Assembly (NCBI GenBank): GCA_945871815.1
Contig: CAMBXM010000002.1
Coordinates: forward strand, 1 to 64,000
Reading direction: 5' to 3'
Length of the DNA stretch: 64,000 bases
Origin: Singulisphaera sp. GP187
GTDB lineage: Bacteria; Planctomycetota; UBA1135; UBA2386
Positions 1 through 64,000 of this stretch are shown here, one piece after another (position 1 is the first letter of the stretch; each line of letters begins with the position of its first letter). The notes under the pieces are model-generated. The model ran no database searches, was not told where the DNA came from, and was given only the letters and a program-made list of their open reading frames with translations. Position numbers and translations under genes: made by a program.

Positions 1-137
1 AACAGGTCGCTCGACAGGAATCGGATGGTCGACTGCAACTCGGCAGCGGTGACAGTCGGCGCCGCCGGGCTGGGCGTGTGGCACGCCGCGGTGAGCAGCG
101 CCGCCAGTGCAAGCGCGGACGGGGACAGGCTTCGCAT
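1..137 (-). CDS. N-terminus of lipoprotein, probable M28-family peptidase (cut by window edge)
   Basis: Reading leftwards from an ATG at 135-137, the first 45 codons encode a lipoprotein leader: a basic start (MRSLSPSA), a hydrophobic stretch and the lipobox LTAAC with Cys at residue 19. The mature part begins with Pro/Ala-rich linker and then AAELQSTIRFLSSDL. That phrase resembles the opening of secreted M28 aminopeptidases, where a helix ending in a 'FLASDEL' type motif precedes the catalytic domain. The metal ligands lie outside the window, so the family call is inference from a short match; the lipoprotein leader is seen directly. It reads in the same direction as the pepE gene just upstream, 13 bases away. 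Confidence 0.5.
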   Translation of the reverse strand, partial: MRSLSPSALALAALLTAACHTPSPAAPTVTAAELQSTIRFLSSDL

Positions 138-150
138 GATCGTGTGGCCT

Positions 151-867
151 TCACTTCGCAGGGGCAGGGGACAGCAAAAAGGAGAGATCGGAACCGGGGT
201 CGAGTTCGCGCGGCGCCTCGCCGCGGCAGAACAGGCGCGCCGTGGTCGAGCCGCACAGTCGCATGGCTGCGCCGCGGACATCGAGCCAGCCGCCTTCGCG
301 CAGACCGAGGACCGGAGTGTCGTGCTCTTCGTGGAACTGGCGCAGACGTTCTTCGCGCGTCTCGCCCATGTGCGTGCTGCGTGGATCGGCGTCGAGGTAG
401 TGCGGGTTGATCTGGAACGGCACGAGTCCGAGGGCGGTGAACGTCCTCGGTTCGACGATCGGCATGTCGTTGGTGGTACGGATCGACAGCGTCGCGACGT
501 TGGTGCCAGCACTGCTGCCGACGTAAGGCATACCCTTGTTGGCGCGCGCGGCGATCGCGGCTGCGGCGCCGGTGGTGTGCAACCGATCGAGCAGGCGGAA
601 GGTGTTGCCGCCGCCCACGAACACCGCGTCAGCTCTCCCGATCGCGGCGAGCGCGTGGTCCTCGCGGTGGATCGACTGCAAGCGGATGCCGAGTTCGGCG
701 AAGGCCGCCGCGGCCTTGTCGGCGTAGGCCTCGTGGTCTTGCAGTGCCCAGGGCACGAACAGGATCGACCGGCAGCCATGCAGGTGATCCTTCAACGCCT
801 CTCGCACGTGCTCGAGGTAGGTGCGGCCGTGCATCGTCGAATTGGAGATGAGGAGCAGGCGGCGCAT
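151..867 (-). CDS. pepE: Dipeptidase E (alpha-aspartyl dipeptidase, S51)
   Basis: 238 residues, close to the roughly 230 of the E. coli enzyme. The family hydrolyses dipeptides with an N-terminal aspartate in the cytoplasm. The protein opens MRRLLLISNST, has the GGGNTFRLL loop at about 85-93, the nucleophile elbow VGSSAGTN with Ser119, then Asp134 in NDMP and His156 in INPHY, which match the S51 Ser-Asp-His arrangement. There is no signal peptide. The frame stays open far upstream of 867, but the family start and the hydrophobic first strand make the ATG at 865-867 the natural start. The same-strand neighbour on its downstream side is the probable M28 peptidase, so both may take part in peptide turnover. 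Confidence 0.9.
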   Translation of the reverse strand: MRRLLLISNSTMHGRTYLEHVREALKDHLHGCRSILFVPWALQDHEAYADKAAAAFAELGIRLQSIHREDHALAAIGRADAVFVGGGNTFRLLDRLHTTGAAAAIAARANKGMPYVGSSAGTNVATLSIRTTNDMPIVEPRTFTALGLVPFQINPHYLDADPRSTHMGETREERLRQFHEEHDTPVLGLREGGWLDVRGAAMRLCGSTTARLFCRGEAPRELDPGSDLSFLLSPAPAK

Positions 868-935
868 GGGCGCAGCACAGTAGGCCGCGCCGCGAGGAGC
901 GTCCATGCACGCGAGTGCGAACGCGTGTTCGCGGC

Positions 936-2945
936 TCAGCCGTCGAGGCGAGCCGCCAACCCGGCCTTGCCGAGTTCGTTCAACTCGCGCTGCACGCGGC
1001 GAAGGATCGCTTCGGGGGTGCGCTGCAGGCCGTCCTTGTCGCTCATGCTCAGAGGTCGCAGCTGCTTCGCGGTCACGAGGTGCCTTACTGCTGCTTCGTG
1101 GTCTTTGGACGCGTGGAGGATCAGGGCCGCGCCAGCGTGCGCGAGCACGGCGAAGTGGTCGGCCGAGTCCTTGAAGTCGGCGCTGCCACGCGCACTCGCC
1201 GCGAAGCTCGCGATCGCGAGGTCGTAGGCGGCGAGCGCGCTTAGGGGCTCCTTGTCGGTCACGTAGAGTTCGGCACAGACCAGCGCCGCGTAGCCGCTGA
1301 ACCATTCTGCTACCGGAACGTCGCTGGCCGCAGCCGTGAGCGCGCGGTAGCGATCGAGCAGCGCGTACGCCCCGCGATCGACCAGCATGCGATTGCGGAA
1401 GGCCTCGTGCACGACGTTGGCGGACGGGAAGCGTGCGAGGGCGTCCGCGAGACACGCCTGCGCCTCGCGGCGAAGGCCGAGGAACGACAGTCGGTTGGCG
1501 CCGTCGACGAAGTCCTGGTCGGTGGCCAGCGGATGGCGCAGCAACGCGCAGGCGGCGAACGCAGCGTGCTGCAGCGCGGTCACGAGCGTTTCGGGTGGCG
1601 GCGTCGGCTCGGCGACGGCAACCTGCATGCACCCAGCACTGAGCGCGCGCAGCAGTTCTTGGCCGAGGCGGTCGGAGAGCTTCGTGGTGTTGGCGCTGGC
1701 GAGGGCCGCGGCCGCCATGGCGTCGGTCGGCAGCTTGGCCGCGTCACCGAGGCGAAAGCTGACGATGGCGCGCACCGCCGCTGCCGCGAGCGCGTCGCTG
1801 CCGTCCGTAGTCGCGACTTGGTCGGCCGCGCGTCGCGCGTCCTCCAGTAGCAATGCTCCGGTCGTGCCCGGCGACGACAGCAGCAACAGCCCGAGCGCCA
1901 GGTTGGCGCGCGCCACGCGCAGGTTGGCAGCGGGGTCCTCGGGTGCCTTCTTGCGCGCCGCGAGTGCCTCGTCGAGTTCGCCTTCGACGACGTCGCGCTC
2001 GCTGCTCGCGAGCGGGTCGCTCTCGGCATTTGCGACTGCCGCGAACGTCACGTCCTTCGCTCGCAGCGCCCCGGTGCGGCCGGCCTCGCGGCAGGTGACC
2101 AGGAGTTCGAGAGTCTTGTCGCCCTCGGCGATGCGCGCCAGCGTGCCTTCGAGCGAGTTGGTCACGCCGTCGTCGTCGCACCGAGCAATCGCATCCTGGA
2201 GATCGATCGCACACTCCGGGATCGCGATGGCAGCGAGTGCGATCGCACCTTTGCGGAAGGTCGCGGCATCGTCTTCGCGCAGCGCCATGCGCAGCACGTC
2301 GATCGGGAAGTTGCCGGCGAGGGCGCAGCGATCGAGCAGGTGGCGGCGGCCCTGGGCGTCGGCCGTGCGGTAGATGCGTTCGAGTTCGTTGCGACTCCGC
2401 TGGTCGCTGCTGTGCAGCAACTGGTCGACGTCGATCGCGGGCGGGTCGACCTCGACTTTGCCCTTGTGCTTCTGCACGTCGTCGATCGCGTCCTGCATCG
2501 AACGATCGAGGAAGTGGTCGAACAGCACGGCGCCCTGTTGGTCGACGCCGACATGGCGCGGCGCGTAGCGCTGTTCCTTGAACCAGCGGGCATAGAGCAT
2601 CGGCTCGACGTTCACGTGCTCACTGCAGGTGACGCCGGGGAAGCGCGGGCACTCGATGCGCCGACCCATACTGTCGTAGTCGCGGGGATTGTGGTGGACC
2701 GGCGATGCGACGAGGCAGACGTAGCCTTCGGTCAGCTTCACGAACGACGGGTCGAGATAGGTCTCGGTGGCAAAGCGCTCGCAGAACGGCTCGCCGTCGT
2801 CGTTGACGCAGATGAGGATCGGCTTGCCGTTCGCCAGTTGCACGTTCAGCGCGTCGGCGAGCGAGCGTTGCCACTCGATGCGCGGAGCGGGCGTGGGATC
2901 TTGCGGAAACGCTAGGAAGGCGAGGGTGAGAAGCCAGGTCGACAT
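936..2945 (-). CDS. Secreted thioredoxin-fold protein with HEAT/TPR-like repeats
   Basis: 669 residues from the ATG at 2943-2945; an in-frame ATG seven codons upstream is also possible. The start MSTWLLTLAFLAFPQ is a short signal peptide. Residues about 25-160 look like a thioredoxin fold of the secreted DUF255/thioredoxin-7 kind: a helix with GKPILICVNDDGEPFCERF, then YVCL and a long insert. The usual CxxC is reduced to a single Cys (EPFC), so redox catalysis is doubtful. From about 190 there are HEAT-like helices (FRKGAIALAAIAIPE) and then TPR-like helical pairs to the C-terminus. The specific role is unknown. It diverges from mqnB across about 70 bases. Confidence 0.6.
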   Translation of the reverse strand: MSTWLLTLAFLAFPQDPTPAPRIEWQRSLADALNVQLANGKPILICVNDDGEPFCERFATETYLDPSFVKLTEGYVCLVASPVHHNPRDYDSMGRRIECPRFPGVTCSEHVNVEPMLYARWFKEQRYAPRHVGVDQQGAVLFDHFLDRSMQDAIDDVQKHKGKVEVDPPAIDVDQLLHSSDQRSRNELERIYRTADAQGRRHLLDRCALAGNFPIDVLRMALREDDAATFRKGAIALAAIAIPECAIDLQDAIARCDDDGVTNSLEGTLARIAEGDKTLELLVTCREAGRTGALRAKDVTFAAVANAESDPLASSERDVVEGELDEALAARKKAPEDPAANLRVARANLALGLLLLSSPGTTGALLLEDARRAADQVATTDGSDALAAAAVRAIVSFRLGDAAKLPTDAMAAAALASANTTKLSDRLGQELLRALSAGCMQVAVAEPTPPPETLVTALQHAAFAACALLRHPLATDQDFVDGANRLSFLGLRREAQACLADALARFPSANVVHEAFRNRMLVDRGAYALLDRYRALTAAASDVPVAEWFSGYAALVCAELYVTDKEPLSALAAYDLAIASFAASARGSADFKDSADHFAVLAHAGAALILHASKDHEAAVRHLVTAKQLRPLSMSDKDGLQRTPEAILRRVQRELNELGKAGLAARLDG

Positions 2946-3014
2946 GGCGGCGAACAGTCTAGGCATGGAGGGGCTGCATTGCGCGTGACGGCCCTGCGGC
3001 TACAAGGCTCCGTC

Positions 3015-3662
3015 GTGAACGCCCCTTCCTTGCGCGGCTATCTGCCGGTCTACGCTGCCGCTGCTGAGGGCGACGCGTTGCTGAAGCACGGCGCCGTGCA
3101 GCTCGGCGTCGGCAAGGTCGCGGCGGCGGTGAGCCTGTGCCAGCGGCTCGCGAAGGCACGGCCGGCGGGGGTGCTGCTGTTCGGCGTCGCGGGGGCGTAT
3201 CCGGCGCGGCATCGGTCGAACTCGAAGTTGCAGGTCGGCGAGGTGGTGGTGGTCGAACGCGACGGCTTCGGCGACGAAGGGGTCGGCGTGGCGGACGGGT
3301 TCTTGTCCATGTCGGCGCTGTCGCTGGGACCGAGGGATCGTGTCGCGATGGGTCCGTTCGGGCTCGATGCGCTGGCGAGTCGCACCGCTGTGCGGGTGCT
3401 CGAAGTCGAGGTGGTGTCTGCGACCACCGTCAGCACTTGCAGTGGGTCCGAGGCGCTGTCGGCGGCCTTGGCAATGCGGACCGAGGCGGCGATCGAGACG
3501 ATGGAAGGTGCCGCGGTGGCGTACGTGTGCGCCATGCTCTCGGTGCCGCTGCTTCATGTGCGCGCGATCAGCAACTACTGCGGTGAACGTTCGCGCGGCG
3601 AATGGGACCTGCGGCGCGCGTGTGCGGCGGTGCAGGACGCGGTGCTGCGGTTGCTGGGGTGA
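3015..3662 (+). CDS. mqnB: Futalosine hydrolase
   Basis: 215 residues from a GTG at 3015; TTG at 2979 and GTG at 2985 are alternatives that add residues not expected in the family. MqnB removes hypoxanthine from futalosine to give dehypoxanthine futalosine in the futalosine route to menaquinone. The nucleoside phosphorylase fold shows as GVLLFGVAGAYP near 45-60 and the diagnostic C-terminal block IETMEGAAVAYVCAML followed by VRAISNYCG, where the Glu contacts the ribose. Supporting context is mqnD 4 kb downstream on the same strand. The genes between them are unrelated to quinone synthesis, so the pair may once have been closer. Confidence 0.85.
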   Translation: MNAPSLRGYLPVYAAAAEGDALLKHGAVQLGVGKVAAAVSLCQRLAKARPAGVLLFGVAGAYPARHRSNSKLQVGEVVVVERDGFGDEGVGVADGFLSMSALSLGPRDRVAMGPFGLDALASRTAVRVLEVEVVSATTVSTCSGSEALSAALAMRTEAAIETMEGAAVAYVCAMLSVPLLHVRAISNYCGERSRGEWDLRRACAAVQDAVLRLLG

Positions 3663-3783
3663 TCGTTCTTGGTCGCGGCGAGAACGGCACGCTGGTCGGC
3701 GTAGTGCGGCTTACACTCTGCTGCCGATGGTTGGCCCGGCCCTTGCTCGGGAACGGCGCTTCGAAGCCGACCATCTCCCTGAC

Positions 3784-6222
3784 ATGCCTCAGATCCTCGG
3801 TTCTCCGGCTCGATGTGCTCTTCTGCGCCAGGTCTCCTCGGTGTTGCTGTGCGCCTTCGCGCTGACCCAGTTCGCTACCGCGCAGTGTGGACTCACGCGG
3901 ATGCCTTCGACCGGCATTCCGGGCACGAACGGCACGATCTACGCCGCGGTGCGTCACGACCTCGACGGTGCGGGGCCAGAGGCGCCGGTCGTCGTGCTCG
4001 GGGGCAGTTTCACCGTGATCGGGACGACGGCCGCCGGTGGCCTCGCGACCTATGACTCGGTGACCGGGGCGATCGCACCTCTCGGCGGCCCGGGGCCGCA
4101 CAACGTGCGCGCGCTCCTGGTCACCCAGAACGGCGACCTGCTCGCGGCATCGCAGACGCCGACGGCAGGGTTCGTCGTCGAGCGTTGGAACGGGGCGACT
4201 TGGGCCCAGCTCGGCCAGACCTTCGACGCACCGATCCGCGCACTCGCCGAACTCCAGAACGGAGACGTGGTCGCTGCCGGTGACTTCACTGGCATCAGCG
4301 GGACGCCGTTGCCGAGCATCGCGCGTTGGAACGGCACGTCGTGGCAATCGATGGGAAGCGGCGCCGATGCATCCGTCTACGCACTCGCTGTGCTCCCGAA
4401 TGGCGACCTCGTGGCGGGGGGTGGCTTTCAAACGATCGGCGGCGTGGCAACAACGGGACTGGCTCGCTGGAACGGCTCTGGCTGGGTGAGCTTCGGCGTG
4501 CTCGACTTCGGCGTCCTCGCGATGCTCGTCGCGTCGAACGGAGACCTCGTGATCGGCGGGACGTTTCGCACGATCGGCGGCTCGCCGGCGACCGGTCTCG
4601 CGCGATGGAACGGCAGCACCTTCACCGCCATCTCGCTGCCGGCTCCCGTTCATGCGATCGCCGAAGCCAGCAACGGGGACCTCGTCGTCGGTGGTGAGTT
4701 CACGACGCCGGGTGTGCGCGTCGCGCGATGGGATGGAACGTCGTGGTCGCCACTCGCCGCGGGACTCGGCGCCGTTCCTCGTGCACTCGCGTTCGGCGCG
4801 GACGGCACGTTGGTGGCTGCAGGCAGCTTCACTGGCCTGAACGGTGTGTCGGCGTTGGGTGTCGCGCGCTTCGGACAAGGCGTGTGGTCGCCCCTGTGCG
4901 GTGGCTTCAGCGGCCCGCTCGTCGCCATCGCAGCGCATCCCGAGGGAGGCTTCGTGATGTCGGGGCAGGTCGGCTCGATCGATGGTGTGCCGATGCCGGC
5001 GCTCGTGCGCTTCGACGGGACGCTGTTCGTGCCATTCGCACCGGGCACAGCGACGCTCTCCGATCCGATGCGCGTGTTGCCGAACGGGGACCTCGTCGGG
5101 CGTGATGGCTCGGGGCGACTCGTGCGCGTCAACGCGTCGTCGCGGACGCAGCTCGATCCGCCGGTGGCGGCGATCAGCGACCTGGACGTCGATCCGCAGC
5201 AGCGTCTCGTCGTGGTCGGTCCCCAACCGGGATTCGCAACGAGCCAGATGTGGCGACTCGACAGCAGCGTCTGGTCGCCGATCGGCGGCGGGTTGGCCGG
5301 ATCGTTGCCCGCGCTCGTGGCGATGCCGAACGGCGACTATGTGGTCGGAGGGTCGTTCCCCGATGTGGGTGGTGCGCCCATCGCCTACGTCGCGCGCTGG
5401 GTCGGCAACGTGTTCGTTCCGCTCGGGAGCGGGTTGAACGGACCGGTCACCAATCTGGTGCTGCGGCAAGACGGTCGCCTGCTCGTGCTCGGTACGTTCA
5501 CGATGGCCGGCGGTGTCGCCGCCAATGGCGTCGCGTGGTGGGATGGCGTGTCGTGGTCGGCAGAGCCGGGGCTCGAGAACATCGTGTTCACGCGGCCCAA
5601 GTTCTTGCCCGACGGCAGCCTCATCGTCCGCACCAGTTCGGGTTCGCAGCGGTGGGACGGCGTGCAATGGACGAGCTTGGGCGACAGCTCCGTCATCTTG
5701 AGTGGGACCAGCGAGGGCACCGCGGTGCTCACGAACGGCGATTATGTCCTCGCCGCGGTGTTCCAGACCTCAGCGGGGGCTGCGGCGAACAACCTCGTTC
5801 GGTTCCAGTCGAGTTGCCGCGCGCTGGCGACGCCCGTGGGGGCTGGCTGTCTTGGTCAAAGTCTGCAGACGACGAGCGCTGCATGGGCGGCTGGCGTGTG
5901 CCGCGTGCGAGGCGTGGGGCTCGGAGCTGCGCAGCTGGTGTTGGTCGGGACCGGGTTCGCGCCGCAGGCAGTGGGGCTCGACACGTTGCTGCCGCAGGGA
6001 GTCGCTGGGTGCTCGCTGCTGGTCGTCGCGGACTCGTCGCTCACGCAGCTCGCGTTCGCGAACGGCGGCGTCGCGGAGAGTTCGCTGTCGATCCCGCGGG
6101 ACCCGGTGTTGGTCGGGGCTGCGTTCCGGCAGCAGATGGTGCCGGTGCAGTTCGATGGGATTGGGGCACTCGTGGCGGTGACCAGTACCAACGCAGTGGA
6201 TCACGTGGTCGGCAGCTACTGA
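3784..6222 (+). CDS. Secreted NGDxVxGG-repeat protein with planctomycete-type C-terminal module
   Basis: 812 residues from the ATG at 3784, chosen because it gives a signal peptide ending LTQFATAQC; the frame is open well upstream. About 11-13 repeats of roughly 40-55 residues follow, each containing an 'NGDLVVGGxF' strand and an 'ARWNGxxW' strand, for example NGDVVAAGDFTGISG and LARWNGSGWVSF. This pattern resembles delta-60 or kelch-like beta-propeller blades. The last 130 residues (from CRALATPVGAGC) form a separate module with a DPVLVGAAF..Q core that recurs in the Cys-rich protein at 15357. Function is unknown; an extracellular, perhaps surface-attached, role is inferred. Confidence 0.75.
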   Translation: MPQILGSPARCALLRQVSSVLLCAFALTQFATAQCGLTRMPSTGIPGTNGTIYAAVRHDLDGAGPEAPVVVLGGSFTVIGTTAAGGLATYDSVTGAIAPLGGPGPHNVRALLVTQNGDLLAASQTPTAGFVVERWNGATWAQLGQTFDAPIRALAELQNGDVVAAGDFTGISGTPLPSIARWNGTSWQSMGSGADASVYALAVLPNGDLVAGGGFQTIGGVATTGLARWNGSGWVSFGVLDFGVLAMLVASNGDLVIGGTFRTIGGSPATGLARWNGSTFTAISLPAPVHAIAEASNGDLVVGGEFTTPGVRVARWDGTSWSPLAAGLGAVPRALAFGADGTLVAAGSFTGLNGVSALGVARFGQGVWSPLCGGFSGPLVAIAAHPEGGFVMSGQVGSIDGVPMPALVRFDGTLFVPFAPGTATLSDPMRVLPNGDLVGRDGSGRLVRVNASSRTQLDPPVAAISDLDVDPQQRLVVVGPQPGFATSQMWRLDSSVWSPIGGGLAGSLPALVAMPNGDYVVGGSFPDVGGAPIAYVARWVGNVFVPLGSGLNGPVTNLVLRQDGRLLVLGTFTMAGGVAANGVAWWDGVSWSAEPGLENIVFTRPKFLPDGSLIVRTSSGSQRWDGVQWTSLGDSSVILSGTSEGTAVLTNGDYVLAAVFQTSAGAAANNLVRFQSSCRALATPVGAGCLGQSLQTTSAAWAAGVCRVRGVGLGAAQLVLVGTGFAPQAVGLDTLLPQGVAGCSLLVVADSSLTQLAFANGGVAESSLSIPRDPVLVGAAFRQQMVPVQFDGIGALVAVTSTNAVDHVVGSY

Positions 6223-6264
6223 CGGCCCAGGGATGCTGAGCCATGCCCGCGCGGGCTCGGTGCG

Positions 6265-7329
6265 TCAGTCGAAGAGCTCGGCGAGGGATGTGGCGTCGAG
6301 GACCCGGAGAGCGAGCGACTTGAGTTCGGCGGGCTTGGCTCGGGCGAGACGCTCTTCGATGTGGTCTGGTAGCGGTCCGAAGCGCTTCTGCAGCAGCGCG
6401 CGGAGGAGCTCGAGTTGACCTCGACTGCGCCCTTCGGCCTTGCCCTTCCGTAGTCCGCGGGCCTCGCTCTTGGTCGTCGCTGCGTCGACCTTGTCCTGCA
6501 CGTACTTCTCGAGTGGGTTGAGCATGAGCTTCACAGTCCTTCGCGGCAGCGTCTTTCGCACCACGGCGTGCACAGTCTGCGTGTCGACCTTGGCCGTTGT
6601 CGCGAGGTAGGAGAATACCATCCCGAGCAGGAGCCTGCCTCGCGGGGCATCGAGCACGGCGGTCAGGAGGGATCGGAGGCGAAGGAGTTCGCGCGGGAGC
6701 GCCTCGGCGTCGAGGCCACGCAAGTGGACGAGGGCTTCGATGGCGATGCGTGCGACGAGGTCGTCGCGCGCGTCCTCGATGCGGGCATCGGCCTCGCGCG
6801 AGAGGTCATCGAGCAGGTAGGTCCACGAGGGCAGGAGAGAACGCAGGGCGTCCCGTTCCTCGGGCGTGAGGTCCTCGGGCACAGCGAACAGGTCGCGCAC
6901 GTCGAGCGGCGCGGTCCACGTCTCCTCGCCGTGGTGGACGACGAGCGGGATCACGAGTGGCAGATCGGGCGGGCTGCCGAGCTGCTGGTGCAAGCGGTCG
7001 ATGAGGCGGACGCCGTAGCGGAGCATCTGCCAGGCGGTGAGGCGGTCGTTGCCGCTCTTGTGCTCCAGCACGGCGTGCAGGAAGACGGCGCGGGAGCCGC
7101 ACGGAATGCGGAACAGGAGGTCGGCTGTGTGAGGACGGTCGGCGGCGTCGGCGACCCCTTCGTCGACGCGTTCGAGGCGGGACCAGTCGAGGCGAAGGGC
7201 CAGCGCCCGGTAGCGCGGATCGCGCAACACACGCGAGCGCAGCAGGGTCCGCGCCTGGTCGGGGTGCGCGAAGGCCGTGCGGAAGAGCTGGTCGTGTGGG
7301 CGGGAGAGGTCCACGCCCTCCATGTGCAC
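6265..7329 (-). CDS. Rpn-family recombination-promoting nuclease / transposase_31-like
   Basis: 354 residues. Rpn proteins are PD-(D/E)xK endonucleases that raise RecA-independent recombination in E. coli and have since been linked to defence. The opening HDQLFRTAFAHPDQARTLL is the family signature. The catalytic residues are visible as Asp70 (TADLLFRI), Glu89 and Lys91 (VLEHKSG), followed by the conserved MLRYGVRLIDRL helix. The C-terminus has the charged EARGLRKGKAEGRSRGQ region typical of the family, then a helical tail. It is convergent with the repeat protein and sits next to a broken kinase gene. No terminal inverted repeats were seen, so it is best read as a chromosomal nuclease gene, not a mobile element. 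Confidence 0.85.
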   Translation of the reverse strand: MHMEGVDLSRPHDQLFRTAFAHPDQARTLLRSRVLRDPRYRALALRLDWSRLERVDEGVADAADRPHTADLLFRIPCGSRAVFLHAVLEHKSGNDRLTAWQMLRYGVRLIDRLHQQLGSPPDLPLVIPLVVHHGEETWTAPLDVRDLFAVPEDLTPEERDALRSLLPSWTYLLDDLSREADARIEDARDDLVARIAIEALVHLRGLDAEALPRELLRLRSLLTAVLDAPRGRLLLGMVFSYLATTAKVDTQTVHAVVRKTLPRRTVKLMLNPLEKYVQDKVDAATTKSEARGLRKGKAEGRSRGQLELLRALLQKRFGPLPDHIEERLARAKPAELKSLALRVLDATSLAELFD

Positions 7330-7419
7330 GGGAGGTGCGAGCGGTTACGGGTGAGCCTGCGAAAGCGTTCGCGCGCCGCTGGCTCGACACCCGGCGTGGG
7401 CGAGCTACGCTGGCCCGCC

Positions 7420-7629
7420 ATGCAGCCCGGGAACCCTGCTCAAAAAGACCGCCCGACCCACATCGGCCCGTTCAAGGTCCTCGACGTGATCGGTGAGGGC
7501 GGCATGGGGACCGTCTACCTCGGCGAGCAGAGAGAACCCGTCCGCCGCCGCGCCGCGGGCGGCGTATCGCGGTCCCCTCGACGCAACAGCAACGCCGCGC
7601 ATCCTTGCATCCGCGCCCCGTCCCCGTAA
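7420..7629 (+). pseudogene. Truncated Ser/Thr protein kinase (N-lobe fragment)
   Basis: The ATG at 7420 opens 69 codons. Residues about 14-44 are a clear kinase N-lobe: IGPFKVLDVIGEGGMGTVY is the glycine-rich loop, and LGEQREPVRRRAA matches the insert that in planctomycete PASTA/TPR-type kinases runs straight into the catalytic lysine strand (VALKVIK). Here similarity stops at about 7550 and the reading frame continues as unrelated Arg/Pro/Ser sequence to a TAA at 7627. The ATP-binding lysine and the whole C-lobe are missing. The break lies about 90 bases before mqnD. I infer a deletion that removed most of a kinase gene; the fragment cannot be an active kinase. Confidence 0.7.
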
Positions 7630-7642
7630 CCAACATGCACCC

Positions 7643-8509
7643 GTGCCCTTCCCCCGCCCGCTCCGCTTCGGCATGTCGCCGTGCCCCAACGACACCTTCG
7701 CGTTCTGGGCCGCGTTGCACGGCGAGGTGACGGACCCGCACATCCGCCTCGAGCTCGCGATGCTCGACGACGTCGAAGCGCTGAACCGCCGCGCCACCGG
7801 CCCGCTCGCCGAACGCCTCGACGTGACGAAGCTCAGCGTCCCGGCCCTCGCTGCCGCGATCGACGACTACGCGATCCTGCCGTCCGGCGCGGCCCTCGGC
7901 TTCGGCTGCGGCCCGCTCGTCGTGCGTCGCGCCAACGATCCTCGCCGCACGCTCGCCGACCTGCGCGGTGCCCGCGTCGCGATCCCCGGCGAACGCACGA
8001 CCGCCTTCCTGCTCTTCTCCACCTTCGCGTCGCGCGAGTGCACCTTCGTGCCGATGCGCTTTCACCACATCCTCACCGCCGTCGCGAACGGCGAGGTCGA
8101 CGCCGGCCTCGTCATCCACGAGAGCCGCTTCACCTACGCGTCCCACGGCCTCGCCCTCACAGCCGACCTCGGCGAACTCTGGGAGCAGGCCACGAACGCG
8201 CCGCTGCCGCTCGGTGTGATCGCGATCCGCCGTTCGCTCGGCCGCGCGTGCTACGACGCCACAGCCTCTCTGCTGCGCGCCTCCGTCCGACTCGCGCAGC
8301 AGAACCCCTCCCGCGCGCGCCCCTTCGTCCGCCAGCACAGCCAGGAAATGAACGACGACGTCTGCGACCAGCACATCGCCCTCTACGTCAACGAGCGCAC
8401 CGTCGACCTCGGCGACGTGGGCCGCCACGCGATCGACGCCATGCTGCAACGCGGCCGCGCGAGTGGCCTGTTGCCCGCGGGCCGGTCGCCGTGGTGGGGG
8501 GACGCATGA
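7643..8509 (+). CDS. mqnD: 1,4-dihydroxy-6-naphthoate synthase
   Basis: 288 residues from a GTG at 7643, which places the conserved strand LRFGMSPCPNDTFAFW at residues 6-21, where the family has it. MqnD converts cyclic dehypoxanthine futalosine to 1,4-dihydroxy-6-naphthoate in the futalosine menaquinone pathway. Other family features are DVTKLSVPALAAAI, the phosphate-binding-like GCGPLVVRR, the VAIPGERTTAFLL hinge and VDAGLVIHESRFTYA with the conserved catalytic-site His. The stop overlaps the ATG of the hydrolase gene by four bases, so the two are translationally coupled. It starts 14 bases after the stop of the kinase fragment. Confidence 0.92.
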   Translation: MPFPRPLRFGMSPCPNDTFAFWAALHGEVTDPHIRLELAMLDDVEALNRRATGPLAERLDVTKLSVPALAAAIDDYAILPSGAALGFGCGPLVVRRANDPRRTLADLRGARVAIPGERTTAFLLFSTFASRECTFVPMRFHHILTAVANGEVDAGLVIHESRFTYASHGLALTADLGELWEQATNAPLPLGVIAIRRSLGRACYDATASLLRASVRLAQQNPSRARPFVRQHSQEMNDDVCDQHIALYVNERTVDLGDVGRHAIDAMLQRGRASGLLPAGRSPWWGDA

Positions 8510-9630
8510 TCTTCCCGCTGCTCGTCGCCCTAGCCCTCTGCGTTCCGACTGTGGTGATCGCGCTGCTCACAGCGCTCGTCCTCTTCCTCCGCAAACGGCC
8601 CGTGCGAGCGTTCGTGCAAAAGGCTCTGTGGGCGCACCTGTTCTTGCTCGTGTTCCACGCGTTCGTGTCCTTCCCCGGCTGGCTCGGCTGGTTTGGCGCG
8701 CGTTCCCTCGGCACTCGCGGCGACGAACGCGCCTACGACGGCCCGCGGATCACCGCCACCGGTGAGTGGCTGGTGCAGAGCAGCACGACGTTGAGGGCGG
8801 AGCGAACGACACCTGCCGACGAAGCCGTGATCGCCAGCGCGCGCGCGCTCGCCGTGTCGCTGCCCGGCGCGGAGTTGCCGTCAGGCGGTCGCATGACCCT
8901 CAACGCCTACCGCGTGCCCGCCACGGTGTCGCCGCCGCGCGCGGTCGTCGTGCTCGTGCACGGGCTGTTTCGTTCGGCGCTCGAACTCGAGGCCCCGGCG
9001 CGCATGTGGCGCGATCTCGGCTGCGAGTGCTGGCTCGTCGAGCAACGCAACCATGGGCACAGCGGTCGGGCGACGGCGACCTTTGGCATCGAAGAGGGCA
9101 AGGATCTCGCCGCCGCCGTCGCGTTCGTCCAGGCGCAGAGCAGCGGTGTGCCCGTCGTGATGTTCGGCGTCAGCCTCGGCACGGTCGCAACTTCGCTGGC
9201 TTTGCCGCAGCTCGATGGCATCGCCGGGGTCGTGCTCGATGCACCGGTCGGCGACGTGTTGGCGACCGCCCAGCGCATGCTGTCGCTCGAGCGCGCTGGC
9301 GACAATCGACGGTTCTTCACCCTGTGGGAGCCTTGGTGCTCGCTCGCGATTTCGTCGCTGCAGTTGTGGTCCGGAGTCGAACTCGCCGACGTCCAGCCAG
9401 AGCGCGCGTTGCGCGGCCTGTCGCCAGAGCTGCCGATCCTGCTGATCGGCGGTGACGGCGACGACAAGGTGACCCCTCAGTCGGTGCGTTCGCTGTTCAC
9501 GAGTCTGCCGATGTCGGAAGGCACCAAAGAACTGTGGATCGTACCGGGTGCGCACCACGGCGATGCGTGGCGCGTCGTGCCGAAGGAGTATGGCGCGCGG
9601 CTACAGGCGTTCTTGCAGCGCTGTCGCTGA
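8506..9630 (+). CDS. Membrane-anchored alpha/beta hydrolase
   Basis: 374 residues, starting at the ATG that overlaps the mqnD stop. Two hydrophobic segments lie at about 2-27 and 42-65, so the catalytic domain is probably anchored at the membrane. From about residue 135 it is an alpha/beta hydrolase: oxyanion strand VVVLVHGLFRS, nucleophile elbow FGVSLGTVA with Ser near 223, the acidic residue in GGDGDDKVTP near 320, and His in VPGAHHGDAW near 350. The substrate is unknown. Coupling to mqnD suggests co-expression, but no step of menaquinone synthesis is known to need such an enzyme. Confidence 0.75.
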   Translation: MIFPLLVALALCVPTVVIALLTALVLFLRKRPVRAFVQKALWAHLFLLVFHAFVSFPGWLGWFGARSLGTRGDERAYDGPRITATGEWLVQSSTTLRAERTTPADEAVIASARALAVSLPGAELPSGGRMTLNAYRVPATVSPPRAVVVLVHGLFRSALELEAPARMWRDLGCECWLVEQRNHGHSGRATATFGIEEGKDLAAAVAFVQAQSSGVPVVMFGVSLGTVATSLALPQLDGIAGVVLDAPVGDVLATAQRMLSLERAGDNRRFFTLWEPWCSLAISSLQLWSGVELADVQPERALRGLSPELPILLIGGDGDDKVTPQSVRSLFTSLPMSEGTKELWIVPGAHHGDAWRVVPKEYGARLQAFLQRCR

Positions 9631-9686
9631 CGCAGAACCTCGCGCGTTGTGCCCGAGGTCCTCTGTGCAGTAGCTTCTTTCGCTTC

Positions 9687-10433
9687 ATGGCACGCAAGCC
9701 AGACCGCGCCAGCGATCTCGAACGCCTCCACTTCGAGATCCAGCCGCAGCCCGATGACGTCACCTGCGGACCGACGTGCCTGCATGCGATCTACGATTTT
9801 TGGGGCGATACGGTCGCCCTCGAGGATCTGGTTCGCGACGTGCCGAGGACGCCGTCCGGCGGAACCAGCGCGGTGTTCCTGGCCAACCACGCGTTGCGCC
9901 GCGGCTACCGCGCGACCTTGTTCACCTACAACCTGCGCCTGTTCGATCCGACGTGGTTCGGCAATGGGGGCAAGGACGTGGCTGAGCGGTTGCGGCTGCA
10001 GTCGGAGTGGAAGACGCCCAGCAGGCCGGTATTCGGCCAACTGACCGACGGCTTCCTGCAGTTCCTCGAACTCGGCGGCGACTTGCGCTTCATCGATCCG
10101 TCGGCCGAATTGCTGCGGCGGTGGCTGCGGCGCGGGGTGCCGATCCTCACCGGCCTGAGTTCGACGTTTCTCTACCGGCACTCGCGGCAGTTCGGTGAGG
10201 ACGACCACGATGACGACGTGCGCGGCGAACCGCAGGGGCACTTCGTGGTGTTGTGCGGCTACCGTCCAGCGCGGCGCAGCGTGCTGGTCGCGGACCCATT
10301 TCTCGAGAATCCGCTGTCGCCGGGCCAGCACTACGAAGTGCGACTCGAACGCGTGCTCTGCGCGATGATGCTCGGCGTGCTGACCCACGACGCGAATCTC
10401 TTGATGATCGAACCGCGAACTGCCGACGCCTAG
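9687..10433 (+). CDS. C39/papain-like cysteine peptidase
   Basis: 248 residues from the ATG at 9687, no signal peptide. The catalytic Cys is Cys27 in QPDDVTCGPTCLHAIYDFWG, with the preceding Gln for the oxyanion hole. His185 (QGHFVVLCGY) and Asp203 (VLVADPF) complete a papain-type triad spaced as in peptidase C39-like proteins. There is no ABC or membrane domain, so it is not a bacteriocin exporter. The next gene starts 10 bases downstream and encodes an RLAN-ATP-grasp ligase. In most known RLAN neighbourhoods a papain-like peptidase is fused to a GNAT acetyltransferase; the GNAT part is absent here. It probably processes or hydrolyses the product or substrate of the two ligases that follow (inference). 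Confidence 0.75.
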   Translation: MARKPDRASDLERLHFEIQPQPDDVTCGPTCLHAIYDFWGDTVALEDLVRDVPRTPSGGTSAVFLANHALRRGYRATLFTYNLRLFDPTWFGNGGKDVAERLRLQSEWKTPSRPVFGQLTDGFLQFLELGGDLRFIDPSAELLRRWLRRGVPILTGLSSTFLYRHSRQFGEDDHDDDVRGEPQGHFVVLCGYRPARRSVLVADPFLENPLSPGQHYEVRLERVLCAMMLGVLTHDANLLMIEPRTADA

Positions 10434-10443
10434 TCCGCTACCG

Positions 10444-11922
10444 ATGCGCAACCTCGTCGTCGTCAATGATCCCAAGGAATGGCCCTTTCATCAGGACGGC
10501 GTCGAGGTCGTCGCTGCCCGCAAGTACCTGATCCATCCGTCGTACTCGACGTTGGAGCGCGTGCGCGTCCTCAACCTCTGTCGGTCGCTGGCCTACCAGA
10601 AGATCGGCTACTACGTCTCGCTGCTGGCCGATGCCCGCGGCCACAAGCCGATGCCGAGCATCGAGACGATCCAGAACATGAAGTCGCAGGCCGTCGCGCC
10701 GATCCTCGGCAGCGAAGTGCAGGACCTGATCGACCAGTCGCTGCAGAAGGTCCAGGCCGAGGAGTTCGTGCTCAGCGTCTACTTCGGCCACAACATGGCG
10801 GCGCGGCACGAGCGGCTCGCCTCCGCCCTGTTCCGGATGTTTCCGTGTCCCTACCTGCAAGGCTCGTTTTCACGCAGTGACAAGACCGGGCGATGGCGAC
10901 TCGAGTCCCTCAAGCCGTTGGCGCTCGACGACATTCCTGAGACGCACGTCGACTTCGCCCGCGACTCCACCAAGGAGTATCTAGGCCGCGCCCATGTGCG
11001 CTCGCCACGTCGCGACTCGCGGCCGTATGACCTGGCGATGCTGGTCGATCCCGATGAGGAGAACGCGCCGTCGGACAAGAAGGCACTGCAGAAGTTCGTG
11101 AAGGCGGGCGAGCAGGTTGGGTTCAACGTCGAGCTGATCCAGAAGGAGGACTACCCGCGTCTCGCCGAGTTCGACGCCCTCTTCATTCGCGAAACGACGT
11201 CGGTCAACCACCACACCTTTCGCTTTGCCTGCCGCGCCGAGGCGCTGGGTCTCGTCGTCATCGACGACCCGACCTCGATCCTGCGCTGCGCCAACAAGGT
11301 CTACTTGGCCGAACTCGCCGACCAGCACGACATCCTGGTGCCCAACACGATGATCGTGCACAAGGACAACCTGCACGATCTCCCGGCGCGCCTTGGCCTG
11401 CCGTGCGTGCTGAAACAGCCCGACAGCGCGTTCTCCGCGGGCGTCACCAAGGTCGGATCGATCGAGGAGCTCAATGAGAAGGTCGAGGAGATGCTGAAGC
11501 GCAGCGATCTCGTCGTTGCCCAGAGCTTCGTGCCGACCGAGTTCGATTGGCGAATCGGCATTCTCGACGGCATTCCGCTCTATGCCTGCCGCTACTACAT
11601 GGCCGACGGGCATTGGCAGATTGTCCAACGCGATGCTGCCGGCCAGAACGCCGACTATGGCCGCGCTGAGACCTTGCCGGTCGAGCAGGCCCCGACCAAG
11701 GTCGTGAAAGCGGCACTGAAGGCCGCGAACCACATCGGCAAGGGGCTCTACGGCGTCGATCTCAAAGAGGTAGGCGGCAAGGTCTACATGATTGAGGTCA
11801 ACGACAACCCAAACGTTGACGCTGGCTTCGAGGACGCGGTTCTCGGCGAGGACCTCTATCTCCGCATCATGCGCACGTTCATGGCGCGCGTGGTCAATCG
11901 CAGCAGCGGGTGGTCGCGATGA
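10444..11922 (+). CDS. RLAN-domain RimK-like ATP-grasp ligase
   Basis: 492 residues. The N-terminal part (about 1-150) matches the RLAN domain that precedes RimK-like ATP-grasp modules, starting LVVVNDPKEWPFH and including YYVSLLADARGHKPMPS. The middle (190-280) is the pre-ATP-grasp region with FDALFIRETTSVNHHTFRFA. The ATP-grasp domain (about 290-485) shows the nucleotide-binding strand PCVLKQPDSAFSAGVTKV, the VAQSFVPTEFDWRIGILDG strand and the Mg-binding IEVNDNPN. Such enzymes join an amine to a carboxylate through an acyl phosphate, typically adding amino acids to peptides or proteins. The stop overlaps the GCS2 gene by four bases. The substrate is unknown. Confidence 0.88.
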   Translation: MRNLVVVNDPKEWPFHQDGVEVVAARKYLIHPSYSTLERVRVLNLCRSLAYQKIGYYVSLLADARGHKPMPSIETIQNMKSQAVAPILGSEVQDLIDQSLQKVQAEEFVLSVYFGHNMAARHERLASALFRMFPCPYLQGSFSRSDKTGRWRLESLKPLALDDIPETHVDFARDSTKEYLGRAHVRSPRRDSRPYDLAMLVDPDEENAPSDKKALQKFVKAGEQVGFNVELIQKEDYPRLAEFDALFIRETTSVNHHTFRFACRAEALGLVVIDDPTSILRCANKVYLAELADQHDILVPNTMIVHKDNLHDLPARLGLPCVLKQPDSAFSAGVTKVGSIEELNEKVEEMLKRSDLVVAQSFVPTEFDWRIGILDGIPLYACRYYMADGHWQIVQRDAAGQNADYGRAETLPVEQAPTKVVKAALKAANHIGKGLYGVDLKEVGGKVYMIEVNDNPNVDAGFEDAVLGEDLYLRIMRTFMARVVNRSSGWSR

Positions 11923-13160
11923 CCCTCTGCGCGTTCGAGGCCTTTGGCGTCGAGATCGAGTACATGGTCGTTGACGATCGCTGTTTCCACGTCCGGCCGG
12001 TCGTCGACGAACTCCTGCGTCGCCATGCTGGCCAGATCACTGGTGACTTCGCCGACGGCTTCGTCTCGTGGTCCAACGAGCTTGCCCTGCACGTCATCGA
12101 GCTGAAGCACAGCGCACCGTCGGCGCTGACCGGGAGCGCCCGCGAGTTCGCGGCCTCGGCGGGCCGAGCCGACGCGACGTTGCGCACGATGGGCTGCCGC
12201 CTGATGCCCGCTGGCATGCATCCACTGATGGAGCCCAGTGAGTTCGTTCGCTGGCCGCACGACTGTGCCGACATCTATGCCGCCTACGACCGCATCTTCG
12301 ACTGTCGCGGACATGGTTGGTCCAACCTGCAGAGTTGCCACCTCAACCTGCCGTTCAAGGATGATGCGGAGTTTGCTCGCGTGCATCTCGCCGCGCGGGC
12401 GCTGCTGCCACTGCTGCCGGCGCTGAGCGCTGCATCGCCCTTTTGCGAAGGGCGCGATACCGGCTGGCTCGATTGGCGGATCGAGACCTACCGCCACAAC
12501 CAGGCGCGGGTGCCAAGCATCGTCGGAGCCATCGTGCCGGAGCCGGTTCGCAGCAAGCAGGAGTACTACGACACGATCTTGCAGCCGATCTGGAAGGCCA
12601 TCGCGCCACTCGATCCCGAGGGGTTGCTGCAAGAGGAGTGGCTCAACTCGCGCGGCGTCGTCGCCAAGTTCTTCCGCGACTCGCTGGAGATCCGCGTTCT
12701 CGATTGCCAGGAGTCGCCGTTCTGCGACTTCGCCATTTGCCTGCTCGTGGTCGAGGTGCTGAAGGCGCTGGCGAGCGAACGCTGGGTCAAACTCGATGCG
12801 CTGGCCAAGCTACCGACGCAGGCGCTGTCGACGCAGCTGCTGGATGTCGCGAAGTATGGCGACCAAGCCATCGTGCGGATGCCAGCGCTGCTGGCGGCGC
12901 TCGGGCTGCCGCCTCGCGAGACCAAGGCGGCGTCGGTGTGGCGTTGGCTTGCGGACACACTGCTGCCGGACACCAGTGGCGTTGATGCCGACCTCGCGCG
13001 ACCGCTGGAGAACATCTTGCAGAATGGACCGCTCGCGCGGCGCATGCTGCTGACGGTCGGCAAGAAGCCGGATCGTGCGGCGCTGCAGCGGCTATGCGGC
13101 AGCCTCGCCGACTGCGTCGTACCGGGCCTGCCGCCGATGTTCGTTCCGCCGCGCCGCTGA
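11919..13160 (+). CDS. GCS2-family carboxylate-amine ligase (glutamate-cysteine ligase-like)
   Basis: 413 residues from the ATG at 11919, which overlaps the ligase stop as ATGA. The opening FEAFGVEIEYMVVD is the GCS2/YbdK signature with the metal-binding Glu residues. Further family features are HVIELKHSAPS, the QSCHLNLPF strand containing the conserved His, WRIETYRHNQARVPSIVG with nucleotide-contacting Arg, and LEIRVLDCQESPFCDFA near 265-280. GCS2 enzymes form gamma-glutamyl or similar amide bonds with ATP. Together with the upstream ATP-grasp ligase and peptidase it makes a three-gene unit expected to build and trim a short peptide or amide conjugate. Length is close to the usual 370-400. 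Confidence 0.85.
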   Translation: MTLCAFEAFGVEIEYMVVDDRCFHVRPVVDELLRRHAGQITGDFADGFVSWSNELALHVIELKHSAPSALTGSAREFAASAGRADATLRTMGCRLMPAGMHPLMEPSEFVRWPHDCADIYAAYDRIFDCRGHGWSNLQSCHLNLPFKDDAEFARVHLAARALLPLLPALSAASPFCEGRDTGWLDWRIETYRHNQARVPSIVGAIVPEPVRSKQEYYDTILQPIWKAIAPLDPEGLLQEEWLNSRGVVAKFFRDSLEIRVLDCQESPFCDFAICLLVVEVLKALASERWVKLDALAKLPTQALSTQLLDVAKYGDQAIVRMPALLAALGLPPRETKAASVWRWLADTLLPDTSGVDADLARPLENILQNGPLARRMLLTVGKKPDRAALQRLCGSLADCVVPGLPPMFVPPRR

Positions 13161-13359
13161 ACGAAGGCCGAGGGTGTTCGCGGTCCACTTCGCGCGTTGG
13201 CTGGGCCGGGTCGCAGCAGTTGTCGAGCGTCGTGGCCGCGATCTCGCGGACCAAGGCGACGTGGCGTGGGCTTTGGCCGGTTCGGCCAGTGGACCATTCG
13301 CGCGCGTTTCTGCGCCGGCTTCGCGAGGTCTGTTTGCGTACGTGGTCCTGCGCGCGTGG

Positions 13360-14376
13360 TCAGACGATGCCGGCGCGGCCGCGCGCAAGGCAGTTGGAGA
13401 AGGTCTCAGGCGACACGTTGGCGCCGCATACGATCACGCCGACGCGCTTGCCCGCGACTGCGCTGCGCTGCTGTAGCATCGCCGCCGTCGCTGCCGCACC
13501 GGCTGGTTCGACGGCGAGCTTGGCGTCGGCAAACAGCAGCGCCATGGCCGAGCAGAGTTCGTCGTCGTCGACCGTGACGAGTTCGTCGACGAAGTGGCGG
13601 CACAGTGCGAACGAGTAGGGCAGCGCATAGGGCGCGCCGAGGCTGTCGGCGATCGTTGCGACCCGTTCGATCTTCTGGGGGCTACCCGCTGCAAAGCTGC
13701 GGTGCATGCTGTCGGCGCCCACTGGTTCGACGCCGTAGACCTTGCACCGTGGCTGCAGTTGTTTGATCGCACAGGCCATGCCGGCGCAGAGGCCGCCGCC
13801 GCCGATTGGCACGAACACCGCGTCGAGTTGGCCGGTCTGGCGCAAGAACTCGTAGCCCAGCGTGGCGGTACCGAGTGCGGTGCGCGGACCCTCGAACGGG
13901 TGGACAAAGTGGCGGCCCTCGGCCCGCTGCAACTCCTCAGCAAGGGCGAACGCCGAGGCGATGTCGTCGGTCAGCACCACCTCGCCGCCGAGTTCGCGAC
14001 AGGCCTGCACCCGCGCCGGGTCAGCGGTCCGTGGCATCGCAACCTTGGCATGCGAGCCGAGTACTCGCGCGGCGTAGGCGACCGCCATCGCGTGGTTGCC
14101 AGCACTGACGGCGGTGATGCCGCGCCGCAGCGTGGCGTCATCGAGGGCCTGCATCACGCATAGGGCGCCGCGTGGTTTGAATGACCCGGTGTGCTGGAAC
14201 AACTCGAGCTTGAGCGTGACCCTGGTTCCGTCGTCAAGGCGTGCGCGTAGCCGATGCCCTTCGAGGGCCCAGGTCGGCGTCTCGCGGATCCATGGCTGTA
14301 GCGTTCGGTGTGCCCTCTGAATGGCGGCGACATCCGGGAAGTCGGGTGCTTGGGCGATGGACCGCGGCGTTGGCAT
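13360..14376 (-). CDS. Threonine/serine dehydratase-like PLP enzyme
   Basis: 338 residues from the ATG at 14374-14376; the frame is open to 14610, but upstream residues are low-complexity and outside the family. It is a fold-type II PLP enzyme of the threonine/serine ammonia-lyase or racemase group. The PLP lysine sits in HTGSFKPRGAL near 65, the Asn loop in VSAGNHAMAVAYAA, the phosphate-binding glycine loop in VPIGGGGLCAG, and the final Ser/Cys site in VIVCGANVS. There is no ACT regulatory domain, so it resembles catabolic threonine dehydratases or serine racemase more than biosynthetic IlvA. It is convergent with the GCS2 gene, 199 bases away; nothing was recognised in that gap. Confidence 0.8.
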   Translation of the reverse strand: MPTPRSIAQAPDFPDVAAIQRAHRTLQPWIRETPTWALEGHRLRARLDDGTRVTLKLELFQHTGSFKPRGALCVMQALDDATLRRGITAVSAGNHAMAVAYAARVLGSHAKVAMPRTADPARVQACRELGGEVVLTDDIASAFALAEELQRAEGRHFVHPFEGPRTALGTATLGYEFLRQTGQLDAVFVPIGGGGLCAGMACAIKQLQPRCKVYGVEPVGADSMHRSFAAGSPQKIERVATIADSLGAPYALPYSFALCRHFVDELVTVDDDELCSAMALLFADAKLAVEPAGAAATAAMLQQRSAVAGKRVGVIVCGANVSPETFSNCLARGRAGIV

Positions 14377-14729
14377 CAAGGTCGATCCTGCCCGATCGAT
14401 TGGCGCGCCGCCAGCAGCTGCGGCTGTGAGGGACCCCGTGTCAGCGGGCGTGGGCGGCACGGAGGCCAGGGCGAGCGGGCGCCGGGCTGCTAGGGCGCCG
14501 GGGAGGAAGCATCGGGACCACCGTCCTGCGTCTGAGACCTCACCATCTCGACGCAGGCAATATAGTAGGGGTTTGGAGAACCAATCCGCGGCACCGCCCG
14601 AAGGCAGCACTCTGGCTCACGGTGGTCCCGATGCGGTCAACTACGCCGAGGCTCTCTTGCCCTGGCTCACCTTTTTCTCGCGCGGATCAGGAAAGTTCGA
14701 ACTTCGGCCGCAGGATCAGCAATTTCGCC
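14377..14729. other. Intergenic stretch, no gene recognised
   Basis: 353 bases between two genes transcribed to the left. The only distinct feature is a short AT-rich patch near 14557-14570 (CAATATAGTAG) in otherwise GC-rich DNA, which could hold a -10 element for the dehydratase gene; no convincing -35 box was found. A 12-base palindrome AAGTTCGAACTT lies near 14693. No RNA gene or conserved coding frame was recognised; the open frames here look like GC-driven noise. Confidence 0.4.
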
Positions 14730-15191
14730 TCACCAGCGGTGAAAAGCCGGGTGTCCTTCCCGGACTGCGACGAACAAACCGTCGCAAGTTGCGCAGATTT
14801 TCCCGCCTGACTCCAGTGTCCCAGTGATCTTGGCGCGGTCCTCGCCGGATTCGACGACCTTGGCCCGCAGCGAGAGGGGGCCGGAACTGGGCGTGGGCCG
14901 CCGCAATTTGACCGCATACTCTGCCGTCACGGTGCAGGGGGGCGACAGCAGCTGCGTCTTCTGCATCAGGTGCCACGCAGCGGTCCAGTTGAGATGGCAG
15001 TCGAGCAGGGTACCGATGATGCCGCCATTGAGCACGCCGGGAAACGCCTCGTGGTGCGGTTCCGGGGTCCAGGTGCAGACGACTTCGTCGCCGTCAACGT
15101 GGCTCTGCAGGCGCAGGCCTTTTGGGTTGCTCGGGCCGCAGCCAAAGCACGCGTTCTTCGGGGCGTAGCGATCCTGCAGACTTATGCGCAT
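14730..15191 (-). CDS. PaaI-family hotdog thioesterase
   Basis: 153 residues from the ATG at 15189-15191. It is a single hotdog domain. The N-terminus carries NACFGCGPSNPKGLRL, the 'CFGCGxxNPxGL' motif typical of a PaaI-like thioesterase subgroup, and the catalytic helix region is HEAFPGVLNGGIIGTLLDCH, where the acidic/His residues sit. The C-terminal strands include YAVKLRRPTPSSGPLSLRA. These enzymes hydrolyse acyl-CoA thioesters; the acyl group here is unknown. A strong hairpin lies 89 bases upstream of its start and may end transcription arriving from the Cys-rich repeat gene. Confidence 0.85.
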   Translation of the reverse strand: MRISLQDRYAPKNACFGCGPSNPKGLRLQSHVDGDEVVCTWTPEPHHEAFPGVLNGGIIGTLLDCHLNWTAAWHLMQKTQLLSPPCTVTAEYAVKLRRPTPSSGPLSLRAKVVESGEDRAKITGTLESGGKICATCDGLFVAVREGHPAFHRW

Positions 15192-15250
15192 GGGGCGAGA
15201 GTATCGCGCGGTTGCCCCGTCGCGGTCCACTCCGTAGCTGCCGGTGTGGT

Positions 15251-15287
15251 CCGTACAGGCAAGCGCGGCCCGTACATGCAAGCGCGG
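15251..15287. repeat. Two 18-bp direct repeats at 19-bp spacing
   Basis: CCGTACAGGCAAGCGCGG at 15251-15268 is repeated as CCGTACATGCAAGCGCGG at 15270-15287, one mismatch in 18. The second copy supplies the left arm of the hairpin at 15280-15313. It lies between the thioesterase start and the Cys-rich repeat gene stop. It could be a slippage duplication at a terminator or a two-site operator for the thioesterase; the sequence alone does not decide. Confidence 0.7.
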
Positions 15288-15313
15288 AAGGAGTCTTCAC
15301 TCCTCCCGCGCTT
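15280..15313 (-). terminator. Strong hairpin, likely terminator of the Cys-rich repeat gene
   Basis: Arms 15280-15294 (AAGCGCGGAAGGAGT) and 15299-15313 pair over 15 positions with one A-C mismatch around a CTTC loop. It lies 44-77 bases beyond the stop of the leftward gene at 15357. No T-rich tract follows on that strand, so efficient Rho-independent termination is not certain; it may instead protect a 3' end. Confidence 0.6.
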
Positions 15314-15356
15314 TGGCTAGCGCCACCCGGCGCCAGCTACGAGCACTTGCTCTGGA

Positions 15357-16853
15357 TCAGCCGATGACGGCGGTCCAGATGTTCGTGGCACCGAAGGGGA
15401 TGCCAGCGAAGGTGCAGCCGCCCGACGTCGGGAAGACATCGAGACCCTGGCACTGAACCGTGGCACCGATCAGGAACGGATCGACCGGGATCGGCAGGTT
15501 GTAGGTCGAGAGGAACTCGAAGAAGCCGAGGTTGACACCGCCGTCGCCGATGATGTCGCAACCGCACGGGCTCGGGATCGGGAGCAGCGGCGAGAAGCCG
15601 TAGCCCGTGAACGGCAGGCCGGTGCCGCCGGTGATGCTGATCGACAGCGTGCCGCCGATGTAGGGGTCACCCGTGACGTCCAGCACGGCCGAGCTCGGGC
15701 AGAGGCTGACGGTCGTGTTTGGGGTGATGCTGCCGCCCAGCGTGCCGGTGCGGACGTTGACGACGATGTTGCCAACGGCGTTGTTGAAGCCGCCGATGCG
15801 CACGCGGTAGGTGTTGCCGGCGACCAGGTTGAGCACGAGGCGCGACTCCGGGAACGTCGGGAAGTTGATGTCATCGTTGCAGCCAAGGCTCAGACCGCCG
15901 CAGCTGTCGTCGACCTGCATGACCGTGTCCATCAGCGAGCCGAGGGTGTCGATCGTGTGCGGGGCCGTGAAGCTCGCCGTGAAGAGGAACCACAGGTCCT
16001 TCGACGGGCTAATGGAGCACGAGAAGGCCGGGACCGAGCCCGTGGCGCACGCGTTGCTGAAGGGGCCATTGGCGCCGTAGGTGACGGGCAGGGGCGTGAG
16101 GCATTCGTCGTTGACCGGCAGCACGGTCGTGCAGGCGATGTTGAGGCCGAACGAGCCAAGGTCGCCGTTGAAGCCGCCGACGCGGATCAGGTAGACCTGA
16201 CCGCTGACGACACCGGGGACGGTGATGGAGGACTGGAACGATAGGAAGCACGGGCCGTCATTCGCGTCATCGTTGCACTCGATGCTCGAGAGCGAGCCGC
16301 AGGTGCCCGAGAACACTTGCAGAACCGTGTCGAGGGCGCTGCCGCAGGTGTCGATCGTGAGGCTGCCGCAGCACGTCGCCGTGTAGCGGAACCACAGATC
16401 GTTGCCGCCAAGGCCGCAGGTCCATGCTGGGCTCGAGGTCGTCGCCGTGGCGTTGCTGAACGGGCCGTTGGCGCCGTTGACGACGTTGGGGGCGCAGTTG
16501 CATTCGTCCGCGACACCGCTGCCGACTTCCGCGACCGTGGCCACGATGTTGGTCAGGGTTGCAGTCGGGCCGAACGTGTCGATACGCATGAAGTAGGTGC
16601 CGCCGGCAACGACCGCGACGCCGGTAACCTGCGAGCGGGCGCCGCAGACGTCATCGGAGCAACCCAGCGCGACGAGCGCGCCGCAGGTGCCCGAGTAGAC
16701 CTGGAGCACGGTGTCGCCGCTCGTCATCGTGCACGTGCTGAACGTCGCCGTGCCATTGCACGCGGCCGTGTACTGGAACCAAATGTCGCGATCGAAGCTC
16801 GTAGCGAGGCAGGTTGGCGCGGGCGAGCCTTCGAGCGTCGTGCTGTTGGTCAA
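15357..16853 (-). CDS. 5'-truncated Cys-rich triple-repeat secreted-type protein
   Basis: 498 residues from a TTG at 16851-16853. Three repeats of about 130 residues each carry a 'NGPFSN' turn, a 'DLWFxYTAxC' strand and a 'DTVLQVFSGTCG..CNDD' block, with many paired Cys suggesting disulfides outside the cell. The C-terminus is the DPFLIGATVQCQG module also seen in the protein at 3784. No signal peptide exists. Upstream of the TTG the frame still encodes the start of repeat one (TAITIVAGNNGPFSN) back to about 16919, and then homology stops abruptly in Arg/Pro-rich sequence. I infer loss of the 5' end with its signal peptide, so the gene may be inactive or mis-localised. Repeats and C-terminal module are seen; function is unknown. 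Confidence 0.65.
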   Translation of the reverse strand: MTNSTTLEGSPAPTCLATSFDRDIWFQYTAACNGTATFSTCTMTSGDTVLQVYSGTCGALVALGCSDDVCGARSQVTGVAVVAGGTYFMRIDTFGPTATLTNIVATVAEVGSGVADECNCAPNVVNGANGPFSNATATTSSPAWTCGLGGNDLWFRYTATCCGSLTIDTCGSALDTVLQVFSGTCGSLSSIECNDDANDGPCFLSFQSSITVPGVVSGQVYLIRVGGFNGDLGSFGLNIACTTVLPVNDECLTPLPVTYGANGPFSNACATGSVPAFSCSISPSKDLWFLFTASFTAPHTIDTLGSLMDTVMQVDDSCGGLSLGCNDDINFPTFPESRLVLNLVAGNTYRVRIGGFNNAVGNIVVNVRTGTLGGSITPNTTVSLCPSSAVLDVTGDPYIGGTLSISITGGTGLPFTGYGFSPLLPIPSPCGCDIIGDGGVNLGFFEFLSTYNLPIPVDPFLIGATVQCQGLDVFPTSGGCTFAGIPFGATNIWTAVIG

Positions 16854-16951
16854 CCCGACGTTGCTGAACGGGCCGTTGTTGCCAGCAACGATCGTGATGG
16901 CGGTGGCGGTGCTGCTCTGGCGCCGCGGCCGTGCGCAGGGTGCGCGATCGT

Positions 16952-18124
16952 TCAGCGAATGAAGCCGTTGAACAAGACGCGCTGCTCCGTCACCTGCGGG
17001 TGATCCAGCTCGATGACGATGTCGCCGCGCAACAGTCCGCGCGGGGCGTTCTCGGCGATCGTGATCTCGACCGTGGTGGCGGCGCCGTCTTGCTTGATCG
17101 TTGCCGTGACGAACTGTTGCGGCAGCGAGAGGTTTTCGAACTTGACCGACGTGACCGCGAGAGTCGCTCCGTCCGTGCGATGGAGGCGCAGCGATTCGGT
17201 CCGGGCCTTGCCCTGGCGAAGTTGGCCGAGCGACAAGAAGCTTGGCGCGACCTCGACCGGCCGACCGATCTTGGCGACGACGCGAAGGACGATCTGTTTC
17301 TCGGTGCTGAGGTCGGTCGCGAACTTGACACCGACCGCGTCCATTTCAGGTGCCCCGGCTACGCGCTTGTCGCTCGCCGTGTAGACGCCGTGCAGGGTCC
17401 ACGTGGCGGCGCCATCGACCATGGTCTTCTCCCAGGTGGCCGTGACGTTTGGCGGTAGATCCGCGTTGTTCTCGATGTTGAAGTCCTTGGTGACCTTCGA
17501 GTGCACCCGGACCGAGAACTCGCGTTTGGCTCGCGGCTCGACGATCCCCAAGTCCACCTCCTCTGGCTCGACAATGAGCACCCGTTGGCCCAGCGCGTTG
17601 ATGGTGAGGTGCAGCATCGGCGACGCAGGATCGGTCGTGTGCACGTCGAGGCTGACGGATTTGCTGGTGCTGCCACTCATGTCGAGGTGCAGCTCGAACT
17701 CGCCGCTCTCGCGCGGGCCGACCGAGATCGAGGCCACGGGCACGCGCTTCTCCCCTTCTGGCGTCGTGACTACCTGGAGCAGGGACTTCGGCTTCGGGAT
17801 CAGGACGAAGGTGCGCTCCCCGATGCGGATGGTGCTGCTCGTGCACGCGCACGAGGCATTCATCTCGCGGAACTCCACAGTGGCATCGCTCGGATTGACG
17901 AATGCGAACTTGCCAACCACGTCCGTTGCACCGATGGGCACCTCGAGCGACCGGGTGCTCTCCGTGACCCACTTCGGTCCGTTGTCAGCGGGGGTAGCCT
18001 TGTTCGGGTCGCTGACACCGCCTTGGGGCGCGGTGGCACCGCCGTCTTGAGGCGGCACTTGCCCGAGGGCGCACGGGACGAACAGCAACAACGCGACGGG
18101 GATGCAGCGCATGAATGGACGCAT
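16952..18124 (-). CDS. Secreted DUF1573-like Ig-fold protein
   Basis: 390 residues from the ATG at 18122-18124, with other in-frame ATGs at 18130 and 18112. The start gives a signal peptide MRPFMRCIPVALLLFVPCALGQ. Residues about 55-150 resemble DUF1573: VGKFAFVNPSDATVEFREMNASCACTSS, where the 'vkasCGCt' type Cys pair is the hallmark. Further beta-rich segments of the same Ig/ASPM-SPD-2 type follow (VEPEEVDLGIVEPRAKREFSVRV). Such proteins are common in planctomycetes and Bacteroidetes but their job is unknown. It follows the 182-residue gene on the same strand by 77 bases and may share its transcript. Confidence 0.75.
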   Translation of the reverse strand: MRPFMRCIPVALLLFVPCALGQVPPQDGGATAPQGGVSDPNKATPADNGPKWVTESTRSLEVPIGATDVVGKFAFVNPSDATVEFREMNASCACTSSTIRIGERTFVLIPKPKSLLQVVTTPEGEKRVPVASISVGPRESGEFELHLDMSGSTSKSVSLDVHTTDPASPMLHLTINALGQRVLIVEPEEVDLGIVEPRAKREFSVRVHSKVTKDFNIENNADLPPNVTATWEKTMVDGAATWTLHGVYTASDKRVAGAPEMDAVGVKFATDLSTEKQIVLRVVAKIGRPVEVAPSFLSLGQLRQGKARTESLRLHRTDGATLAVTSVKFENLSLPQQFVTATIKQDGAATTVEITIAENAPRGLLRGDIVIELDHPQVTEQRVLFNGFIR

Positions 18125-18201
18125 GAGCATAGTGCGGACCAAGGAGGCCGCCAGCGGGGGCACCCCAACTGGCTCGATCGACGCCCCGCAGTCGCTGCGG
18201 C

Positions 18202-18750
18202 TCAACTGTCGAGCAGGCGCATGAGCGCGTCGGCAAATGGGATGAGGAACCTGCTATCGGCACGGAAAGCGAAGCAGAGCTTCTGCTCTTCCTTGCCGGA
18301 GGTGCCACTGAGCTGCCCGGTGACCCACACCTGACCCTGAGCCTCACGCTTCCACCGCAAGAAGTCGTCGTTCCAGCAATTGCGCAGGAAGACTGAGTTC
18401 GTCGTGCGGCCTTGAAGATCGCGCAGGCGTTGCACCGCAACCCTGAGATTGGCCTCGCCGATGGCAAACGGCTGTTCGCAGGCAAAGCCGCCGGACTTCA
18501 CCAGGAGCACGCCGCGGATCTCGTTGGTTGCACGGAGCCGTTGCTGGCGGGTGAAGCGCACCAGATTGGTTGTGTCCTCAGGCGAGATCTCTGCGACCGA
18601 CAGTGGCGTGGTTGCTCCATCGACCAGCGTCGCAGCCGTTGCGGTAGCGAGCGTGCGGCCGTCCCGGGTTGCCAATTCCGTGAGCGCCGCGGTGAGGTCG
18701 AGCGGCCGCGCTTGGTTGTCGCCAGGGGAGCCAATGTAGCTGTGGTTCAT
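18202..18750 (-). CDS. Hypothetical protein, 182 residues
   Basis: The start was placed at the ATG at 18748-18750 (MNHSYIGSPGDNQ); an upstream ATG giving MPAIEVPTTPLQ is possible. It has no signal peptide or membrane segment and is not recognised. Visible features are mixed alpha/beta composition and the C-terminal phrases NSVFLRNCWNDDFLRWKREA and EEQKLCFAFRADSRFLIPFADALMRLLDS. Its composition is less Arg/Pro-biased than shadow frames nearby, which supports it being real. The frame belongs to a much longer open frame that runs antisense to the oxidoreductase gene; only this end is taken as coding. It precedes the DUF1573 gene on the same strand. Confidence 0.5.
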   Translation of the reverse strand: MNHSYIGSPGDNQARPLDLTAALTELATRDGRTLATATAATLVDGATTPLSVAEISPEDTTNLVRFTRQQRLRATNEIRGVLLVKSGGFACEQPFAIGEANLRVAVQRLRDLQGRTTNSVFLRNCWNDDFLRWKREAQGQVWVTGQLSGTSGKEEQKLCFAFRADSRFLIPFADALMRLLDS

Positions 18751-19122
18751 GCTTTGGCACCGGCAGTCGAGTTGAGGAGCGACGTTCCGTTGCAAGGGTG
18801 TAGTCGGCACCTCGATCGCTGGCATCGACTGTGATCTTGTGCGCAGGCAGTTGTCGTCAGTGACGGTCCACGCGTCGTTCTGCGCGCCGGCGGATGACCT
18901 CGTCGATAGCATGGGAGCTCTGATCGTCCGCCCGGCCCGGAGCCGTGCTGGACCGAAGTGCATGGTGGGACAGAAATGTCTAGCCGCTCGCGCCCCAGAT
19001 GCCCTTTGCCGTTGTCGCGTGCCCTCGCGCGAAGGCACCTGCCGCACGCACTTCTCCCGGCTGCGACCCTGTTCCGCAGGCCGGCTCTTGTCTCGCCGCG
19101 CGCGATCGGTACCCACTGCAGT
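18751..19122. other. Divergent intergenic region, promoters expected
   Basis: 372 bases between the leftward 182-residue gene and the rightward oxidoreductase gene. Promoters for both must lie here, but no clear -35/-10 pair, operator or RNA element was recognised. Open frames in the region have shadow-like Arg/Ala composition. Confidence 0.35.
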
Positions 19123-20424
19123 ATGGCCTCCACTCGTCGCTCGTTCTTGCACCATGCGGCCGTCGCCGGCGCGTCGCTCGTCTTGCCGTCGTGCTCTTCG
19201 CCAAAGCCGCGCGGCAAGAAGCGGCCGGAGGAGAAGCTGAAGATCGGTGTGGTTGGCGTCAGTGGTCGAGGCGCCGACAATCTCGCCTCGGTGCGCGGCG
19301 AGGACATCGTCGCGCTCTGTGACATCGATCGGCATCGCCTCGTCGACGCGCACAAGGACTTTCCGAACGCGCGCGTGTTCGTCGACTTCCGCGAGATGAT
19401 CGAGATGGCGGGGCTCGACGCGATCGTCGTCAGCACGCCGGACCACACGCACTATCCGGCGTCGATGCTGGCGTTGCACAAGCGCCTCGACGTCTACTGC
19501 GAGAAGCCGTTGACGCACACGGTCACGCAGGCGCGCTGCCTGCAGATCCGCGCCGAGCAAGTGGGTGCGATCACGCAGATGGGTACACAGATCCACGCCA
19601 ACGAAAACTACCGTCGCGTGGTCGAGGCCATCCGCGCGGGCGCGATCGGCGACATCGAACAGGTGCACGTCTACGTCGGCGGCACCGACTGGAGTGGTGC
19701 CGGCTTGCCGAAGATCGAACCGGTGCCGGCCCACGTGCAGTGGGATTTGTGGATTGGCCCGCAGAAGGAGCGCGACTACAGCAGCGCCTACCACCCCGCC
19801 GGCTGGCGTCGCTACTGGGCGTTCGGCGGCGGCACCACGGCGGACATGGCCTGCCACTTCATGGACCTGCCGTTCTGGGCCTTGGACCTCGACGCTCCGG
19901 TCGAGTTGCGCGCGGATGGCCCGGAGCCCGACAGTGAAGGGGCGCCACGCAGTCTCGCATGCGACTACCTCTACGCGGCGCGCGGCTCGCGCCAAGCCGT
20001 GCGACTGCGATGGGCCTGCGGCGACTTGATTCCAACGGCCGAGCTGGCGGCGCGGGGGCTGCAGCAGTGGAAGAACGGCGTGCTGTTCCTCGGCAAGAAC
20101 GGTTGGCTCATCAGCAACTACGACAGCCACGAGATCGGGCCCAAGGAGGCGTTTGCGAGCTATGTGCCGCCACCCCAGACGATCGCGAAGTCGGTGGGGC
20201 ACCACCGCGAGTGGATTGAGGCCTGCAAGGCCCGCACGCTGCCGAGTTGCCACTTCGGCTATGCGGCGCCGCTGACCGAGGCCGTGTTGTTGGCCAACGT
20301 TGCCTATCGCGGAGCCCGCGGCAAGGTGCTGACGTGGCAGCGCGAGCAGTTGGTGCTCAACGGCGGCGGCAGCGCAGTGCAGGAACTGCTCGATGAACCG
20401 CTGCGGGTGGGCTGGGACGGCTGA
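19123..20424 (+). CDS. Gfo/Idh/MocA-family oxidoreductase with Tat-type leader
   Basis: 433 residues from the ATG at 19123, chosen because it starts MASTRRSFLHHAAVAGASLVLPSC, a twin-arginine leader with a lipobox-like end. The Rossmann fold follows (LKIGVVGVSGRGADNLA), then FREMIEMAGLDAIVVSTPDHTHYPASM and YCEKPLTHTV with the conserved Glu-Lys-Pro. The C-terminal half includes GGGTTADMACHFMDLPFWALDL, typical of the planctomycete branch of the family. These enzymes oxidise or reduce sugars or related polyols with NAD(P); the exported branch is expanded in planctomycetes. The substrate is unknown. Confidence 0.88.
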   Translation: MASTRRSFLHHAAVAGASLVLPSCSSPKPRGKKRPEEKLKIGVVGVSGRGADNLASVRGEDIVALCDIDRHRLVDAHKDFPNARVFVDFREMIEMAGLDAIVVSTPDHTHYPASMLALHKRLDVYCEKPLTHTVTQARCLQIRAEQVGAITQMGTQIHANENYRRVVEAIRAGAIGDIEQVHVYVGGTDWSGAGLPKIEPVPAHVQWDLWIGPQKERDYSSAYHPAGWRRYWAFGGGTTADMACHFMDLPFWALDLDAPVELRADGPEPDSEGAPRSLACDYLYAARGSRQAVRLRWACGDLIPTAELAARGLQQWKNGVLFLGKNGWLISNYDSHEIGPKEAFASYVPPPQTIAKSVGHHREWIEACKARTLPSCHFGYAAPLTEAVLLANVAYRGARGKVLTWQREQLVLNGGGSAVQELLDEPLRVGWDG

Positions 20425-20456
20425 GACGAGCTTCTGGTGGCGAAGTCGGCGCCGTG

Positions 20457-20924
20457 TCAGAGGCGCTTTGCCAGCACCTGGCCGACGGCCATCAGGGCTT
20501 CCGTCTGCGCGGCCGTGAACTCGTACTCCACGGGCTTGGCGACGCCGAGCACTCCGCACAGTCGCTTGCCGTCGAGCATCGGTACTGCGAGCGAGCCCTC
20601 CATGCGGGTCATCTTCGCGCCTTCGCGTACGACCCCCGAGGCGTCGGTCTGCAGGTTGCACACCTGCACCGGTTCGCGCCGTTCGGCGGCGATGCCGGCC
20701 ATGCCCTTGCCGATCGGGATCACCGCCACCTTGTCGACCACCGGCGGCGGCAGGCCTTGATGCGCGCGCAGCTTGAGCAGGCCGTCGCCTGCATCGAGCA
20801 GGTGCACCGTGCCGACCACGCAGTCGAAGTGCTGCAGCAGACGGCCCAGGATCGCGTCCCACGGCGGCATAGCGGCCGTGCCGCACAGTGTGTCGATGGT
20901 CGTGGCCAGGGCGGCATCGTTCAT
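20457..20924 (-). CDS. GAF-domain protein
   Basis: 155 residues, essentially one GAF domain: VGTVHLLDAGDGLLKLRAHQGL, the VIPIGKGMAGIAAERREPVQV core and SLAVPMLDGKRLCGVLGVA at the C-terminal strands. GAF domains bind small ligands or act as dimerisation modules; no catalytic or output domain is attached. The ATG at 20922-20924 overlaps the cutC stop as ATGA, so it is translated together with cutC from a shared leftward transcript. The ligand is unknown. It is convergent with the oxidoreductase gene. Confidence 0.8.
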   Translation of the reverse strand: MNDAALATTIDTLCGTAAMPPWDAILGRLLQHFDCVVGTVHLLDAGDGLLKLRAHQGLPPPVVDKVAVIPIGKGMAGIAAERREPVQVCNLQTDASGVVREGAKMTRMEGSLAVPMLDGKRLCGVLGVAKPVEYEFTAAQTEALMAVGQVLAKRL

Positions 20925-21712
20925 GGTCGCGGCAGCGTAGCGGCACGCGCGGCGCTGGCGACGCCTGCGATTTCGTTCGCGTCCGTCGCGCGCACCGAGA
21001 ACTCGTCGACGGCGGGCTGCGTGCCCATGGCTACCGCGGGGTTGCGGTGCTGCATCGCGCTCGGGTCAAAGCGGCTCGCCGACAGGTGCACTTCGGTCAC
21101 TCGGGTCGCTACCAGGAGCGCCGCTACGTTGTGCGCTCGCACGCCGGCGCCGGCAATGATGCTCAGCCGCGAACGCGCTTGCTCGTGCAGAGCACGGATC
21201 CGAGCGGCGCCTGCGGTCGCTGTCGCGGCGAGACCCGAGGTCAGCAGGCGCGCGACGCCGAGGTCCACCAGCGTCTCCAATGCGCGCTGAGGGTCGCGCA
21301 CGCAGTCGAACGCACGGTGAAACGTCACCGGCACGCTGCCGGCGGCGCGGACCAGTTCGGCAACGCGGATTTCGTCGATGGCGCCGTCGGCGAGTAGGGC
21401 GCCGGTGGCGATGCCATGGGCGCCGTTCTGCAGCAGCACGTCCAAGTCTCGCTGCATGACGCGGAACTCATCCGCGGCGTAAAGAAAATCCCCGCGGCGC
21501 GGCCGCAGCATCGCCACCACGGGGATGCGGACGACGGCCAGCGTCTCGCGTAGCAAGCCGAGGCTCGGTGTCAGTCCGCCCTCGGCGACCGCGCAGCAGA
21601 GCTCGATGCGATCGGCGCCAGCCTGTTCGGCGAGGAGCGCGCCGCTCGGACTGTCGGCGATGACTTCGACGAGGACACGAGAAGCGTGCTTTGTGGTGGC
21701 GGTCACGGCCAC
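20921..21712 (-). CDS. cutC: CutC-family TIM-barrel protein
   Basis: 263 residues from a GTG at 21710-21712. The CutC fold shows as VEVIADSPSGALLAEQAGADRIELC, EGGLTPSLGLLR, VVAMLRPRRGDFLY, VTFHRAFDCVRDP and LLTSGLAATATAGAARI. Classical CutC was linked to copper tolerance in E. coli, but the biochemical function remains uncertain, so the gene name indicates family only. About 35 C-terminal residues beyond the conserved VHLSASR strand are typical. It overlaps the GAF gene by four bases and diverges from the FHA-protease gene by only 13 bases, so the two promoters must lie within neighbouring coding sequence. Confidence 0.9.
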   Translation of the reverse strand: MAVTATTKHASRVLVEVIADSPSGALLAEQAGADRIELCCAVAEGGLTPSLGLLRETLAVVRIPVVAMLRPRRGDFLYAADEFRVMQRDLDVLLQNGAHGIATGALLADGAIDEIRVAELVRAAGSVPVTFHRAFDCVRDPQRALETLVDLGVARLLTSGLAATATAGAARIRALHEQARSRLSIIAGAGVRAHNVAALLVATRVTEVHLSASRFDPSAMQHRNPAVAMGTQPAVDEFSVRATDANEIAGVASAARAATLPRP

Positions 21713-21725
21713 CTATGGTGCCGCC

Positions 21726-23111
21726 ATGCGGCCGCAATTGCTGCACCTGTCGGGGCCACTGCGAGGCCGCACGGTGACCTATGACGACTCCGCGCTGGTC
21801 ATCGGCTCGGCGCCTTCGGCAGAATTGCGCCTGCAGGATGCCGCCGTGGCGCCCTTGCACGCGGTGCTCGAGTACCACGCCGATGACTGTGCGTTCGTGC
21901 TGCGTCGCCTCGACGGGCGGTTGTTCGTCAATCGCAGCGAGATCACCGAGGTGATCCTGCAGGATGGCGATCTGATCGAGTGGGGGATGGCGGGGCCGCG
22001 GTCGCGCTTTCGCGCCTACGTGCCGGAAGGCAGCGTGTGCAAGCCGGTGCGCAAGATGTTCGCCGACGCCCGCGAAGTGAAACGGAACAGCGGCGGGGTT
22101 GCGGCCGCAGGTGGGTTGGCGCGCGATCTGCTGACGCAAGCGACCATGCCGCTGAAGATCGGCCTGCCGCTGTTCGTGCTGGCGCTGGCGTTGCCGTTGT
22201 CGTGGTTGGCGGGCTGGCTCGGTGGGCGCCCAGCGCGGATGCCGCAGCGAGCCGATGACGTCACCGTCGCCGAACTCGAACGCGTGCGCGCGGTGCAGGG
22301 CGAGCAGGCGTCGGAGCTGGCGCGCCTGCAACGAGCCAATGTCGTCTTTGGCCAAGTTCAGCGGCAGTGGAGCAAAGGCGTGTGTCTGGTGCATGGCATC
22401 GTGCGCATGCGTTGGCCCAATGGCAGCCCGGTGCTCGACGAACGCGGGATGCCCCTTCTCGCCGAGTACACGGGCTCGGGCTTCCTGGCTGGTTCCGACG
22501 GTCGCGTCCTGACCAATCGTCACGTGGTGACGCCATGGGAGGTGATGCCGCAACTTCAGCTCGCGGCGCAGCGCGGGGCGATGGCGTCCTTCCAACGACT
22601 TACTGCGACCTTTCCCGGTGGGCATCCGATCGACGTCGATCCAACTCGCATCCGCCGTCGCGACGACGACCTCGACGTGGCGATGTTCGTGTTGCCCATC
22701 GAGCAGTTGGCGAAGGTCCCGGTGCTCGAGTTGCACGATGGTCCGTTGGAAGACCTGGAGGACGCGCGCGCAATCGTCGTCGGCTATCCAACCGGACTGG
22801 CAGCGCTATTGGCCAAAGCGGACGCGTTGCTGGTCGACGCACTGCGGACCCGCGGAGCGGACATGGCGACGGTGATCGACGAGCTCGCTGGCGCCAATCG
22901 CATCTCGCCGATGATCACCGAGGGCACCATCGGCAACGTGCAGGATCGGATGATTGTCTACGATGCGACCACCACGAACGGCGGTTCCGGTGGCCCGGTG
23001 TTCGGCGGCGATGGCACCGTGATCGCGGTCAACTATGCGGTGCTGCGCGAGTTCACGGGCGCCAACTTCGGCGTGCCGATCCGCTTCGGCAAACAACTGC
23101 TGATCGAGTGA
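21726..23111 (+). CDS. FHA-transmembrane-trypsin-like serine protease
   Basis: 461 residues from the ATG at 21726. Residues 1-97 form an FHA-like domain (LVIGSAPSAELRLQDAAVAPLHAVLE; LFVNRSEI; ILQDGDLIEWG) expected to read phospho-threonine in the cytoplasm. One membrane span lies at about 144-166. A short helix (180-210) leads to a chymotrypsin-fold domain with the triad His266 (VLTNRHVV), Asp317 (DDDLDVAMF) and Ser421 (TNGGSGGPVFGG). The layout puts a phospho-signal sensor inside and a protease outside, so a kinase may control it. No PDZ domain is present. Partner kinases are not next to it. Confidence 0.85.
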   Translation: MRPQLLHLSGPLRGRTVTYDDSALVIGSAPSAELRLQDAAVAPLHAVLEYHADDCAFVLRRLDGRLFVNRSEITEVILQDGDLIEWGMAGPRSRFRAYVPEGSVCKPVRKMFADAREVKRNSGGVAAAGGLARDLLTQATMPLKIGLPLFVLALALPLSWLAGWLGGRPARMPQRADDVTVAELERVRAVQGEQASELARLQRANVVFGQVQRQWSKGVCLVHGIVRMRWPNGSPVLDERGMPLLAEYTGSGFLAGSDGRVLTNRHVVTPWEVMPQLQLAAQRGAMASFQRLTATFPGGHPIDVDPTRIRRRDDDLDVAMFVLPIEQLAKVPVLELHDGPLEDLEDARAIVVGYPTGLAALLAKADALLVDALRTRGADMATVIDELAGANRISPMITEGTIGNVQDRMIVYDATTTNGGSGGPVFGGDGTVIAVNYAVLREFTGANFGVPIRFGKQLLIE

Positions 23112-23141
23112 TGGACCAAGCGCCGTAGACTGTGCGGCGCC

Positions 23142-25700
23142 ATGCTGCGAACGCTCCTCGTGCTCGCCTCCTGCTGCGTTGCTGCGGTCACCCAGCAGGA
23201 GCAGCGCCCGCCATTGTGGTCGGACCGGCCGATCGCTCGGCCAACGCCCCCCGAGGTCGCCGATGCCTCGTGGTGCCGTTCGCCGCTCGATCGGTTCGTG
23301 TTGGCGGCGATGGTGCAGAACGGAGTGTCGCCCGCGGCAGCAGCCACGCGAGCAGAGTGGCTCCGTCGCGCGTCGCTCGACTTGTGCGGGTTGCCGCCTT
23401 CCCCAGAGCAGGTCGCAGCGTTCGAGCGCGACGATCGCGAGGACGCGTATGAGCGCGAAGTCGATCGACTGCTGCAGGATCAGGCCTTTGGCGAACGCTG
23501 GGCGCAGTGGTGGCTCGATCTCGCGCGCTACGCCGATTCGCAAGGCTACGAGAAGGACGGACTGCGACCGCACATGTGGCGCTACCGGGACTGGGTCATC
23601 GAGGCGTTTGCGCGCGATCTTCCTTTTGACCAGTTCACGGTCTTGCAGCTCGCCGGCGACCAGCTGCCAGAGGCCACGGTCGAGCAGCGAGTGGCCACGG
23701 CGATGCATCGCAACACGATGACCAATACTGAGGGCGGCACCGACAACGAGGAGTTTCGGTCGGCGGCCGTGGTCGATCGCACGAACACGACCATGTCGGT
23801 CTGGATGGGCGCGACGGCGGGCTGCGCGCAGTGCCACGACCACAAGTACGACGCGATCTCGCAGAAGGAGTACTTCCAGCTTTACGCGTTCTTCGACCAG
23901 ACCGAGGACCAAGACCGCGACGACGAGGAGCCTGTGCTGCGCGCGCCGACAGAAGCACAGGCGCCGCGAGTGCGGGAGCTGGATGCGAAGATCGCGGACC
24001 TCGAGCGGGAACTCGCCGCACTCCCGCGCGAGGCCTGGGTCGAAGCGGTGAAGGCGCAGCTCGCGGCCTTTGCTGCGGCCAGGCCACGACTGTCGCCATG
24101 GAAACTCCTCGGGCCGGTGCGAGCGGAGAGCTTCGAAGCTGCGATCGCGCGCAAGATCGAGCACCAAGACCTCGTGCGAGCCGATGCCGTGTTCGACGGC
24201 CAGCAGTGGCAGGAGCGTGCGGACTTCGTCGATGGTCGCGTGCACGAGTGGCGCGGCGACAACGCCTCGTTCTTCCTGTTGCGAACGATCGACTGTGTCT
24301 CGCCGACACGAGCCGTTCTGGCCCTCGGCAGCGATGACGCAATCGACGTTTGGATCAACGGGGTCAACCAGATGGCGCACACCACCTCGCGCGCTGCAGC
24401 TCCGCGACAGGAGTTGGTCGAAGTGGATCTGCCTGCGGGCCGCACCGAGATCCTGCTCAGAATCATCAACGGCAGCGGTCCCGGTGGCTTCTGCTTCGAG
24501 CTTGCGGCGACGACCATCCCGCCCGCTGGTGAGCTCGCGCTCGAGAAGCCTGTGTCGGAACGCACGGCGTCGGAGCGCGCAATGATCGACGCCGCCTTCG
24601 CCGTCGGCTCGTTGGTTGCGGCGATGCTGACTGCCAACCTCGCCGGTTTGCGCGCCGAGTTGGACAAGCTCGGTGTGCCGCTGGTGGCGGTGCTGAAGGA
24701 GTTGCCTCCAGATCGCCGCCGCACGACGCGCATCCACCTTCGCGGTAGTTTCCTCTCGCTCGGGGAGCCGGTTGCTCCGGCGGTGCCCGCGTGCTGGCCG
24801 GCGTTGCCGCCAACTGCGACGGCCGATCGACTCGCATTGGCGAAGTGGCTGTGTTCGCGCGACAACCCGCGCACAGCGCGCGTGCTCGTCAGTCGCGCGT
24901 GGGAGCAGTTATTCGGTCGAGGCTTGGTTGCCAGCACGGAGGATTTCGGTGTTCAAGGCGACCGGCCGTCGCACCCCGAGTTGCTCGACTGGCTCGCGTG
25001 CGAGGTCCAAGATCGCGGTTGGTCGTGGAAGGCGCTGCTGCGGGGCCTAGTGCTCTCTTCGACCTATCGTCAGGGCGGCGCCGCAACCGGTGACGGGCGT
25101 GAGCGCGATCCGCAGAACCGGTGGTTTGCTCGGAGCCCGCGTCTGCGTTTGTCTGCCGAGATGCTGCGCGACCAAGCGCTCAGCACAGCCGGGCTCTTGA
25201 GCCGTGGGGTCTTTGGACCGAGCGTCATGCCCGAACAACCCGACGGCGTCTGGGGCCAGATCTACAGCGGCGACAAGTGGCGCACGAGCGATGGTGATGA
25301 CCGCCATCGCCGCTCGCTCTACACGCTGTGGCGACGCACGAGCCCGCATCCAACCATGACGACCTTTGACGCGCCGAGCCGCGAGTTCTGCGTCGTGCGC
25401 CGGATCCCGACCAATACGCCGATGCAGGCACTCGCGTTGTGGAACGACCCACAGTTCGTCGAATGCCGCGACGCGTTGGCGGCTCGAGTTCTCGTCGAAG
25501 CCGAAGCGAGCGACGAGGCGCGGATCGCCTGGCTCGTTCGTCGATGCCTGTTGCGCGAGCCGGGAGAGCAGGAAATGTCGCGGTTGCTGCAGTTCCTTGG
25601 CGACGAGCGGCGGATGCTCGATGGGGCCACCGCAGAGGTCGTGGCGTTCCGTCGCCTCGTGGGTGTGGTGATGGGGCTCGATGAGTTCGTGACGCACTGA
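23142..25700 (+). CDS. DUF1549/DUF1553-domain protein with CxxCH motif
   Basis: 852 residues with a signal peptide (MLRTLLVLASCCVAAVTQ). DUF1549 covers about 45-265: PLDRFVLAAM, WLRRASLDLCGLPPSPEQV, RYADSQGYEKDGLRPHMWRYRDWV and the CAQCHDHKYDAIS heme-type motif near 228. A beta-rich insert (about 350-460) resembles the carbohydrate-binding PA14/discoidin-like inserts of the family (FFLLRTIDCVSPTRAVLALGS). DUF1553 fills the C-terminal third (LAKWLCSRDNPRTARVLVSR; FGVQGDRPSHPELLDWLA; RIPTNTPMQALALWNDP). These proteins are nearly confined to planctomycetes and relatives and usually sit beside a DUF1501 gene; here the DUF1501 gene is 36 kb away. Role unknown. Confidence 0.9.
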   Translation: MLRTLLVLASCCVAAVTQQEQRPPLWSDRPIARPTPPEVADASWCRSPLDRFVLAAMVQNGVSPAAAATRAEWLRRASLDLCGLPPSPEQVAAFERDDREDAYEREVDRLLQDQAFGERWAQWWLDLARYADSQGYEKDGLRPHMWRYRDWVIEAFARDLPFDQFTVLQLAGDQLPEATVEQRVATAMHRNTMTNTEGGTDNEEFRSAAVVDRTNTTMSVWMGATAGCAQCHDHKYDAISQKEYFQLYAFFDQTEDQDRDDEEPVLRAPTEAQAPRVRELDAKIADLERELAALPREAWVEAVKAQLAAFAAARPRLSPWKLLGPVRAESFEAAIARKIEHQDLVRADAVFDGQQWQERADFVDGRVHEWRGDNASFFLLRTIDCVSPTRAVLALGSDDAIDVWINGVNQMAHTTSRAAAPRQELVEVDLPAGRTEILLRIINGSGPGGFCFELAATTIPPAGELALEKPVSERTASERAMIDAAFAVGSLVAAMLTANLAGLRAELDKLGVPLVAVLKELPPDRRRTTRIHLRGSFLSLGEPVAPAVPACWPALPPTATADRLALAKWLCSRDNPRTARVLVSRAWEQLFGRGLVASTEDFGVQGDRPSHPELLDWLACEVQDRGWSWKALLRGLVLSSTYRQGGAATGDGRERDPQNRWFARSPRLRLSAEMLRDQALSTAGLLSRGVFGPSVMPEQPDGVWGQIYSGDKWRTSDGDDRHRRSLYTLWRRTSPHPTMTTFDAPSREFCVVRRIPTNTPMQALALWNDPQFVECRDALAARVLVEAEASDEARIAWLVRRCLLREPGEQEMSRLLQFLGDERRMLDGATAEVVAFRRLVGVVMGLDEFVTH

Positions 25701-25747
25701 CAGCCCGTTCGGGTCAACCGGCGGCGGCGATTGCGCTCGATGGTCTG

Positions 25748-26283
25748 CTACGTGGCGACGGGGATCGGCTTGCCGCAGGCTTTGCAGAACTTGGCGTCTG
25801 GCTCGTTCTCGGTCCTGCAGACCCCGCAGATCGGCGGCGCCGCGACCGGCTTGCCGCACTGATCGCAGAACGTGGCGCCCCACTCGTTGTGGTTGCCACA
25901 GTTGGCGCACGGCACGGTCGTGGGCGGGCCGTCGTCGCGCAGACCGCGGCCATCGCGCGCGCCGTCGACTGCAAACTCTCGCGGGTTTCCTTGGCGACAT
26001 AGTCGATGACATCGGCGGTGACCGGAGCGACCTCGCCGGCGACGTGCCGCGCCATCACTCCAAGGTAGCCGATCTTCAACAGATGAGTCCCGAAGCCCAG
26101 CAGCGGCACGCCGACGAACAGACACCAGAAGCGCCGTGGGCCGCCAAAGCTGTCGTGCTCGCTGAAGAAGTCGATCAACCCGACTGCGGTGAATACGGCG
26201 CCGCTGACCGCCAGCAGGAGTCCGAGCCCGCGCAGTCGTTCTCGACGGCGCTGCTGCCCGGCGTTGAGTTCGCGTCTTTGCAT
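25748..26283 (-). CDS. Membrane protein with C-terminal double zinc ribbon (one-base frameshift)
   Basis: From the ATG at 26281-26283 the frame encodes MQRRELNAGQQRRRERLRG, two membrane helices (LLLAVSGAVFTAVGLIDFF; FWCLFVGVPLLGFGTHLL) and VTADVIDYVAKETRESLQSTARAMAA. Near 25945 the sense switches frame and resumes as GLRDDGPPTTVPCANCGNH, followed by two Cys4 ribbons (CANCG...CDQCG and CGVCR...CKACG) and ends at 25748. Adding one base near 25945 restores a single 179-residue protein. Both halves have strong independent signal, so the break is a one-base deletion, real or from sequencing. Function is unknown; the ribbons may bind zinc in the cytoplasm. Confidence 0.65.
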
Positions 26284-26376
26284 GGGCGAGGAGTGTAGCA
26301 GCACGGTCGCGGATGCTCTGGTGCGCCGTACCACGATGCTCGTCCGCGCCTCCTGGCCTCGCTATGTTGGCGTTCG

Positions 26377-27906
26377 ATGTCGCTCTCGGATCCTCGCTCG
26401 TTCGCTGTGCGCGCTGCCGCAGCGTGCTCCTTGTTTGCCGTTGCGGTGGTGGCCGTGTTGGGTGCTTGTTCGATGGCCAACGATGGGGGCAAGCCGCTGC
26501 ATCGCTTCTTGCCGGCGACCTCGATGGACGACGTCAGCCTCGCCTACGCGTGGCTCGACGTCGCCGAGGAGGCCACGGCGCGGAACGTCGATCGCTACGC
26601 GGCGCGGCCGACAGTGATCTCGCGCACTTTGGCGATCTGGGCAACGGCGATGTTCGACGCGTGGGCTGCCTACGACGACACGGCCGTGGGCTCACGCTTT
26701 GGCGGCTCGCTGCGACGTCCGCTCGAGGAGCGCACGCTGCAGAACAAGCAGATCGCGATCAGTTACGCATCGCTGCGGGCGTTGAAATTCGTCTATCCCG
26801 AGTCCGAGCCATGGCTCGACGAGCAGATGCGCTCGCTGGGATACGACCCGCTGCTCGAGAACGAGGATGCCGCGACCGCAGTCGGCATCGGCATCCTCGC
26901 GGCCGACGCGGTGATCGAGCATCGCCGGCGGGACGGCAGCAACCAGTTCGGTGACGACCAGGGCGGCGATGGGACTCCGTACGGCGACACCAGCGCGTAT
27001 CAGCCGCAGAACCCAGCGGACCGCATCCTCGACCCCGATCGTTGGCAACCGATCGAGTTCACGCTGGACGACGGTCGAAAGGTCACGCCGGGGTTCCTCA
27101 CGCCACATTGGGGCAAGGTGACGCCGTTCGCGATCGAGCGTGGCGATCAGTTCCGGCCGCCGCCACCGCCGCGAACCACGACCGACGGCCCCCGGTTGCG
27201 CGCAGAGACAGCGCAGGTCCTGGCCTACAGCAATTCGCTCAGCAACGAGCAGAAGGCGATCGTCGAGTTCATGCGCGATGGCCCGCGGTCGACCGGCCAG
27301 AGCGGTCACTGGCTGCGTTTTGCGCAGGATGTATCGCGCCGCGACCACCACGACCTCGATCGCGACGTGAAGCTCTACTTCGTCATCGCCAACGTCGCCA
27401 TGGACGCGTTCATCTCGTGTTGGGAGACCAAGCGGGTCTACGACTCGTCGCGGCCGTGGACCTTGATCCGGCACTACTACAGAGGACAGACGATTCTCGG
27501 CTGGGCCGGGCCCGCGGGCGGCACGCGCACGATGAAGGCCGAAGACTGGCGGCCGTACTCGCCGGAGTCGTTCATCACACCGCCGTTCCCGGGCTACACC
27601 AGCGGCCATGCGACCGTCAGTGGCGCGTGTAGCAAGATGCTCGAACTGTTCACCGGCAGCGACTCGTACGGTTACGCCGAGCGCCGTCGACACTGTGAGC
27701 TGACGGAGTTGTCCGGTGGCGACTTCGTCACGCTCGACCTGCCGACCTTCAGTGCTACGGCCGAGATGGCAGCACGGTCGCGTGCGCTCGGCGGCTACCA
27801 CATCCCGATCGACAACGATGTCGGCCTGAAGGTCGGGCGTGACCTTGCGGCGTGGAGTTGGCCCAAGTACCAGAAGTACTTCGACGGCACGGCGACCGTG
27901 CGCTGA
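26377..27906 (+). CDS. Vanadium-dependent haloperoxidase/PAP2-family lipoprotein
   Basis: 509 residues with a lipoprotein leader ending VLGAC (Cys near 30). The fold is the vanadium haloperoxidase/PAP2 superfamily. The phosphate or vanadate pocket is visible as the first motif KRVYDSSRPW, the second PGYTSGHATVSG with its conserved His, and the third RSRALGGYHIPIDNDVG with Arg and the axial His. Members either oxidise halides with peroxide or hydrolyse phosphates, and the two cannot be told apart here. The lipoprotein leader places it outside the cytoplasmic membrane. It diverges from the zinc-ribbon gene by about 90 bases. Confidence 0.82.
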   Translation: MSLSDPRSFAVRAAAACSLFAVAVVAVLGACSMANDGGKPLHRFLPATSMDDVSLAYAWLDVAEEATARNVDRYAARPTVISRTLAIWATAMFDAWAAYDDTAVGSRFGGSLRRPLEERTLQNKQIAISYASLRALKFVYPESEPWLDEQMRSLGYDPLLENEDAATAVGIGILAADAVIEHRRRDGSNQFGDDQGGDGTPYGDTSAYQPQNPADRILDPDRWQPIEFTLDDGRKVTPGFLTPHWGKVTPFAIERGDQFRPPPPPRTTTDGPRLRAETAQVLAYSNSLSNEQKAIVEFMRDGPRSTGQSGHWLRFAQDVSRRDHHDLDRDVKLYFVIANVAMDAFISCWETKRVYDSSRPWTLIRHYYRGQTILGWAGPAGGTRTMKAEDWRPYSPESFITPPFPGYTSGHATVSGACSKMLELFTGSDSYGYAERRRHCELTELSGGDFVTLDLPTFSATAEMAARSRALGGYHIPIDNDVGLKVGRDLAAWSWPKYQKYFDGTATVR

Positions 27907-27976
27907 AGGGCTCCTGCGCGCTGCGGTGCTACGCTGCCGCGATTCCCTCGCACGGTCGCCGACGGATCCCACTCCA

Positions 27977-28951
27977 ATGTTCCAGAGCGCTGCTCTCCTC
28001 ACACTCGCACTCAGCCTTGCCGTGAGCTGCAGCGCACCGCCGCCTGCACGGGACACGGATGCAGATCGCGCTCTCGACCTCGCTACCTTCGCCGCGTTCG
28101 ACCCGGCGGAGTTTCCAGGCGCCGCTTCGTTGCTGACGGGCTCCGCACCGATCGACCCGGCGAGCGACTTTCGCGTCGGCGACGCAGTGCTGTTCGGGCT
28201 CGTGATCGACGACGGCGAACAACGTCGGTACCGCATGCTCCAGCTCGAGGTGGCGAGCCTGATGCCAGCGGCGATCCATCTCGACGTCGGGGATCGAACC
28301 ATGGTCGTCAAGCGGAACACTTCGACCTTGTCGTTCAAGGGCACGCGCAAGGCACAGCGGGACGGGCGCGAGGTGACGGAGCCGGTGGTCCGTGAGATCT
28401 CGGCCACACCCGTGCGGCTTCGACTCGGTCTCTACGATGCGGATGGGACGAAGCTGAGCGAGTCGACGGCCGTCCTGTTCGAAGAGCTGCTGACTTCCGG
28501 TCTGTTGCCGCTGTCGCAGTCCGAGGTCGATTTCGACAGCAGCATCGGCTCCACGTGCCTGCTCTTCACGCTCCAACAATTGGGGAAGGACGACTCGACT
28601 CTGCATTCCCTGCTGTTCTCGGTGGTGGATGCGCCTTCGATTCTCTCCGTCGTGATGAACCTGGGCGTCGAGGTCGTCATTTCGAGCCTGCTCGGATCGG
28701 AGGGCCCGACGCTTGCCGTAGGCGAACGCACCGTGCCTACGCGCGTGCTGCCGGTCCAGATCGAGGTCAACGGTGACTGCGCCCTCGTGGCCCACCTCGT
28801 CTGCTGTGAGAGTCAGCTGCCAGCCGCAATCGCCGGTGGAGTGCTCGGTGCGGTCGCGCGCCACCCGAGCGAGCCAGCGCGCATTGCCGTGCTGCGACTG
28901 CTGGCGATCAGGCGCGGCCCGGTCGAGGCGAGGACCGTCTACGAGAAGTGA
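27977..28951 (+). CDS. Unknown lipoprotein, 324 residues
   Basis: The ATG at 27977 gives a short leader with a lipobox-like LAVSC and a Pro/Ala linker. The rest is not recognised. It is largely beta-rich, for example YRMLQLEVASLMPAAIHLDVG and VRLRLGLYDADGTKLSES, with a more helical middle (LLFTLQQLGKDDSTLHSLLFSVVDAPSILSVVMNL). It follows the haloperoxidase gene by 70 bases on the same strand and may share its transcript. It is convergent with the trypsin-like lipoprotein gene, 11 bases away. Confidence 0.6.
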   Translation: MFQSAALLTLALSLAVSCSAPPPARDTDADRALDLATFAAFDPAEFPGAASLLTGSAPIDPASDFRVGDAVLFGLVIDDGEQRRYRMLQLEVASLMPAAIHLDVGDRTMVVKRNTSTLSFKGTRKAQRDGREVTEPVVREISATPVRLRLGLYDADGTKLSESTAVLFEELLTSGLLPLSQSEVDFDSSIGSTCLLFTLQQLGKDDSTLHSLLFSVVDAPSILSVVMNLGVEVVISSLLGSEGPTLAVGERTVPTRVLPVQIEVNGDCALVAHLVCCESQLPAAIAGGVLGAVARHPSEPARIAVLRLLAIRRGPVEARTVYEK

Positions 28952-28962
28952 CGAAGCGCGAC

Positions 28963-30498
28963 TCAGCGCCCGGTGATCTTTGCCACCAGCCAACCGAGTC
29001 CGCGCAGCATGGCGCCGAGGGCGCCGAGCAACAGGCCGCACAGCCCGATCTTCGACCAAAGCGACATGTCCAGGAAGGTCGTACGCAGAGGCGGCCACCA
29101 ACGCATTGCCGTGGCGGTCCAGGGCGTCGTGTCCCTGCCTTCCTCGATCGCCCGCGTGCACTGCTCCATCATCGCGGTTGCCTGGGAGCCACGGTTGTGC
29201 GGCAGCAGGATGCCGCCGCGTTGGTAGCGATCGACGATCGTGAACGCGTCGAGGGCGGACTCGTAATGGGCCGCGGCGAAGTAGCGAAAGCCGTCGTACC
29301 ACTGCTCGGTGGCAGGATTGCGTGAAGCCACTACGTCGACGCTCGCCATCAGCTCCTTGCCGATGCCGATCGGCACGGCAAGCGTCTGCGCCGCCGCGTC
29401 GTTGTTGCCGGCGACGTTGATGGCGACGACGTCGCCGTTGCCGTCGATGACGGGGCCGCCGCTATCGCCATGGTTGATGTTGGCGGTCATGTGGAACGCC
29501 TCCCAACCGGCGGTGGTCGGCAGTCGCTGGTCGAGGATCCCGTCGTGCGCGATGACGCGAAAGCGCGCCGCCTCGCTGTCGACGCCAGGGATCACTGCCG
29601 CGGCCGGAAAGCCCATGGCGTGCACAGCCGTGCCTGACATCACGTGGTCCGAGTCGCCGAGCGGCAGGCTGATCAGCTTGGACGCCAGCGATGGCGCCCG
29701 CAGCAGCGCCACGTCCTTGCCGGGGTAGACCTCGCCGCAGGCGATGACTTCGCATGGGATCGTGTCCGCCTTCCATTCCGCTTCGACCGCACGCGGCAGG
29801 ATGCCGGGCCGCTGCGTCGACAGCCAGCCCGGGCGCAGCCGCGTGGTCAAGCGGGCTTCGGCCAGACGGTTGCCCAAGAAGGAGTAGCGCTCACAGAGCC
29901 ACGGCACGAACTGCTCGGACAGGCTTGCCGTTGCAGCTTCATCCGGCCCTTGGCCAAGTTCCTCTGCCAGAGCCTGGACGATGGCGGCAACGTCGTTGTC
30001 GATGCAGGCCGCGATCAGGTTGGGGTTGTGCAGCGCCGACGCGTCGAGCGGCGCGATCACATGGGCATTGGTCATGAGCGTGCCGCGGTCATCGATCGAA
30101 AACGCCGTTCCGGTGGCGCATGGAAGGTCCTCGACAACGAGCGTGCGGCGCGCCTCGCTGGCCTCGATCCAGCGATCCGGTTCGCTGGCGACCCGGCCCC
30201 AGCAAAATGCCGCGAATGGCACGGCTACTTCGACGGCACCGCTGGCGCGTGCCACCTCGAACTCCGTCTTCAGCAGCGGCTCCTGGTCCTCGTTGAGGCG
30301 CAGCGAAACGGCAGCAGGGGCCGACAGAGTAAAGGTGTAGGCCGACACAACCTGAAGCACCGATGGTTGGGCGCGGGTGACGACCAACTCCCGTGGCAAC
30401 GGAGTTTGGGGCGGCCCACCGCAGCCGGCGAGCCACAGCGTCGCCATCAGCATCGAGATCGCGGCGCCGGGCTTTCGCCTCGTGGTGCAAAGGAGCAT
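28963..30498 (-). CDS. Trypsin-like serine protease lipoprotein with C-terminal membrane helix
   Basis: 511 residues from the ATG at 30496-30498; later ATGs in the leader are possible. The leader ends TLWLAGCGG, a lipobox. The chymotrypsin fold shows His in LMTNAHVIA (about 145), Asp in GKDVALLRAP and Ser in NINHGDSGGPVIDG, a complete triad. The insert between His and Asp is long (about 130 residues, helical). After the protease come TPR-like helices (YFAAAHYESALDAF) and one C-terminal membrane helix (IGLCGLLLGALGAML). The combination of lipid anchor and C-terminal helix suggests both ends at membranes. Targets are unknown. Confidence 0.8.
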   Translation of the reverse strand: MLLCTTRRKPGAAISMLMATLWLAGCGGPPQTPLPRELVVTRAQPSVLQVVSAYTFTLSAPAAVSLRLNEDQEPLLKTEFEVARASGAVEVAVPFAAFCWGRVASEPDRWIEASEARRTLVVEDLPCATGTAFSIDDRGTLMTNAHVIAPLDASALHNPNLIAACIDNDVAAIVQALAEELGQGPDEAATASLSEQFVPWLCERYSFLGNRLAEARLTTRLRPGWLSTQRPGILPRAVEAEWKADTIPCEVIACGEVYPGKDVALLRAPSLASKLISLPLGDSDHVMSGTAVHAMGFPAAAVIPGVDSEAARFRVIAHDGILDQRLPTTAGWEAFHMTANINHGDSGGPVIDGNGDVVAINVAGNNDAAAQTLAVPIGIGKELMASVDVVASRNPATEQWYDGFRYFAAAHYESALDAFTIVDRYQRGGILLPHNRGSQATAMMEQCTRAIEEGRDTTPWTATAMRWWPPLRTTFLDMSLWSKIGLCGLLLGALGAMLRGLGWLVAKITGR

Positions 30499-30879
30499 GG
30501 GCCGCGGATGTTGGCGGTCGCCTTGCCGCTGGTCAAACGACACTCCGAACCGGAGGGCAGCCTGCCAAGGTGCGAGCGAGCGCCGCGGTGTCTGGCCGTC
30601 GCGCCGCGCTGCATCCAGCCTCGCGGTCCGTGGAAGGGCTCAGCTTGCTTGCGCACTTGCAGCCCGGGCCGATCCCGGCGTGGTTCGAAGCCCGTCGGAT
30701 CCCAAGATCGGGTGGTGGAGCTCCCAGGCCACGACGCGGCTGCCAGGCGCTCGGCGACGGCGCCGTTCTGTTTCAGGCTGCTAAAGCTGGGCGAGCCGGG
30801 TCTCCGACATCGAGATGCACCGTTTGTCTCGTCCCCCTGGAGTTGTTGGGGCGGACCCAATCACACCACCAAAACACAC
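30499..30879. other. Intergenic region between divergent protease and chemoreceptor genes
   Basis: 381 bases. It must hold leftward and rightward promoters, but no clear promoter boxes were recognised. A GGTTCGAAGCCC run near 30690 looks like a tRNA T-loop but lacks a pairing stem and a matching acceptor, so no tRNA is called. No coding frame of plausible composition was found. Confidence 0.35.
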
Positions 30880-32912
30880 GTGCTCTCCTCCCGGTCCATT
30901 CGTGCGAAGCTGCTCTTCGCGTTCGTCGGCGTAGCGCTGCTGTGCGCAGCGGTCGGCACGTTTGCCTATTCAGGGTTCAATGCGCTGAGTGGCGGCATGA
31001 AGACCATCTATGACGATCGCGTCGTGCCGATGGCGCAGATCCGCGAGATTGCCGATGGCTATCACGAGGAGATTCTCGCCGCCGCCCAGGAGCTGCGCGC
31101 GGGCCGCATTCAGCCTGAGGAAGCCCTCGTTCACATCCGTACGGGCAGGGCACTCATCGAAACCAACTGGAACGCCTACATCATCACCTACCTCACGCCG
31201 GAGGAGTCAAAGCTCGTCGAGCAGACAACTGCCGCGCGCAAGGTGGCGGATCAGACTGTGGCCGAACTCGAGGCTGCGGTCGCGGCCAAGGATGTGGCCA
31301 AGGTGACCGAGTTGGTCGACGGCAAGATGCTGGACGTGCTGACGCCGATCCACGAACTCACCGACGAGCTCAGCAACCTGCAGGTGCGCGTCGCCGACGA
31401 AGAGGTGCAGAAGGGCAAGGCCGTGGCAAGTTCGCGGATCCTCTGGATGGTGATCATCACGCTGACCGCAATGGTCACGGCCCTGAGCCTCGGCCTCTTG
31501 CTGTCGCGCTTGATCGTCACGCCGCTCAATGCCGTCCGCGACGCCGCACGCCGCATCGCGGTCGGCGATGTGGACCAGGACATCACGCACCACTCGGGCG
31601 ACGAACTCGGCCAACTGGCGGACGCGGCGCGCGACATGGTCGCCTACAACAAGGCCGTCGCCGCTTCGGTCCAGCTCGTCGGCGCCGGTGACTTGTCGCA
31701 ACCGTTCACGCAGCGCTCGCCGCAAGACCTCGTCGGCCGCAGCATCAATGAGGTGCGCGAGCGGCTCAACGCGATCATCCAGGCGACCGCCACCTTGGTG
31801 AAGTCGGCTTCGAACGGCGACCTCAAGGCCCGCGGCGACGAGAAGGCCTATTCGGGCGCGTTCCGCAGCCTGATCGCCGAAGTCAACGGTCTCGTCGACG
31901 CCGTGGCGACTCCGATGGCGGAGGCCAACACCGCGTTGACCAGCCTCGCCGGCCGCGACCTGACCATCCGCATGAATGGTGCCTACCGCGGCGACTTTGC
32001 GACCATGCAGAAGTCGTTCAACTCGGCCGCTGCGGCGCTCGAGGAAACGCTGACCGAGGTCAAGAATGCGGCCGAACAGGTGGCTGCGGCTGCGAGCGAG
32101 ATTCAGCAGACGAGTCAGCACTCGCCACTGGCGCGAGCGAGCAAGCCAGCGCTCTCGAGCAGGTCTCGGCGAGCTTGCAGGAGTCGGTCGCTGGCGCCAA
32201 GCGTTCTGCGGTCAACACCAACGAAGCGACGGCCCTCGCCGGCGACGCGCAGGGCTCCGTTCGCGGCGGAACCGATGGCATGACCAAGCTGTCGAGCGCG
32301 ATGGAACGCATCAAGTCGTCGACCGACCAGACGGCACGCATCCTGCGCACGATCGACGAGATTGCGTTCCAGACCAACCTGCTGGCACTCAATGCCGCCG
32401 TCGAGGCTGCGCGCGCCGGGGATGCCGGCCGCGGCTTTGCGGTCGTCGCCGACGAGGTGCGAAACCTGGCGATTCGTTCGGCGGACGCTGCCAAGCAGAC
32501 GTCGGCGCTGATCGAGCAGTCGCTCACGAGTGCTGAAGAGGGAGTGTCCCTGAATGGCAGTGTCGTGCACACGTTCAGCGACATCGATGGCAAGGTGAAG
32601 CGCGTCGGCAGCGTGGTGACCGAGCTCGCGCAGGCCGCCGAAGGCCAGGCGCGCGGCGCGCAGCAGATCGGCATCGGCGTCGAGGAGGTCAGCAAGGTGA
32701 CGCAGCAGAACGCAGCTGCCGCCGAAGAGGCCGCCGCTGCTGCGCAAGAGCTGTCGTCGCAGGCGCAGGCGCTCCAAGGCCTCGTTGGGCAGTTCCAGCT
32801 GGGTGTCGGCCAGACCAGCGTGAAGCAGACGCGCAACAACTACCGCATGTCGGCAAGGCAGGCGGACCTCGCGGCCGTCGGCAACAGCGACGACGATTCG
32901 ATGCGGTTCTGA
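30880..32912 (+). CDS. Methyl-accepting chemotaxis protein (one-base frameshift)
   Basis: Starts at a GTG at 30880 just before [20 protein letters not shown] (first membrane helix), followed by a periplasmic four-helix-bundle domain, a second helix (about 187-208), HAMP-like segments and a signalling hairpin whose tip reads [21 protein letters not shown]. The frame breaks at about 32118: IQQTSQ ends in one frame and [16 protein letters not shown] continues in the next. One missing G accounts for it and would restore 677 residues. No CheW-binding pentapeptide for CheR is seen at the C-terminus, and no che genes lie nearby. The ligand is unknown. Real loss of function and a sequence error are both possible. 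Confidence 0.8.
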
Positions 32913-33473
32913 TCAGGGCCCGTTGCCGGGCTCTGTCGCCGCGACAAGGTCTAGCGGCAACGGCAGTGTCTTGGTCTCCTCAGACCACGCGATCGACGCG
33001 ATGCGCCAGCCCTTGGCGGTGAGGACGAACTGGAAGCTGTTGACGCCGCGGGCGAACGGTACGGCTCCGGCCGTTTCACGCGCTGTGTAGCTGCTGAAGG
33101 CGTGGCCGACGCCGCCGAAAGTCTCGATGCGCGTGACCATCGGTGCTTCGACGAAGCCGCGCTGTTCACTGTTAGCGGTGCCCATGGCCACGAACTCCTC
33201 GACCGAGAAGGTGCTGGCGCCATAGCGGCCGGTTGGCAGTTGCATCGACACCAACATCCGTCCGCCGTCGACGAAATGGCCGCGCAGGCGGTCCCAGTCG
33301 CGGGCTTGTCCCTTGGCTCCCGAGACGATGGCATAGACATCCGTGGTGATGCGGAGGATCGCGTCGCGGTCGGCGTCTGCGACCGCAGCGGCGGGGCTGG
33401 GCGACTTGGAAGGGGCTGCGCAGGCGGCCAGGGCGAGCGACGTTGCGAAGGCGATCGTTCTCATGGCGCGCAT
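32913..33473 (-). CDS. NTF2/SnoaL-like lipoprotein
   Basis: 186 residues with a lipoprotein leader (MRTIAFATSLALAAC); ATG at 33464 is an equally good start. The mature protein is a single NTF2-like cone: helices DADRDAILRITTDVYAI and WDRLRGHFVDGGRMLVSM, then strands FSVEEFVAM, VTRIETFGGVGHAFSSY and FQFVLTAKGWRIASIAW. Such proteins are isomerase-like or ligand-binding; no catalytic residues can be assigned. Its stop codon directly abuts that of the chemoreceptor gene (TGATCA at 32910-32915), so the two genes are convergent with no spacer. Confidence 0.75.
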   Translation of the reverse strand: MRAMRTIAFATSLALAACAAPSKSPSPAAAVADADRDAILRITTDVYAIVSGAKGQARDWDRLRGHFVDGGRMLVSMQLPTGRYGASTFSVEEFVAMGTANSEQRGFVEAPMVTRIETFGGVGHAFSSYTARETAGAVPFARGVNSFQFVLTAKGWRIASIAWSEETKTLPLPLDLVAATEPGNGP

Positions 33474-33528
33474 GCCATGCGATCGTGCGCGCCGAGTCCA
33501 CTGCAGCCTGGGTCCGATCGCTGGCGAC

Positions 33529-35352
33529 TCAGCGTTCGTTGGCAGCTCGCCACGCCGCGATGGACTGCTGCAAGTGTGCGCGCGCCGGTCCGGCGAGGCC
33601 GAAGCCTTGCAGGCCGACCGGACCGTCGAACTCGATGGCGTCGAGGGTCGTCAGCAGCGAGCGCAGGTCGAAGTCACCGTCGCCGAGCGGGCGGATCAAG
33701 GTGCTCCAGTCCGTGCCCTGAAGATCGCAGCCGTTCACGGTCACGGCCATCAAGTGCGGCGCGAGCGTTCGCAGCAAGGGCGCGGGGTCGACCGCGTCGG
33801 TCGCCCGCAGGAAGTGGCAGAGGTTGAAACATAGGCCGAGGCGCGGGTCGCGCTGGCACAGGCGGAGCGCATGCTCGTGGGTGGCGAGCCACGAACCATG
33901 GTGGGGGTAGATCGCCACTTCGACGCCGGTCGCTGCGGCCTCGGCGAGCACGATCGCGAGCAGGCGCGAGGCGGCGGCATCGCCGCTGCTGTCGCCGGTG
34001 GCCAGCCCTTTGTGCTCCAGAGTTAGCCATAGGCAACCGGGCCCGCCGACCAAGGCCGCCATGGCTTCGCGGACGGGCGCGATCGCTGTGGCGTTGGTGT
34101 CGCCGTCGAGAGTCGCGACGTCGACGACGGCGTTGGCGGAGAGGAGATCGCCGTTGCGCACTTCGCACGCCCGGCGCATTGCGGCTAGGTCCTTCAGGTC
34201 CCAGGCCACGCCGTCGAAGCCCAGTTCGCGCACCATTGCGGCCTGTGCTTCGACGTCGCCGCCACCGGTCGCAGTCTGCATGGCGACGAAGGCCCTTGTC
34301 GCGCCGTGCTCGCGCACGAACTGCGTGTGCGGCTGCACCGCCTCCACCAGGTAGCGCCCGTCGCTGTCGCGGCGCACCACGACCTCGTCGACATCGGTCC
34401 CGATCGGCGTGTCGGCGGGCGTGGACAGCGCCGCGACGATTCGACCACGGGTGCCGGCGGCGAGCTCGATGCGCACGTTGTGGGGCCATCGCGGCACGCT
34501 TTGGATTTCGACGATCGGCGCCAAGAACGGCAGCACGAACCGTTCGTCATCGCCGCGCGCGGCCGCGACAAAGGCGCGCACGAACTCGCGGGCCTCGAGG
34601 CGCGCATCGGCGATCTGGTCCCCGGTGCGCGCGGCGGCGACGAAGGCCATTGCATGCTGCCACGGCAGCGAGTCGGTCTGGCTGTGTAGCGAGAACCCGT
34701 GCGTCGCCATCTCGCGCACCACTTGCGCCTTGGTCATCGTGTGCTCGGGCTTGATCGGCACGGCGCCGTCTTCCTGCCGGAACTCGACGAGCACGCAGCG
34801 ACCGTTGGGCTTGAGCGCACGCCGCACGTGGTCCATCACCCGCACGGGGTGGCTGAGTTCGTGGTAGACGTCGACCATCAGCACGAGGTCGCACGACTCC
34901 GGTGCGAGCTTCGGGTCGTCGATCGTGCATTCGACGCGACGGATGTTGGCGAGGTCGTCCTTCTGGGCGCGCATCGCCAGCAGCTGCAACATCTCTGGCT
35001 GGAGGTCGACGGCCAGGACTGTGCCGGTGGGCCCAGTTGCGCGGGCGAGAGGGATCGTGTGGTAGCCGTTGCCGCAGCCAAGATCGCAGACACTCTGGCC
35101 GGGCGTCACGGCGAGCCAGCGATGCAGCGCCCGCCCGTTCTCTTCGTCTTCGCGGGTCTCGCGCAGCAGCCACGGCGCGCCGGCGAAGTGCATGGTTGCT
35201 GCCACCTCGCGGCCAAGAAAGTGCGTGCGGCCTTGCGCGCTGGACTCCGGGTCCTGGGCGGGGAGGGCCGGCAGCAGCGCCAGCATCGTGCTGAAGGCAG
35301 AAGCTAGCCAGCCGGAGAACGAGCTCGAATCGACGAACGGAAGCGTGTGCAT
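33529..35352 (-). CDS. Secreted fusion: SAM methyltransferase plus sugar-phosphate isomerase-like TIM barrel
   Basis: 607 residues from the ATG at 35350-35352, which gives a leader with a hydrophobic core and cleavage-type end (LALLPALPAQDP). Residues about 42-250 match the planctomycete exported methyltransferase family: HFLGREVAATMHFAGAPWLLR, motif I SVCDLGCGNGYHTIPLA at 88-101 and VLMVDVYHELSHP. Residues about 370-605 are a xylose-isomerase/AP-endonuclease-2-type barrel: DGVAWDLKDLAAMRRACE, LWLTLEHKG, VEVAIYPHHGSWLATHEHAL, LGLCFNLCHFLRATD and MAVTVNGCDL, with metal-ligand His/Glu positions. How SAM would reach an exported enzyme is unclear. It diverges from the LanC-like gene by 146 bases. 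Confidence 0.75.
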   Translation of the reverse strand: MHTLPFVDSSSFSGWLASAFSTMLALLPALPAQDPESSAQGRTHFLGREVAATMHFAGAPWLLRETREDEENGRALHRWLAVTPGQSVCDLGCGNGYHTIPLARATGPTGTVLAVDLQPEMLQLLAMRAQKDDLANIRRVECTIDDPKLAPESCDLVLMVDVYHELSHPVRVMDHVRRALKPNGRCVLVEFRQEDGAVPIKPEHTMTKAQVVREMATHGFSLHSQTDSLPWQHAMAFVAAARTGDQIADARLEAREFVRAFVAAARGDDERFVLPFLAPIVEIQSVPRWPHNVRIELAAGTRGRIVAALSTPADTPIGTDVDEVVVRRDSDGRYLVEAVQPHTQFVREHGATRAFVAMQTATGGGDVEAQAAMVRELGFDGVAWDLKDLAAMRRACEVRNGDLLSANAVVDVATLDGDTNATAIAPVREAMAALVGGPGCLWLTLEHKGLATGDSSGDAAASRLLAIVLAEAAATGVEVAIYPHHGSWLATHEHALRLCQRDPRLGLCFNLCHFLRATDAVDPAPLLRTLAPHLMAVTVNGCDLQGTDWSTLIRPLGDGDFDLRSLLTTLDAIEFDGPVGLQGFGLAGPARAHLQQSIAAWRAANER

Positions 35353-35498
35353 GGGACGTTGGTCCTCCGGGCTGATCAGGGTAACGCGAGCTGTGCGGGA
35401 TCGCAGGATGCCCTGGAACGATTGCCGAAACACGCAGGCCTTCGCCTTGGCTGCCGTAGTCAGTTCGCGTCGGCGTATCATGCGCCGCCATCTATCTC

Positions 35499-36932
35499 AT
35501 GCGTCAACCGACTCTCTGCGTCCTTCTTGTGCTCGCGACAGCGCCAACGCTGTTCGCACAGTCCCAGGTCAACACCGATCCCCTTCGCGACACCATCCGC
35601 GGCGCCGTCGCCTGGATCGCGCGTCAAGCGGTGCCTGTCGCGGATGTGGAGGGGGCGGTGCTGTTTCCTGCTTCCGAGGGCACGAAGGCGCCAGCGTCCA
35701 CGATCGTCTACGGCGGCACGGCCGGCGTTCTGATCTTCCTCGAGAACGTCGCCGCGGTGCTCGATGACAAAGTGGCGCGCGAACTCGCCGACCGCGCGAT
35801 GAAGGGACTGCAGAGTGCGCGTCACGTCGGCGCCCGCGGCCAGGTGTCCTGGAGCGGCGGCGGCGCGATGGGTACGAGCGGGCTTTACACCGGCGATGCC
35901 GGCGTCGGTCAGGCCTTCTTGGTGCGGCATCTGCTGCGCGGCGACGCCGCCGCGCTCGCGGCGGCGATCGAGGTCGGCGATTCGCTGATTGCGTCGGCGC
36001 GGACCGAGGGCGATGAACTCGCTTGGGGCAACCAGAGCGACATCATCTTCGGCAGTGCCGGCACCGCGCTGTTCTTGCTGGAACTCGGCCAAGCCAGCAA
36101 GGAGCAACGCTTCCTCGATGCCGCGCACGCCGCGGGCCGGGGGCTCGTGGCCGAGGCCGACCAGGTGGCATCCAAAGCGGACGCCACGCGCAAGCTGCCT
36201 ATCTGGATGTTCCAGATGGGGACGAAGGGCCGGCACATGCCGAACTTCAGTCACGGGACCGCCGGCGTTGCCTACACGCTCGTTCGCCTTGGCGCCGAGC
36301 TTTCTGATGAGAAGCTAGTGGCCGCCGGCAAGGGCGGTGCCGAGTGGTTGCTCGAGCACGCAGTGGCCGACGGTGCGAGCCTCAAGTGGGCCGCGAGCGA
36401 GGGTGGTACGCCGGTCTACATGGGTGGTTGGTGCCATGGGCCTGCGGGCACCGGCCGGCTGTTCTTGTTGCTGCACGCGGTGACTGGCGAGGCGCAGTAC
36501 CTCGATGCCGCAACCAAGGGTGCCGCCTTCGTCGTCGACTACGCGGCCAACGCCGAGAAGCAAACCGCCGACGGCAAGAAGCCGTATGTGCCGCCGAGCT
36601 TCTGCTGCGGCGTCGCTGGCGTGGTCGACTACTTCTGCGACTTGCAGCGCGTGACCCACGACCCGGCGCACGTAGCGTTTGCCAAGAAGGCGGGTTCGTA
36701 CATCGTCGATGTGGCCGTGGCCGACGGCGACGGCAAGAAGTGGAAGAACGGGCAGAGCGTTCCGGGTGGGCCGGTGGCCGCGGACAGCGCTGGCTTCAAC
36801 GTCGAGCTAATGCTCGGCGCGGCGGGCGAGGCGCTGGCGCTGCTCCGGCTCGTGACGATGGAACAGGGAGTGGATCCGGTGCGCGCGATGCCCGATCGCG
36901 CGGTTGGGGTGACGAAGACGACGAAGAAGTAG
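35499..36932 (+). CDS. Secreted LanC-like (LANCL-type) protein
   Basis: 477 residues with signal peptide MRQPTLCVLLVLATAPTLFAQ. The mature part is a LanC-type alpha/alpha toroid of seven repeats: GTAGVLIFL, GLYTGDAGVGQAFL, DIIFGSAGTALFLLEL, FSHGTAGVAYTLVRLG, WCHGPAGTGRLFLLL, FCCGVAGVVDYFCDL and NVELMLGAAGEALAL. Zinc ligands in LANCL proteins are Cys (WCHG) and a Cys-His pair. Here Cys312 and Cys369 are kept but the His position is Cys370. Typical LanC enzymes are cytoplasmic and add Cys thiols to dehydroamino acids; an exported copy cannot act on a ribosomal precursor in the usual way. No lanthipeptide precursor or LanB/LanM was found nearby. Confidence 0.85.
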   Translation: MRQPTLCVLLVLATAPTLFAQSQVNTDPLRDTIRGAVAWIARQAVPVADVEGAVLFPASEGTKAPASTIVYGGTAGVLIFLENVAAVLDDKVARELADRAMKGLQSARHVGARGQVSWSGGGAMGTSGLYTGDAGVGQAFLVRHLLRGDAAALAAAIEVGDSLIASARTEGDELAWGNQSDIIFGSAGTALFLLELGQASKEQRFLDAAHAAGRGLVAEADQVASKADATRKLPIWMFQMGTKGRHMPNFSHGTAGVAYTLVRLGAELSDEKLVAAGKGGAEWLLEHAVADGASLKWAASEGGTPVYMGGWCHGPAGTGRLFLLLHAVTGEAQYLDAATKGAAFVVDYAANAEKQTADGKKPYVPPSFCCGVAGVVDYFCDLQRVTHDPAHVAFAKKAGSYIVDVAVADGDGKKWKNGQSVPGGPVAADSAGFNVELMLGAAGEALALLRLVTMEQGVDPVRAMPDRAVGVTKTTKK

Positions 36933-36939
36933 GGGAGGC

Positions 36940-37173
36940 TCAGGGTGCCGGCTGCAGGTTCTGCCGGTGCCCCTGCAGCGCTGCGAGCACCAACTCGTGC
37001 ATGCCCTTCACCTGGCCGCTATCGACCATCGCCAGGATCTCGCGCCGCATGCGCGGTTCCCAGAACCTCTTCAGGTGCGTGGCGACGCCTTCGATCGCGA
37101 CGTTGCGATCGGGCTCGGCGGCGAAGAACGCTGCAATCTGGTTTGCCATGTGGACGAGCTTGGTGCCGTCCAT
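36940..37173 (-). CDS. fdsD: Formate dehydrogenase delta subunit
   Basis: 77 residues from the ATG at 37171-37173, one base overlapping the fdsA stop. FdsD is the small subunit of NAD-dependent molybdenum formate dehydrogenases and is needed for full activity in related enzymes. The family pattern is clear: KLVHMANQIAAFFAAEP near the start, then GVATHLKRFWEPRMRREILAM and GMHELVLAAL. It is the last gene of the fdsGBAD operon and ends seven bases from the convergent LanC-like gene stop. Confidence 0.9.
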   Translation of the reverse strand: MDGTKLVHMANQIAAFFAAEPDRNVAIEGVATHLKRFWEPRMRREILAMVDSGQVKGMHELVLAALQGHRQNLQPAP

Positions 37174-40040
37174 CAGTTGGTCTCTCCGCGCGTCGCGGTG
37201 CCCGGGAGGAAGCCCTCTTGCGACGACGAAAACGACTCGTAGTCCTTCTGCCACTCCGACTTCTTCGCGTGGGCGGTGACTTGCACGGCGGTCACCTTGT
37301 ACTCCGGGCAGTTAGTCGCCCAATCCGAGTTCTCCGTGGTCACGACGTTCACGCCCGATTCGGGATGATGGAAGGTCGTGTAGACCACACCCGGTTGCAT
37401 GCGCTCGGTGACGACGGCGCGCAGCGCAGTGTCGCCCTTGCGCGAGTGCAGCGCGACGAGTTCGCCGTGCTTGATGCCGCGTAGCTCCGCGTCGTGCGGG
37501 TGGATCTCGAGCACGTCCTGGTCGTGCCAGACCTTGTTCTCCGTGCGGCGAGTCTGAGCGCCGACGTTGTATTGCGAGAGGATGCGGCCGGTCGTCAGGA
37601 TGAGTGGGAACTTGCGCGAGGTCCGCTCTTCGGTCGCGAGGAACTCGGTGATGAAGAACCGCCCTTTGCCGCGCACGAACTCGTTCTCGTGCATCACCGG
37701 TGTGCCATCAGGCGCGCCAGCGTTGCACGGCCATTGGATGCTGCCGAGCTTGTCGAGCTTGGCGTAGCTCACGCCCGTGAACGTGGGCGTCAACCGTGCG
37801 ATCTCGTCCATGATCTCGCTCGGGTGGGAGTAGGGCATCTGGTAGCCGAGCGCCGCGGCGAAGGCGACGGTCACTTCCCAGTCAGCAAGGCCTGCGAGCG
37901 GGGGCATGACCTTGCGGACCGGGCTGATGCGGCGCTCGGCGTTGGTGAAGGTGCCATCCTTCTCCAAGAAGGAGCTGCCCGGCAGCAGTACGTGCGCGTA
38001 CTTCGCGGTCTCGTTCAAGAAGATGTCTTGCACGATCAGGCACTCGAGCGCCTCGAGGGCCTTCTGCACGTGCTGCGTGTCCGGATCGGACTGGGCGATA
38101 TCCTCGCCTTGTACGTAGAGCGCTTTGAACGAGCCGTCGACCGCGGCGTCGAACATGTTGGGAATGCGCAGGCCCGGTTCGCTGTCGATCGGCCGACCCC
38201 AAGCGGCCTGAAACAACGCGCGCGTGCTCGCGTCGCTGACGTGGCGATAGCCCGGCAGTTCGTGCGGGAACGAGCCCATGTCGCAGGATCCCTGCACGTT
38301 GTTCTGGCCGCGCAGCGGATTCACGCCGACGCCGGTGCGGCCGATGTTGCCCGTGACCATCGCCAGGTTGGCGATCGCCATGACGGTCGTGCTGCCCTGG
38401 CTGTGCTCGGTGACGCCGAGGCCGTAGTAGATTGCCCCGTTGGGGGCGCTGGCGAACAGGCGGGCCGCGCCGCGAATCTGCGCCGCCGGCACACCGGTGT
38501 CGTTCTCGAGTGCCTCGGGCGAGTTCTTCGGCAGCGCGATGAAGGTCCTCCACTTGGCGTACTCGCCGACGTCGCAGCGCTGCGCGATGTAGTCCTCTTT
38601 GGCGAGCCCTTCGGTCACGATGACGTGCGCCAGAGCATTGAGCACGGCGACGTTGGCGCCCGGCTTCAGTTGCAGGTGAAACTCGGCTTCCACGTGCGGC
38701 GTGCGCACGAGATCGATGCGCCGCGGGTCGATGACGATCAGGCCCGCGCCCTCGGTCCCTGGGCGGCCGCGAAGGCGTCGCTTCATGCGGCTCGCAAACA
38801 CCGGGTGCCCGTCGGTCGGGTTGGCACCGATGACGATGATGCAATCGGTGTGGTCGACGCTGTCGAAGTCCTGTGTGCCCGCTGACTCGCCCAGCGTCTG
38901 CTTCAGCCCGTAGCCCGTCGGCGAGTGGCACACGCGCGCGCAGGTGTCGACGTTGTTGTTGCCGAACGCGGCGCGCACGAGCTTCTGCACGAGGAACGTC
39001 TCCTCGTTGGTGCAGCGCGAACTGGTGATGCCGCCGACCGAGGTGCGGCCGTACTGCTTCTGGATGCGTTGGATCTCGCTCGCCGCGTAGGCAAACGCCT
39101 CCTCCCACGACACTTCTTGCCATGGGTCCGTGATCTTCCGGCGGATCATCGGCGTCTTGAGTCGATCCTTGTGGGTGGCGTAGCCAAAGGCGAAGCGGCC
39201 CTTCACGCAGCTGTGGCCGTGGTTGGCCTTGCCGTCCTTGTGCGGGACCATGCGCACGACCTCGTTGCCCTTCATCTCGGCGCGGAAGGCGCAGCCGACG
39301 CCGCAGTAGGCGCAGGTCGTGACCACGGCGTGGTCCGGCTGGCCCTGGTCGTAGATCGACTTCTCCATCAGCGTCGCCGTGGGGCAGGCCTGCACGCAGG
39401 CGCCGCACGAAACGCACTCGGACGACATGAAGTCGGTCGGGCCCGGTGCGATCTTGCTGTCGAAGCCGCGGCCTTGCACGGTCAGCGCAAAGGTGCCCTG
39501 GATCTCCTCGCAAGCGCGCACGCAGCGCGAGCAGACGATGCACTTGGTGGCGTCGAAGGTGAAGTACGGGTTCGAAGTGTCCTTCTCGCCCGTCAAGTGG
39601 TTCTCGCCGTCGTAGCCGTAGCGGACTTCGCGCAGACCAGTGACGCCCGCCATGTCCTGCAGCTCGCAGTTGCCGTTGGCGGGGCAGGTGAGGCAATCGA
39701 GCGGGTGGTCGCTGATGTAGAGCTCCATCACGCCGCGACGCAGTTCGGCGAGCTTCTTGCTCTGCGTCTTGACCTTCATGCCATTCTCGCACGGCGTCGT
39801 GCACGAGGCCGGGAAGCCGCGGCGGCCCTCGACCTCGACGATGCACAAGCGGCAGCTGCCAAAGGCGTCGAGCGAGTCGGTGGCGCAGAGCTTGGGGATC
39901 TTCACGCCCTTGTCGACGGCGGCGCGCATCAACGACGTGCCCGCAGGCACGGTGACGTTGCTGCCGTCGATCTGGAGTGTGACCTGGGTCGCCGATTCTT
40001 GGGCCTTGGTGCCGTGGTCTAGTACCTTGTTGGAATACAT
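37173..40040 (-). CDS. fdsA: Formate dehydrogenase alpha subunit, NAD-dependent Mo/W type
   Basis: 955 residues. This subunit oxidises formate to CO2 at a bis-MGD molybdenum or tungsten centre. The N-terminal NuoG-like part carries a 2Fe-2S site (LCATDSLDAFGSCRLC...CTTPC), a His/Cys3 4Fe-4S site (DHPLDCLTCPANGNC) and two 4Fe-4S sites (CIVCSRCVRAC; CVSCGACVQAC). The catalytic part begins with CAYCGVGC...GHSCVKGRF for another cluster, and the metal ligand is Cys in DTCARVCHSPTGYG near residue 370. So it is a Cys enzyme, not selenocysteine. The C-terminal MGD domain includes TTGRILSQYN. It starts three bases after the fdsB stop. Confidence 0.95.
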   Translation of the reverse strand: MYSNKVLDHGTKAQESATQVTLQIDGSNVTVPAGTSLMRAAVDKGVKIPKLCATDSLDAFGSCRLCIVEVEGRRGFPASCTTPCENGMKVKTQSKKLAELRRGVMELYISDHPLDCLTCPANGNCELQDMAGVTGLREVRYGYDGENHLTGEKDTSNPYFTFDATKCIVCSRCVRACEEIQGTFALTVQGRGFDSKIAPGPTDFMSSECVSCGACVQACPTATLMEKSIYDQGQPDHAVVTTCAYCGVGCAFRAEMKGNEVVRMVPHKDGKANHGHSCVKGRFAFGYATHKDRLKTPMIRRKITDPWQEVSWEEAFAYAASEIQRIQKQYGRTSVGGITSSRCTNEETFLVQKLVRAAFGNNNVDTCARVCHSPTGYGLKQTLGESAGTQDFDSVDHTDCIIVIGANPTDGHPVFASRMKRRLRGRPGTEGAGLIVIDPRRIDLVRTPHVEAEFHLQLKPGANVAVLNALAHVIVTEGLAKEDYIAQRCDVGEYAKWRTFIALPKNSPEALENDTGVPAAQIRGAARLFASAPNGAIYYGLGVTEHSQGSTTVMAIANLAMVTGNIGRTGVGVNPLRGQNNVQGSCDMGSFPHELPGYRHVSDASTRALFQAAWGRPIDSEPGLRIPNMFDAAVDGSFKALYVQGEDIAQSDPDTQHVQKALEALECLIVQDIFLNETAKYAHVLLPGSSFLEKDGTFTNAERRISPVRKVMPPLAGLADWEVTVAFAAALGYQMPYSHPSEIMDEIARLTPTFTGVSYAKLDKLGSIQWPCNAGAPDGTPVMHENEFVRGKGRFFITEFLATEERTSRKFPLILTTGRILSQYNVGAQTRRTENKVWHDQDVLEIHPHDAELRGIKHGELVALHSRKGDTALRAVVTERMQPGVVYTTFHHPESGVNVVTTENSDWATNCPEYKVTAVQVTAHAKKSEWQKDYESFSSSQEGFLPGTATRGETN

Positions 40041-40043
40041 CGC

Positions 40044-41579
40044 TCAGCCCTTCCTGAAGTCCTCGGGGAAGTGATCCAGCGCGGACAACACCGGCATCGG
40101 TGTCAGTCCGCCCATCGCGCACAACGACGCGTGCGTCATCGTCGAGCACAGATCGCGCAGCAGCGCCGTGCTCTCTTCGCGGCGGTCGCCGCTGCGAATC
40201 CGGTCCACGACCTCGACGCCGCGCGTGCTGCCGATGCGACACGGCGTGCACTTGCCACACGACTCGATCTTGCAGAACTCCATCGCGTAGCGCGCCTGCT
40301 CCGCCATGTCGACCGTGTCGTCGAACACGACGATGCCGCCGTGACCGACCATGCCGCCCGCTTGCGCGAACGTCTCGTAGTCGAGCGGCAGATCCAACTT
40401 GCTTGCCGGCAGATACGCGCCCAGCGGGCCGCCGACTTGGACGGCGCGGACCTTGCGCCCCGACGCGGTGCCGCCGCCGAAGTCGTGGATCAACTGATTC
40501 AGCGTGCAGCCGAAGGGCACCTCGACGAGGCCGCCGCGTTGGATGTTGCCGGCGAGTTGGAACGGCAACGTGCCCTTGCTCCGACCGATGCCGTGCGCGG
40601 CGTAGGCGGCGCCGCCGTGCGCGAGGATCCACGGCACGCTCATCAGCGTCATCACGTTGTTGACGACGGTGGGCTTGCCCCAGAGACCGGAGATCGCCGG
40701 TAGCGGCGGCTTGCTGCGCACGACACCGCGCTTGCCTTCGAGACTCTCGAGCATCGCGGTCTCTTCGCCGCAGATGTAGGCCCCGGCGCCGATGCGGACG
40801 TGGACGTCAAAGCTCTTGCCGCTGCCAAGTACGTTGCTGCCGAGCCAGCCGCTCGCGCGCGCGCGGGCGATGGCTTCGAGCAGCACGGCCTTCGCATCGG
40901 GGTACTCGGACCGCAGATAGATGTAGCCTTGCGTAGCGCCGACGGCGATTCCGGCGATGGCCATGCCCTCGAGCAGCGCGTAGGGATCCCCTTCGATTCC
41001 CATGCGATCGCTGAAGGTTCCCGAGTCGCCTTCGTCGGCGTTGCAGGCGATGTACTTCTGGCTGTCGTTGACACCGAGTGTCGTCTTCCACTTGATGCCA
41101 GCGGGAAAGCCCGCACCGCCGCGGCCGCGCAAGCCCGACGCAATCACTTCGTCGACGATCGCCATGGGTGCAAGCGCGAGTGCCTTCTGCAGGCCGATCA
41201 AGCCGCCGTGCGCTTGGTAGGCCGCGGTGTCGAGCGGATCGATCACACCGATGCGGGCGAACACGAGGCGCGTCTGCTTCTGGAAGTACGGGATCGACTC
41301 GGTCTTGCCATGGCACAAGGCGTGCGGTTGGCCGTGGAGGAAGCCGCTGTCGAACAGTGCCTTCACGTCCTCTGCTTGCACCGGCCCGTAGGCAATGCGG
41401 CCGGTGGCGGTCTCGACCTCGACCAACGGTTCGAGCCACAGCATGCCGCGCGAACCGTTGCGAACGATGCGCACGCTCTGCTTCGTTGCGGCCGCGTGCG
41501 CTGCGATTGCCTCTGCGACCAGGTCGGCGCCAACCGACAAGGCGGCGCTATCGCGCGGGACGTAGACCGTGACCGTCAT
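40044..41579 (-). CDS. fdsB: Formate dehydrogenase beta subunit (FMN/NAD-binding)
   Basis: 511 residues from the ATG at 41577-41579, which overlaps the fdsG stop as ATGA. The N-terminal 110 residues are a thioredoxin-like domain, fused as usual in FdsB. The NuoF-like part has the FMN/NADH site SGLRGRGGAGFPAGIKW, the ACNADEGDSGTFSDR loop, GAGAYICGEETAM and the 4Fe-4S ligands in ESCGKCTPCRIGSTRG. It passes electrons from the cluster chain to NAD+. A long open frame upstream of the start overlaps fdsG and is not used. Confidence 0.95.
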   Translation of the reverse strand: MTVTVYVPRDSAALSVGADLVAEAIAAHAAATKQSVRIVRNGSRGMLWLEPLVEVETATGRIAYGPVQAEDVKALFDSGFLHGQPHALCHGKTESIPYFQKQTRLVFARIGVIDPLDTAAYQAHGGLIGLQKALALAPMAIVDEVIASGLRGRGGAGFPAGIKWKTTLGVNDSQKYIACNADEGDSGTFSDRMGIEGDPYALLEGMAIAGIAVGATQGYIYLRSEYPDAKAVLLEAIARARASGWLGSNVLGSGKSFDVHVRIGAGAYICGEETAMLESLEGKRGVVRSKPPLPAISGLWGKPTVVNNVMTLMSVPWILAHGGAAYAAHGIGRSKGTLPFQLAGNIQRGGLVEVPFGCTLNQLIHDFGGGTASGRKVRAVQVGGPLGAYLPASKLDLPLDYETFAQAGGMVGHGGIVVFDDTVDMAEQARYAMEFCKIESCGKCTPCRIGSTRGVEVVDRIRSGDRREESTALLRDLCSTMTHASLCAMGGLTPMPVLSALDHFPEDFRKG

Positions 41580-42103
41580 GAGCGGCCTCCAGGCGCCGCG
41601 GCCTTCTGCTTGGCGGCGGCGACGATGGCGTCGAGTCGCTGGGTCGTCAGGCGCGCGACCAGTTTGCCGTCGACCAGCGCCGACGGGCCGAGGGCACAGT
41701 TGCCCAGGCAGTACACCGGCTCGAGCGTCAACGCGCCGCAGTGCGTGGTGCTGCCCATGGCAGCGCCGTGGGCTTGGTGCAGGTGCGCTTCCAGAGACCG
41801 GCAACCGACCGCCTGACACGCTTCGGCGCGGCAGAGTTTGACGACCGTGGGTGCGGGCGGGCTGGTGCGGAAGTCGTGGTAGAAGGTCAGCACACCATGG
41901 ACCTCGGCGCGCGACAGGTTGAGCGCCTCGGCGATCCGCGGCAGGCTGTCGGTTGGCACGAAGCCGAGTTCGTCCTGGATCGCGTGGAAGATGGGCAGCA
42001 GCGCGCCCGGAAGATCGCGAAGTCGCGCGAGTGCGGCGTCGACGACGGCGAGTTGGGCGGGCGTGGCGGCGACGGCTAGGCCGCTGTGGGCACTGGGTTG
42101 CAT
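41576..42103 (-). CDS. fdsG: Formate dehydrogenase gamma subunit (NuoE-like 2Fe-2S)
   Basis: 175 residues, first gene of the fdsGBAD operon. The helical N-terminus has ALLPIFHAIQDELGFVP and AEALNLSRAEVHGVLTFYHDF, then the 2Fe-2S ligands in CRAEACQAVG and CLGNCALGP, as in NuoE and FdsG. It helps carry electrons between FdsA and FdsB. No purine-rich ribosome site precedes the ATG. The operon promoter should lie in the 247 bases between this gene and the divergent TPR gene; no clear promoter was recognised there. No fdsC or fdhD chaperone gene is in the operon. Confidence 0.93.
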   Translation of the reverse strand: MQPSAHSGLAVAATPAQLAVVDAALARLRDLPGALLPIFHAIQDELGFVPTDSLPRIAEALNLSRAEVHGVLTFYHDFRTSPPAPTVVKLCRAEACQAVGCRSLEAHLHQAHGAAMGSTTHCGALTLEPVYCLGNCALGPSALVDGKLVARLTTQRLDAIVAAAKQKAAAPGGRS

Positions 42104-42350
42104 GCGCGCGGGGCGGGGAGGGAGGGCGCGATGTTGTAGCCGATGTCGACGTCGGTCTCCTGCCCCGGCATCGGAGAGATGCGCGATCGGCGGGCGCTGG
42201 CCTGGCGATGGTTGGTCGGCCGCGGGGAAGTCGGGTGGTCCGAGGCCGCCAAGCTAGAACCGCGCGACCCAGTGCCGCTCCGCCGACCCGTGCCATGCGC
42301 TGCGTCTGGTGCGGGCGTCTCTTGCGGGGATGCGGTATGGAGGATGCACC

Positions 42351-43232
42351 ATGCCCCGCTTGCTCGTGCCCCTCTTCGTCGTTGTCGCCAGTGCCGGAAT
42401 CGCCTGCTCCCAGGAGTCGGAGCCAGCACTCGCGCCGAAGGCGAAGGCGGCACCGCGCGCCAACCCTCACGCCTACGTTCCCTACCGGGGCCACGACCTC
42501 GCCGCCGTGGTCAAACTCGCCGGCAACGGCGACGAGCACGCGTTCCGGATCGATGGCGCCTTGCTAGAAGCAGTGGTCGACGACTTGTTCGCGCATGCGC
42601 GCAGTTATCCGACTTCCTTTGGTGACGACGCCGAGAAGGCGATTGCCGTTGGCGAGGTCGAGGCGCTCTCGGAGGTCCTCGCCATCGCGATTGGCGAAGC
42701 CGCGCAGGGTGAGGATTTGCCCATCCTGGTGCTCGCCGGCCAGTTGGAGGCCGTAGGCCACAACCTCGAAGTGGTTGGTTCGACCAAGCGGGCGCGGTCG
42801 TACTTCGAACGGATTCTGAAGGCCGATCCAAAGCACCATGACGCGCACCTGCACTTCGGTATGCACCTGGTCGGCATCCGCGGTGGCGCCAAGGAAGCGC
42901 TGCCGCACTTGCGCCTTGCCCACGAGCACGGCCATGGCGTTGCTCTGCGCGGCATCGGCCTCGCCCATCTGATGCTGGGCGAGCGCGACCAAGCGATTGC
43001 ATGCCTGCGCGAGTGGCTCGCGAACAACGAGGGCGACGTTGGCGTTGCGCGCTGGATCGACGCGCTCTCGCACGGCGCTGAGATCAGCCCGCGCACGGTC
43101 GAAGGCGACGCCGAAGAAAAGCAGCAGGCGGCGACGACCGCTCCCGAGTCGGCGCAGTCGCCGGCTGCGAAGCCGGGGACGACGAAGGGAGCACGGTCGA
43201 GGAGCGCGAAGTCGCCGGACAGCGGCAAGTAG
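42351..43232 (+). CDS. Secreted or lipid-anchored TPR protein
   Basis: 293 residues from the ATG at 42351, supported by a GGAGG eight bases upstream. The leader MPRLLVPLFVVVASAGIACS ends in a Cys, so lipidation is possible although the lipobox is imperfect. The middle has TPR-like helices: LVLAGQLEAVGHNLEVVG, RARSYFERILKADPKHHDAHLHFG and IGLAHLMLGERDQAIACLREWL. The C-terminal 60 residues are low-complexity Ala/Ser/Lys/Pro. Role unknown. It diverges from fdsG but nothing links it to formate metabolism. Confidence 0.65.
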   Translation: MPRLLVPLFVVVASAGIACSQESEPALAPKAKAAPRANPHAYVPYRGHDLAAVVKLAGNGDEHAFRIDGALLEAVVDDLFAHARSYPTSFGDDAEKAIAVGEVEALSEVLAIAIGEAAQGEDLPILVLAGQLEAVGHNLEVVGSTKRARSYFERILKADPKHHDAHLHFGMHLVGIRGGAKEALPHLRLAHEHGHGVALRGIGLAHLMLGERDQAIACLREWLANNEGDVGVARWIDALSHGAEISPRTVEGDAEEKQQAATTAPESAQSPAAKPGTTKGARSRSAKSPDSGK

Positions 43233-43324
43233 GACCGCGCGCGAGAACAGGACCCGCCGGCGCTGGCGACTATTCTCTCCGCTTGCTCCCCAGGTAGAGT
43301 CCTCCACTCGCCGGTGCACCGGCG

Positions 43325-44089
43325 ATGGAGATCGTGCCCATGCCGCAGTCTGTCGTCGTTCGGTTCTTGGTCCTTGCCCTGTTCGTTCTGGCTGGGTGTC
43401 AGGCGGGCAGCGGCTACTTGTCACCGGCAGCGGAGACCAGCGACGGCAGCGGTCTGCTCACCGTGCTCGCGGAGGATGTGCAGGGTGACATCGCCACCAA
43501 TCCTGGGACCAAGAGTGGCGCGCGACCGGCCGAGAACGCCGCGCCAGAGCGCATGCTGATCCAGCGTGGGCAGATGCGGATCGAAGTCGTGCATCCAGAC
43601 GACAGCAGTCGCGCCTTCCTCGAAGCGGTGAAGGGGTTCGGCGGCTACCTCGCGCAACAGAGCGGTCGGACTCTCACGGTGCGAGTGCCAGCGGCTCGGT
43701 TCGACGAGGCCTTCGCCGCACTGCGCGCGATGGGTCGCGTGCTCGACGAGTCGCGCGAGGCCAGCGACGTGACCGAGGAGTTCCAAGACCTCGGCATCCG
43801 GCTCGACACAGCACGCAAAGCGCGCGAGCGGCTGCTCGAAGTGCTGCAAAAGGCCGAGAAGGTCGACGACATCCTGCGCGTCGAGGTCGAGTTGCGCCGA
43901 TTGACCGAGGAGATCGAGCGCATGGAGGGCCGAGCGAAGTTCCTCGCCGACCAAGTCGCGATGGCGACGCTGCAGGCGACGTTCGTGCCCAAGAGCGAGC
44001 CGCCGCCACCGCAGAAACGCACGCGGCAGCGCAGTCGCTACGCCTGGATCAACGAGGCTGGTCCTGAATCCCTGCTGGAGGGCAACTGA
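43325..44089 (+). CDS. DUF4349-domain lipoprotein
   Basis: 254 residues; start at 43325 or the ATG five codons on. The lipobox is FVLAGCQ. Residues about 75-215 match DUF4349: MLIQRGQMRIEVVHPDD, GGYLAQQSG, LTVRVPAARFDEAFAALRAMG, SDVTEEFQDLGIRLDTARKARERLLEVL and a coiled-coil pair of helices to VAMATLQATF. In most relatives a C-terminal membrane helix follows; here the protein ends in a Pro/Arg-rich tail without one. Function unknown. The next gene begins one base after the stop, so they form an operon. Confidence 0.8.
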   Translation: MEIVPMPQSVVVRFLVLALFVLAGCQAGSGYLSPAAETSDGSGLLTVLAEDVQGDIATNPGTKSGARPAENAAPERMLIQRGQMRIEVVHPDDSSRAFLEAVKGFGGYLAQQSGRTLTVRVPAARFDEAFAALRAMGRVLDESREASDVTEEFQDLGIRLDTARKARERLLEVLQKAEKVDDILRVEVELRRLTEEIERMEGRAKFLADQVAMATLQATFVPKSEPPPPQKRTRQRSRYAWINEAGPESLLEGN

Positions 44090-44090
44090 G

Positions 44091-44570
44091 ATGGGCACGT
44101 TCACGCGCGGCGCCGCGCTGCTGGGGTTGGTCCTATTTGCGAGCTGTGTCGCGCCGATCCAACTGCCGTCCGAGTTCGCGGCGCAGCGCGCATCGGGCGG
44201 CGAGTTCTTGGCAGCCACGGCCGACGAAGCCGTGCTCCGCGTGCGCGATGTCGACGACCCGACCATGGGTTCGAACGCCCAGTTCTGGGTGGCGGCGAGG
44301 CGCAATGACTTTGTCGAGCAGCGCGGCTACGTCGAGGTCGCGAAGGGCGAGGTCGCCGACTCGGCCGGGGTCATGGGTCAGTGGATCGAGTTCACGGCCA
44401 ACGTGCGCGGCGAGCGGGTCGAGTACCTCGCGGCAATGTGGTCGCGACAAGGCGGCTTCCTCGGGCTCGGCAGCGCCTACGTCCAAGTGGTGGAGTTCGC
44501 CGCCCGCGGCGCGGCCTACGCTGCGCGCGTGGAGGCGGTGAAGGCCGCGCTCATGACTGTGGCCAAGTAG
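44091..44570 (+). CDS. Small lipoprotein, unknown function
   Basis: 159 residues starting one base after the DUF4349 stop. The leader ends LVLFASCVAP, a lipobox-like Cys near 19. The mature part is not recognised: FLAATADEAVLRVRDVDDP, FWVAARRNDFVEQRGYVEVAKG and WIEFTANVRGERVEYLAAMWSRQGGF suggest a small beta-sheet fold. It probably works with the DUF4349 lipoprotein in the envelope (inference from coupling). Its stop is followed at once by the tandem repeat at 44583. Confidence 0.6.
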   Translation: MGTFTRGAALLGLVLFASCVAPIQLPSEFAAQRASGGEFLAATADEAVLRVRDVDDPTMGSNAQFWVAARRNDFVEQRGYVEVAKGEVADSAGVMGQWIEFTANVRGERVEYLAAMWSRQGGFLGLGSAYVQVVEFAARGAAYAARVEAVKAALMTVAK

Positions 44571-44582
44571 TGCGTCGGCGGG

Positions 44583-44683
44583 CCGAGTCGGGGATCCGCG
44601 TGCGCCGAGCCGGGGATCCGCGTGCGCCGAGCCGGCAATCCGCGTGCGCCGAGCCGGCAATCCGCAAATCAGCGTGCGCCGAG
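44583..44683. repeat. 22-bp tandem repeat at the xylA 3' end
   Basis: The 12-base core GCGTGCGCCGAG occurs at 44598, 44620, 44642 and 44672, and the flanking CCGAGYCGG at 44583, 44605, 44627, 44649 and 44679. Spacing is 22, 22, 22 and then 30 bases. The last copy is coding: its complement is the final codons of the xylose isomerase gene (Leu-Gly-Ala-Arg). The other copies lie just past that gene's stop. This looks like slippage duplication of a gene end; a terminator or attachment role is possible but unsupported. Confidence 0.8.
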
Positions 44684-45844
44684 CAGGTGTTCGAGCGCCA
44701 ACTGGTTGAGCCTGACGTAGCCGCAGCCACGCGTGCCCACGGCATTGGCGTCAAAGGTCTCGAACGCGCTGCGATCCTGAAGCAGGTCCGCGATCGACTC
44801 CTTGGCGCCAAGAGTCGGCTGCGACAGTTCGCCGATGCGCGCCTCGTGCATCGCGGCCTTGACCTCGGGGTCGGCGCGAAACCTGGCGGCGCGTTCGCGC
44901 AGCAAGCGATACATGCGCATGTTGGCCGCCGCCGAGATCCAGACGCCGGCGAGGTCTTCGGTGCGCGATGGCTTGTAGTCGAAGTGGCGCGGACCGGCGT
45001 AGCCCGAGGACTCGAGCAGATCGACCAGAAAGAAGGCGGAGGTCAGATCGCCGTGTCCGAACACGAGATCCTGGTCGTACTTGATGCCGCGCTGGCCGTT
45101 GAGGTCGATGTGGAACAGCTTGCCGTGCCACAGGGCCTGCGCGATGCCGTGCACGAAGTTGAGGCCTGCCATCTGCTCGTGTCCGACCTCCGGGTTGAGT
45201 CCGACCATCTCGCTGTGCTGCAGCGTGCCGAGGAACGCGAGCGCGTGCCCGATCGTCGGTAGCAGGATGTCGCCGCGCGGTTCGTTTGGCTTGGGCTCGA
45301 GCGCGAAGCGGATCGCGTATCTGCGGTCCTTGCAGTAGGTGGTCAGCGTGTTGAGTGCTTCGCGGAAGCGATCCAGTGCGGTGCGCACGTCCTTGGCGCC
45401 GTCGTACTCGGAGCCTTCGCGCCCGCCCCAAAACACGTAGGTCTCCGCTCCGAGTTCGGCGGCGAGGTCGAGGTTGCGCATCACCTTGCGCAGGGCGAAG
45501 CGCCGCACCGCACGGTCGTTGCTGGTGAACGCCCCGTCTTTGAACACCGGGTGCGTGAACAAGTTGGTGGTTGCCATCGGCACCTTCATGCCGGTCTGTG
45601 CAAGCGCCGTCTTGAAGCGATCGATGTGTCGTCGACGCGTCGTGTCGTCGCTGCCGAACGGGATCAGGTCGTCGTCGTGGAAGGTGACGCCGTAGGCGCC
45701 GAGTTCGGCAAGTCGGGTGACGATCTCGACCGGATCGATGGCGGCGCGGGTCGCGTCACCAAAGGGGTCGCGCGCTTGCCAGCCGACGGTCCAGAGACCG
45801 AAGGTGAACTTGTCGACGGGGGAGTGGGTTCCTTCTGTTGGCAT
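44669..45844 (-). CDS. xylA: Xylose isomerase, short (class I) type
   Basis: 391 residues from the ATG at 45842-45844, the length of actinobacterial-type enzymes (about 388), not the 440-residue E. coli type. It interconverts xylose and xylulose, often also glucose and fructose. Catalytic His is in [12 protein letters not shown] near 54. Metal ligands lie in [11 protein letters not shown] (Glu), [14 protein letters not shown] (Glu, His) and [16 protein letters not shown] (Asp residues), all intact. [15 protein letters not shown] and [11 protein letters not shown] are also typical. No xylulokinase or transporter lies next to it. Its 3' end merges with the tandem repeat at 44583. Confidence 0.95.
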
Positions 45845-46113
45845 CGTGAACGTCTTCGTCAGCGGGGAGGGCGTGTGCTTGTCTCGGCAGGTCGCGCCGC
45901 CCGAACATACCATCGCTTCGGAGCTCGACGATCGGTTCCTCGCACTCCATGGGCAGCGCGTCAGCGCCGGAAGCCTGGACGTCGCGGCTGCGCTCGCGGC
46001 GTCGACCGTAGCGGCGACCGGTGGTCGGCGAGGCGGAGGGTACCTCGCCGACAGCGTTGTCCCTAGACTCCTGCATACCGCCGATCGAGCGATTCGCTGG
46101 CGGCGAGCTGACC

Positions 46114-46857
46114 ATGCCAAACAACCAACCGATCGCCTCTGTCGTCCGCACTGCAGCATCGCCGGCGCAGGCCAAGATCTTCGTCGCCATGTTGCAGGCC
46201 GAGGGCATTCCGGCGCACGTCGATGGCGACACGCTTGCCGACGAGATCGCGGTCAGCCGTGCGATCATGAATCTCGGCAGCATCCGTGTCTTGGTGCCGA
46301 CCTCGAGTTTGCCGCGCGCGCGCGAGATTCTCGCCAATGCCGTCGTCGACGAAGCCGAACTGACGGCACAGGCGCTGGCGGCCGCCGATCCGGAGACGGC
46401 GCCGCGGGTGCGACCGCCGGCCGGCCGACGCGGCCCGTGGCTGACCGTCATGGCCAGCGCGTTGGCATTCTTGTTCTTGTCGCTGTGGCGCGGCGAGGTC
46501 GGAGCTCGCGAACGGCAGCAGAGCCCGCTGCTGCGTTACGAGGCCATCGACTTTGGTGTGCGTCAGATCCGGGCTGCGGACGGTGTCGTGATCGCCGACT
46601 GCATCGACCGCGATCGCAACGGGCACTACGAGAAGAGCACGCAGTTCTGCAGTGGCGACGATCGAATTGTGGCCACCGACGACGACGACGACCTGCGCTT
46701 CGAGTCGGTGATCGAGTACCGCGGCCCGCTGGAATCTCGTTGGATCGATGTCGATCGCGACGGGGTGCTCGACGAGTGCCGCGTGGTCGAGGGTGCCACC
46801 GGCAAGGAACTGCAGTTGTTGCGCTACGTGGCGGGCACCGGCTTCGTGCTGCAGTGA
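46114..46857 (+). CDS. DUF2007-like membrane protein
   Basis: 247 residues from the ATG at 46114; the frame is open upstream but the DUF2007 homology starts here. Residues about 7-75 match DUF2007, the 'putative signal-transducing' fold: [30 protein letters not shown] and [19 protein letters not shown]. One membrane helix follows (about 110-128). The C-terminal part has Asp-rich loops ([27 protein letters not shown]) that resemble EF-hand or dockerin-type calcium sites. The combination suggests a sensor facing two compartments; its role is unknown. It is divergent from xylA. Confidence 0.65.
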
Positions 46858-46875
46858 CGGCGTCGCCTGGCCGCG

Positions 46876-48012
46876 TCAGCGCGTGAGCTTGGTGTAGCGG
46901 TGCGCGAGCTGCAGGGTCATGGCGTGGAGCGCGGTGGCGTAGATGCGCCCGCCGTCTTCGTCCCAGACCCCGACCGGATCCCACGACCCGGCAAAGCTGC
47001 CGTCCCGCCGCTGGGCGTTGCCGATCTCGGCAAGGCCTTTCTGCCACTTGGCCCACGACTCGCCGCCCATCTGCCACATCGCCATCGTGCCCATGTACCA
47101 GTAGTAGGCGTCGATGCGGTCGGCCTTCCATTGCGGCGGCTTCTCGGCGAGGCGGGCGGCCGCCAATTGCATCACCGGAGAAGTCTTCGGCGTCTGGCCC
47201 AGAACGAACCGTCCCGCGAGTGCGGCGGCGGTCATCGCCTCGCCGCGCTCCGGCGGGAAGCGTTCGGCGTGGTCGCCAACGTGGCGAGAGCTCATCTCGC
47301 CGGACTTGGTGTAGCCAGCCTTGCCGGTCTCGTCTGTGACCTGGTCGTACCAGGCGCTCACGAACTTCAGCGCGTCGGCATTGACGTCGAGACCGAATTG
47401 TTTGCCTGAGGTCAATGCGAACAGTGCCCAGGTCGTCACGGAAGTGTCGTTGTCGTTGTCGCGCGGTTGGTAGCGCCACACGGAGAGTGGGTTGCGGTGC
47501 GCTTCTAGATAGCCCAGGGCCTTCTGGGCAACCGGCTTCAGCCGTTCGTACTTGGACAAGCCGTAGGCTTTGCACATCGCGAACGTCGCGATCGCGTGGC
47601 CGTAGACGAAGTCGTGCGAGGTTGCGGTGCCAAAGCGCCCGTTCTCCTGCTGTTGCTGGCGCAGCCACTGCATCGCTCTGGTCAGCGGCATCTTGAACGG
47701 CCCGGCTCGCAGTGTGCTGCCGCTGCTCAGCATCGCCAGCATCGCGAGGCCGGTCGCGCCGACGTCGTGGACGCCATTGCCAGCGCCATCGCATCTTGCG
47801 CCATCTGGGTCGTGCTTCATGAAGCCATCGACGTCGAAGCGGCCGTCTTCGTCCTGATGCGCTGCGAGCCACGTCAGGGCTTGGTCAATCGTGAGTCTTG
47901 GATCGGTCGCGACGGCAACCGTAGGCGGTGTCGCCGCGGGTTCTTTCGTGCTGCAGGCGGCGGTGCAGACGGCTGCGCACAGGGCGAGCCGCAGGACGGG
48001 GGAACACGCCAT
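46876..48012 (-). CDS. Prenyltransferase/squalene-oxidase-repeat lipoprotein
   Basis: 378 residues from the ATG at 48010-48012, with a lipoprotein leader ending CTAACS. The protein is an alpha/alpha barrel of the squalene cyclase/prenyltransferase-repeat type: IDQALTWLAAHQDEDGRFDVDG, GATGLAMLAML, MQWLRQQQQENGRFGT, IATFAMCKAYGL, ALGYLEAHRNPLSVWRYQP and RRDGSFAGSWDP. There is no DxDD cyclase motif, so it is not a terpene cyclase. Similar planctomycete proteins are exported and have unknown function. Convergent with the DUF2007 gene, 18 bases apart. Confidence 0.82.
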   Translation of the reverse strand: MACSPVLRLALCAAVCTAACSTKEPAATPPTVAVATDPRLTIDQALTWLAAHQDEDGRFDVDGFMKHDPDGARCDGAGNGVHDVGATGLAMLAMLSSGSTLRAGPFKMPLTRAMQWLRQQQQENGRFGTATSHDFVYGHAIATFAMCKAYGLSKYERLKPVAQKALGYLEAHRNPLSVWRYQPRDNDNDTSVTTWALFALTSGKQFGLDVNADALKFVSAWYDQVTDETGKAGYTKSGEMSSRHVGDHAERFPPERGEAMTAAALAGRFVLGQTPKTSPVMQLAAARLAEKPPQWKADRIDAYYWYMGTMAMWQMGGESWAKWQKGLAEIGNAQRRDGSFAGSWDPVGVWDEDGGRIYATALHAMTLQLAHRYTKLTR

Positions 48013-48077
48013 CGAACGACATCCGTAGCTGTAGAAGAGTAGGGGACCATGCCGCAACGGAGCCCGCGCCGAGTGGT

Positions 48078-49250
48078 TCAGTGACGGGGCGAAGTGCGTG
48101 GGTGGGCGATGGTCGTCTGCGGCTGCACGTAGACCCACGTCTCGCCTCGGTCGCAGCAGGTGACGACGACATCGAGGCGCAAGTCGCCATCGAGATCGCC
48201 GATGACGACATAGCTGGCGGCCTTGCCTGCCTCCAGTCGCTGCAGTTCGGCAAACCCGCCCTTGCCATCGCCGCGCAGCAACACCACGACGTTGCCCGCT
48301 TGCGCACCGGCAGCGAGGTCGAGGTCGCCGTCGCCGTCGAGGTCGCCGAGCGCGAGGCCCCAGCGCGCCGACCCGACGTCGAACGAGCGGACGGCGAACC
48401 CGCCCTTGCCATCGTTGGTCAAGATGTCGATCACGCCGCTGTCGTCATGGGACGCGACGAGGTCGAGGTCCGAGTCGCGATCGAGATCGCCCGCGACCAA
48501 GTAACCGGGCCGTTCCGCTACGCGCACCGAGCGGCTCGGGTGAAGCCGCAGGGCGCCTTTGCCATCGCCCGGTAGCCAGCCGATGCAAGCATCGCGGAGC
48601 ATCGGCGACGCGACGTCGGTGTGGCCGTCGCGGTCGAAGTCGCCGAGCGCCAACGCGTCGTACGGATGCCGCCATGGCGTCACGAAGGGCGAGCCTGCGG
48701 CCTCGGTGAAACCGCCCTTGCCGTCGCCGCGGAGTACCGCGATGGCACAGTCGGCGACGTTGCTCGTGAGCGCGTCGAGCCGCGTGTCGCCGTCGAGATC
48801 CGCCAGGACCACGTCGTGCGTGTGCGGACGACTGCCGCGCAGGCTCTGGAACGGCGAACCCGCGAACGGCACGAGGCCCTTGCCGCCGTCGTTGTGCAAG
48901 GCGATCACGTCATAGCTATCGTGATCGGCAACGACGATGTCGTGGTAGCCGTCGCCGTCGAGATCGCCAACGGCGAGCTTGCGCGCCGATGCCGGAATGG
49001 GATGGCGGATCGCCTCTGCTGCGAGGCGCCCCGTGCCATCGTTGCACAGGACGAGGACGAAGCCTGCGTGCCCGTTGTGGTCGTCGCCACCGCCGGCCAA
49101 CACGACATCGAGGTCGGAGTCGCGATCGAAGTCCAAGAGCTCAGGCCGTCCCACCTCCAGGTTGACCACGACCGGCGACCCCGGTGCGAGCACGAAGCGT
49201 GGCTGTTGTGGGGTGGCGAGAACGAACCAAGCGAGCGCAGCGGCGAGCAT
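48078..49250 (-). CDS. FG-GAP/VCBS-repeat protein (beta-propeller)
   Basis: 390 residues with a signal peptide (MLAAALAWFVLATPQQ). About seven blades carry the integrin-like calcium loop: FDRDSDLDVVLAGGGDD, GDLDGDGYHDIVVADHD, ADLDGDTRLDALTSN, GDFDRDGHTDVASP, GDLDRDSDLDLVASHD, GDLDGDGDLDLAAGA and GDLDGDLRLDVVVTC. The regular Asp ligands imply calcium binding. It is a complete seven-bladed propeller likely used for binding outside the cell. Partner unknown. It lies upstream of the squalene-cyclase-like gene on the same strand, 65 bases apart, possibly co-transcribed. Confidence 0.88.
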   Translation of the reverse strand: MLAAALAWFVLATPQQPRFVLAPGSPVVVNLEVGRPELLDFDRDSDLDVVLAGGGDDHNGHAGFVLVLCNDGTGRLAAEAIRHPIPASARKLAVGDLDGDGYHDIVVADHDSYDVIALHNDGGKGLVPFAGSPFQSLRGSRPHTHDVVLADLDGDTRLDALTSNVADCAIAVLRGDGKGGFTEAAGSPFVTPWRHPYDALALGDFDRDGHTDVASPMLRDACIGWLPGDGKGALRLHPSRSVRVAERPGYLVAGDLDRDSDLDLVASHDDSGVIDILTNDGKGGFAVRSFDVGSARWGLALGDLDGDGDLDLAAGAQAGNVVVLLRGDGKGGFAELQRLEAGKAASYVVIGDLDGDLRLDVVVTCCDRGETWVYVQPQTTIAHPRTSPRH

Positions 49251-49321
49251 GGCGGAAAGACGTCCGCGGCGCTGATTGTGTTAACCGCCCGTGGAAGCGC
49301 GAGTCGTCCTGCCCCGGGCTG

Positions 49322-49840
49322 CTAGTGGGGACGCCGCCGCCGCCGCGCGGCATTGGTCCATCGCAGCGCCTGCGCGATCGTCGCCGGGTCGCGGCCCAGG
49401 TCGGTGCAGAGGTAATGGGGGTGCGGCACAATGCCCACGCGACCGAGATCCAGCCGATCGGCATCCCAGCAGGCGCGGATCGCCGGCTCGTGCTCGGTGT
49501 GGCCGTCGCTGTGGAGCCGCATCGCCTCGCACAGTTGCTCGAACGCACTGGCGTCGAGCTCGGCGATTGCGCCCTGCCGCCGCAGGCGAACGGCAAAGTC
49601 CGCGGCGCGGCTGCCGTGGCCTCGATCGATGCCGTCATCGTGGCGCTGGCTGTCGTGCAAGAAGGCAAACCATGCGACGATGCGCGGATCGACGTCGAGC
49701 GAACGCGCGAGCGCACGACCGTGGATCCAAACGCGACTCCAGTGCGCGACGCCGTGGATGCCGTGGTCGAAGTCGAGCCGGAACTGCGGCCGCACCACCG
49801 CGATGGCCTGTTGCACGATCGCGACGCAGGCGGGGTCCAT
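49322..49840 (-). CDS. HD-domain protein, putative metal-dependent phosphohydrolase
   Basis: 172 residues from the ATG at 49838-49840; longer in-frame starts add shadow-like sequence. HD motif residues are visible as HGVAHWSRVWIHG (first His near 29), FLHDSQRHDDG (His-Asp near 61) and a later Asp in CWDADRLDLGRVG. The family hydrolyses phosphate esters, often nucleotides. YLCTDLGRDP and an Arg-rich end follow. It is divergent from rsmE. Substrate unknown. Confidence 0.75.
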   Translation of the reverse strand: MDPACVAIVQQAIAVVRPQFRLDFDHGIHGVAHWSRVWIHGRALARSLDVDPRIVAWFAFLHDSQRHDDGIDRGHGSRAADFAVRLRRQGAIAELDASAFEQLCEAMRLHSDGHTEHEPAIRACWDADRLDLGRVGIVPHPHYLCTDLGRDPATIAQALRWTNAARRRRRPH

Positions 49841-49997
49841 GCTCGCACCGTAGCGAACCGCCGATTCTGGGTCACCCGTTCTCAGTAGTGCGGTCAACGC
49901 TGGCCGCGATCGAAGGCGACTACGCCGCGATTCGCCGCCCGCCGCGCGGAGAATGGCTGGACATCCGCTCGCGAGGGCCGTTCCCTGCCAGCTGCTG

Positions 49998-50693
49998 ATG
50001 GCGCGCCGCTTCTTCACCGACTTGATCCCGCCTCGCGGTCCCGCGACGTTGAGCCAGAAGCTCGGGCACCATCTCGGGCGCATCGTGCGCACCAGCCCCG
50101 GCGACGCGGTGGTGCTGTTCGACGGCAAGGGCCACGAGACCGCCGCCACCGTGCTCGAAGTCGGCAGCCGCGAAGTGCGCGTCGAGGTGGGCGAGGCGCT
50201 GGTTGTGCCACTCGGCCGATCGCCGCGGCTGCAGCTCGACATCGCCTGTGCCCTGCCACGCAGCGCGCGCGCTGACTGGCTGTTCGAGCACGGCACCGAG
50301 GCCGGCGTCAGCACGTTCGTGCCGCTGCTGACGGAGCGCACCAACCGTCGCCACGAGGACCGGGCGCACTGGCAGCGCGTGCTGATCGAAGCCTGCGCGC
50401 AGTGCGACCGCGCGCTGTTGCCGACAGTGGCACAGACGGTGACGCTCGCCGATCTGTGTGCCCAGCCAGGCGTCGCGGAGCGCTACGTGGCCACGCCTGC
50501 GGAGATCGAGCTCGGTCCCGCGCAGACGTCGCGCGCACTGCTGGTCGTTGGCCCTGAAGGCGGCCTCACCGACCGCGAGCTCGCGTTGTTGGTCGAGCAC
50601 GGCTTCTTGCCGCGCAGCCTCGGGCCGTTGACCTTGCGCACCGAGACCGCGGTGCTGGCCGGCGCCACGCGTCTGCTGCAGGCACCCCACTAG
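49998..50693 (+). CDS. rsmE: 16S rRNA (uracil-1498-N3)-methyltransferase
   Basis: 231 residues from the ATG at 49998, chosen because MARRFFTDLIPP is the family start. It methylates U1498 of 16S rRNA with SAM. The N-terminal PUA-like part includes LSQKLGHHLGRIVRTSPGDAVVLFDGKG; the SPOUT knot has DWLFEHGTEAGVSTFVPLLTERT, LIEACAQCDRALLPTV, VVGPEGGLTDRELALL and LTLRTETAVLAGATRLL, the last two forming the SAM-binding knot. Fully consistent in length and motifs. Confidence 0.93.
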   Translation: MARRFFTDLIPPRGPATLSQKLGHHLGRIVRTSPGDAVVLFDGKGHETAATVLEVGSREVRVEVGEALVVPLGRSPRLQLDIACALPRSARADWLFEHGTEAGVSTFVPLLTERTNRRHEDRAHWQRVLIEACAQCDRALLPTVAQTVTLADLCAQPGVAERYVATPAEIELGPAQTSRALLVVGPEGGLTDRELALLVEHGFLPRSLGPLTLRTETAVLAGATRLLQAPH

Positions 50694-50781
50694 CGGGGCG
50701 GCTCACACGTTGGCCCTCGGGGCCGAAGACCCAACACGCCTGGTGTCCCATTGCCGCGCCGCAGCGCTCGTCGCTGTAGCC

Positions 50782-51777
50782 TCACGCCAGCGGCAGCTGC
50801 GACCGCGCCTTCGCCAGTTCGTCGTGCACCCGCTGCACGCGCTGGCATCGCGGATCGCATCGGCCGGTGCCGAGCTCGGCGACGAACCGACAGGCAGCAA
50901 AGCCGGCGGCGCGGGCCTCGTAGTCGGTGACCCAGGCCTCGCGCACAGGCATGCGTTCGGGGCGGATCGGCCACAGTCCTGGTCGCGGCCGCATATTGGT
51001 CGCGATGCCCATGCGCCAAGGCTTGCCGCTCGTGCGCGCTCGAAAGCAGGCCTGCACTTCGCACATCTGCGCGTAGGTCGGGTCGGTGCCGAACGCGGTC
51101 ATCAGGTCGCGCGCCTCGCGACTCCGTGGGTCGAAGGTCCGGTGCAGCGCCAGCACGCGCCAACCTCTCGGCGTCTCGTAGACCGCGAAGCGACCATTCT
51201 GGGTCGTGCTGGCGACTTCGTCGATGCGTTCGCGCGCTTGTTGCTTGTTGGCCGCGAAAACGCCCGGTCGGTCGCGCAGCTTCTGCCGTATCGATACGAC
51301 CAATAGCGGCAGCAGAACTGCGGCTAGGAGCAGAACGCAACCGACCGGGCCTTGGTGCGAGAACAGCCAGATCGCCAGTAGTACGCAGAAGATCGCGCCC
51401 ACACTCGCGGTGTTGGACAACGCGCGCTCTAGCCACGGCGCCAGCACGGCCTCGACGTCCACATCGACGAACATCACGTCGGGTTCGTTGAGACAGTGGG
51501 CACCGTAGGAGTTGCGCGTGATGACGAGGTCGCCGTCGCGAGCGAGGACCTGCTCACGGATCGGCAGGCCGTCACCGCCGTAGGCGATCTTCGGTTCGCG
51601 CGCGTTCACGATGCGGCCCTGCTGCAGCTCGCTCAGTGCTGCGGCGGCGCGGCGCTCGGCCATCTCCTCTGCCTCGGCGGCGCTCGTGTCCGACCAACCG
51701 AAGCGACGCACGACGCGGCGCTTGCCCTTCACCTTGCCTTCGGTGCGCGCCTCGGCCCAGTGCTCGGGGATCTGCAT
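50782..51777 (-). CDS. Membrane protein of unknown function, 331 residues
   Basis: The ATG at 51775-51777 opens MQIPEHWAEARTEGKVKGK. Residues about 1-120 are soluble with a helical AEAEEMAERRAAAALSELQ. Two membrane helices follow (about 124-142 and 145-163: VGAIFCVLLAIWLF; VGCVLLLAAVLLPLLVV). The C-terminal half includes FAVYETPRGWRVLALHRTFDP, FGTDPTYAQMCEVQACFRAR, and a Cys pair CDPRCQRVQRVHDELA. I do not recognise the family although the parts look well folded and conserved. It is convergent with rsmE. Confidence 0.6.
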   Translation of the reverse strand: MQIPEHWAEARTEGKVKGKRRVVRRFGWSDTSAAEAEEMAERRAAAALSELQQGRIVNAREPKIAYGGDGLPIREQVLARDGDLVITRNSYGAHCLNEPDVMFVDVDVEAVLAPWLERALSNTASVGAIFCVLLAIWLFSHQGPVGCVLLLAAVLLPLLVVSIRQKLRDRPGVFAANKQQARERIDEVASTTQNGRFAVYETPRGWRVLALHRTFDPRSREARDLMTAFGTDPTYAQMCEVQACFRARTSGKPWRMGIATNMRPRPGLWPIRPERMPVREAWVTDYEARAAGFAACRFVAELGTGRCDPRCQRVQRVHDELAKARSQLPLA

Positions 51778-51900
51778 GGAACGCAGAGGGTAGATGGGGC
51801 GGCAGAGAGCACCAGCGCCAGCACGCGGCAGTCGGCCGATGGCACGGGCAGTGCGCGACCGGTCAACGGTTCGCCCATCGTGGCTGCCGATGGTCTGCCC

Positions 51901-52098
51901 ATGAGTTGCTCCTCGTGCCCTGGCGCGGACACCGTCGACGCCAACAGCGGTCTCGGCCTTGCCGTGCTCGGCAAGATGTTGCAGCAGCAGAAGCTCGAAG
52001 GTCGCGCCGCGCTGAAGCTGATTGCCGCGGCCGACATCGCGCCGCCGCCGCCCGTGCAGGAGCCCGGCAAGGGCAGCGTCGTCGACGTCACCGGCTGA
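51901..52098 (+). CDS. Small protein, possibly YjfB-like putative motility protein
   Basis: 65 residues from the ATG at 51901; a GTG at 51882 could extend it. The core GLGLAVLGKMLQQQKLEGRAALKLI followed by a Pro-rich linker and GKGSVVDVTG resembles the 'putative motility protein' (YjfB) family, whose members have a helix of 'VxVLKKAxDxQ' type and end in a 'GxxVDV' strand. The match is by pattern only. A Cys pair CSSC sits at the N-terminus. No flagellar genes are near. It is convergent with the methyltransferase gene. Confidence 0.4.
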   Translation: MSCSSCPGADTVDANSGLGLAVLGKMLQQQKLEGRAALKLIAAADIAPPPPVQEPGKGSVVDVTG

Positions 52099-52107
52099 GT
52101 CAGCGAC

Positions 52108-53307
52108 TCAGGTGCGCGCCGGATCGAGCACGGCGTCGAGCGCGTGGGTGCCGATGCCGAAGAAGGCGCGGAAGGCATCGATCTTGGCCCGCAACGCCAT
52201 TTGCTCCTCGGGCGCGATCCCGGCGTCGATGCGCACACCGGCGAGCATCAGGTTCTTGCCCGTGTGTTCGGTGCTGACGAACTCGATCGCCTTGGTCTTG
52301 TAGCCGGCCCATTCGAGCACCATCGTCCGCAGCGCATCCGTCGCCCACTCTGCCATGCGTTCGGCGAGGATGCCGTGGCGCAGTGCGGTCGACAGCGGCT
52401 CCGGTGCGGCGAGCTGGGGTCGCACTTCTTGGTGGCAGCACGGGGCCACCACGATCAGCTTGCTGCGCGCCGCGATGCCGCGGCGGATCGCGTGGTCCGT
52501 TGCGGTGTTGCACGCGTGCAGCGCGATCAGTCCGTCCATCGCCGGCAACTCCACGTGCTGGATGTCGCCGCGCACGAATTGCAGCGAATCCGCGCACAGC
52601 GGCTTGGCCAACGCGTTCGCGGCGGCGACCAGTTCGCCGCGCTCTTCGACGCCGATGACCAGGACCTCTCGCTGCAGCACGTTCTTGCCGAGGTGCCAGG
52701 CAGCAAACGTCAGGTGACCCTTGCCGCAGCCGACGTCGACGAAGCGCAGCGGCTTCGAGTCGCTGGGCGTATCGCCAAAGCCGCAGTCTTGCGCGAGGTG
52801 GAACAGGATCTCGGTGAAGCGGTCGATCTGGGCGTGCTTGTCGGCGAGCTTCGGCCGCGGGCGGCCGTGGTCATCGACGATCGAGAGGGCTTTCAAGAAC
52901 GGCTGCGCCGCCTCGCCGAGGAACGTCGGCTTCTCGGTGTCGTGCGTTCGTCGTGGCGCCCGCGTCTCGCTGGCGCGATGGCGGATCAGCTTCGCGTCGG
53001 CCGCGGCTGCGGACTGCAACTGCCAGTCGGCCGCGGTCGTCGCCAGCATCGCCGAGCGGAATGGACCGCGCAGTTGCTTGTTGATGAACGCCAGGCCCTC
53101 GCGGACGGAGAGGTTCTGCGTCGTATCGCGGCGCTCTTCGCGCAAGGTGAACGACAAGTGTAGAGCACCTTGGAGTTCGACGAGTCGAGCGTGGATGCGT
53201 TGAACGGCGGCGGTCTCGTCGGTCGCGGTGGACAGAGCGAGGCGCACGAACGAGTCGTTCTCGCAGCTCTTGGCCAGATGCTGCAAGAAATCAGAGAGTG
53301 CGGTCAC
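52108..53307 (-). CDS. METTL25/Methyltransf_32-type SAM methyltransferase
   Basis: 399 residues from a GTG at 53305-53307. The N-terminal 170 residues are helical (LSDFLQHLAKSCENDSFVRLALS; LREERRDTTQNLS). The methyltransferase core begins at KHAQIDRFTEILFHLAQD, motif I is RFVDVGCGKGHLTFAAWHL, then VIGVEERGELVAAANALA, MDGLIALHACNTATDHAIRRGI and VVAPCCHQEVRPQL. The 'HACG/N' and 'PCCH' motifs mark the Methyltransf_32 family, which includes METTL25 and RRNAD1-like proteins; substrates are mostly unknown, rRNA or protein being likely. It follows the YaeQ gene on the same strand by 83 bases. Confidence 0.85.
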   Translation of the reverse strand: MTALSDFLQHLAKSCENDSFVRLALSTATDETAAVQRIHARLVELQGALHLSFTLREERRDTTQNLSVREGLAFINKQLRGPFRSAMLATTAADWQLQSAAAADAKLIRHRASETRAPRRTHDTEKPTFLGEAAQPFLKALSIVDDHGRPRPKLADKHAQIDRFTEILFHLAQDCGFGDTPSDSKPLRFVDVGCGKGHLTFAAWHLGKNVLQREVLVIGVEERGELVAAANALAKPLCADSLQFVRGDIQHVELPAMDGLIALHACNTATDHAIRRGIAARSKLIVVAPCCHQEVRPQLAAPEPLSTALRHGILAERMAEWATDALRTMVLEWAGYKTKAIEFVSTEHTGKNLMLAGVRIDAGIAPEEQMALRAKIDAFRAFFGIGTHALDAVLDPART

Positions 53308-53390
53308 GTGGGTCTCTTGGCGGACGGGCTGGTGGACGAAGCGCGGCGGCGTGCCGCGCGGAGGGCGGGAGCAATAGGCGTAGCGTGGCG

Positions 53391-53963
53391 TCAAGTTGGC
53401 GCTGGCGACAGCGGCATCGACTCGATCGCAGCTTCGATCACTTCGCCGCCGATCACGATCGTCACGCGGCCTTCGAGGCGCGACAGGTCCCAGCGGTTGT
53501 TGCGGTCGAGCTTCTTCTCCAGTGCGTCGAGCAGTGCGGTCGGCACCTTCATCACCGTGATCGCCTCGGCCTTGTGCACCTTCTCTTTGGCGCAGCGCTG
53601 TTGCAGCATGTCGGGACGGCGGTGGCACCAGACGACGACGCGCTCGCACGCCTTGGACGCTCGGTGCAGCCGATCGGGAGCTGGCGACCCGACCTCGATC
53701 CACTCGACGTAGCGACCGTCGCCAAGGCGCACGAACAGAGCCGGCTCGTCGCCGTCGCTGACACTCTTGCCGAATGCGAGCCCGTCGCGGTGTTCGAGCG
53801 CGAACGCCAGGACGCGGGTCAACAGGTACGGCGTGTCCTCGGACGGGTGGCGCGCGACGCGCAGATCCAGGTCCAGGTAGACGCCACGGTCGACGTCGGC
53901 GAGAGCAATCTCGAAGCGATGGAGCACAGGCGGAGTGGTGGGGCTGCGGACGGCGAGGCCCAC
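53391..53963 (-). CDS. yaeQ: YaeQ-family protein
   Basis: 190 residues from a GTG at 53961-53963, close to the E. coli protein (181). YaeQ has a PD-(D/E)xK-like fold without established activity; in E. coli it was described as a suppressor of an rfaH defect. Family features: RFEIALADVDRGVYLDLDLRVARHPSED, LLTRVLAFALEHRDGLAFGKSVSDGDEPALFV, YVEWIEVGSPAPDRLHRASKAC and VTIVIGGEVIEAAIE. The frame is open upstream to 54065 but without family similarity. It is on the same strand as the methyltransferase gene and upstream of it. Confidence 0.85.
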   Translation of the reverse strand: MGLAVRSPTTPPVLHRFEIALADVDRGVYLDLDLRVARHPSEDTPYLLTRVLAFALEHRDGLAFGKSVSDGDEPALFVRLGDGRYVEWIEVGSPAPDRLHRASKACERVVVWCHRRPDMLQQRCAKEKVHKAEAITVMKVPTALLDALEKKLDRNNRWDLSRLEGRVTIVIGGEVIEAAIESMPLSPAPT

Positions 53964-54079
53964 ACGATCGCATGCGGCGGCTCGCAGCGCCAATGCGAGT
54001 TCGGCACGCCACTCAGCGACAGCGATCCCACCTCCTGCGCTCCGCTGCCAGGGATCCGCGCCCAATCACCAACAGCAAG

Positions 54080-56686
54080 TCACCAGCGAACGGTCTCCAC
54101 TTCGCCGGCACGCAGGCGCAGCGGGACGCGCCCGACTTCTTGGCGGCCTTTCCAGAGCACCAGCGTTGCCGCGCGTTCGTCGGTGGCGATGCGCTCGCTC
54201 TTGCCGTCTGCGATCGGGAGCCCGGGTGCTTGCAGTCGCACGCCGCCGATCTCGAACTCGAGTTGCAGCGCGGTGCCTTTGGCGTCGTGCACGAAGATCG
54301 TCTCGGCCGAGGTCGGATCCCGCAGCTCGACGCGCAAGAAGCAGCGCTGGGATACCGCCAACACAATCTGCTCCTTGTCCGTTGCGCTCGCGAGGTCGAG
54401 CGAGGTGCTGCCGCCGCCTTCGGACAGCTCGGCGACCAGACGCGTGCCGTCGGTGCAGACGGAGTCGAATGCGAACGCCCCGTCGTCATCGGTCTTGACC
54501 GCAGTCGGCGCGTCGTCCCTCACCACCAGCGGCGAGCCCCCGGCCATGGCCAGCGTTCGTTCGAGGCGAACCTGAGCGTGGGCAAGCGGGCGGCCGTCCA
54601 ACGTCGTCACGTGACCGGCGATGCGGGCGGCTGGCTCGAGACCCGGCAACGTGATCTGCACGTCGCGACTGCCCGCCGCGACCGCGATGGGTCCCGCGAG
54701 TTCAAGGGTCCCTCGCCGCAGTGCAAACACGCGATAGCTGCGATTGCCCAGACTGCGCAAGGCGAAGGAGCCGTCCGTGCCGGTGCGGCACTCGCGGCCG
54801 TCCTTCTGGCCGTCGTCGGTGCCGTCGATCATGCCTTCGACGTCAAACGGCAACTGCATGCTCACTGCGCCAACGCGATGCACGACCGAGCCAAACCGAT
54901 CGCCGTCTTGGGTCCACACCCGGGCGTCCGCGATCGGCGTGCCCTCTGCGTTGCGCACGACACCCGTGATCTCCAGCCCCTTGCTGCCGAGTACGAGCAC
55001 GAGGTCCCGCAGCGTCGAGGGCGGGGCGTTCTCGAGTTCGAGCTGCGCGGGCAAGTAACCCTGCACTGCGGCGCGCACGTGCGTTGGTTTGGATTCAGGC
55101 TCAGGCGTCAGAGCGAATCGACCGTGCTCGTCGCAGCGCACCGCGGCATCACCCGAAGACACGAACGCCCCCGCGGCGGGCGTGCCGTCGGCGTACTCGA
55201 CGCGGCCTTCGTAAACCCCTGCCTCGGCGCCGCGGCGCACCAGCGTAAAAGTCAGGTCGCGATCGCTGCCGTCGGGCAGCGGTCGCCGTTCCGAATGGAA
55301 ACCCGCTGCGGCGACGAACACGCGGTGGCCCTGCGAATGGCCAAGGGCCGGAAACGTGAAGCGACCCTCGGCGTCGGTGGTCACGCGGGCGACGGGAATC
55401 GCCCCAGACAGGGAGCTGCTCGTGAGCTGCAGTGCCAACTCCGGATCCAGTTGCACTTGCAGTTCGGCCTCTTGGATCGGCGCCCCGCTCGCATCGGTGA
55501 CACGCCCGGCGAAGTCGCAGGCCGCCCCGACGTAGACGATGAGCGGTTCGGGGGGCTGGACGCCACGAACCGTCGGCGCGCGCAGGGTCTCGAGACCAAG
55601 CCCGCGCGCGACGAGGCGATAGGTGCCATTGGCGAGTGGCAGCGCGAAGGCGCCGACCGCGTCGGTGATCGCAACCGCCCGCTCTGGTTCCTCGGGGCCG
55701 GCAGCGCCCGGGTTGGGAGGGGCAAACTCAGTGGCCGGCTTGGTGTCATCGGGGGCGTAGCGGACCTCGATCCCAAAGATGGGTCGCTGCAATGCGTCGC
55801 GGACGAAACCTCGCAGGGTCGCAGGCTCTTTCGGCGCGGTCGAGTTGCTGCCGTCCTCGAGGGCGTTGGCGACCAGCGCGCGCGTGGTCTGGTCTTGGCT
55901 GCCGGCATCGACTCGCAGCGGTGCGGGCAGGTTGGCGCTGGCGGCGAGTTGTGCGGGGCTGCGGGCGTTGTCGTTGGCCTCGAGATCGGGGCTCGGCCCC
56001 GCCATCGAGCGAACGGCGAAGAAGCCCAAGACCGCGAGCGCGGCAGCGGGCACGGACCACTTGGCGAGTGTTCCCATGACGAACAGGGGGGCGATTGCCG
56101 TTGTCAGCAACGGGGTGGTGGCGGGGATGGCTGCCGTCGGGGTCGGCGGCGAGGCGTGAACCAGTTGGACGGTCGCGGCGATCCACGCCCCGCGGTTGCC
56201 GAAGTCGCGATCGAGGCGCTGCCGAAGGCGAACCAGGGCGCGGTCGATGCGCGTGCGCACGGTCTTTGACGGGGCCTGCATGCGCGATGCGATCTCCTCG
56301 ACCGACAGCTGATCGAGGAACCGCAAGGACACCGTCGTGCGGTACGGCTCGTCCAGTTGACGAACGGCGGCGAGCAGCTGCTGCTGCAACTCGAGCCGAA
56401 GGAGCATGTGTGCGCTGTCGTCCTGCGGCGGTCGCGGCCGGACGTTTGCCTCGTGGCTCTGGCGGCGAAGCTCGCTGCGTCGGTGGGCGTGAGCGAGGTT
56501 GCGCACGATGCCCACGAGCCAGGCGCGCAGCGGCACGCGCGTTTGTGGCGGTTGCTGCCACGCGGCGAGCAGCGCTTCCTGGGCTAGGTCGTCGGCCTCG
56601 TCCCGCGACAACAGCCGCCGCGCGAGGCGATGCAGCCACGCGCTCTCGGCGAGCAGGGCGGAGTCGGAGGGGCGTGGCGGGGTCAT
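54080..56686 (-). CDS. ECF sigma factor fused to transmembrane carboxypeptidase-regulatory-like domains
   Basis: 868 residues. Residues about 18-78 are sigma region 2 (LARRLLSRDEADDLAQEALLAAWQ; VPLRAWLVGIVRNLAHAHRR) and about 98-155 region 4 (QLDEPYRTTVSLRFLDQLSVEEIA; VRTRIDRALVRLRQRL), enough for promoter recognition. A hydrophobic segment at about 195-228 spans the membrane once or twice. From about 290 to the end there are repeated beta-sandwich units of the CarboxypepD_reg type (RGFVRDALQRPIFGIEVRYA; FAGRVTDASGAPIQEAELQV; GVYEGRVEYADGTPAAGAFV; ITGVVRNAEGTPIADARV; IAGHVTTLDGRPLAHAQVRL). So a transcription factor is tied to an extracytoplasmic sensor. No separate anti-sigma gene is adjacent. 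Confidence 0.9.
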   Translation of the reverse strand: MTPPRPSDSALLAESAWLHRLARRLLSRDEADDLAQEALLAAWQQPPQTRVPLRAWLVGIVRNLAHAHRRSELRRQSHEANVRPRPPQDDSAHMLLRLELQQQLLAAVRQLDEPYRTTVSLRFLDQLSVEEIASRMQAPSKTVRTRIDRALVRLRQRLDRDFGNRGAWIAATVQLVHASPPTPTAAIPATTPLLTTAIAPLFVMGTLAKWSVPAAALAVLGFFAVRSMAGPSPDLEANDNARSPAQLAASANLPAPLRVDAGSQDQTTRALVANALEDGSNSTAPKEPATLRGFVRDALQRPIFGIEVRYAPDDTKPATEFAPPNPGAAGPEEPERAVAITDAVGAFALPLANGTYRLVARGLGLETLRAPTVRGVQPPEPLIVYVGAACDFAGRVTDASGAPIQEAELQVQLDPELALQLTSSSLSGAIPVARVTTDAEGRFTFPALGHSQGHRVFVAAAGFHSERRPLPDGSDRDLTFTLVRRGAEAGVYEGRVEYADGTPAAGAFVSSGDAAVRCDEHGRFALTPEPESKPTHVRAAVQGYLPAQLELENAPPSTLRDLVLVLGSKGLEITGVVRNAEGTPIADARVWTQDGDRFGSVVHRVGAVSMQLPFDVEGMIDGTDDGQKDGRECRTGTDGSFALRSLGNRSYRVFALRRGTLELAGPIAVAAGSRDVQITLPGLEPAARIAGHVTTLDGRPLAHAQVRLERTLAMAGGSPLVVRDDAPTAVKTDDDGAFAFDSVCTDGTRLVAELSEGGGSTSLDLASATDKEQIVLAVSQRCFLRVELRDPTSAETIFVHDAKGTALQLEFEIGGVRLQAPGLPIADGKSERIATDERAATLVLWKGRQEVGRVPLRLRAGEVETVRW

Positions 56687-56915
56687 GGCGCAGCAGAGAT
56701 GTCCGCGCGGTGCGCCGATGCCTCAGCGAAGCAAAAAAATGTGCGAGCCACGATGCGCGCCCTGCGGGCGGAGGCCAGTCGCCGCCTTTGCAAGTTGCAC
56801 CTGGTGCCGCGCGCGGTCGATCGGCGGGCGCGATTTCGGAACGCCGCGACTGGGCGTCGGTTGGCGACGAGGGCTCGGGGCGCAGGGTAGACCGCTGCGG
56901 CCCTGCCGTGCCCCG

Positions 56916-58130
56916 TCATGGCTGTTGCGCGAACTTGACCGCGTCGGCGACGAACGGCGCCCCGCGCGCAGGCGTGAGGTGCGCCGCGACGCGGCCTTTC
57001 TGGGCCAATTCGAAGCGACCGATCTCGACCCATTCGCCGGGCTTGCCGCGGAGCGTCTGGCCGTCGAGCTTTGGTTGTTGCGTCCCGACTGCGATCTCGG
57101 CCCGTAGCGCGCCCTCAGCCCCCTTCACCTTGGGCGTCCACAACAGTGCGCGCCACTTCCCGGCAAAGGGCAGCTCGGCGGCAAAGACCACTTCGCCGTC
57201 GCCGTCGCCCTGCCACAGCGTGCAGTCGGGGCCGTGAATGCCGGTGCCGTCGCGAACCTGGACGAAGCCCTGACCGCGCAACTCGGCGTCGTCGTCGTCG
57301 ACCAGGATCACAGCAGGCGCGTAGACCAGCAACGCGTTGGCAACCGCGCGCTCGCCCTGATGGTCGAACCGCAAGTTGTCGCACGGGTAGTTGCAGACGC
57401 CGAGCGTCGCGACCCACAACGTCGAACTGCCGCCGCCATCGAGGTTGATCGCCTCGGTGCACCCCAGTGCGGCGAGCAACTTGGCAGTCTCTTCGTAGCT
57501 CGTGCCCCTGGCCTTGTCGGTGCGACCATCGATCGTGACCAGCAGGATGCGTCCATCGGCAGTCGTGCCGACGGCCGATCGCGGATGGCGGATCGAGCGC
57601 TGGCGCTCGCCGTGATCCACGACCTTGCCCTCGTGCAGCAGCACGACGCCGGCGCCGAGCGCTTCGCGCATCTCCGGCCAGTCGCCGGCCGGTCGCTCGG
57701 CGAGCAGGAGGCCGCCGTGCTCGTCGATGCCGAGGCTGCCCTGCCCGGCGGTTGCGGGAACCAACAACGTGCCATCGAGACGCAACAGGCCGCGCGGGCG
57801 CGCGTCGGGCTCGAAGAAGCCACCGTTGATCGCTGCCAGGGCCCCGCGCTGCGCCGCCATGGTGCTGGTGGGCGTCAGCTTGCCAGGTGCTTCGACATCG
57901 AAGCGGAGCGTCACGCGGTCGCGCTGCAGTTCGAGCACTGTGAGGCTCTGCGGCCCGTCGAACAGCTTCGCGAACCAACGCTGACGCAGCACGATGCCGT
58001 CGCCGACCTCGCGCGTAGTGAAGGCCGCGGTGTCGGCGATCTGGGCCGCGACATCGGGCTCGGAGTCGGCATTCTGCGCCGTCAGCGGCAGCGCGAAGGC
58101 GAACAGCGCCGCGATGGCATGGAATCGCAT
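56916..58130 (-). CDS. Secreted phosphodiester glycosidase (NAGPA)-domain protein
   Basis: 404 residues from the ATG at 58128-58130, with signal peptide MRFHAIAALFAFALPLTAQ. The NAGPA domain (about 60-270) shows AINGGFFEPDARPRGLL, GVVLLHEGKVV, RSAVGTTADGRILLVTIDGR, ETAKLLAALGCTEAINLDGGGSSTLW and VANALLVYAP, the standard motifs of the family that cleaves sugar-phosphodiester bonds, including those on exopolysaccharides. The C-terminal 120 residues (from VILVDDDDAELRGQGF) look like a golvesin/Xly-type beta-sandwich often found on such enzymes. Substrate unknown. It lies downstream of the Rsm22 gene on the same strand. Confidence 0.85.
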   Translation of the reverse strand: MRFHAIAALFAFALPLTAQNADSEPDVAAQIADTAAFTTREVGDGIVLRQRWFAKLFDGPQSLTVLELQRDRVTLRFDVEAPGKLTPTSTMAAQRGALAAINGGFFEPDARPRGLLRLDGTLLVPATAGQGSLGIDEHGGLLLAERPAGDWPEMREALGAGVVLLHEGKVVDHGERQRSIRHPRSAVGTTADGRILLVTIDGRTDKARGTSYEETAKLLAALGCTEAINLDGGGSSTLWVATLGVCNYPCDNLRFDHQGERAVANALLVYAPAVILVDDDDAELRGQGFVQVRDGTGIHGPDCTLWQGDGDGEVVFAAELPFAGKWRALLWTPKVKGAEGALRAEIAVGTQQPKLDGQTLRGKPGEWVEIGRFELAQKGRVAAHLTPARGAPFVADAVKFAQQP

Positions 58131-58357
58131 GGCGCGTGTTGTAGCCCGGCTTCCTCCAGGTCGCGAACGAGGAGTCCTGAGTGAGCGCAGCTCGGCGATG
58201 CTGTCGAGTTGCGCAGGCGATGGCAGGCTGCGAGCCCATGACACCGCGCCTTCTGCGGGCGTGCCTGGCACCGGGCCGATCTCGGCGGCGCGCGCGTGCA
58301 GCCGGTGCTGGCGGACGGGCCTGCTGTCCGAGTTCGGGCCTGCCCAGTTCGGCGACG

Positions 58358-59311
58358 TCAGCGGGCGTCAGGCGCCGGCAGCGTGCGCACGCTCTCCGGG
58401 TTCTTCTTCAGGGTCCGAAAGGTCGCCGGATCGGCACGCTTCGTCACCAGCGCTTCCACCAGTCCGTGATCGGTGCACAGCTGCACGCGCGCGTCATGCT
58501 TGCCGAGGTCCGGGCGAAACAGCACGCGATGCGGTGGTGCCGCGAGCTTGGTCTCGACCGGCTTGTGCGCCAGCGCCAAGAACGCGTACGGCAGCGATCG
58601 CTGGTCGATGCCGAGTTCTTTGCTGATCTTGACCCAGGCACTGTTGGTAAAGGCCAACTGCGATGGTTCGGCGAAGAAGTGGCACCAGTCCTCGTCGCGC
58701 GCGAGCGCCGGGCATGCCGCCGCATGCGGGCAGGGCGCCAGCACCTCGAAGTCGGCGAGCAGTTCTTGTCGCAGCGCCGACAGTCGGCGCGATGTCGTGT
58801 GGTTGCCCGGTTCGACCAAGACGACTCGGCGCGAGCGCCCGATGAGTTCGCGCAGCACCTGGCGGCCGCGGTCGTCGAGTTCGCCGAGCACGTGGCTCAC
58901 CAGCAGCACGTCGGGGGACACCGTGCGCGCATCGGCGATCGCCTTGGTCGTGAGTCCAGGATTGCTGGTCGCGACCCGCTCGCAGGCATACGCCCGCGCC
59001 GTTGCCGAGCGATCGTGCAGCCAGACCTCGCGCGCGCCGAAGTGGTGCACGAACCGTTCGGCCGCGATGCCGCTGCCGCAGCCGAAGTCGAGGACCGTCT
59101 CCTGGTCGGCGCGGGCAAAGCCGCGGTCCTTGCATTCCGAGAGCGCCGCATCCCACTTCCAGCCGATGCGTACGGCGAGCACGCTGGCGTAGGCCGCGAG
59201 GTCCATCGGTCCCCGCCAGTAGTCCGGCAGGGCGCGGTCGCCGCGCGATTCGTCGAGGAACAGTTCGCGCAGGCGCTCGATGCGCTGGAGGTCGTCGCGC
59301 ATCGGCGTCAT
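58358..59311 (-). CDS. Rsm22-like ribosomal small-subunit methyltransferase-family protein
   Basis: 317 residues from the ATG at 59309-59311 (another ATG three codons on). SAM motif I is TVLDFGCGSGIAAERFVHHFG, followed by VWLHDRSATARAYACERV and LLVSHVLGELDDRGRQVL. The Rsm22 hallmark is the Cys cluster in APCPHAAACPALARDEDWCHF, which in mitochondrial METTL17/Rsm22 binds a 4Fe-4S cluster. The C-terminal FTNSAWVKISKEL and LPYAFLALA also match. In mitochondria these proteins act in small-subunit assembly. Bacterial members are less studied. Confidence 0.85.
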   Translation of the reverse strand: MTPMRDDLQRIERLRELFLDESRGDRALPDYWRGPMDLAAYASVLAVRIGWKWDAALSECKDRGFARADQETVLDFGCGSGIAAERFVHHFGAREVWLHDRSATARAYACERVATSNPGLTTKAIADARTVSPDVLLVSHVLGELDDRGRQVLRELIGRSRRVVLVEPGNHTTSRRLSALRQELLADFEVLAPCPHAAACPALARDEDWCHFFAEPSQLAFTNSAWVKISKELGIDQRSLPYAFLALAHKPVETKLAAPPHRVLFRPDLGKHDARVQLCTDHGLVEALVTKRADPATFRTLKKNPESVRTLPAPDAR

Positions 59312-59598
59312 GGCACACAGCATGGCGGCAGTCGCGGCGTTGGCGAAGAGGCGAGGCCGAACTCTCGTTCTTCGCCGGCGGCGTTGCCCCATGCCGTCGA
59401 AGTCTGGGCGCGATTGCGAAGTCGTGAGCAGCGTCTCTGCGGCCTTGGCAGCCCGTCCCGAATCCGAGCAGGCCTCGACGTGCTGCGTGCTGGCGCGCCG
59501 TTTGCTCTTGGCTTCTTATCCACTACCTCACGGCTGGCGCCGCACTGGCGAAGTTCGATCTTGCCCTGCACCGAGCGCGGTCTCTGAGCCCACTACTG

Positions 59599-61002
59599 AT
59601 GAACCCTCCCCATCGTCAACTGTTTGCGTTCCCGACTACCGTAGTTGCCGCCGTTGTCATCGCGCTTCTCGCTACGCGCAGCGTTGCCCAAGAGCCTGAA
59701 GCTGCCAAGCCGCAACCGACTCTGCAGGAGCTGCAGCGGCGTGTCGACGAGCAAGGGGCAATGCTCAAGGAGCTGATCAAGCAGCAGCAGGACCAACAGG
59801 CGAAGCCGGCGACCAGCGGCTTCGAGATGAAGTACGACAAGGGCTACGTGATGCGCTCGACCGATGCAGCGAACCCCTTCGAGCTACGCATCAACGGTCG
59901 CATGCAACTCCGCTACACGGGTTTCGCCCCAGACACCGACTCCTACCAGAATCGCGAGACCGCAGCGACGGCTACTCCGGTCGATGTGACGGCGCTTGAC
60001 GAGATCGAGATCGAGCGCGGGCGACTCGAGTTCCGCGGGACCTGGATCGACCCGAGGATGCACTTCTACATCAACCTCGACGCCGACACGGATGACGGCC
60101 ACGTCGTGATCTTCCACGACTTCTGGTTCAACTACGAGTTCAGCAAGTCGTTCGATCTCTATGCCGGCAAGGCCTTCGTGCCCGGCTCGCGCGACTGGCT
60201 GAATGGTTCGACGCGCACCCACTTCGCCGACCGTTCGATGGCGACGACGTACTTCCGCACCGACCGAACGCTGGGCGTGTGGGCGATCGGGCAGCCTCTC
60301 GATGGTGTTTGGTACCGTGCGATGATCGGCAATGGTCTCTCCACCAGCGACCTCACTCCCGATCAGGTCAACACCAAGCCGGCCTACTCGGCTTCGGTCT
60401 GGTTCGAACCGATGGCCAAATACGGCTCAGGCTATGCCGACATGGAAGAACACAAGGATCTCGCCGCGCAAATGGGTGCGAGCTACTCCTACGGCCAACA
60501 GGGCGGCGCGAGTGCGTCCGGGGCTTCCATCGGCGAGTCGCGCTTTTTGCGCATCAGCGACGGTTCGCGCCTCACCTCGCTCGGTGTCGATGCGTTCGAT
60601 GAGTCGTTGCTCGCGGTCGACGCGGCGTTCAAGTGCCGCGGTTGGTCATTGCACGGCGAGTTGTTCCAGCGCTGGCTCACCGACCTCACGCCGCTCGGGA
60701 CCACGGTCACGAGCTTCCCCGATGGCTCGGTGCAGGACCGCGGTGGCTATGTCGAAGCCGGCACCTTCTTGGTCAGCAAGACGCTCGAGCCAGTGGTGCG
60801 CTACTCGACGATCCATGGCAAGTACAAGAACTCGAACGAATACGCCGTCGGCCTCAACTGGTACGTCGACCAGACGCACAACAACAAGTTCACCTTCGAC
60901 GTGACCTGGCTCGACGGCGCGCCGGTGGCCAACTCGGGTGCTGGCTACCGGGTTGGTGACGACGGCATCGGCGTGCGAATGCAGTGGCAGATCGCGTTCT
61001 GA
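59599..61002 (+). CDS. OprP-like phosphate-selective-type porin
   Basis: 467 residues with a signal peptide ending ATRSVAQ, then a short coiled coil (PTLQELQRRVDEQGAMLKELIKQQQDQ) as in trimeric porin P relatives. The barrel part includes FELRINGRMQLRYTGF, IEIERGRLEFRGTWIDPRMHFYINLD, LYAGKAFVPGSRDWLNGS, the YFRTDRTLGVWAIGQ strand and a final aromatic IAF. The porin O/P family forms outer-membrane channels, anion-selective in Pseudomonas; selectivity here is unknown. It is preceded by 287 bases without a recognised gene, which must contain its promoter. Confidence 0.85.
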   Translation: MNPPHRQLFAFPTTVVAAVVIALLATRSVAQEPEAAKPQPTLQELQRRVDEQGAMLKELIKQQQDQQAKPATSGFEMKYDKGYVMRSTDAANPFELRINGRMQLRYTGFAPDTDSYQNRETAATATPVDVTALDEIEIERGRLEFRGTWIDPRMHFYINLDADTDDGHVVIFHDFWFNYEFSKSFDLYAGKAFVPGSRDWLNGSTRTHFADRSMATTYFRTDRTLGVWAIGQPLDGVWYRAMIGNGLSTSDLTPDQVNTKPAYSASVWFEPMAKYGSGYADMEEHKDLAAQMGASYSYGQQGGASASGASIGESRFLRISDGSRLTSLGVDAFDESLLAVDAAFKCRGWSLHGELFQRWLTDLTPLGTTVTSFPDGSVQDRGGYVEAGTFLVSKTLEPVVRYSTIHGKYKNSNEYAVGLNWYVDQTHNNKFTFDVTWLDGAPVANSGAGYRVGDDGIGVRMQWQIAF

Positions 61003-61026
61003 AATCGATGCCGCGCCGGGCTTCTC

Positions 61027-61416
61027 CTAGCCCGGGATCGTGCTGCCTTTGAGTACGGCAAGTGTCACGTAGTCCAAGGTCCGCTCGTGCGTCGACTCGA
61101 GCACCACGCGCGGAGCCTTGCCGTCCTCGTTGGCTTCGACCCAGCGTGCGGCGCACAGGCACCAGTGGTCCAAGGGCTTCAGGCCAGGGAAGGCGAACTC
61201 TGGCCGCGGCGTCGACAGGTCATTGCCGGCGGCCTTGCTGTAGGCCAAGAACTCGGCCGTCATCTCGACGCAGACGGTGTGCACGCCGTGGTCGTGTTCG
61301 TCGGTGTTGCAGCAGCCATCGCGAAAGAACCCGGTCAGTGGTTTCTGGCTGCACGGCTTGAGCGCCGTGCCGAGGACATTCTTGGCGGGCGTGGCTTCGG
61401 GCTTGGGATTCGGCAT
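61027..61416 (-). CDS. DUF2237-family protein
   Basis: 129 residues from the ATG at 61414-61416. The whole protein matches DUF2237: NVLGTALKPCSQKPLTGFFR, DGCCNTDEHDHGVHTVCVEM, TAEFLAYSKAAGNDLSTPRP and FAFPGLKPLDHWCLCAARW. The family is small, Cys-rich and cytoplasmic, and has no assigned function; the six conserved Cys and His residues suggest a metal or redox role. It is convergent with the porin gene. Confidence 0.9.
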   Translation of the reverse strand: MPNPKPEATPAKNVLGTALKPCSQKPLTGFFRDGCCNTDEHDHGVHTVCVEMTAEFLAYSKAAGNDLSTPRPEFAFPGLKPLDHWCLCAARWVEANEDGKAPRVVLESTHERTLDYVTLAVLKGSTIPG

Positions 61417-61520
61417 CGTGGCCCACGATATGACATGTGGGGTGGGGATTCGCAACCAGCAGAATCGTGGCACGACCACCGGTTGCAACGAAGCCAGCGG
61501 CGGGCACAGTGATCGCCGCC

Positions 61521-62945
61521 ATGGGCCCTCTCGACTTCGTGCGCGACAGCCGCCGCAGCTTCCTGCAGACCGGGGCACTGAGTCTCGGCGCGCTGGCCTT
61601 GCAGCGTTACCTGCCGCCTGTGGTCCAGGACCCGCGGGCGCCGCGAACTCTCGTGCGGCCGCGGCCACCGCGCTGCAAGAGCGTCATCTACCTGCACATG
61701 GAGGGTGCGCCGTCCTCGCTCGACCTGTTCGACCCAAAGCCACTGCTGCAGAAGTACGACGGCACGCCGTGCCCGGCCGAGTTCCTCGAACGCATGCGGT
61801 TTGCGTTCATCAAGGGCCACCCCAAGCTGCTCGGCACGCGCTACCCGTTTCGCAAGTGCGGGCGCGCCGGGGTCGACGTCGTCGAACTGCTGCCGCACCT
61901 CGGACAGGTCATGGACGACCTGCTCGTGGTCAAGTCGATGCACACCGACCAGTTCAACCACGCGCCGGCCGAGTTCTTGATGTTCACGGGTTCGCCGCGG
62001 ATCGGCCGCCCGGCGATGGGGAGTTGGGTCTGCTATGGCCTCGGCAGCGAGAACCAGAACCTGCCTGGCTTTGTCGTGCTGGTGAGCGGCACCTTGCCGA
62101 GCGCGGGCAAGAGCGTGTTTGGCAGCGGCTTTCTGCCATCGTCGCTGCAAGGTGTGCAACTGCGCAGCAAGGGCGATCCCGTGCTGTTCCTCGAGGACCC
62201 AGCGGACATCGATCGCGCCGCGCGTCGGCGGATGCTCGATGTCGGCCGCGACCTCAACGCGATGCAGCATGCGCGTACCGGCGATCCCGAGACGCTGTCG
62301 CGCATCGAGCAGCATGAACTCGCGTTTCGCATGCAGATGTCGGTGCCCGAGGCCGCCGATATCCAGAGTGAGCCCGAGGAGGTGCATCGCCTCTACGGCA
62401 CTGAGCCCGGCAAGGTGAGCTTTGCCAACAACTGCCTGCTCGCGCGGCGCTTGGTCGAGCGCGGCGTGCGCTTCGTGCAACTCTACGACTCTGGCTGGGA
62501 CCATCATGGCACCGGGCCCGGTGACGACCTAGGCACGCAGTTCCCCAAGAAGTGCCGCGAACTGGATCGCCCGCTGGCAGCCTTGATCACCGATCTGCGT
62601 CGCCGCGGTTTGTTGGCGGAGACGTTGGTGGTCTGGGGCGGCGAGTTCGGGCGTACGCCGATGAACGAAGAGCGCAACGGCAGCAAGTTTTTAGGCCGCG
62701 ACCATCATCCGCACTGCTTCACCATGTTGATGGCGGGCGCCGGCGTGAAGCAGGGTGCTGTCGTGGGGGCCACCGACGAACTCGGCTACGCGATCACCGA
62801 TACCAGCATCCATGTGCACGACCTGCAGGCGACGATCCTGCACCTGCTCGGCCTCGACCACGAAGCGCTGACCTATCGGTTCGAGGGCCGGGACTTTCGG
62901 CTCACGGATGTTGCCGGCAAGGTGCGCGGCGAATTGCTGACGTAG
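61521..62945 (+). CDS. DUF1501-domain protein with Tat-like leader
   Basis: 474 residues from the ATG at 61521. The leader DSRRSFLQTGALSLGALALQR is of twin-arginine type. The DUF1501 core, related to sulfatases/alkaline phosphatases, shows KSVIYLHMEGAPSSLDLFDPKP, GHPKLLGTRYPFRKCG, SMHTDQFNHAPAEFLMFTG, LARRLVERGVRFVQLYDSGWDHHG, TLVVWGGEFGRTP and GRDHHPHCFTMLMAGAGVK with conserved His and Asp residues. In planctomycetes such genes usually pair with DUF1549/DUF1553 genes; here the partner is at 23142. It stands divergent from DUF2237. Confidence 0.9.
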   Translation: MGPLDFVRDSRRSFLQTGALSLGALALQRYLPPVVQDPRAPRTLVRPRPPRCKSVIYLHMEGAPSSLDLFDPKPLLQKYDGTPCPAEFLERMRFAFIKGHPKLLGTRYPFRKCGRAGVDVVELLPHLGQVMDDLLVVKSMHTDQFNHAPAEFLMFTGSPRIGRPAMGSWVCYGLGSENQNLPGFVVLVSGTLPSAGKSVFGSGFLPSSLQGVQLRSKGDPVLFLEDPADIDRAARRRMLDVGRDLNAMQHARTGDPETLSRIEQHELAFRMQMSVPEAADIQSEPEEVHRLYGTEPGKVSFANNCLLARRLVERGVRFVQLYDSGWDHHGTGPGDDLGTQFPKKCRELDRPLAALITDLRRRGLLAETLVVWGGEFGRTPMNEERNGSKFLGRDHHPHCFTMLMAGAGVKQGAVVGATDELGYAITDTSIHVHDLQATILHLLGLDHEALTYRFEGRDFRLTDVAGKVRGELLT

Positions 62946-63063
62946 CGGCCCGTCCGCGACCGCATCCTGCCTGCGCACCTGCCTCAGAGGTAGCGCGTGA
63001 AACGGCAGCGGCCCGACCGCTTCAGGTCGCGGTATCGGGAGCACAGGGGCAGCGCGATCGCCG

Positions 63064-63258
63064 TCACGAGCACCGCACCGCCTGGATCTCGAGTTGGTAG
63101 AGCGGCCGCGGCGCGGTCGTTGTCGTCGCGGTCGGTGCGACCGGCTCCTGGGGCGTCGAAGTCGAGGCTTCTTGGCCGAGGCCGGCGCCGAGCACCAGCA
63201 CGGATGCAAGGAAGGGCCGATAACAAGTCGGAACGAACGCTCCCGTGCGGATGAACAT
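63064..63258 (-). CDS. Possible small exported protein, 64 residues
   Basis: The ATG at 63256-63258 opens a signal-peptide-like start (FIRTGAFVPTCYRPFLASVLVLGAGLGQ) and a Thr/Pro-rich tail ending at a TGA at 63064. The neighbouring frame beyond the stop encodes GGAVLVTAIALPLCSRYRDL and ends at 62984, so a longer protein broken by a frameshift is possible. It is not recognised and may be spurious. Confidence 0.3.
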   Translation of the reverse strand: MFIRTGAFVPTCYRPFLASVLVLGAGLGQEASTSTPQEPVAPTATTTTAPRPLYQLEIQAVRCS

Positions 63259-63312
63259 GGGTGGCAGCGTAGCTGTCGACCCGGACCGTTCACCCTCGGT
63301 TTGGCCCGCTGC

Positions 63313-64000
63313 TCATTTCGCGGCTGTTTGCATGTGGCTCAGGAACGCGATCAGGTCGCGCAGTTGACGCCGGTCGAGGCTGCCGCCCATCGCCGGCATG
63401 GCGCTGTCGGTCGCGGTTCGCCGGGTTTGGATACGAGCGTGCTCGACCTTCTGGCTCTGGCCGTCGATGCCGGTGATCTCGACCATTCCATCTTGGTCCT
63501 TGGTGACGATGCCGGCGAGCACATCGCCGTTGTGAAGGTGCAGCATCGTCGTCGCGAAGCCCTGGGCGATCACCTTGCTCGGGACCACGAGCGACTCCAG
63601 CAAGTAGGGGCGCGGCTGTTTGCCGATGCCGTCGAGTACCGGACCGGCGTTGCCGCCTTTGCCATCTGCGGTGTGGCAGCGCGTGCAGCGGGTGGCTTCG
63701 TTGTCGAAGAAGATGCGTCGGCCCTGCTCGACGTCGCCGCCTTCGAGGCAGACGGTGAATGCGGCCAGGAGGTCGTTTGGATCGCGCGCGGCCTCGAGGT
63801 CTCGCAAGCGTTGCACGAGGCTCGGCTCGGTCCGTTCGGCGGCAGCGAGGAGAACGTCGAGCTGGACCTCGGCGTCGACTTGCCCCTTGGCCAGTGCTGT
63901 GAGCCACTCGCCAAGGACGACCGCGCCGCTGTCATCCTGCAGCGCGCCGAGTGCAGCAAACGCGGCTTGGCGTTCCTGCCGTCCTGCCTTGCGACACAGG
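63313..64000 (-). CDS. C-terminal part of PVC-type heme-binding protein (cut by window edge)
   Basis: The frame runs from the right edge to a TGA at 63313-63315 (about 229 residues visible). The first 100 visible residues are HEAT-like helices (QAAFAALGALQDDSGAVVLGEWL; VQLDVLLAAAERTEPSLVQRL). The rest is the planctomycete putative heme-binding domain: GRRIFFDNEATRCTRCHTADGKGG with the CxxCH site, GPVLDGIGKQPRPYLLESLV, HLHNGDVLAGIV and MPAMGGSLDRRQLRDLIAFL. Full proteins are usually around 900-1100 residues with an N-terminal dehydrogenase-like propeller. An internal GTG at 63816 is not the start. It is probably a secreted electron-transfer protein. Confidence 0.85.
   Translation of the reverse strand, partial: LCRKAGRQERQAAFAALGALQDDSGAVVLGEWLTALAKGQVDAEVQLDVLLAAAERTEPSLVQRLRDLEAARDPNDLLAAFTVCLEGGDVEQGRRIFFDNEATRCTRCHTADGKGGNAGPVLDGIGKQPRPYLLESLVVPSKVIAQGFATTMLHLHNGDVLAGIVTKDQDGMVEITGIDGQSQKVEHARIQTRRTATDSAMPAMGGSLDRRQLRDLIAFLSHMQTAAK

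Follow-up and report, generated by a model that had tools for sequence, protein, structure and literature searches.

Results

A three-gene operon with an empty fourth slot

The window, a 64,000-nucleotide stretch of the Singulisphaera sp. GP187 genome, carries three genes in a tight operon, all on the + strand: a C39-like cysteine peptidase gene (9687..10433, 248 aa; Pfam PF13529), an RLAN-ATP-grasp ligase gene (10444..11922, 492 aa; PF14401 plus an ATP-grasp domain) and a GCS2-type carboxylate-amine ligase gene (11919..13160, 413 aa; PF04107). The open reading frame coordinates confirmed the tight row described in the initial annotation, with a 10-base gap between the peptidase and RLAN-ATP-grasp genes and an ATGA at 11919..11922 (+) in which the stop of the ATP-grasp gene overlaps the start of the GCS2 gene. 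In this genome each of these families is represented once.

The trio is a real operon at this locus, but the usual full set comprises four genes, the last of which the initial annotation had missed. The usual operon carries, directly after GCS2, a gene for an N-formylglutamate amidohydrolase-like enzyme (FGase). The corresponding slot (13161..13359, no strand) is filled in most relatives and empty here; neither the window locus nor its sister loci (L032, L114-L118) have an FGase gene next to GCS2. Among planctomycete loci, FGase adjoins GCS2 in 43 of 63 GCS2 loci, compared with 0 of 14 loci that carry a GNAT acetyltransferase. The genome of the window encodes an FGase elsewhere (G000:C24:1089-1868) that is 40-44% identical to the operon-type enzyme, and the relative G383 has FGase without RLAN. 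Because FGase is unlinked in the window's family and present in the RLAN-less G383, its membership looks looser than that of the other three.

The operon is conserved in order and shared across phyla

Across 392 Planctomycetota genomes, RLAN, GCS2 and the peptidase are found together with almost no exceptions (Fisher tests, p about 1e-49 to 1e-60): RLAN and GCS2 were shared by 67 genomes, with 3 having GCS2 only (p 9e-50), and GCS2 and the peptidase by 62 (p 2e-60). The initial annotation had said that its pathway idea would fail should the trio seldom occur together in relatives, and this check did not refute it. The order peptidase, RLAN, GCS2 (and FGase, where present) on one strand held at 179/179 loci with both ligases, one of which has FGase in front, and the median distance between matched profile ends was 18-27 bases. 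The operon occurs in at least nine phyla, namely Planctomycetota, Bacteroidota, Pseudomonadota, Thermodesulfobacteriota, Myxococcota, Gemmatimonadota, Balneolota, Ignavibacteriota and Hydrogenedentota, and we therefore rejected a pathway peculiar to this genome. The initial annotation had put the trio forward as the window's strongest candidate for a new system; it is neither rare nor window-specific, and is one of the two main RLAN arrangements. The operon is old and widespread among bacteria, and the window holds all of its genes but one.

Beyond the four genes we found no outer neighbour that was conserved across the phyla examined, only lineage-specific ones; further operon members were therefore rejected and the gene set appears complete in itself. 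Two well-assembled genomes (L062, L090) carry RLAN alone, which shows that it can persist without its partners.

GCS2 and GNAT exclude each other as RLAN partners

Wherever a partner of RLAN could be identified, it was either GNAT or GCS2, never both: of 138 RLAN loci, 90 carried GCS2, 40 carried GNAT and 0 carried both (p 4e-27). In the usual RLAN context GNAT is fused to a papain-like peptidase; it is absent from the window locus, where GCS2 is found as in 89 other RLAN loci. The earlier proposal that GCS2 replaces other partners was therefore right in a precise sense, in that GCS2 occupies the place of GNAT. In five genomes a single reading frame encodes both RLAN and GCS2 as a fusion protein (990-1028 aa). 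Repeated replacement of GCS2 by GNAT was not upheld: a first tree required three GNAT/GCS2 changes, but once long branches were removed a single GCS2 clade remained acceptable under an AU test (p 0.56), so that only one switch is needed. Separately, a bifunctional GNAT-nitrilase gene lies near RLAN at five loci (L051, L076, L082, L083, L100), which include both RLAN types.

The GNAT-DUF3335 (PF11814) papain fusion has RLAN as a common partner and a papain domain homologous to the window peptidase (hhalign probability 96%), and differs in having GNAT in the place of GCS2 and no FGase. The initial annotation had contrasted a stand-alone peptidase with this fusion. There is indeed no GNAT at the locus, but the homology means that the peptidase corresponds to the papain domain of the fusion and does not replace it.

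The peptidase keeps an intact catalytic triad

The Peptidase_C39_2 domain (PF13529) was recognised at 39 bits (cut-off 24). The triad Cys27, His185 and Asp203, noted earlier as intact, is so throughout the family, each residue being conserved in 163/163 homologues and the oxyanion residue Gln21 in 162/163. A fold search with the AlphaFold2 model (pLDDT 90.8) matched C39 peptidases, the endoisopeptidase PeiR and the acyl-enzyme of the phytochelatin synthase Alr0975; C39 peptidases lead, and phytochelatin synthase comes only 18th. From sequence and model, the protein is predicted to be a stand-alone papain-fold cysteine peptidase or transferase, and its substrates could conceivably be proteins.

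Both ligases have invariant active sites and fall outside named families

The RLAN domain (about 10516-10965, +) scored 151-154 bits against PF14401 (cut-off 25), and is followed in the same gene by the ATP-grasp domain (about 11290-11820, +). Lys285, Lys324, Asp439, Glu451 and Asn453, which qualify as ATP/metal ligands, were invariant in an alignment of 218/218 sequences. In a fold search with the model (pLDDT 85.8), matches were confined to the ATP-grasp part, and none placed the N-terminal domain. The closest structures were LysX/ArgX, RimK and the D-Ala ligases (Ddl), and the graspetide ligase PsnB was also among the matches.

The initial annotation had made its pathway idea depend on the ATP-grasp enzyme not being a known RimK-type ribosomal modifier. 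The protein scored 45 bits against the NCBIfam RimK family (cut-off 143), on which we rejected RimK orthology, and shares ~20% identity with RimK/LysX structures. It also fell below every named equivalog of the RimK/LysX/MptN/CofF alpha-L-glutamate ligases (best 51 bits, cut-off 276). Thus, while the fold is that of the RimK/LysX group, these scores, the additional RLAN domain and the tie of the gene to GCS2 or GNAT genes make RimK-type modification of ribosomal protein S6 barely credible. The PsnB match raises another alternative, a graspetide-like ribosomal peptide pathway whose precursor gene escaped the search for open reading frames and whose C39 enzyme is the leader peptidase, as C39 peptidases cleave leader peptides at double-glycine sites. 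We consider this very improbable: the locus lacks a transporter, its outer neighbours are not conserved, the genes leave hardly any room between them (the systematic search covered frames of at least 60 aa), and GCS2 and FGase would have no role in such a pathway.

The GCS2 domain (PF04107) scored 93 bits (cut-off 21). Eight residues (Glu12, Glu14, Glu54, Glu61, His141, Arg187, Glu257 and Arg259) were invariant in 138/138 sequences, and we take them to be catalytic, as in E. coli gamma-glutamylcysteine synthetase. The protein lies below every NCBIfam cut-off, its best score among the gshA/EgtA/YbdK equivalogs being 56 bits against 176. The true substrates of YbdK-type GCS2 enzymes are often not established, and we therefore infer gamma-glutamyl chemistry for the window enzyme from its family.

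These folds could also be those of a pathway to a glutathione-like low-molecular-weight thiol, in which GCS2 would form gamma-glutamylcysteine, the ATP-grasp enzyme would add the third residue and the C39 enzyme would resemble phytochelatin synthase. The GCS2 family does include the plant glutamate-cysteine ligases and EgtA, the ATP-grasp group includes glutathione synthetase, and the peptidase model matched Alr0975. However, the GCS2 protein reaches just 21 bits with the gshA model (cut-off 249) and 20 bits with that of EgtA (cut-off 371), the ATP-grasp enzyme is equally far under the glutathione synthase model (21 bits, cut-off 272), and C39 peptidases rank ahead of phytochelatin synthase. 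We rejected glutathione synthesis proper on these scores and regard a related thiol as distinctly unlikely.

Discussion

A proposed pathway to a capped glutamyl peptide

The operon, its conservation, the exclusivity of GNAT and GCS2, the fusions and the intact active sites were all observed directly here. On balance, the three genes and FGase probably form a self-contained cytosolic, non-ribosomal pathway to a short glutamyl peptide or amide; the product is very probably a small peptide-like molecule. GCS2 would first use ATP to make a gamma-glutamyl-capped block, by coupling an amino group with the gamma-carboxyl of glutamate or of a similar acid. The family, fold and invariant active site of the RLAN-ATP-grasp enzyme suggest that it may then add a further amino acid with ATP, much as LysX, RimK and glutathione synthetase do. 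The C39-like enzyme would trim or transfer the peptide through a thioester on Cys27, comparable to the action of phytochelatin synthase on glutathione, and FGase may hydrolyse N-acyl-glutamate bonds for deprotection, editing or recycling. Other lineages have a GNAT where these have GCS2 and FGase, which points to the first step being an amino-group cap, acyl or glutamyl.

We also weighed a scheme in which a protein or peptide receives a short glutamyl tail or tag from the two ligases and loses it again through the C39 peptidase and FGase, comparable to RimK and RimB acting on S6. A ligase with a peptidase has the layout of a writer and an eraser, C39 relatives cleave protein substrates, and RimK, with LysX the nearest characterised kind of ligase, modifies a protein and has a peptidase partner (PMC12239564). 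Yet no phylum showed a conserved target-protein gene in the neighbourhood, two unrelated ligases and an acyl-glutamate hydrolase look more like metabolite synthesis, and GNAT standing in for GCS2 better fits the capping of a small molecule. We therefore find protein or peptide tagging unlikely, and prefer synthesis of a short glutamyl peptide.

The intact operon in many phyla and the frozen active sites suggest that this pathway makes something cells need. More tentatively, at least nine phyla may make small gamma-glutamyl-capped peptides, serving as a compatible solute or in a redox or cofactor-like role, in which the cap is swapped between GCS2 (with FGase) and GNAT while RLAN and C39 stay constant. 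That a locus has GNAT or GCS2 but not both hints at the chemistry of the product: a glutamyl peptide with an N-terminal cap that would be acyl in one lineage and glutamyl in the other. Cultured bearers of the operon include Pontibacter, Rufibacter, Roseivirga and Blastopirellula (B. marina DSM 3645).

Comparison with known systems

Iyer et al. 2009 reportedly described RLAN neighbourhoods with a papain-like peptidase and GCS2 among the neighbours, and are said to have predicted a role in peptide synthesis; the Pfam text for PF14401 presumably also links RLAN to GCS2 and papain-like peptidases. The arrangement found here differs in GCS2 instead of GNAT, a regular fourth gene (FGase), the mutual exclusion of GNAT and GCS2 and the RLAN-GCS2 fusions. 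Our literature search, which did not reach the 2009 study, returned no earlier statement of these features. In general terms such a pathway was already predicted in 2009, while the exact gene set and the strict GCS2-or-GNAT rule appear new.

The glutathione/phytochelatin pathway shares the GCS2 fold, the ATP-grasp fold, a papain-fold cysteine enzyme and a matching chemical order, but the three window proteins are far from its known members in sequence, and the N-terminal RLAN domain and FGase set the operon apart. In glutamylation of S6, RimB removes what the ATP-grasp ligase RimK has added; the pairing of such a ligase with a peptidase (PMC12239564) is alike, whereas the ATP-grasp family (by curated cut-off) and the peptidase fold are different and the window operon has a second ligase. 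The NAGGN osmolyte operon (asnO, ngg and an aminopeptidase; PA3459-PA3461) encodes a GNAT-plus-ligase protein, an aminopeptidase and an amidotransferase (PMC8070244). It uses an acetyl cap and an asparagine-synthetase-like amidotransferase, without RLAN, C39, GCS2 or FGase, but resembles the present operon as a small set in which a capping enzyme, a peptide ligase and a peptidase yield a short glutamine-derived dipeptide non-ribosomally (PMC8070244).

The trio is a conserved operon

The initial annotation had proposed a three-gene peptide-ligase operon, and its coordinates agree with the open reading frames and Pfam matches: a C39-like cysteine peptidase (Peptidase_C39_2, over cut-off; 9687-10433, + strand) is followed after a 10-base gap by an RLAN-ATP-grasp ligase (10444-11922, +) and then, with an ATGA overlap, by a GCS2-type ligase (over cut-off; 11919-13160, +). 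In the second protein RLAN is over the Pfam cut-off, and the ATP-grasp part is so solely as Dala_Dala_lig_C. The genome encodes one RLAN protein, one GCS2 and one peptidase of the trio type. Upstream on the same strand lie genes for a menaquinone-biosynthesis-type protein (PF02621; 7493-8509) and, immediately before the trio, an alpha/beta hydrolase (8491-9630), both of which may be co-transcribed with it; judged by cluster and length, both are apparently also present in the sister genome (L032), and most other relatives are without them. A PALP-family enzyme is encoded downstream on the opposite strand, and a YhgA-like protein (Transposase_31, DUF4351 by Pfam; 6265-7329, - strand) a little upstream of the operon region.

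Among 392 genomes of the phylum, we found RLAN in 93, the GCS2 type in 70 and the peptidase type in 64. These sets are nearly congruent: RLAN and GCS2 are common to 67 genomes (Fisher p 9e-50) and GCS2 and peptidase to 62 (Fisher p 2e-60), p values that are optimistic because the genomes are related by descent. Three genomes carried GCS2 only and one the peptidase only; in G104 the match reaches the contig end. Furthermore, RLAN precedes GCS2 on one strand in all 179 loci carrying both, with a median spacing of 18 to 27 bases between matched profile ends, and the peptidase, present in 164 of them, lies upstream of RLAN every time; this set was partly gathered through a GCS2 search, and 138 RLAN-centred loci obtained without such selection agree. 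Co-occurrence and fixed order in relatives support the reading of the three genes as one system. At two loci (L062, L090) RLAN stands without GCS2, GNAT or peptidase nearby, and the GCS2 and peptidase types are absent from those genomes altogether.

Fusions, active sites and folds

A single open frame of 990-1028 aa joins RLAN and GCS2 in five planctomycete genomes (G118, G124, G149, G178, G234), for example at 5887-8868 on the - strand of locus L068 from G178 (~1000 aa), which strongly indicates that both ligases act jointly. Elsewhere (L067, L107-L111; the f14 family plus two further genomes) two genes share the RLAN protein between them, an N-terminal one (~210-247 aa) and one for the ATP-grasp (~300 aa), mostly with a GNAT gene next. 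Near five RLAN operons of GNAT and GCS2 types alike (L051, L076, L082, L083, L100), a large gene resembles, by eye, a GNAT-carbon-nitrogen hydrolase fusion, and may represent a further amide enzyme linked to these operons.

The peptidase triad named in the initial annotation (Cys27, His185, Asp203) is correct and invariant in 163/163 proteins. Equally invariant are Lys285, Lys324, Asp439, Glu451 and Asn453 of the ATP-grasp (218/218) and Glu12, Glu14, Glu54, Glu61, His141, Arg187, Glu257 and Arg259 of GCS2 (138/138); from RimK and E. coli gamma-glutamylcysteine synthetase, we take the checked residues to be ATP, metal and catalytic ligands. The trio-type GCS2 proteins fell under the cut-off of all named NCBIfam models and so form a separate clade. 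Fold matches to the peptidase model (pLDDT 90.8) are C39 peptidases and the PeiR endoisopeptidase, with the phytochelatin synthase acyl-enzyme lower; over its ATP-grasp part, the RLAN protein model (pLDDT 85.8) resembles D-Ala ligases, RimK and LysX/ArgX, with TM reaching 0.84 on target. These fold matches set the predicted chemistry, a cysteine acyl-enzyme and acyl-phosphate ligation, and not the substrate.

GNAT and GCS2 are alternative partners of RLAN

We classified the 138 loci found by RLAN alone in planctomycetes, gammaproteobacteria and Bacteroidota, calling GNAT at E < 1e-20. The partner was GCS2 in 90, GNAT in 40, both in none and neither in eight, several of which end at contig ends or carry a weaker GNAT (Fisher p 4e-27); planctomycete loci mostly span 7 kb per side, and gammaproteobacterial and Bacteroidota loci reach ~0.5 kb past RLAN, so that the adjacent gene is visible and a farther GNAT or GCS2 gene possible. 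GNAT takes three forms: a DUF3335-papain fusion, an RLAN fusion or a separate gene. The window peptidase is homologous to the DUF3335 domain (hhalign 95.7%), so RLAN and papain make up the common core, and GNAT versus GCS2 (with FGase, an N-formylglutamate amidohydrolase-like enzyme) the variable part. A first tree nested GNAT-RLAN fusions within GCS2 types; on a trimmed set, the AU test did not reject one GCS2 clade, and therefore a single GNAT/GCS2 switch is enough. In other ATP-grasp systems the peptide-ligase product can be capped by GNAT (PMC4431377), and by analogy both kinds of capping would fit this scheme.

FGase is the usual fourth gene

Clustering of neighbours revealed a gene of ~230 aa directly 3' of GCS2, which belongs to the N-formylglutamate amidohydrolase family. 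It follows GCS2 in 94 of the 179 RLAN and GCS2 loci, many of the others ending at contig ends or short flanks; among planctomycete GCS2 loci that retain long flanks the figure is 43 of 63. It was found in 0/14 GNAT loci, and at one locus (L123) it stands at the operon front. The spot after GCS2 holds no FGase in the small group to which the window belongs (L032, L114-L118). Those of its genomes that were searched encode FGase elsewhere, with 39-64% identity to the window genome's copy, which itself scores 220 bits, under but near the operon type (265-344 bits). Because FGase occurs as well in G383, a relative that lacks RLAN, we regard the unlinked enzyme as a probable, not a proven, partner of the trio.

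Distribution

A GCS2 profile scan of one genome per species placed the best 80 loci in at least nine phyla: Planctomycetota, Bacteroidota (Pontibacter, Rufibacter, Roseivirga, Marivirga), Pseudomonadota, Thermodesulfobacteriota (Desulfatitalea, Desulfuromonas), Myxococcota, Gemmatimonadota, Balneolota, Ignavibacteriota and Hydrogenedentota. Of 229 genomes in a sample of the gammaproteobacterial class, 50 carry RLAN, as do 32 of 248 in a Bacteroidota sample.

Comparison with known systems

Both Iyer and colleagues in 2009 and the Pfam entry reportedly describe RLAN and tie it to papain-like peptidases, GNAT and GCS2. We found no description of the four-gene set (peptidase, RLAN, GCS2, FGase) in the open literature; the claim to novelty is therefore confined to the regular FGase, the strict GNAT/GCS2 exclusivity and the RLAN-GCS2 fusions. 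According to a 2023 survey, DUF3335 members frequently occur as fusions with GNAT domains, and it is these GNAT domains that may serve as peptide ligases or acetylases (PMC10318531, citing Iyer et al. 2009). Taken together, the operon is real, strongly conserved and functionally coherent, and of a kind predicted before. The trio and FGase probably constitute a pathway, whose genetic parts are those observed here and each of whose chemical steps we infer from the enzyme families. The nearest understood parallel is the NAGGN system, in which one GNAT-containing protein acetylates glutamine and ligates a second glutamine, and whose operon also encodes an amidotransferase and an aminopeptidase (PMC8070244).
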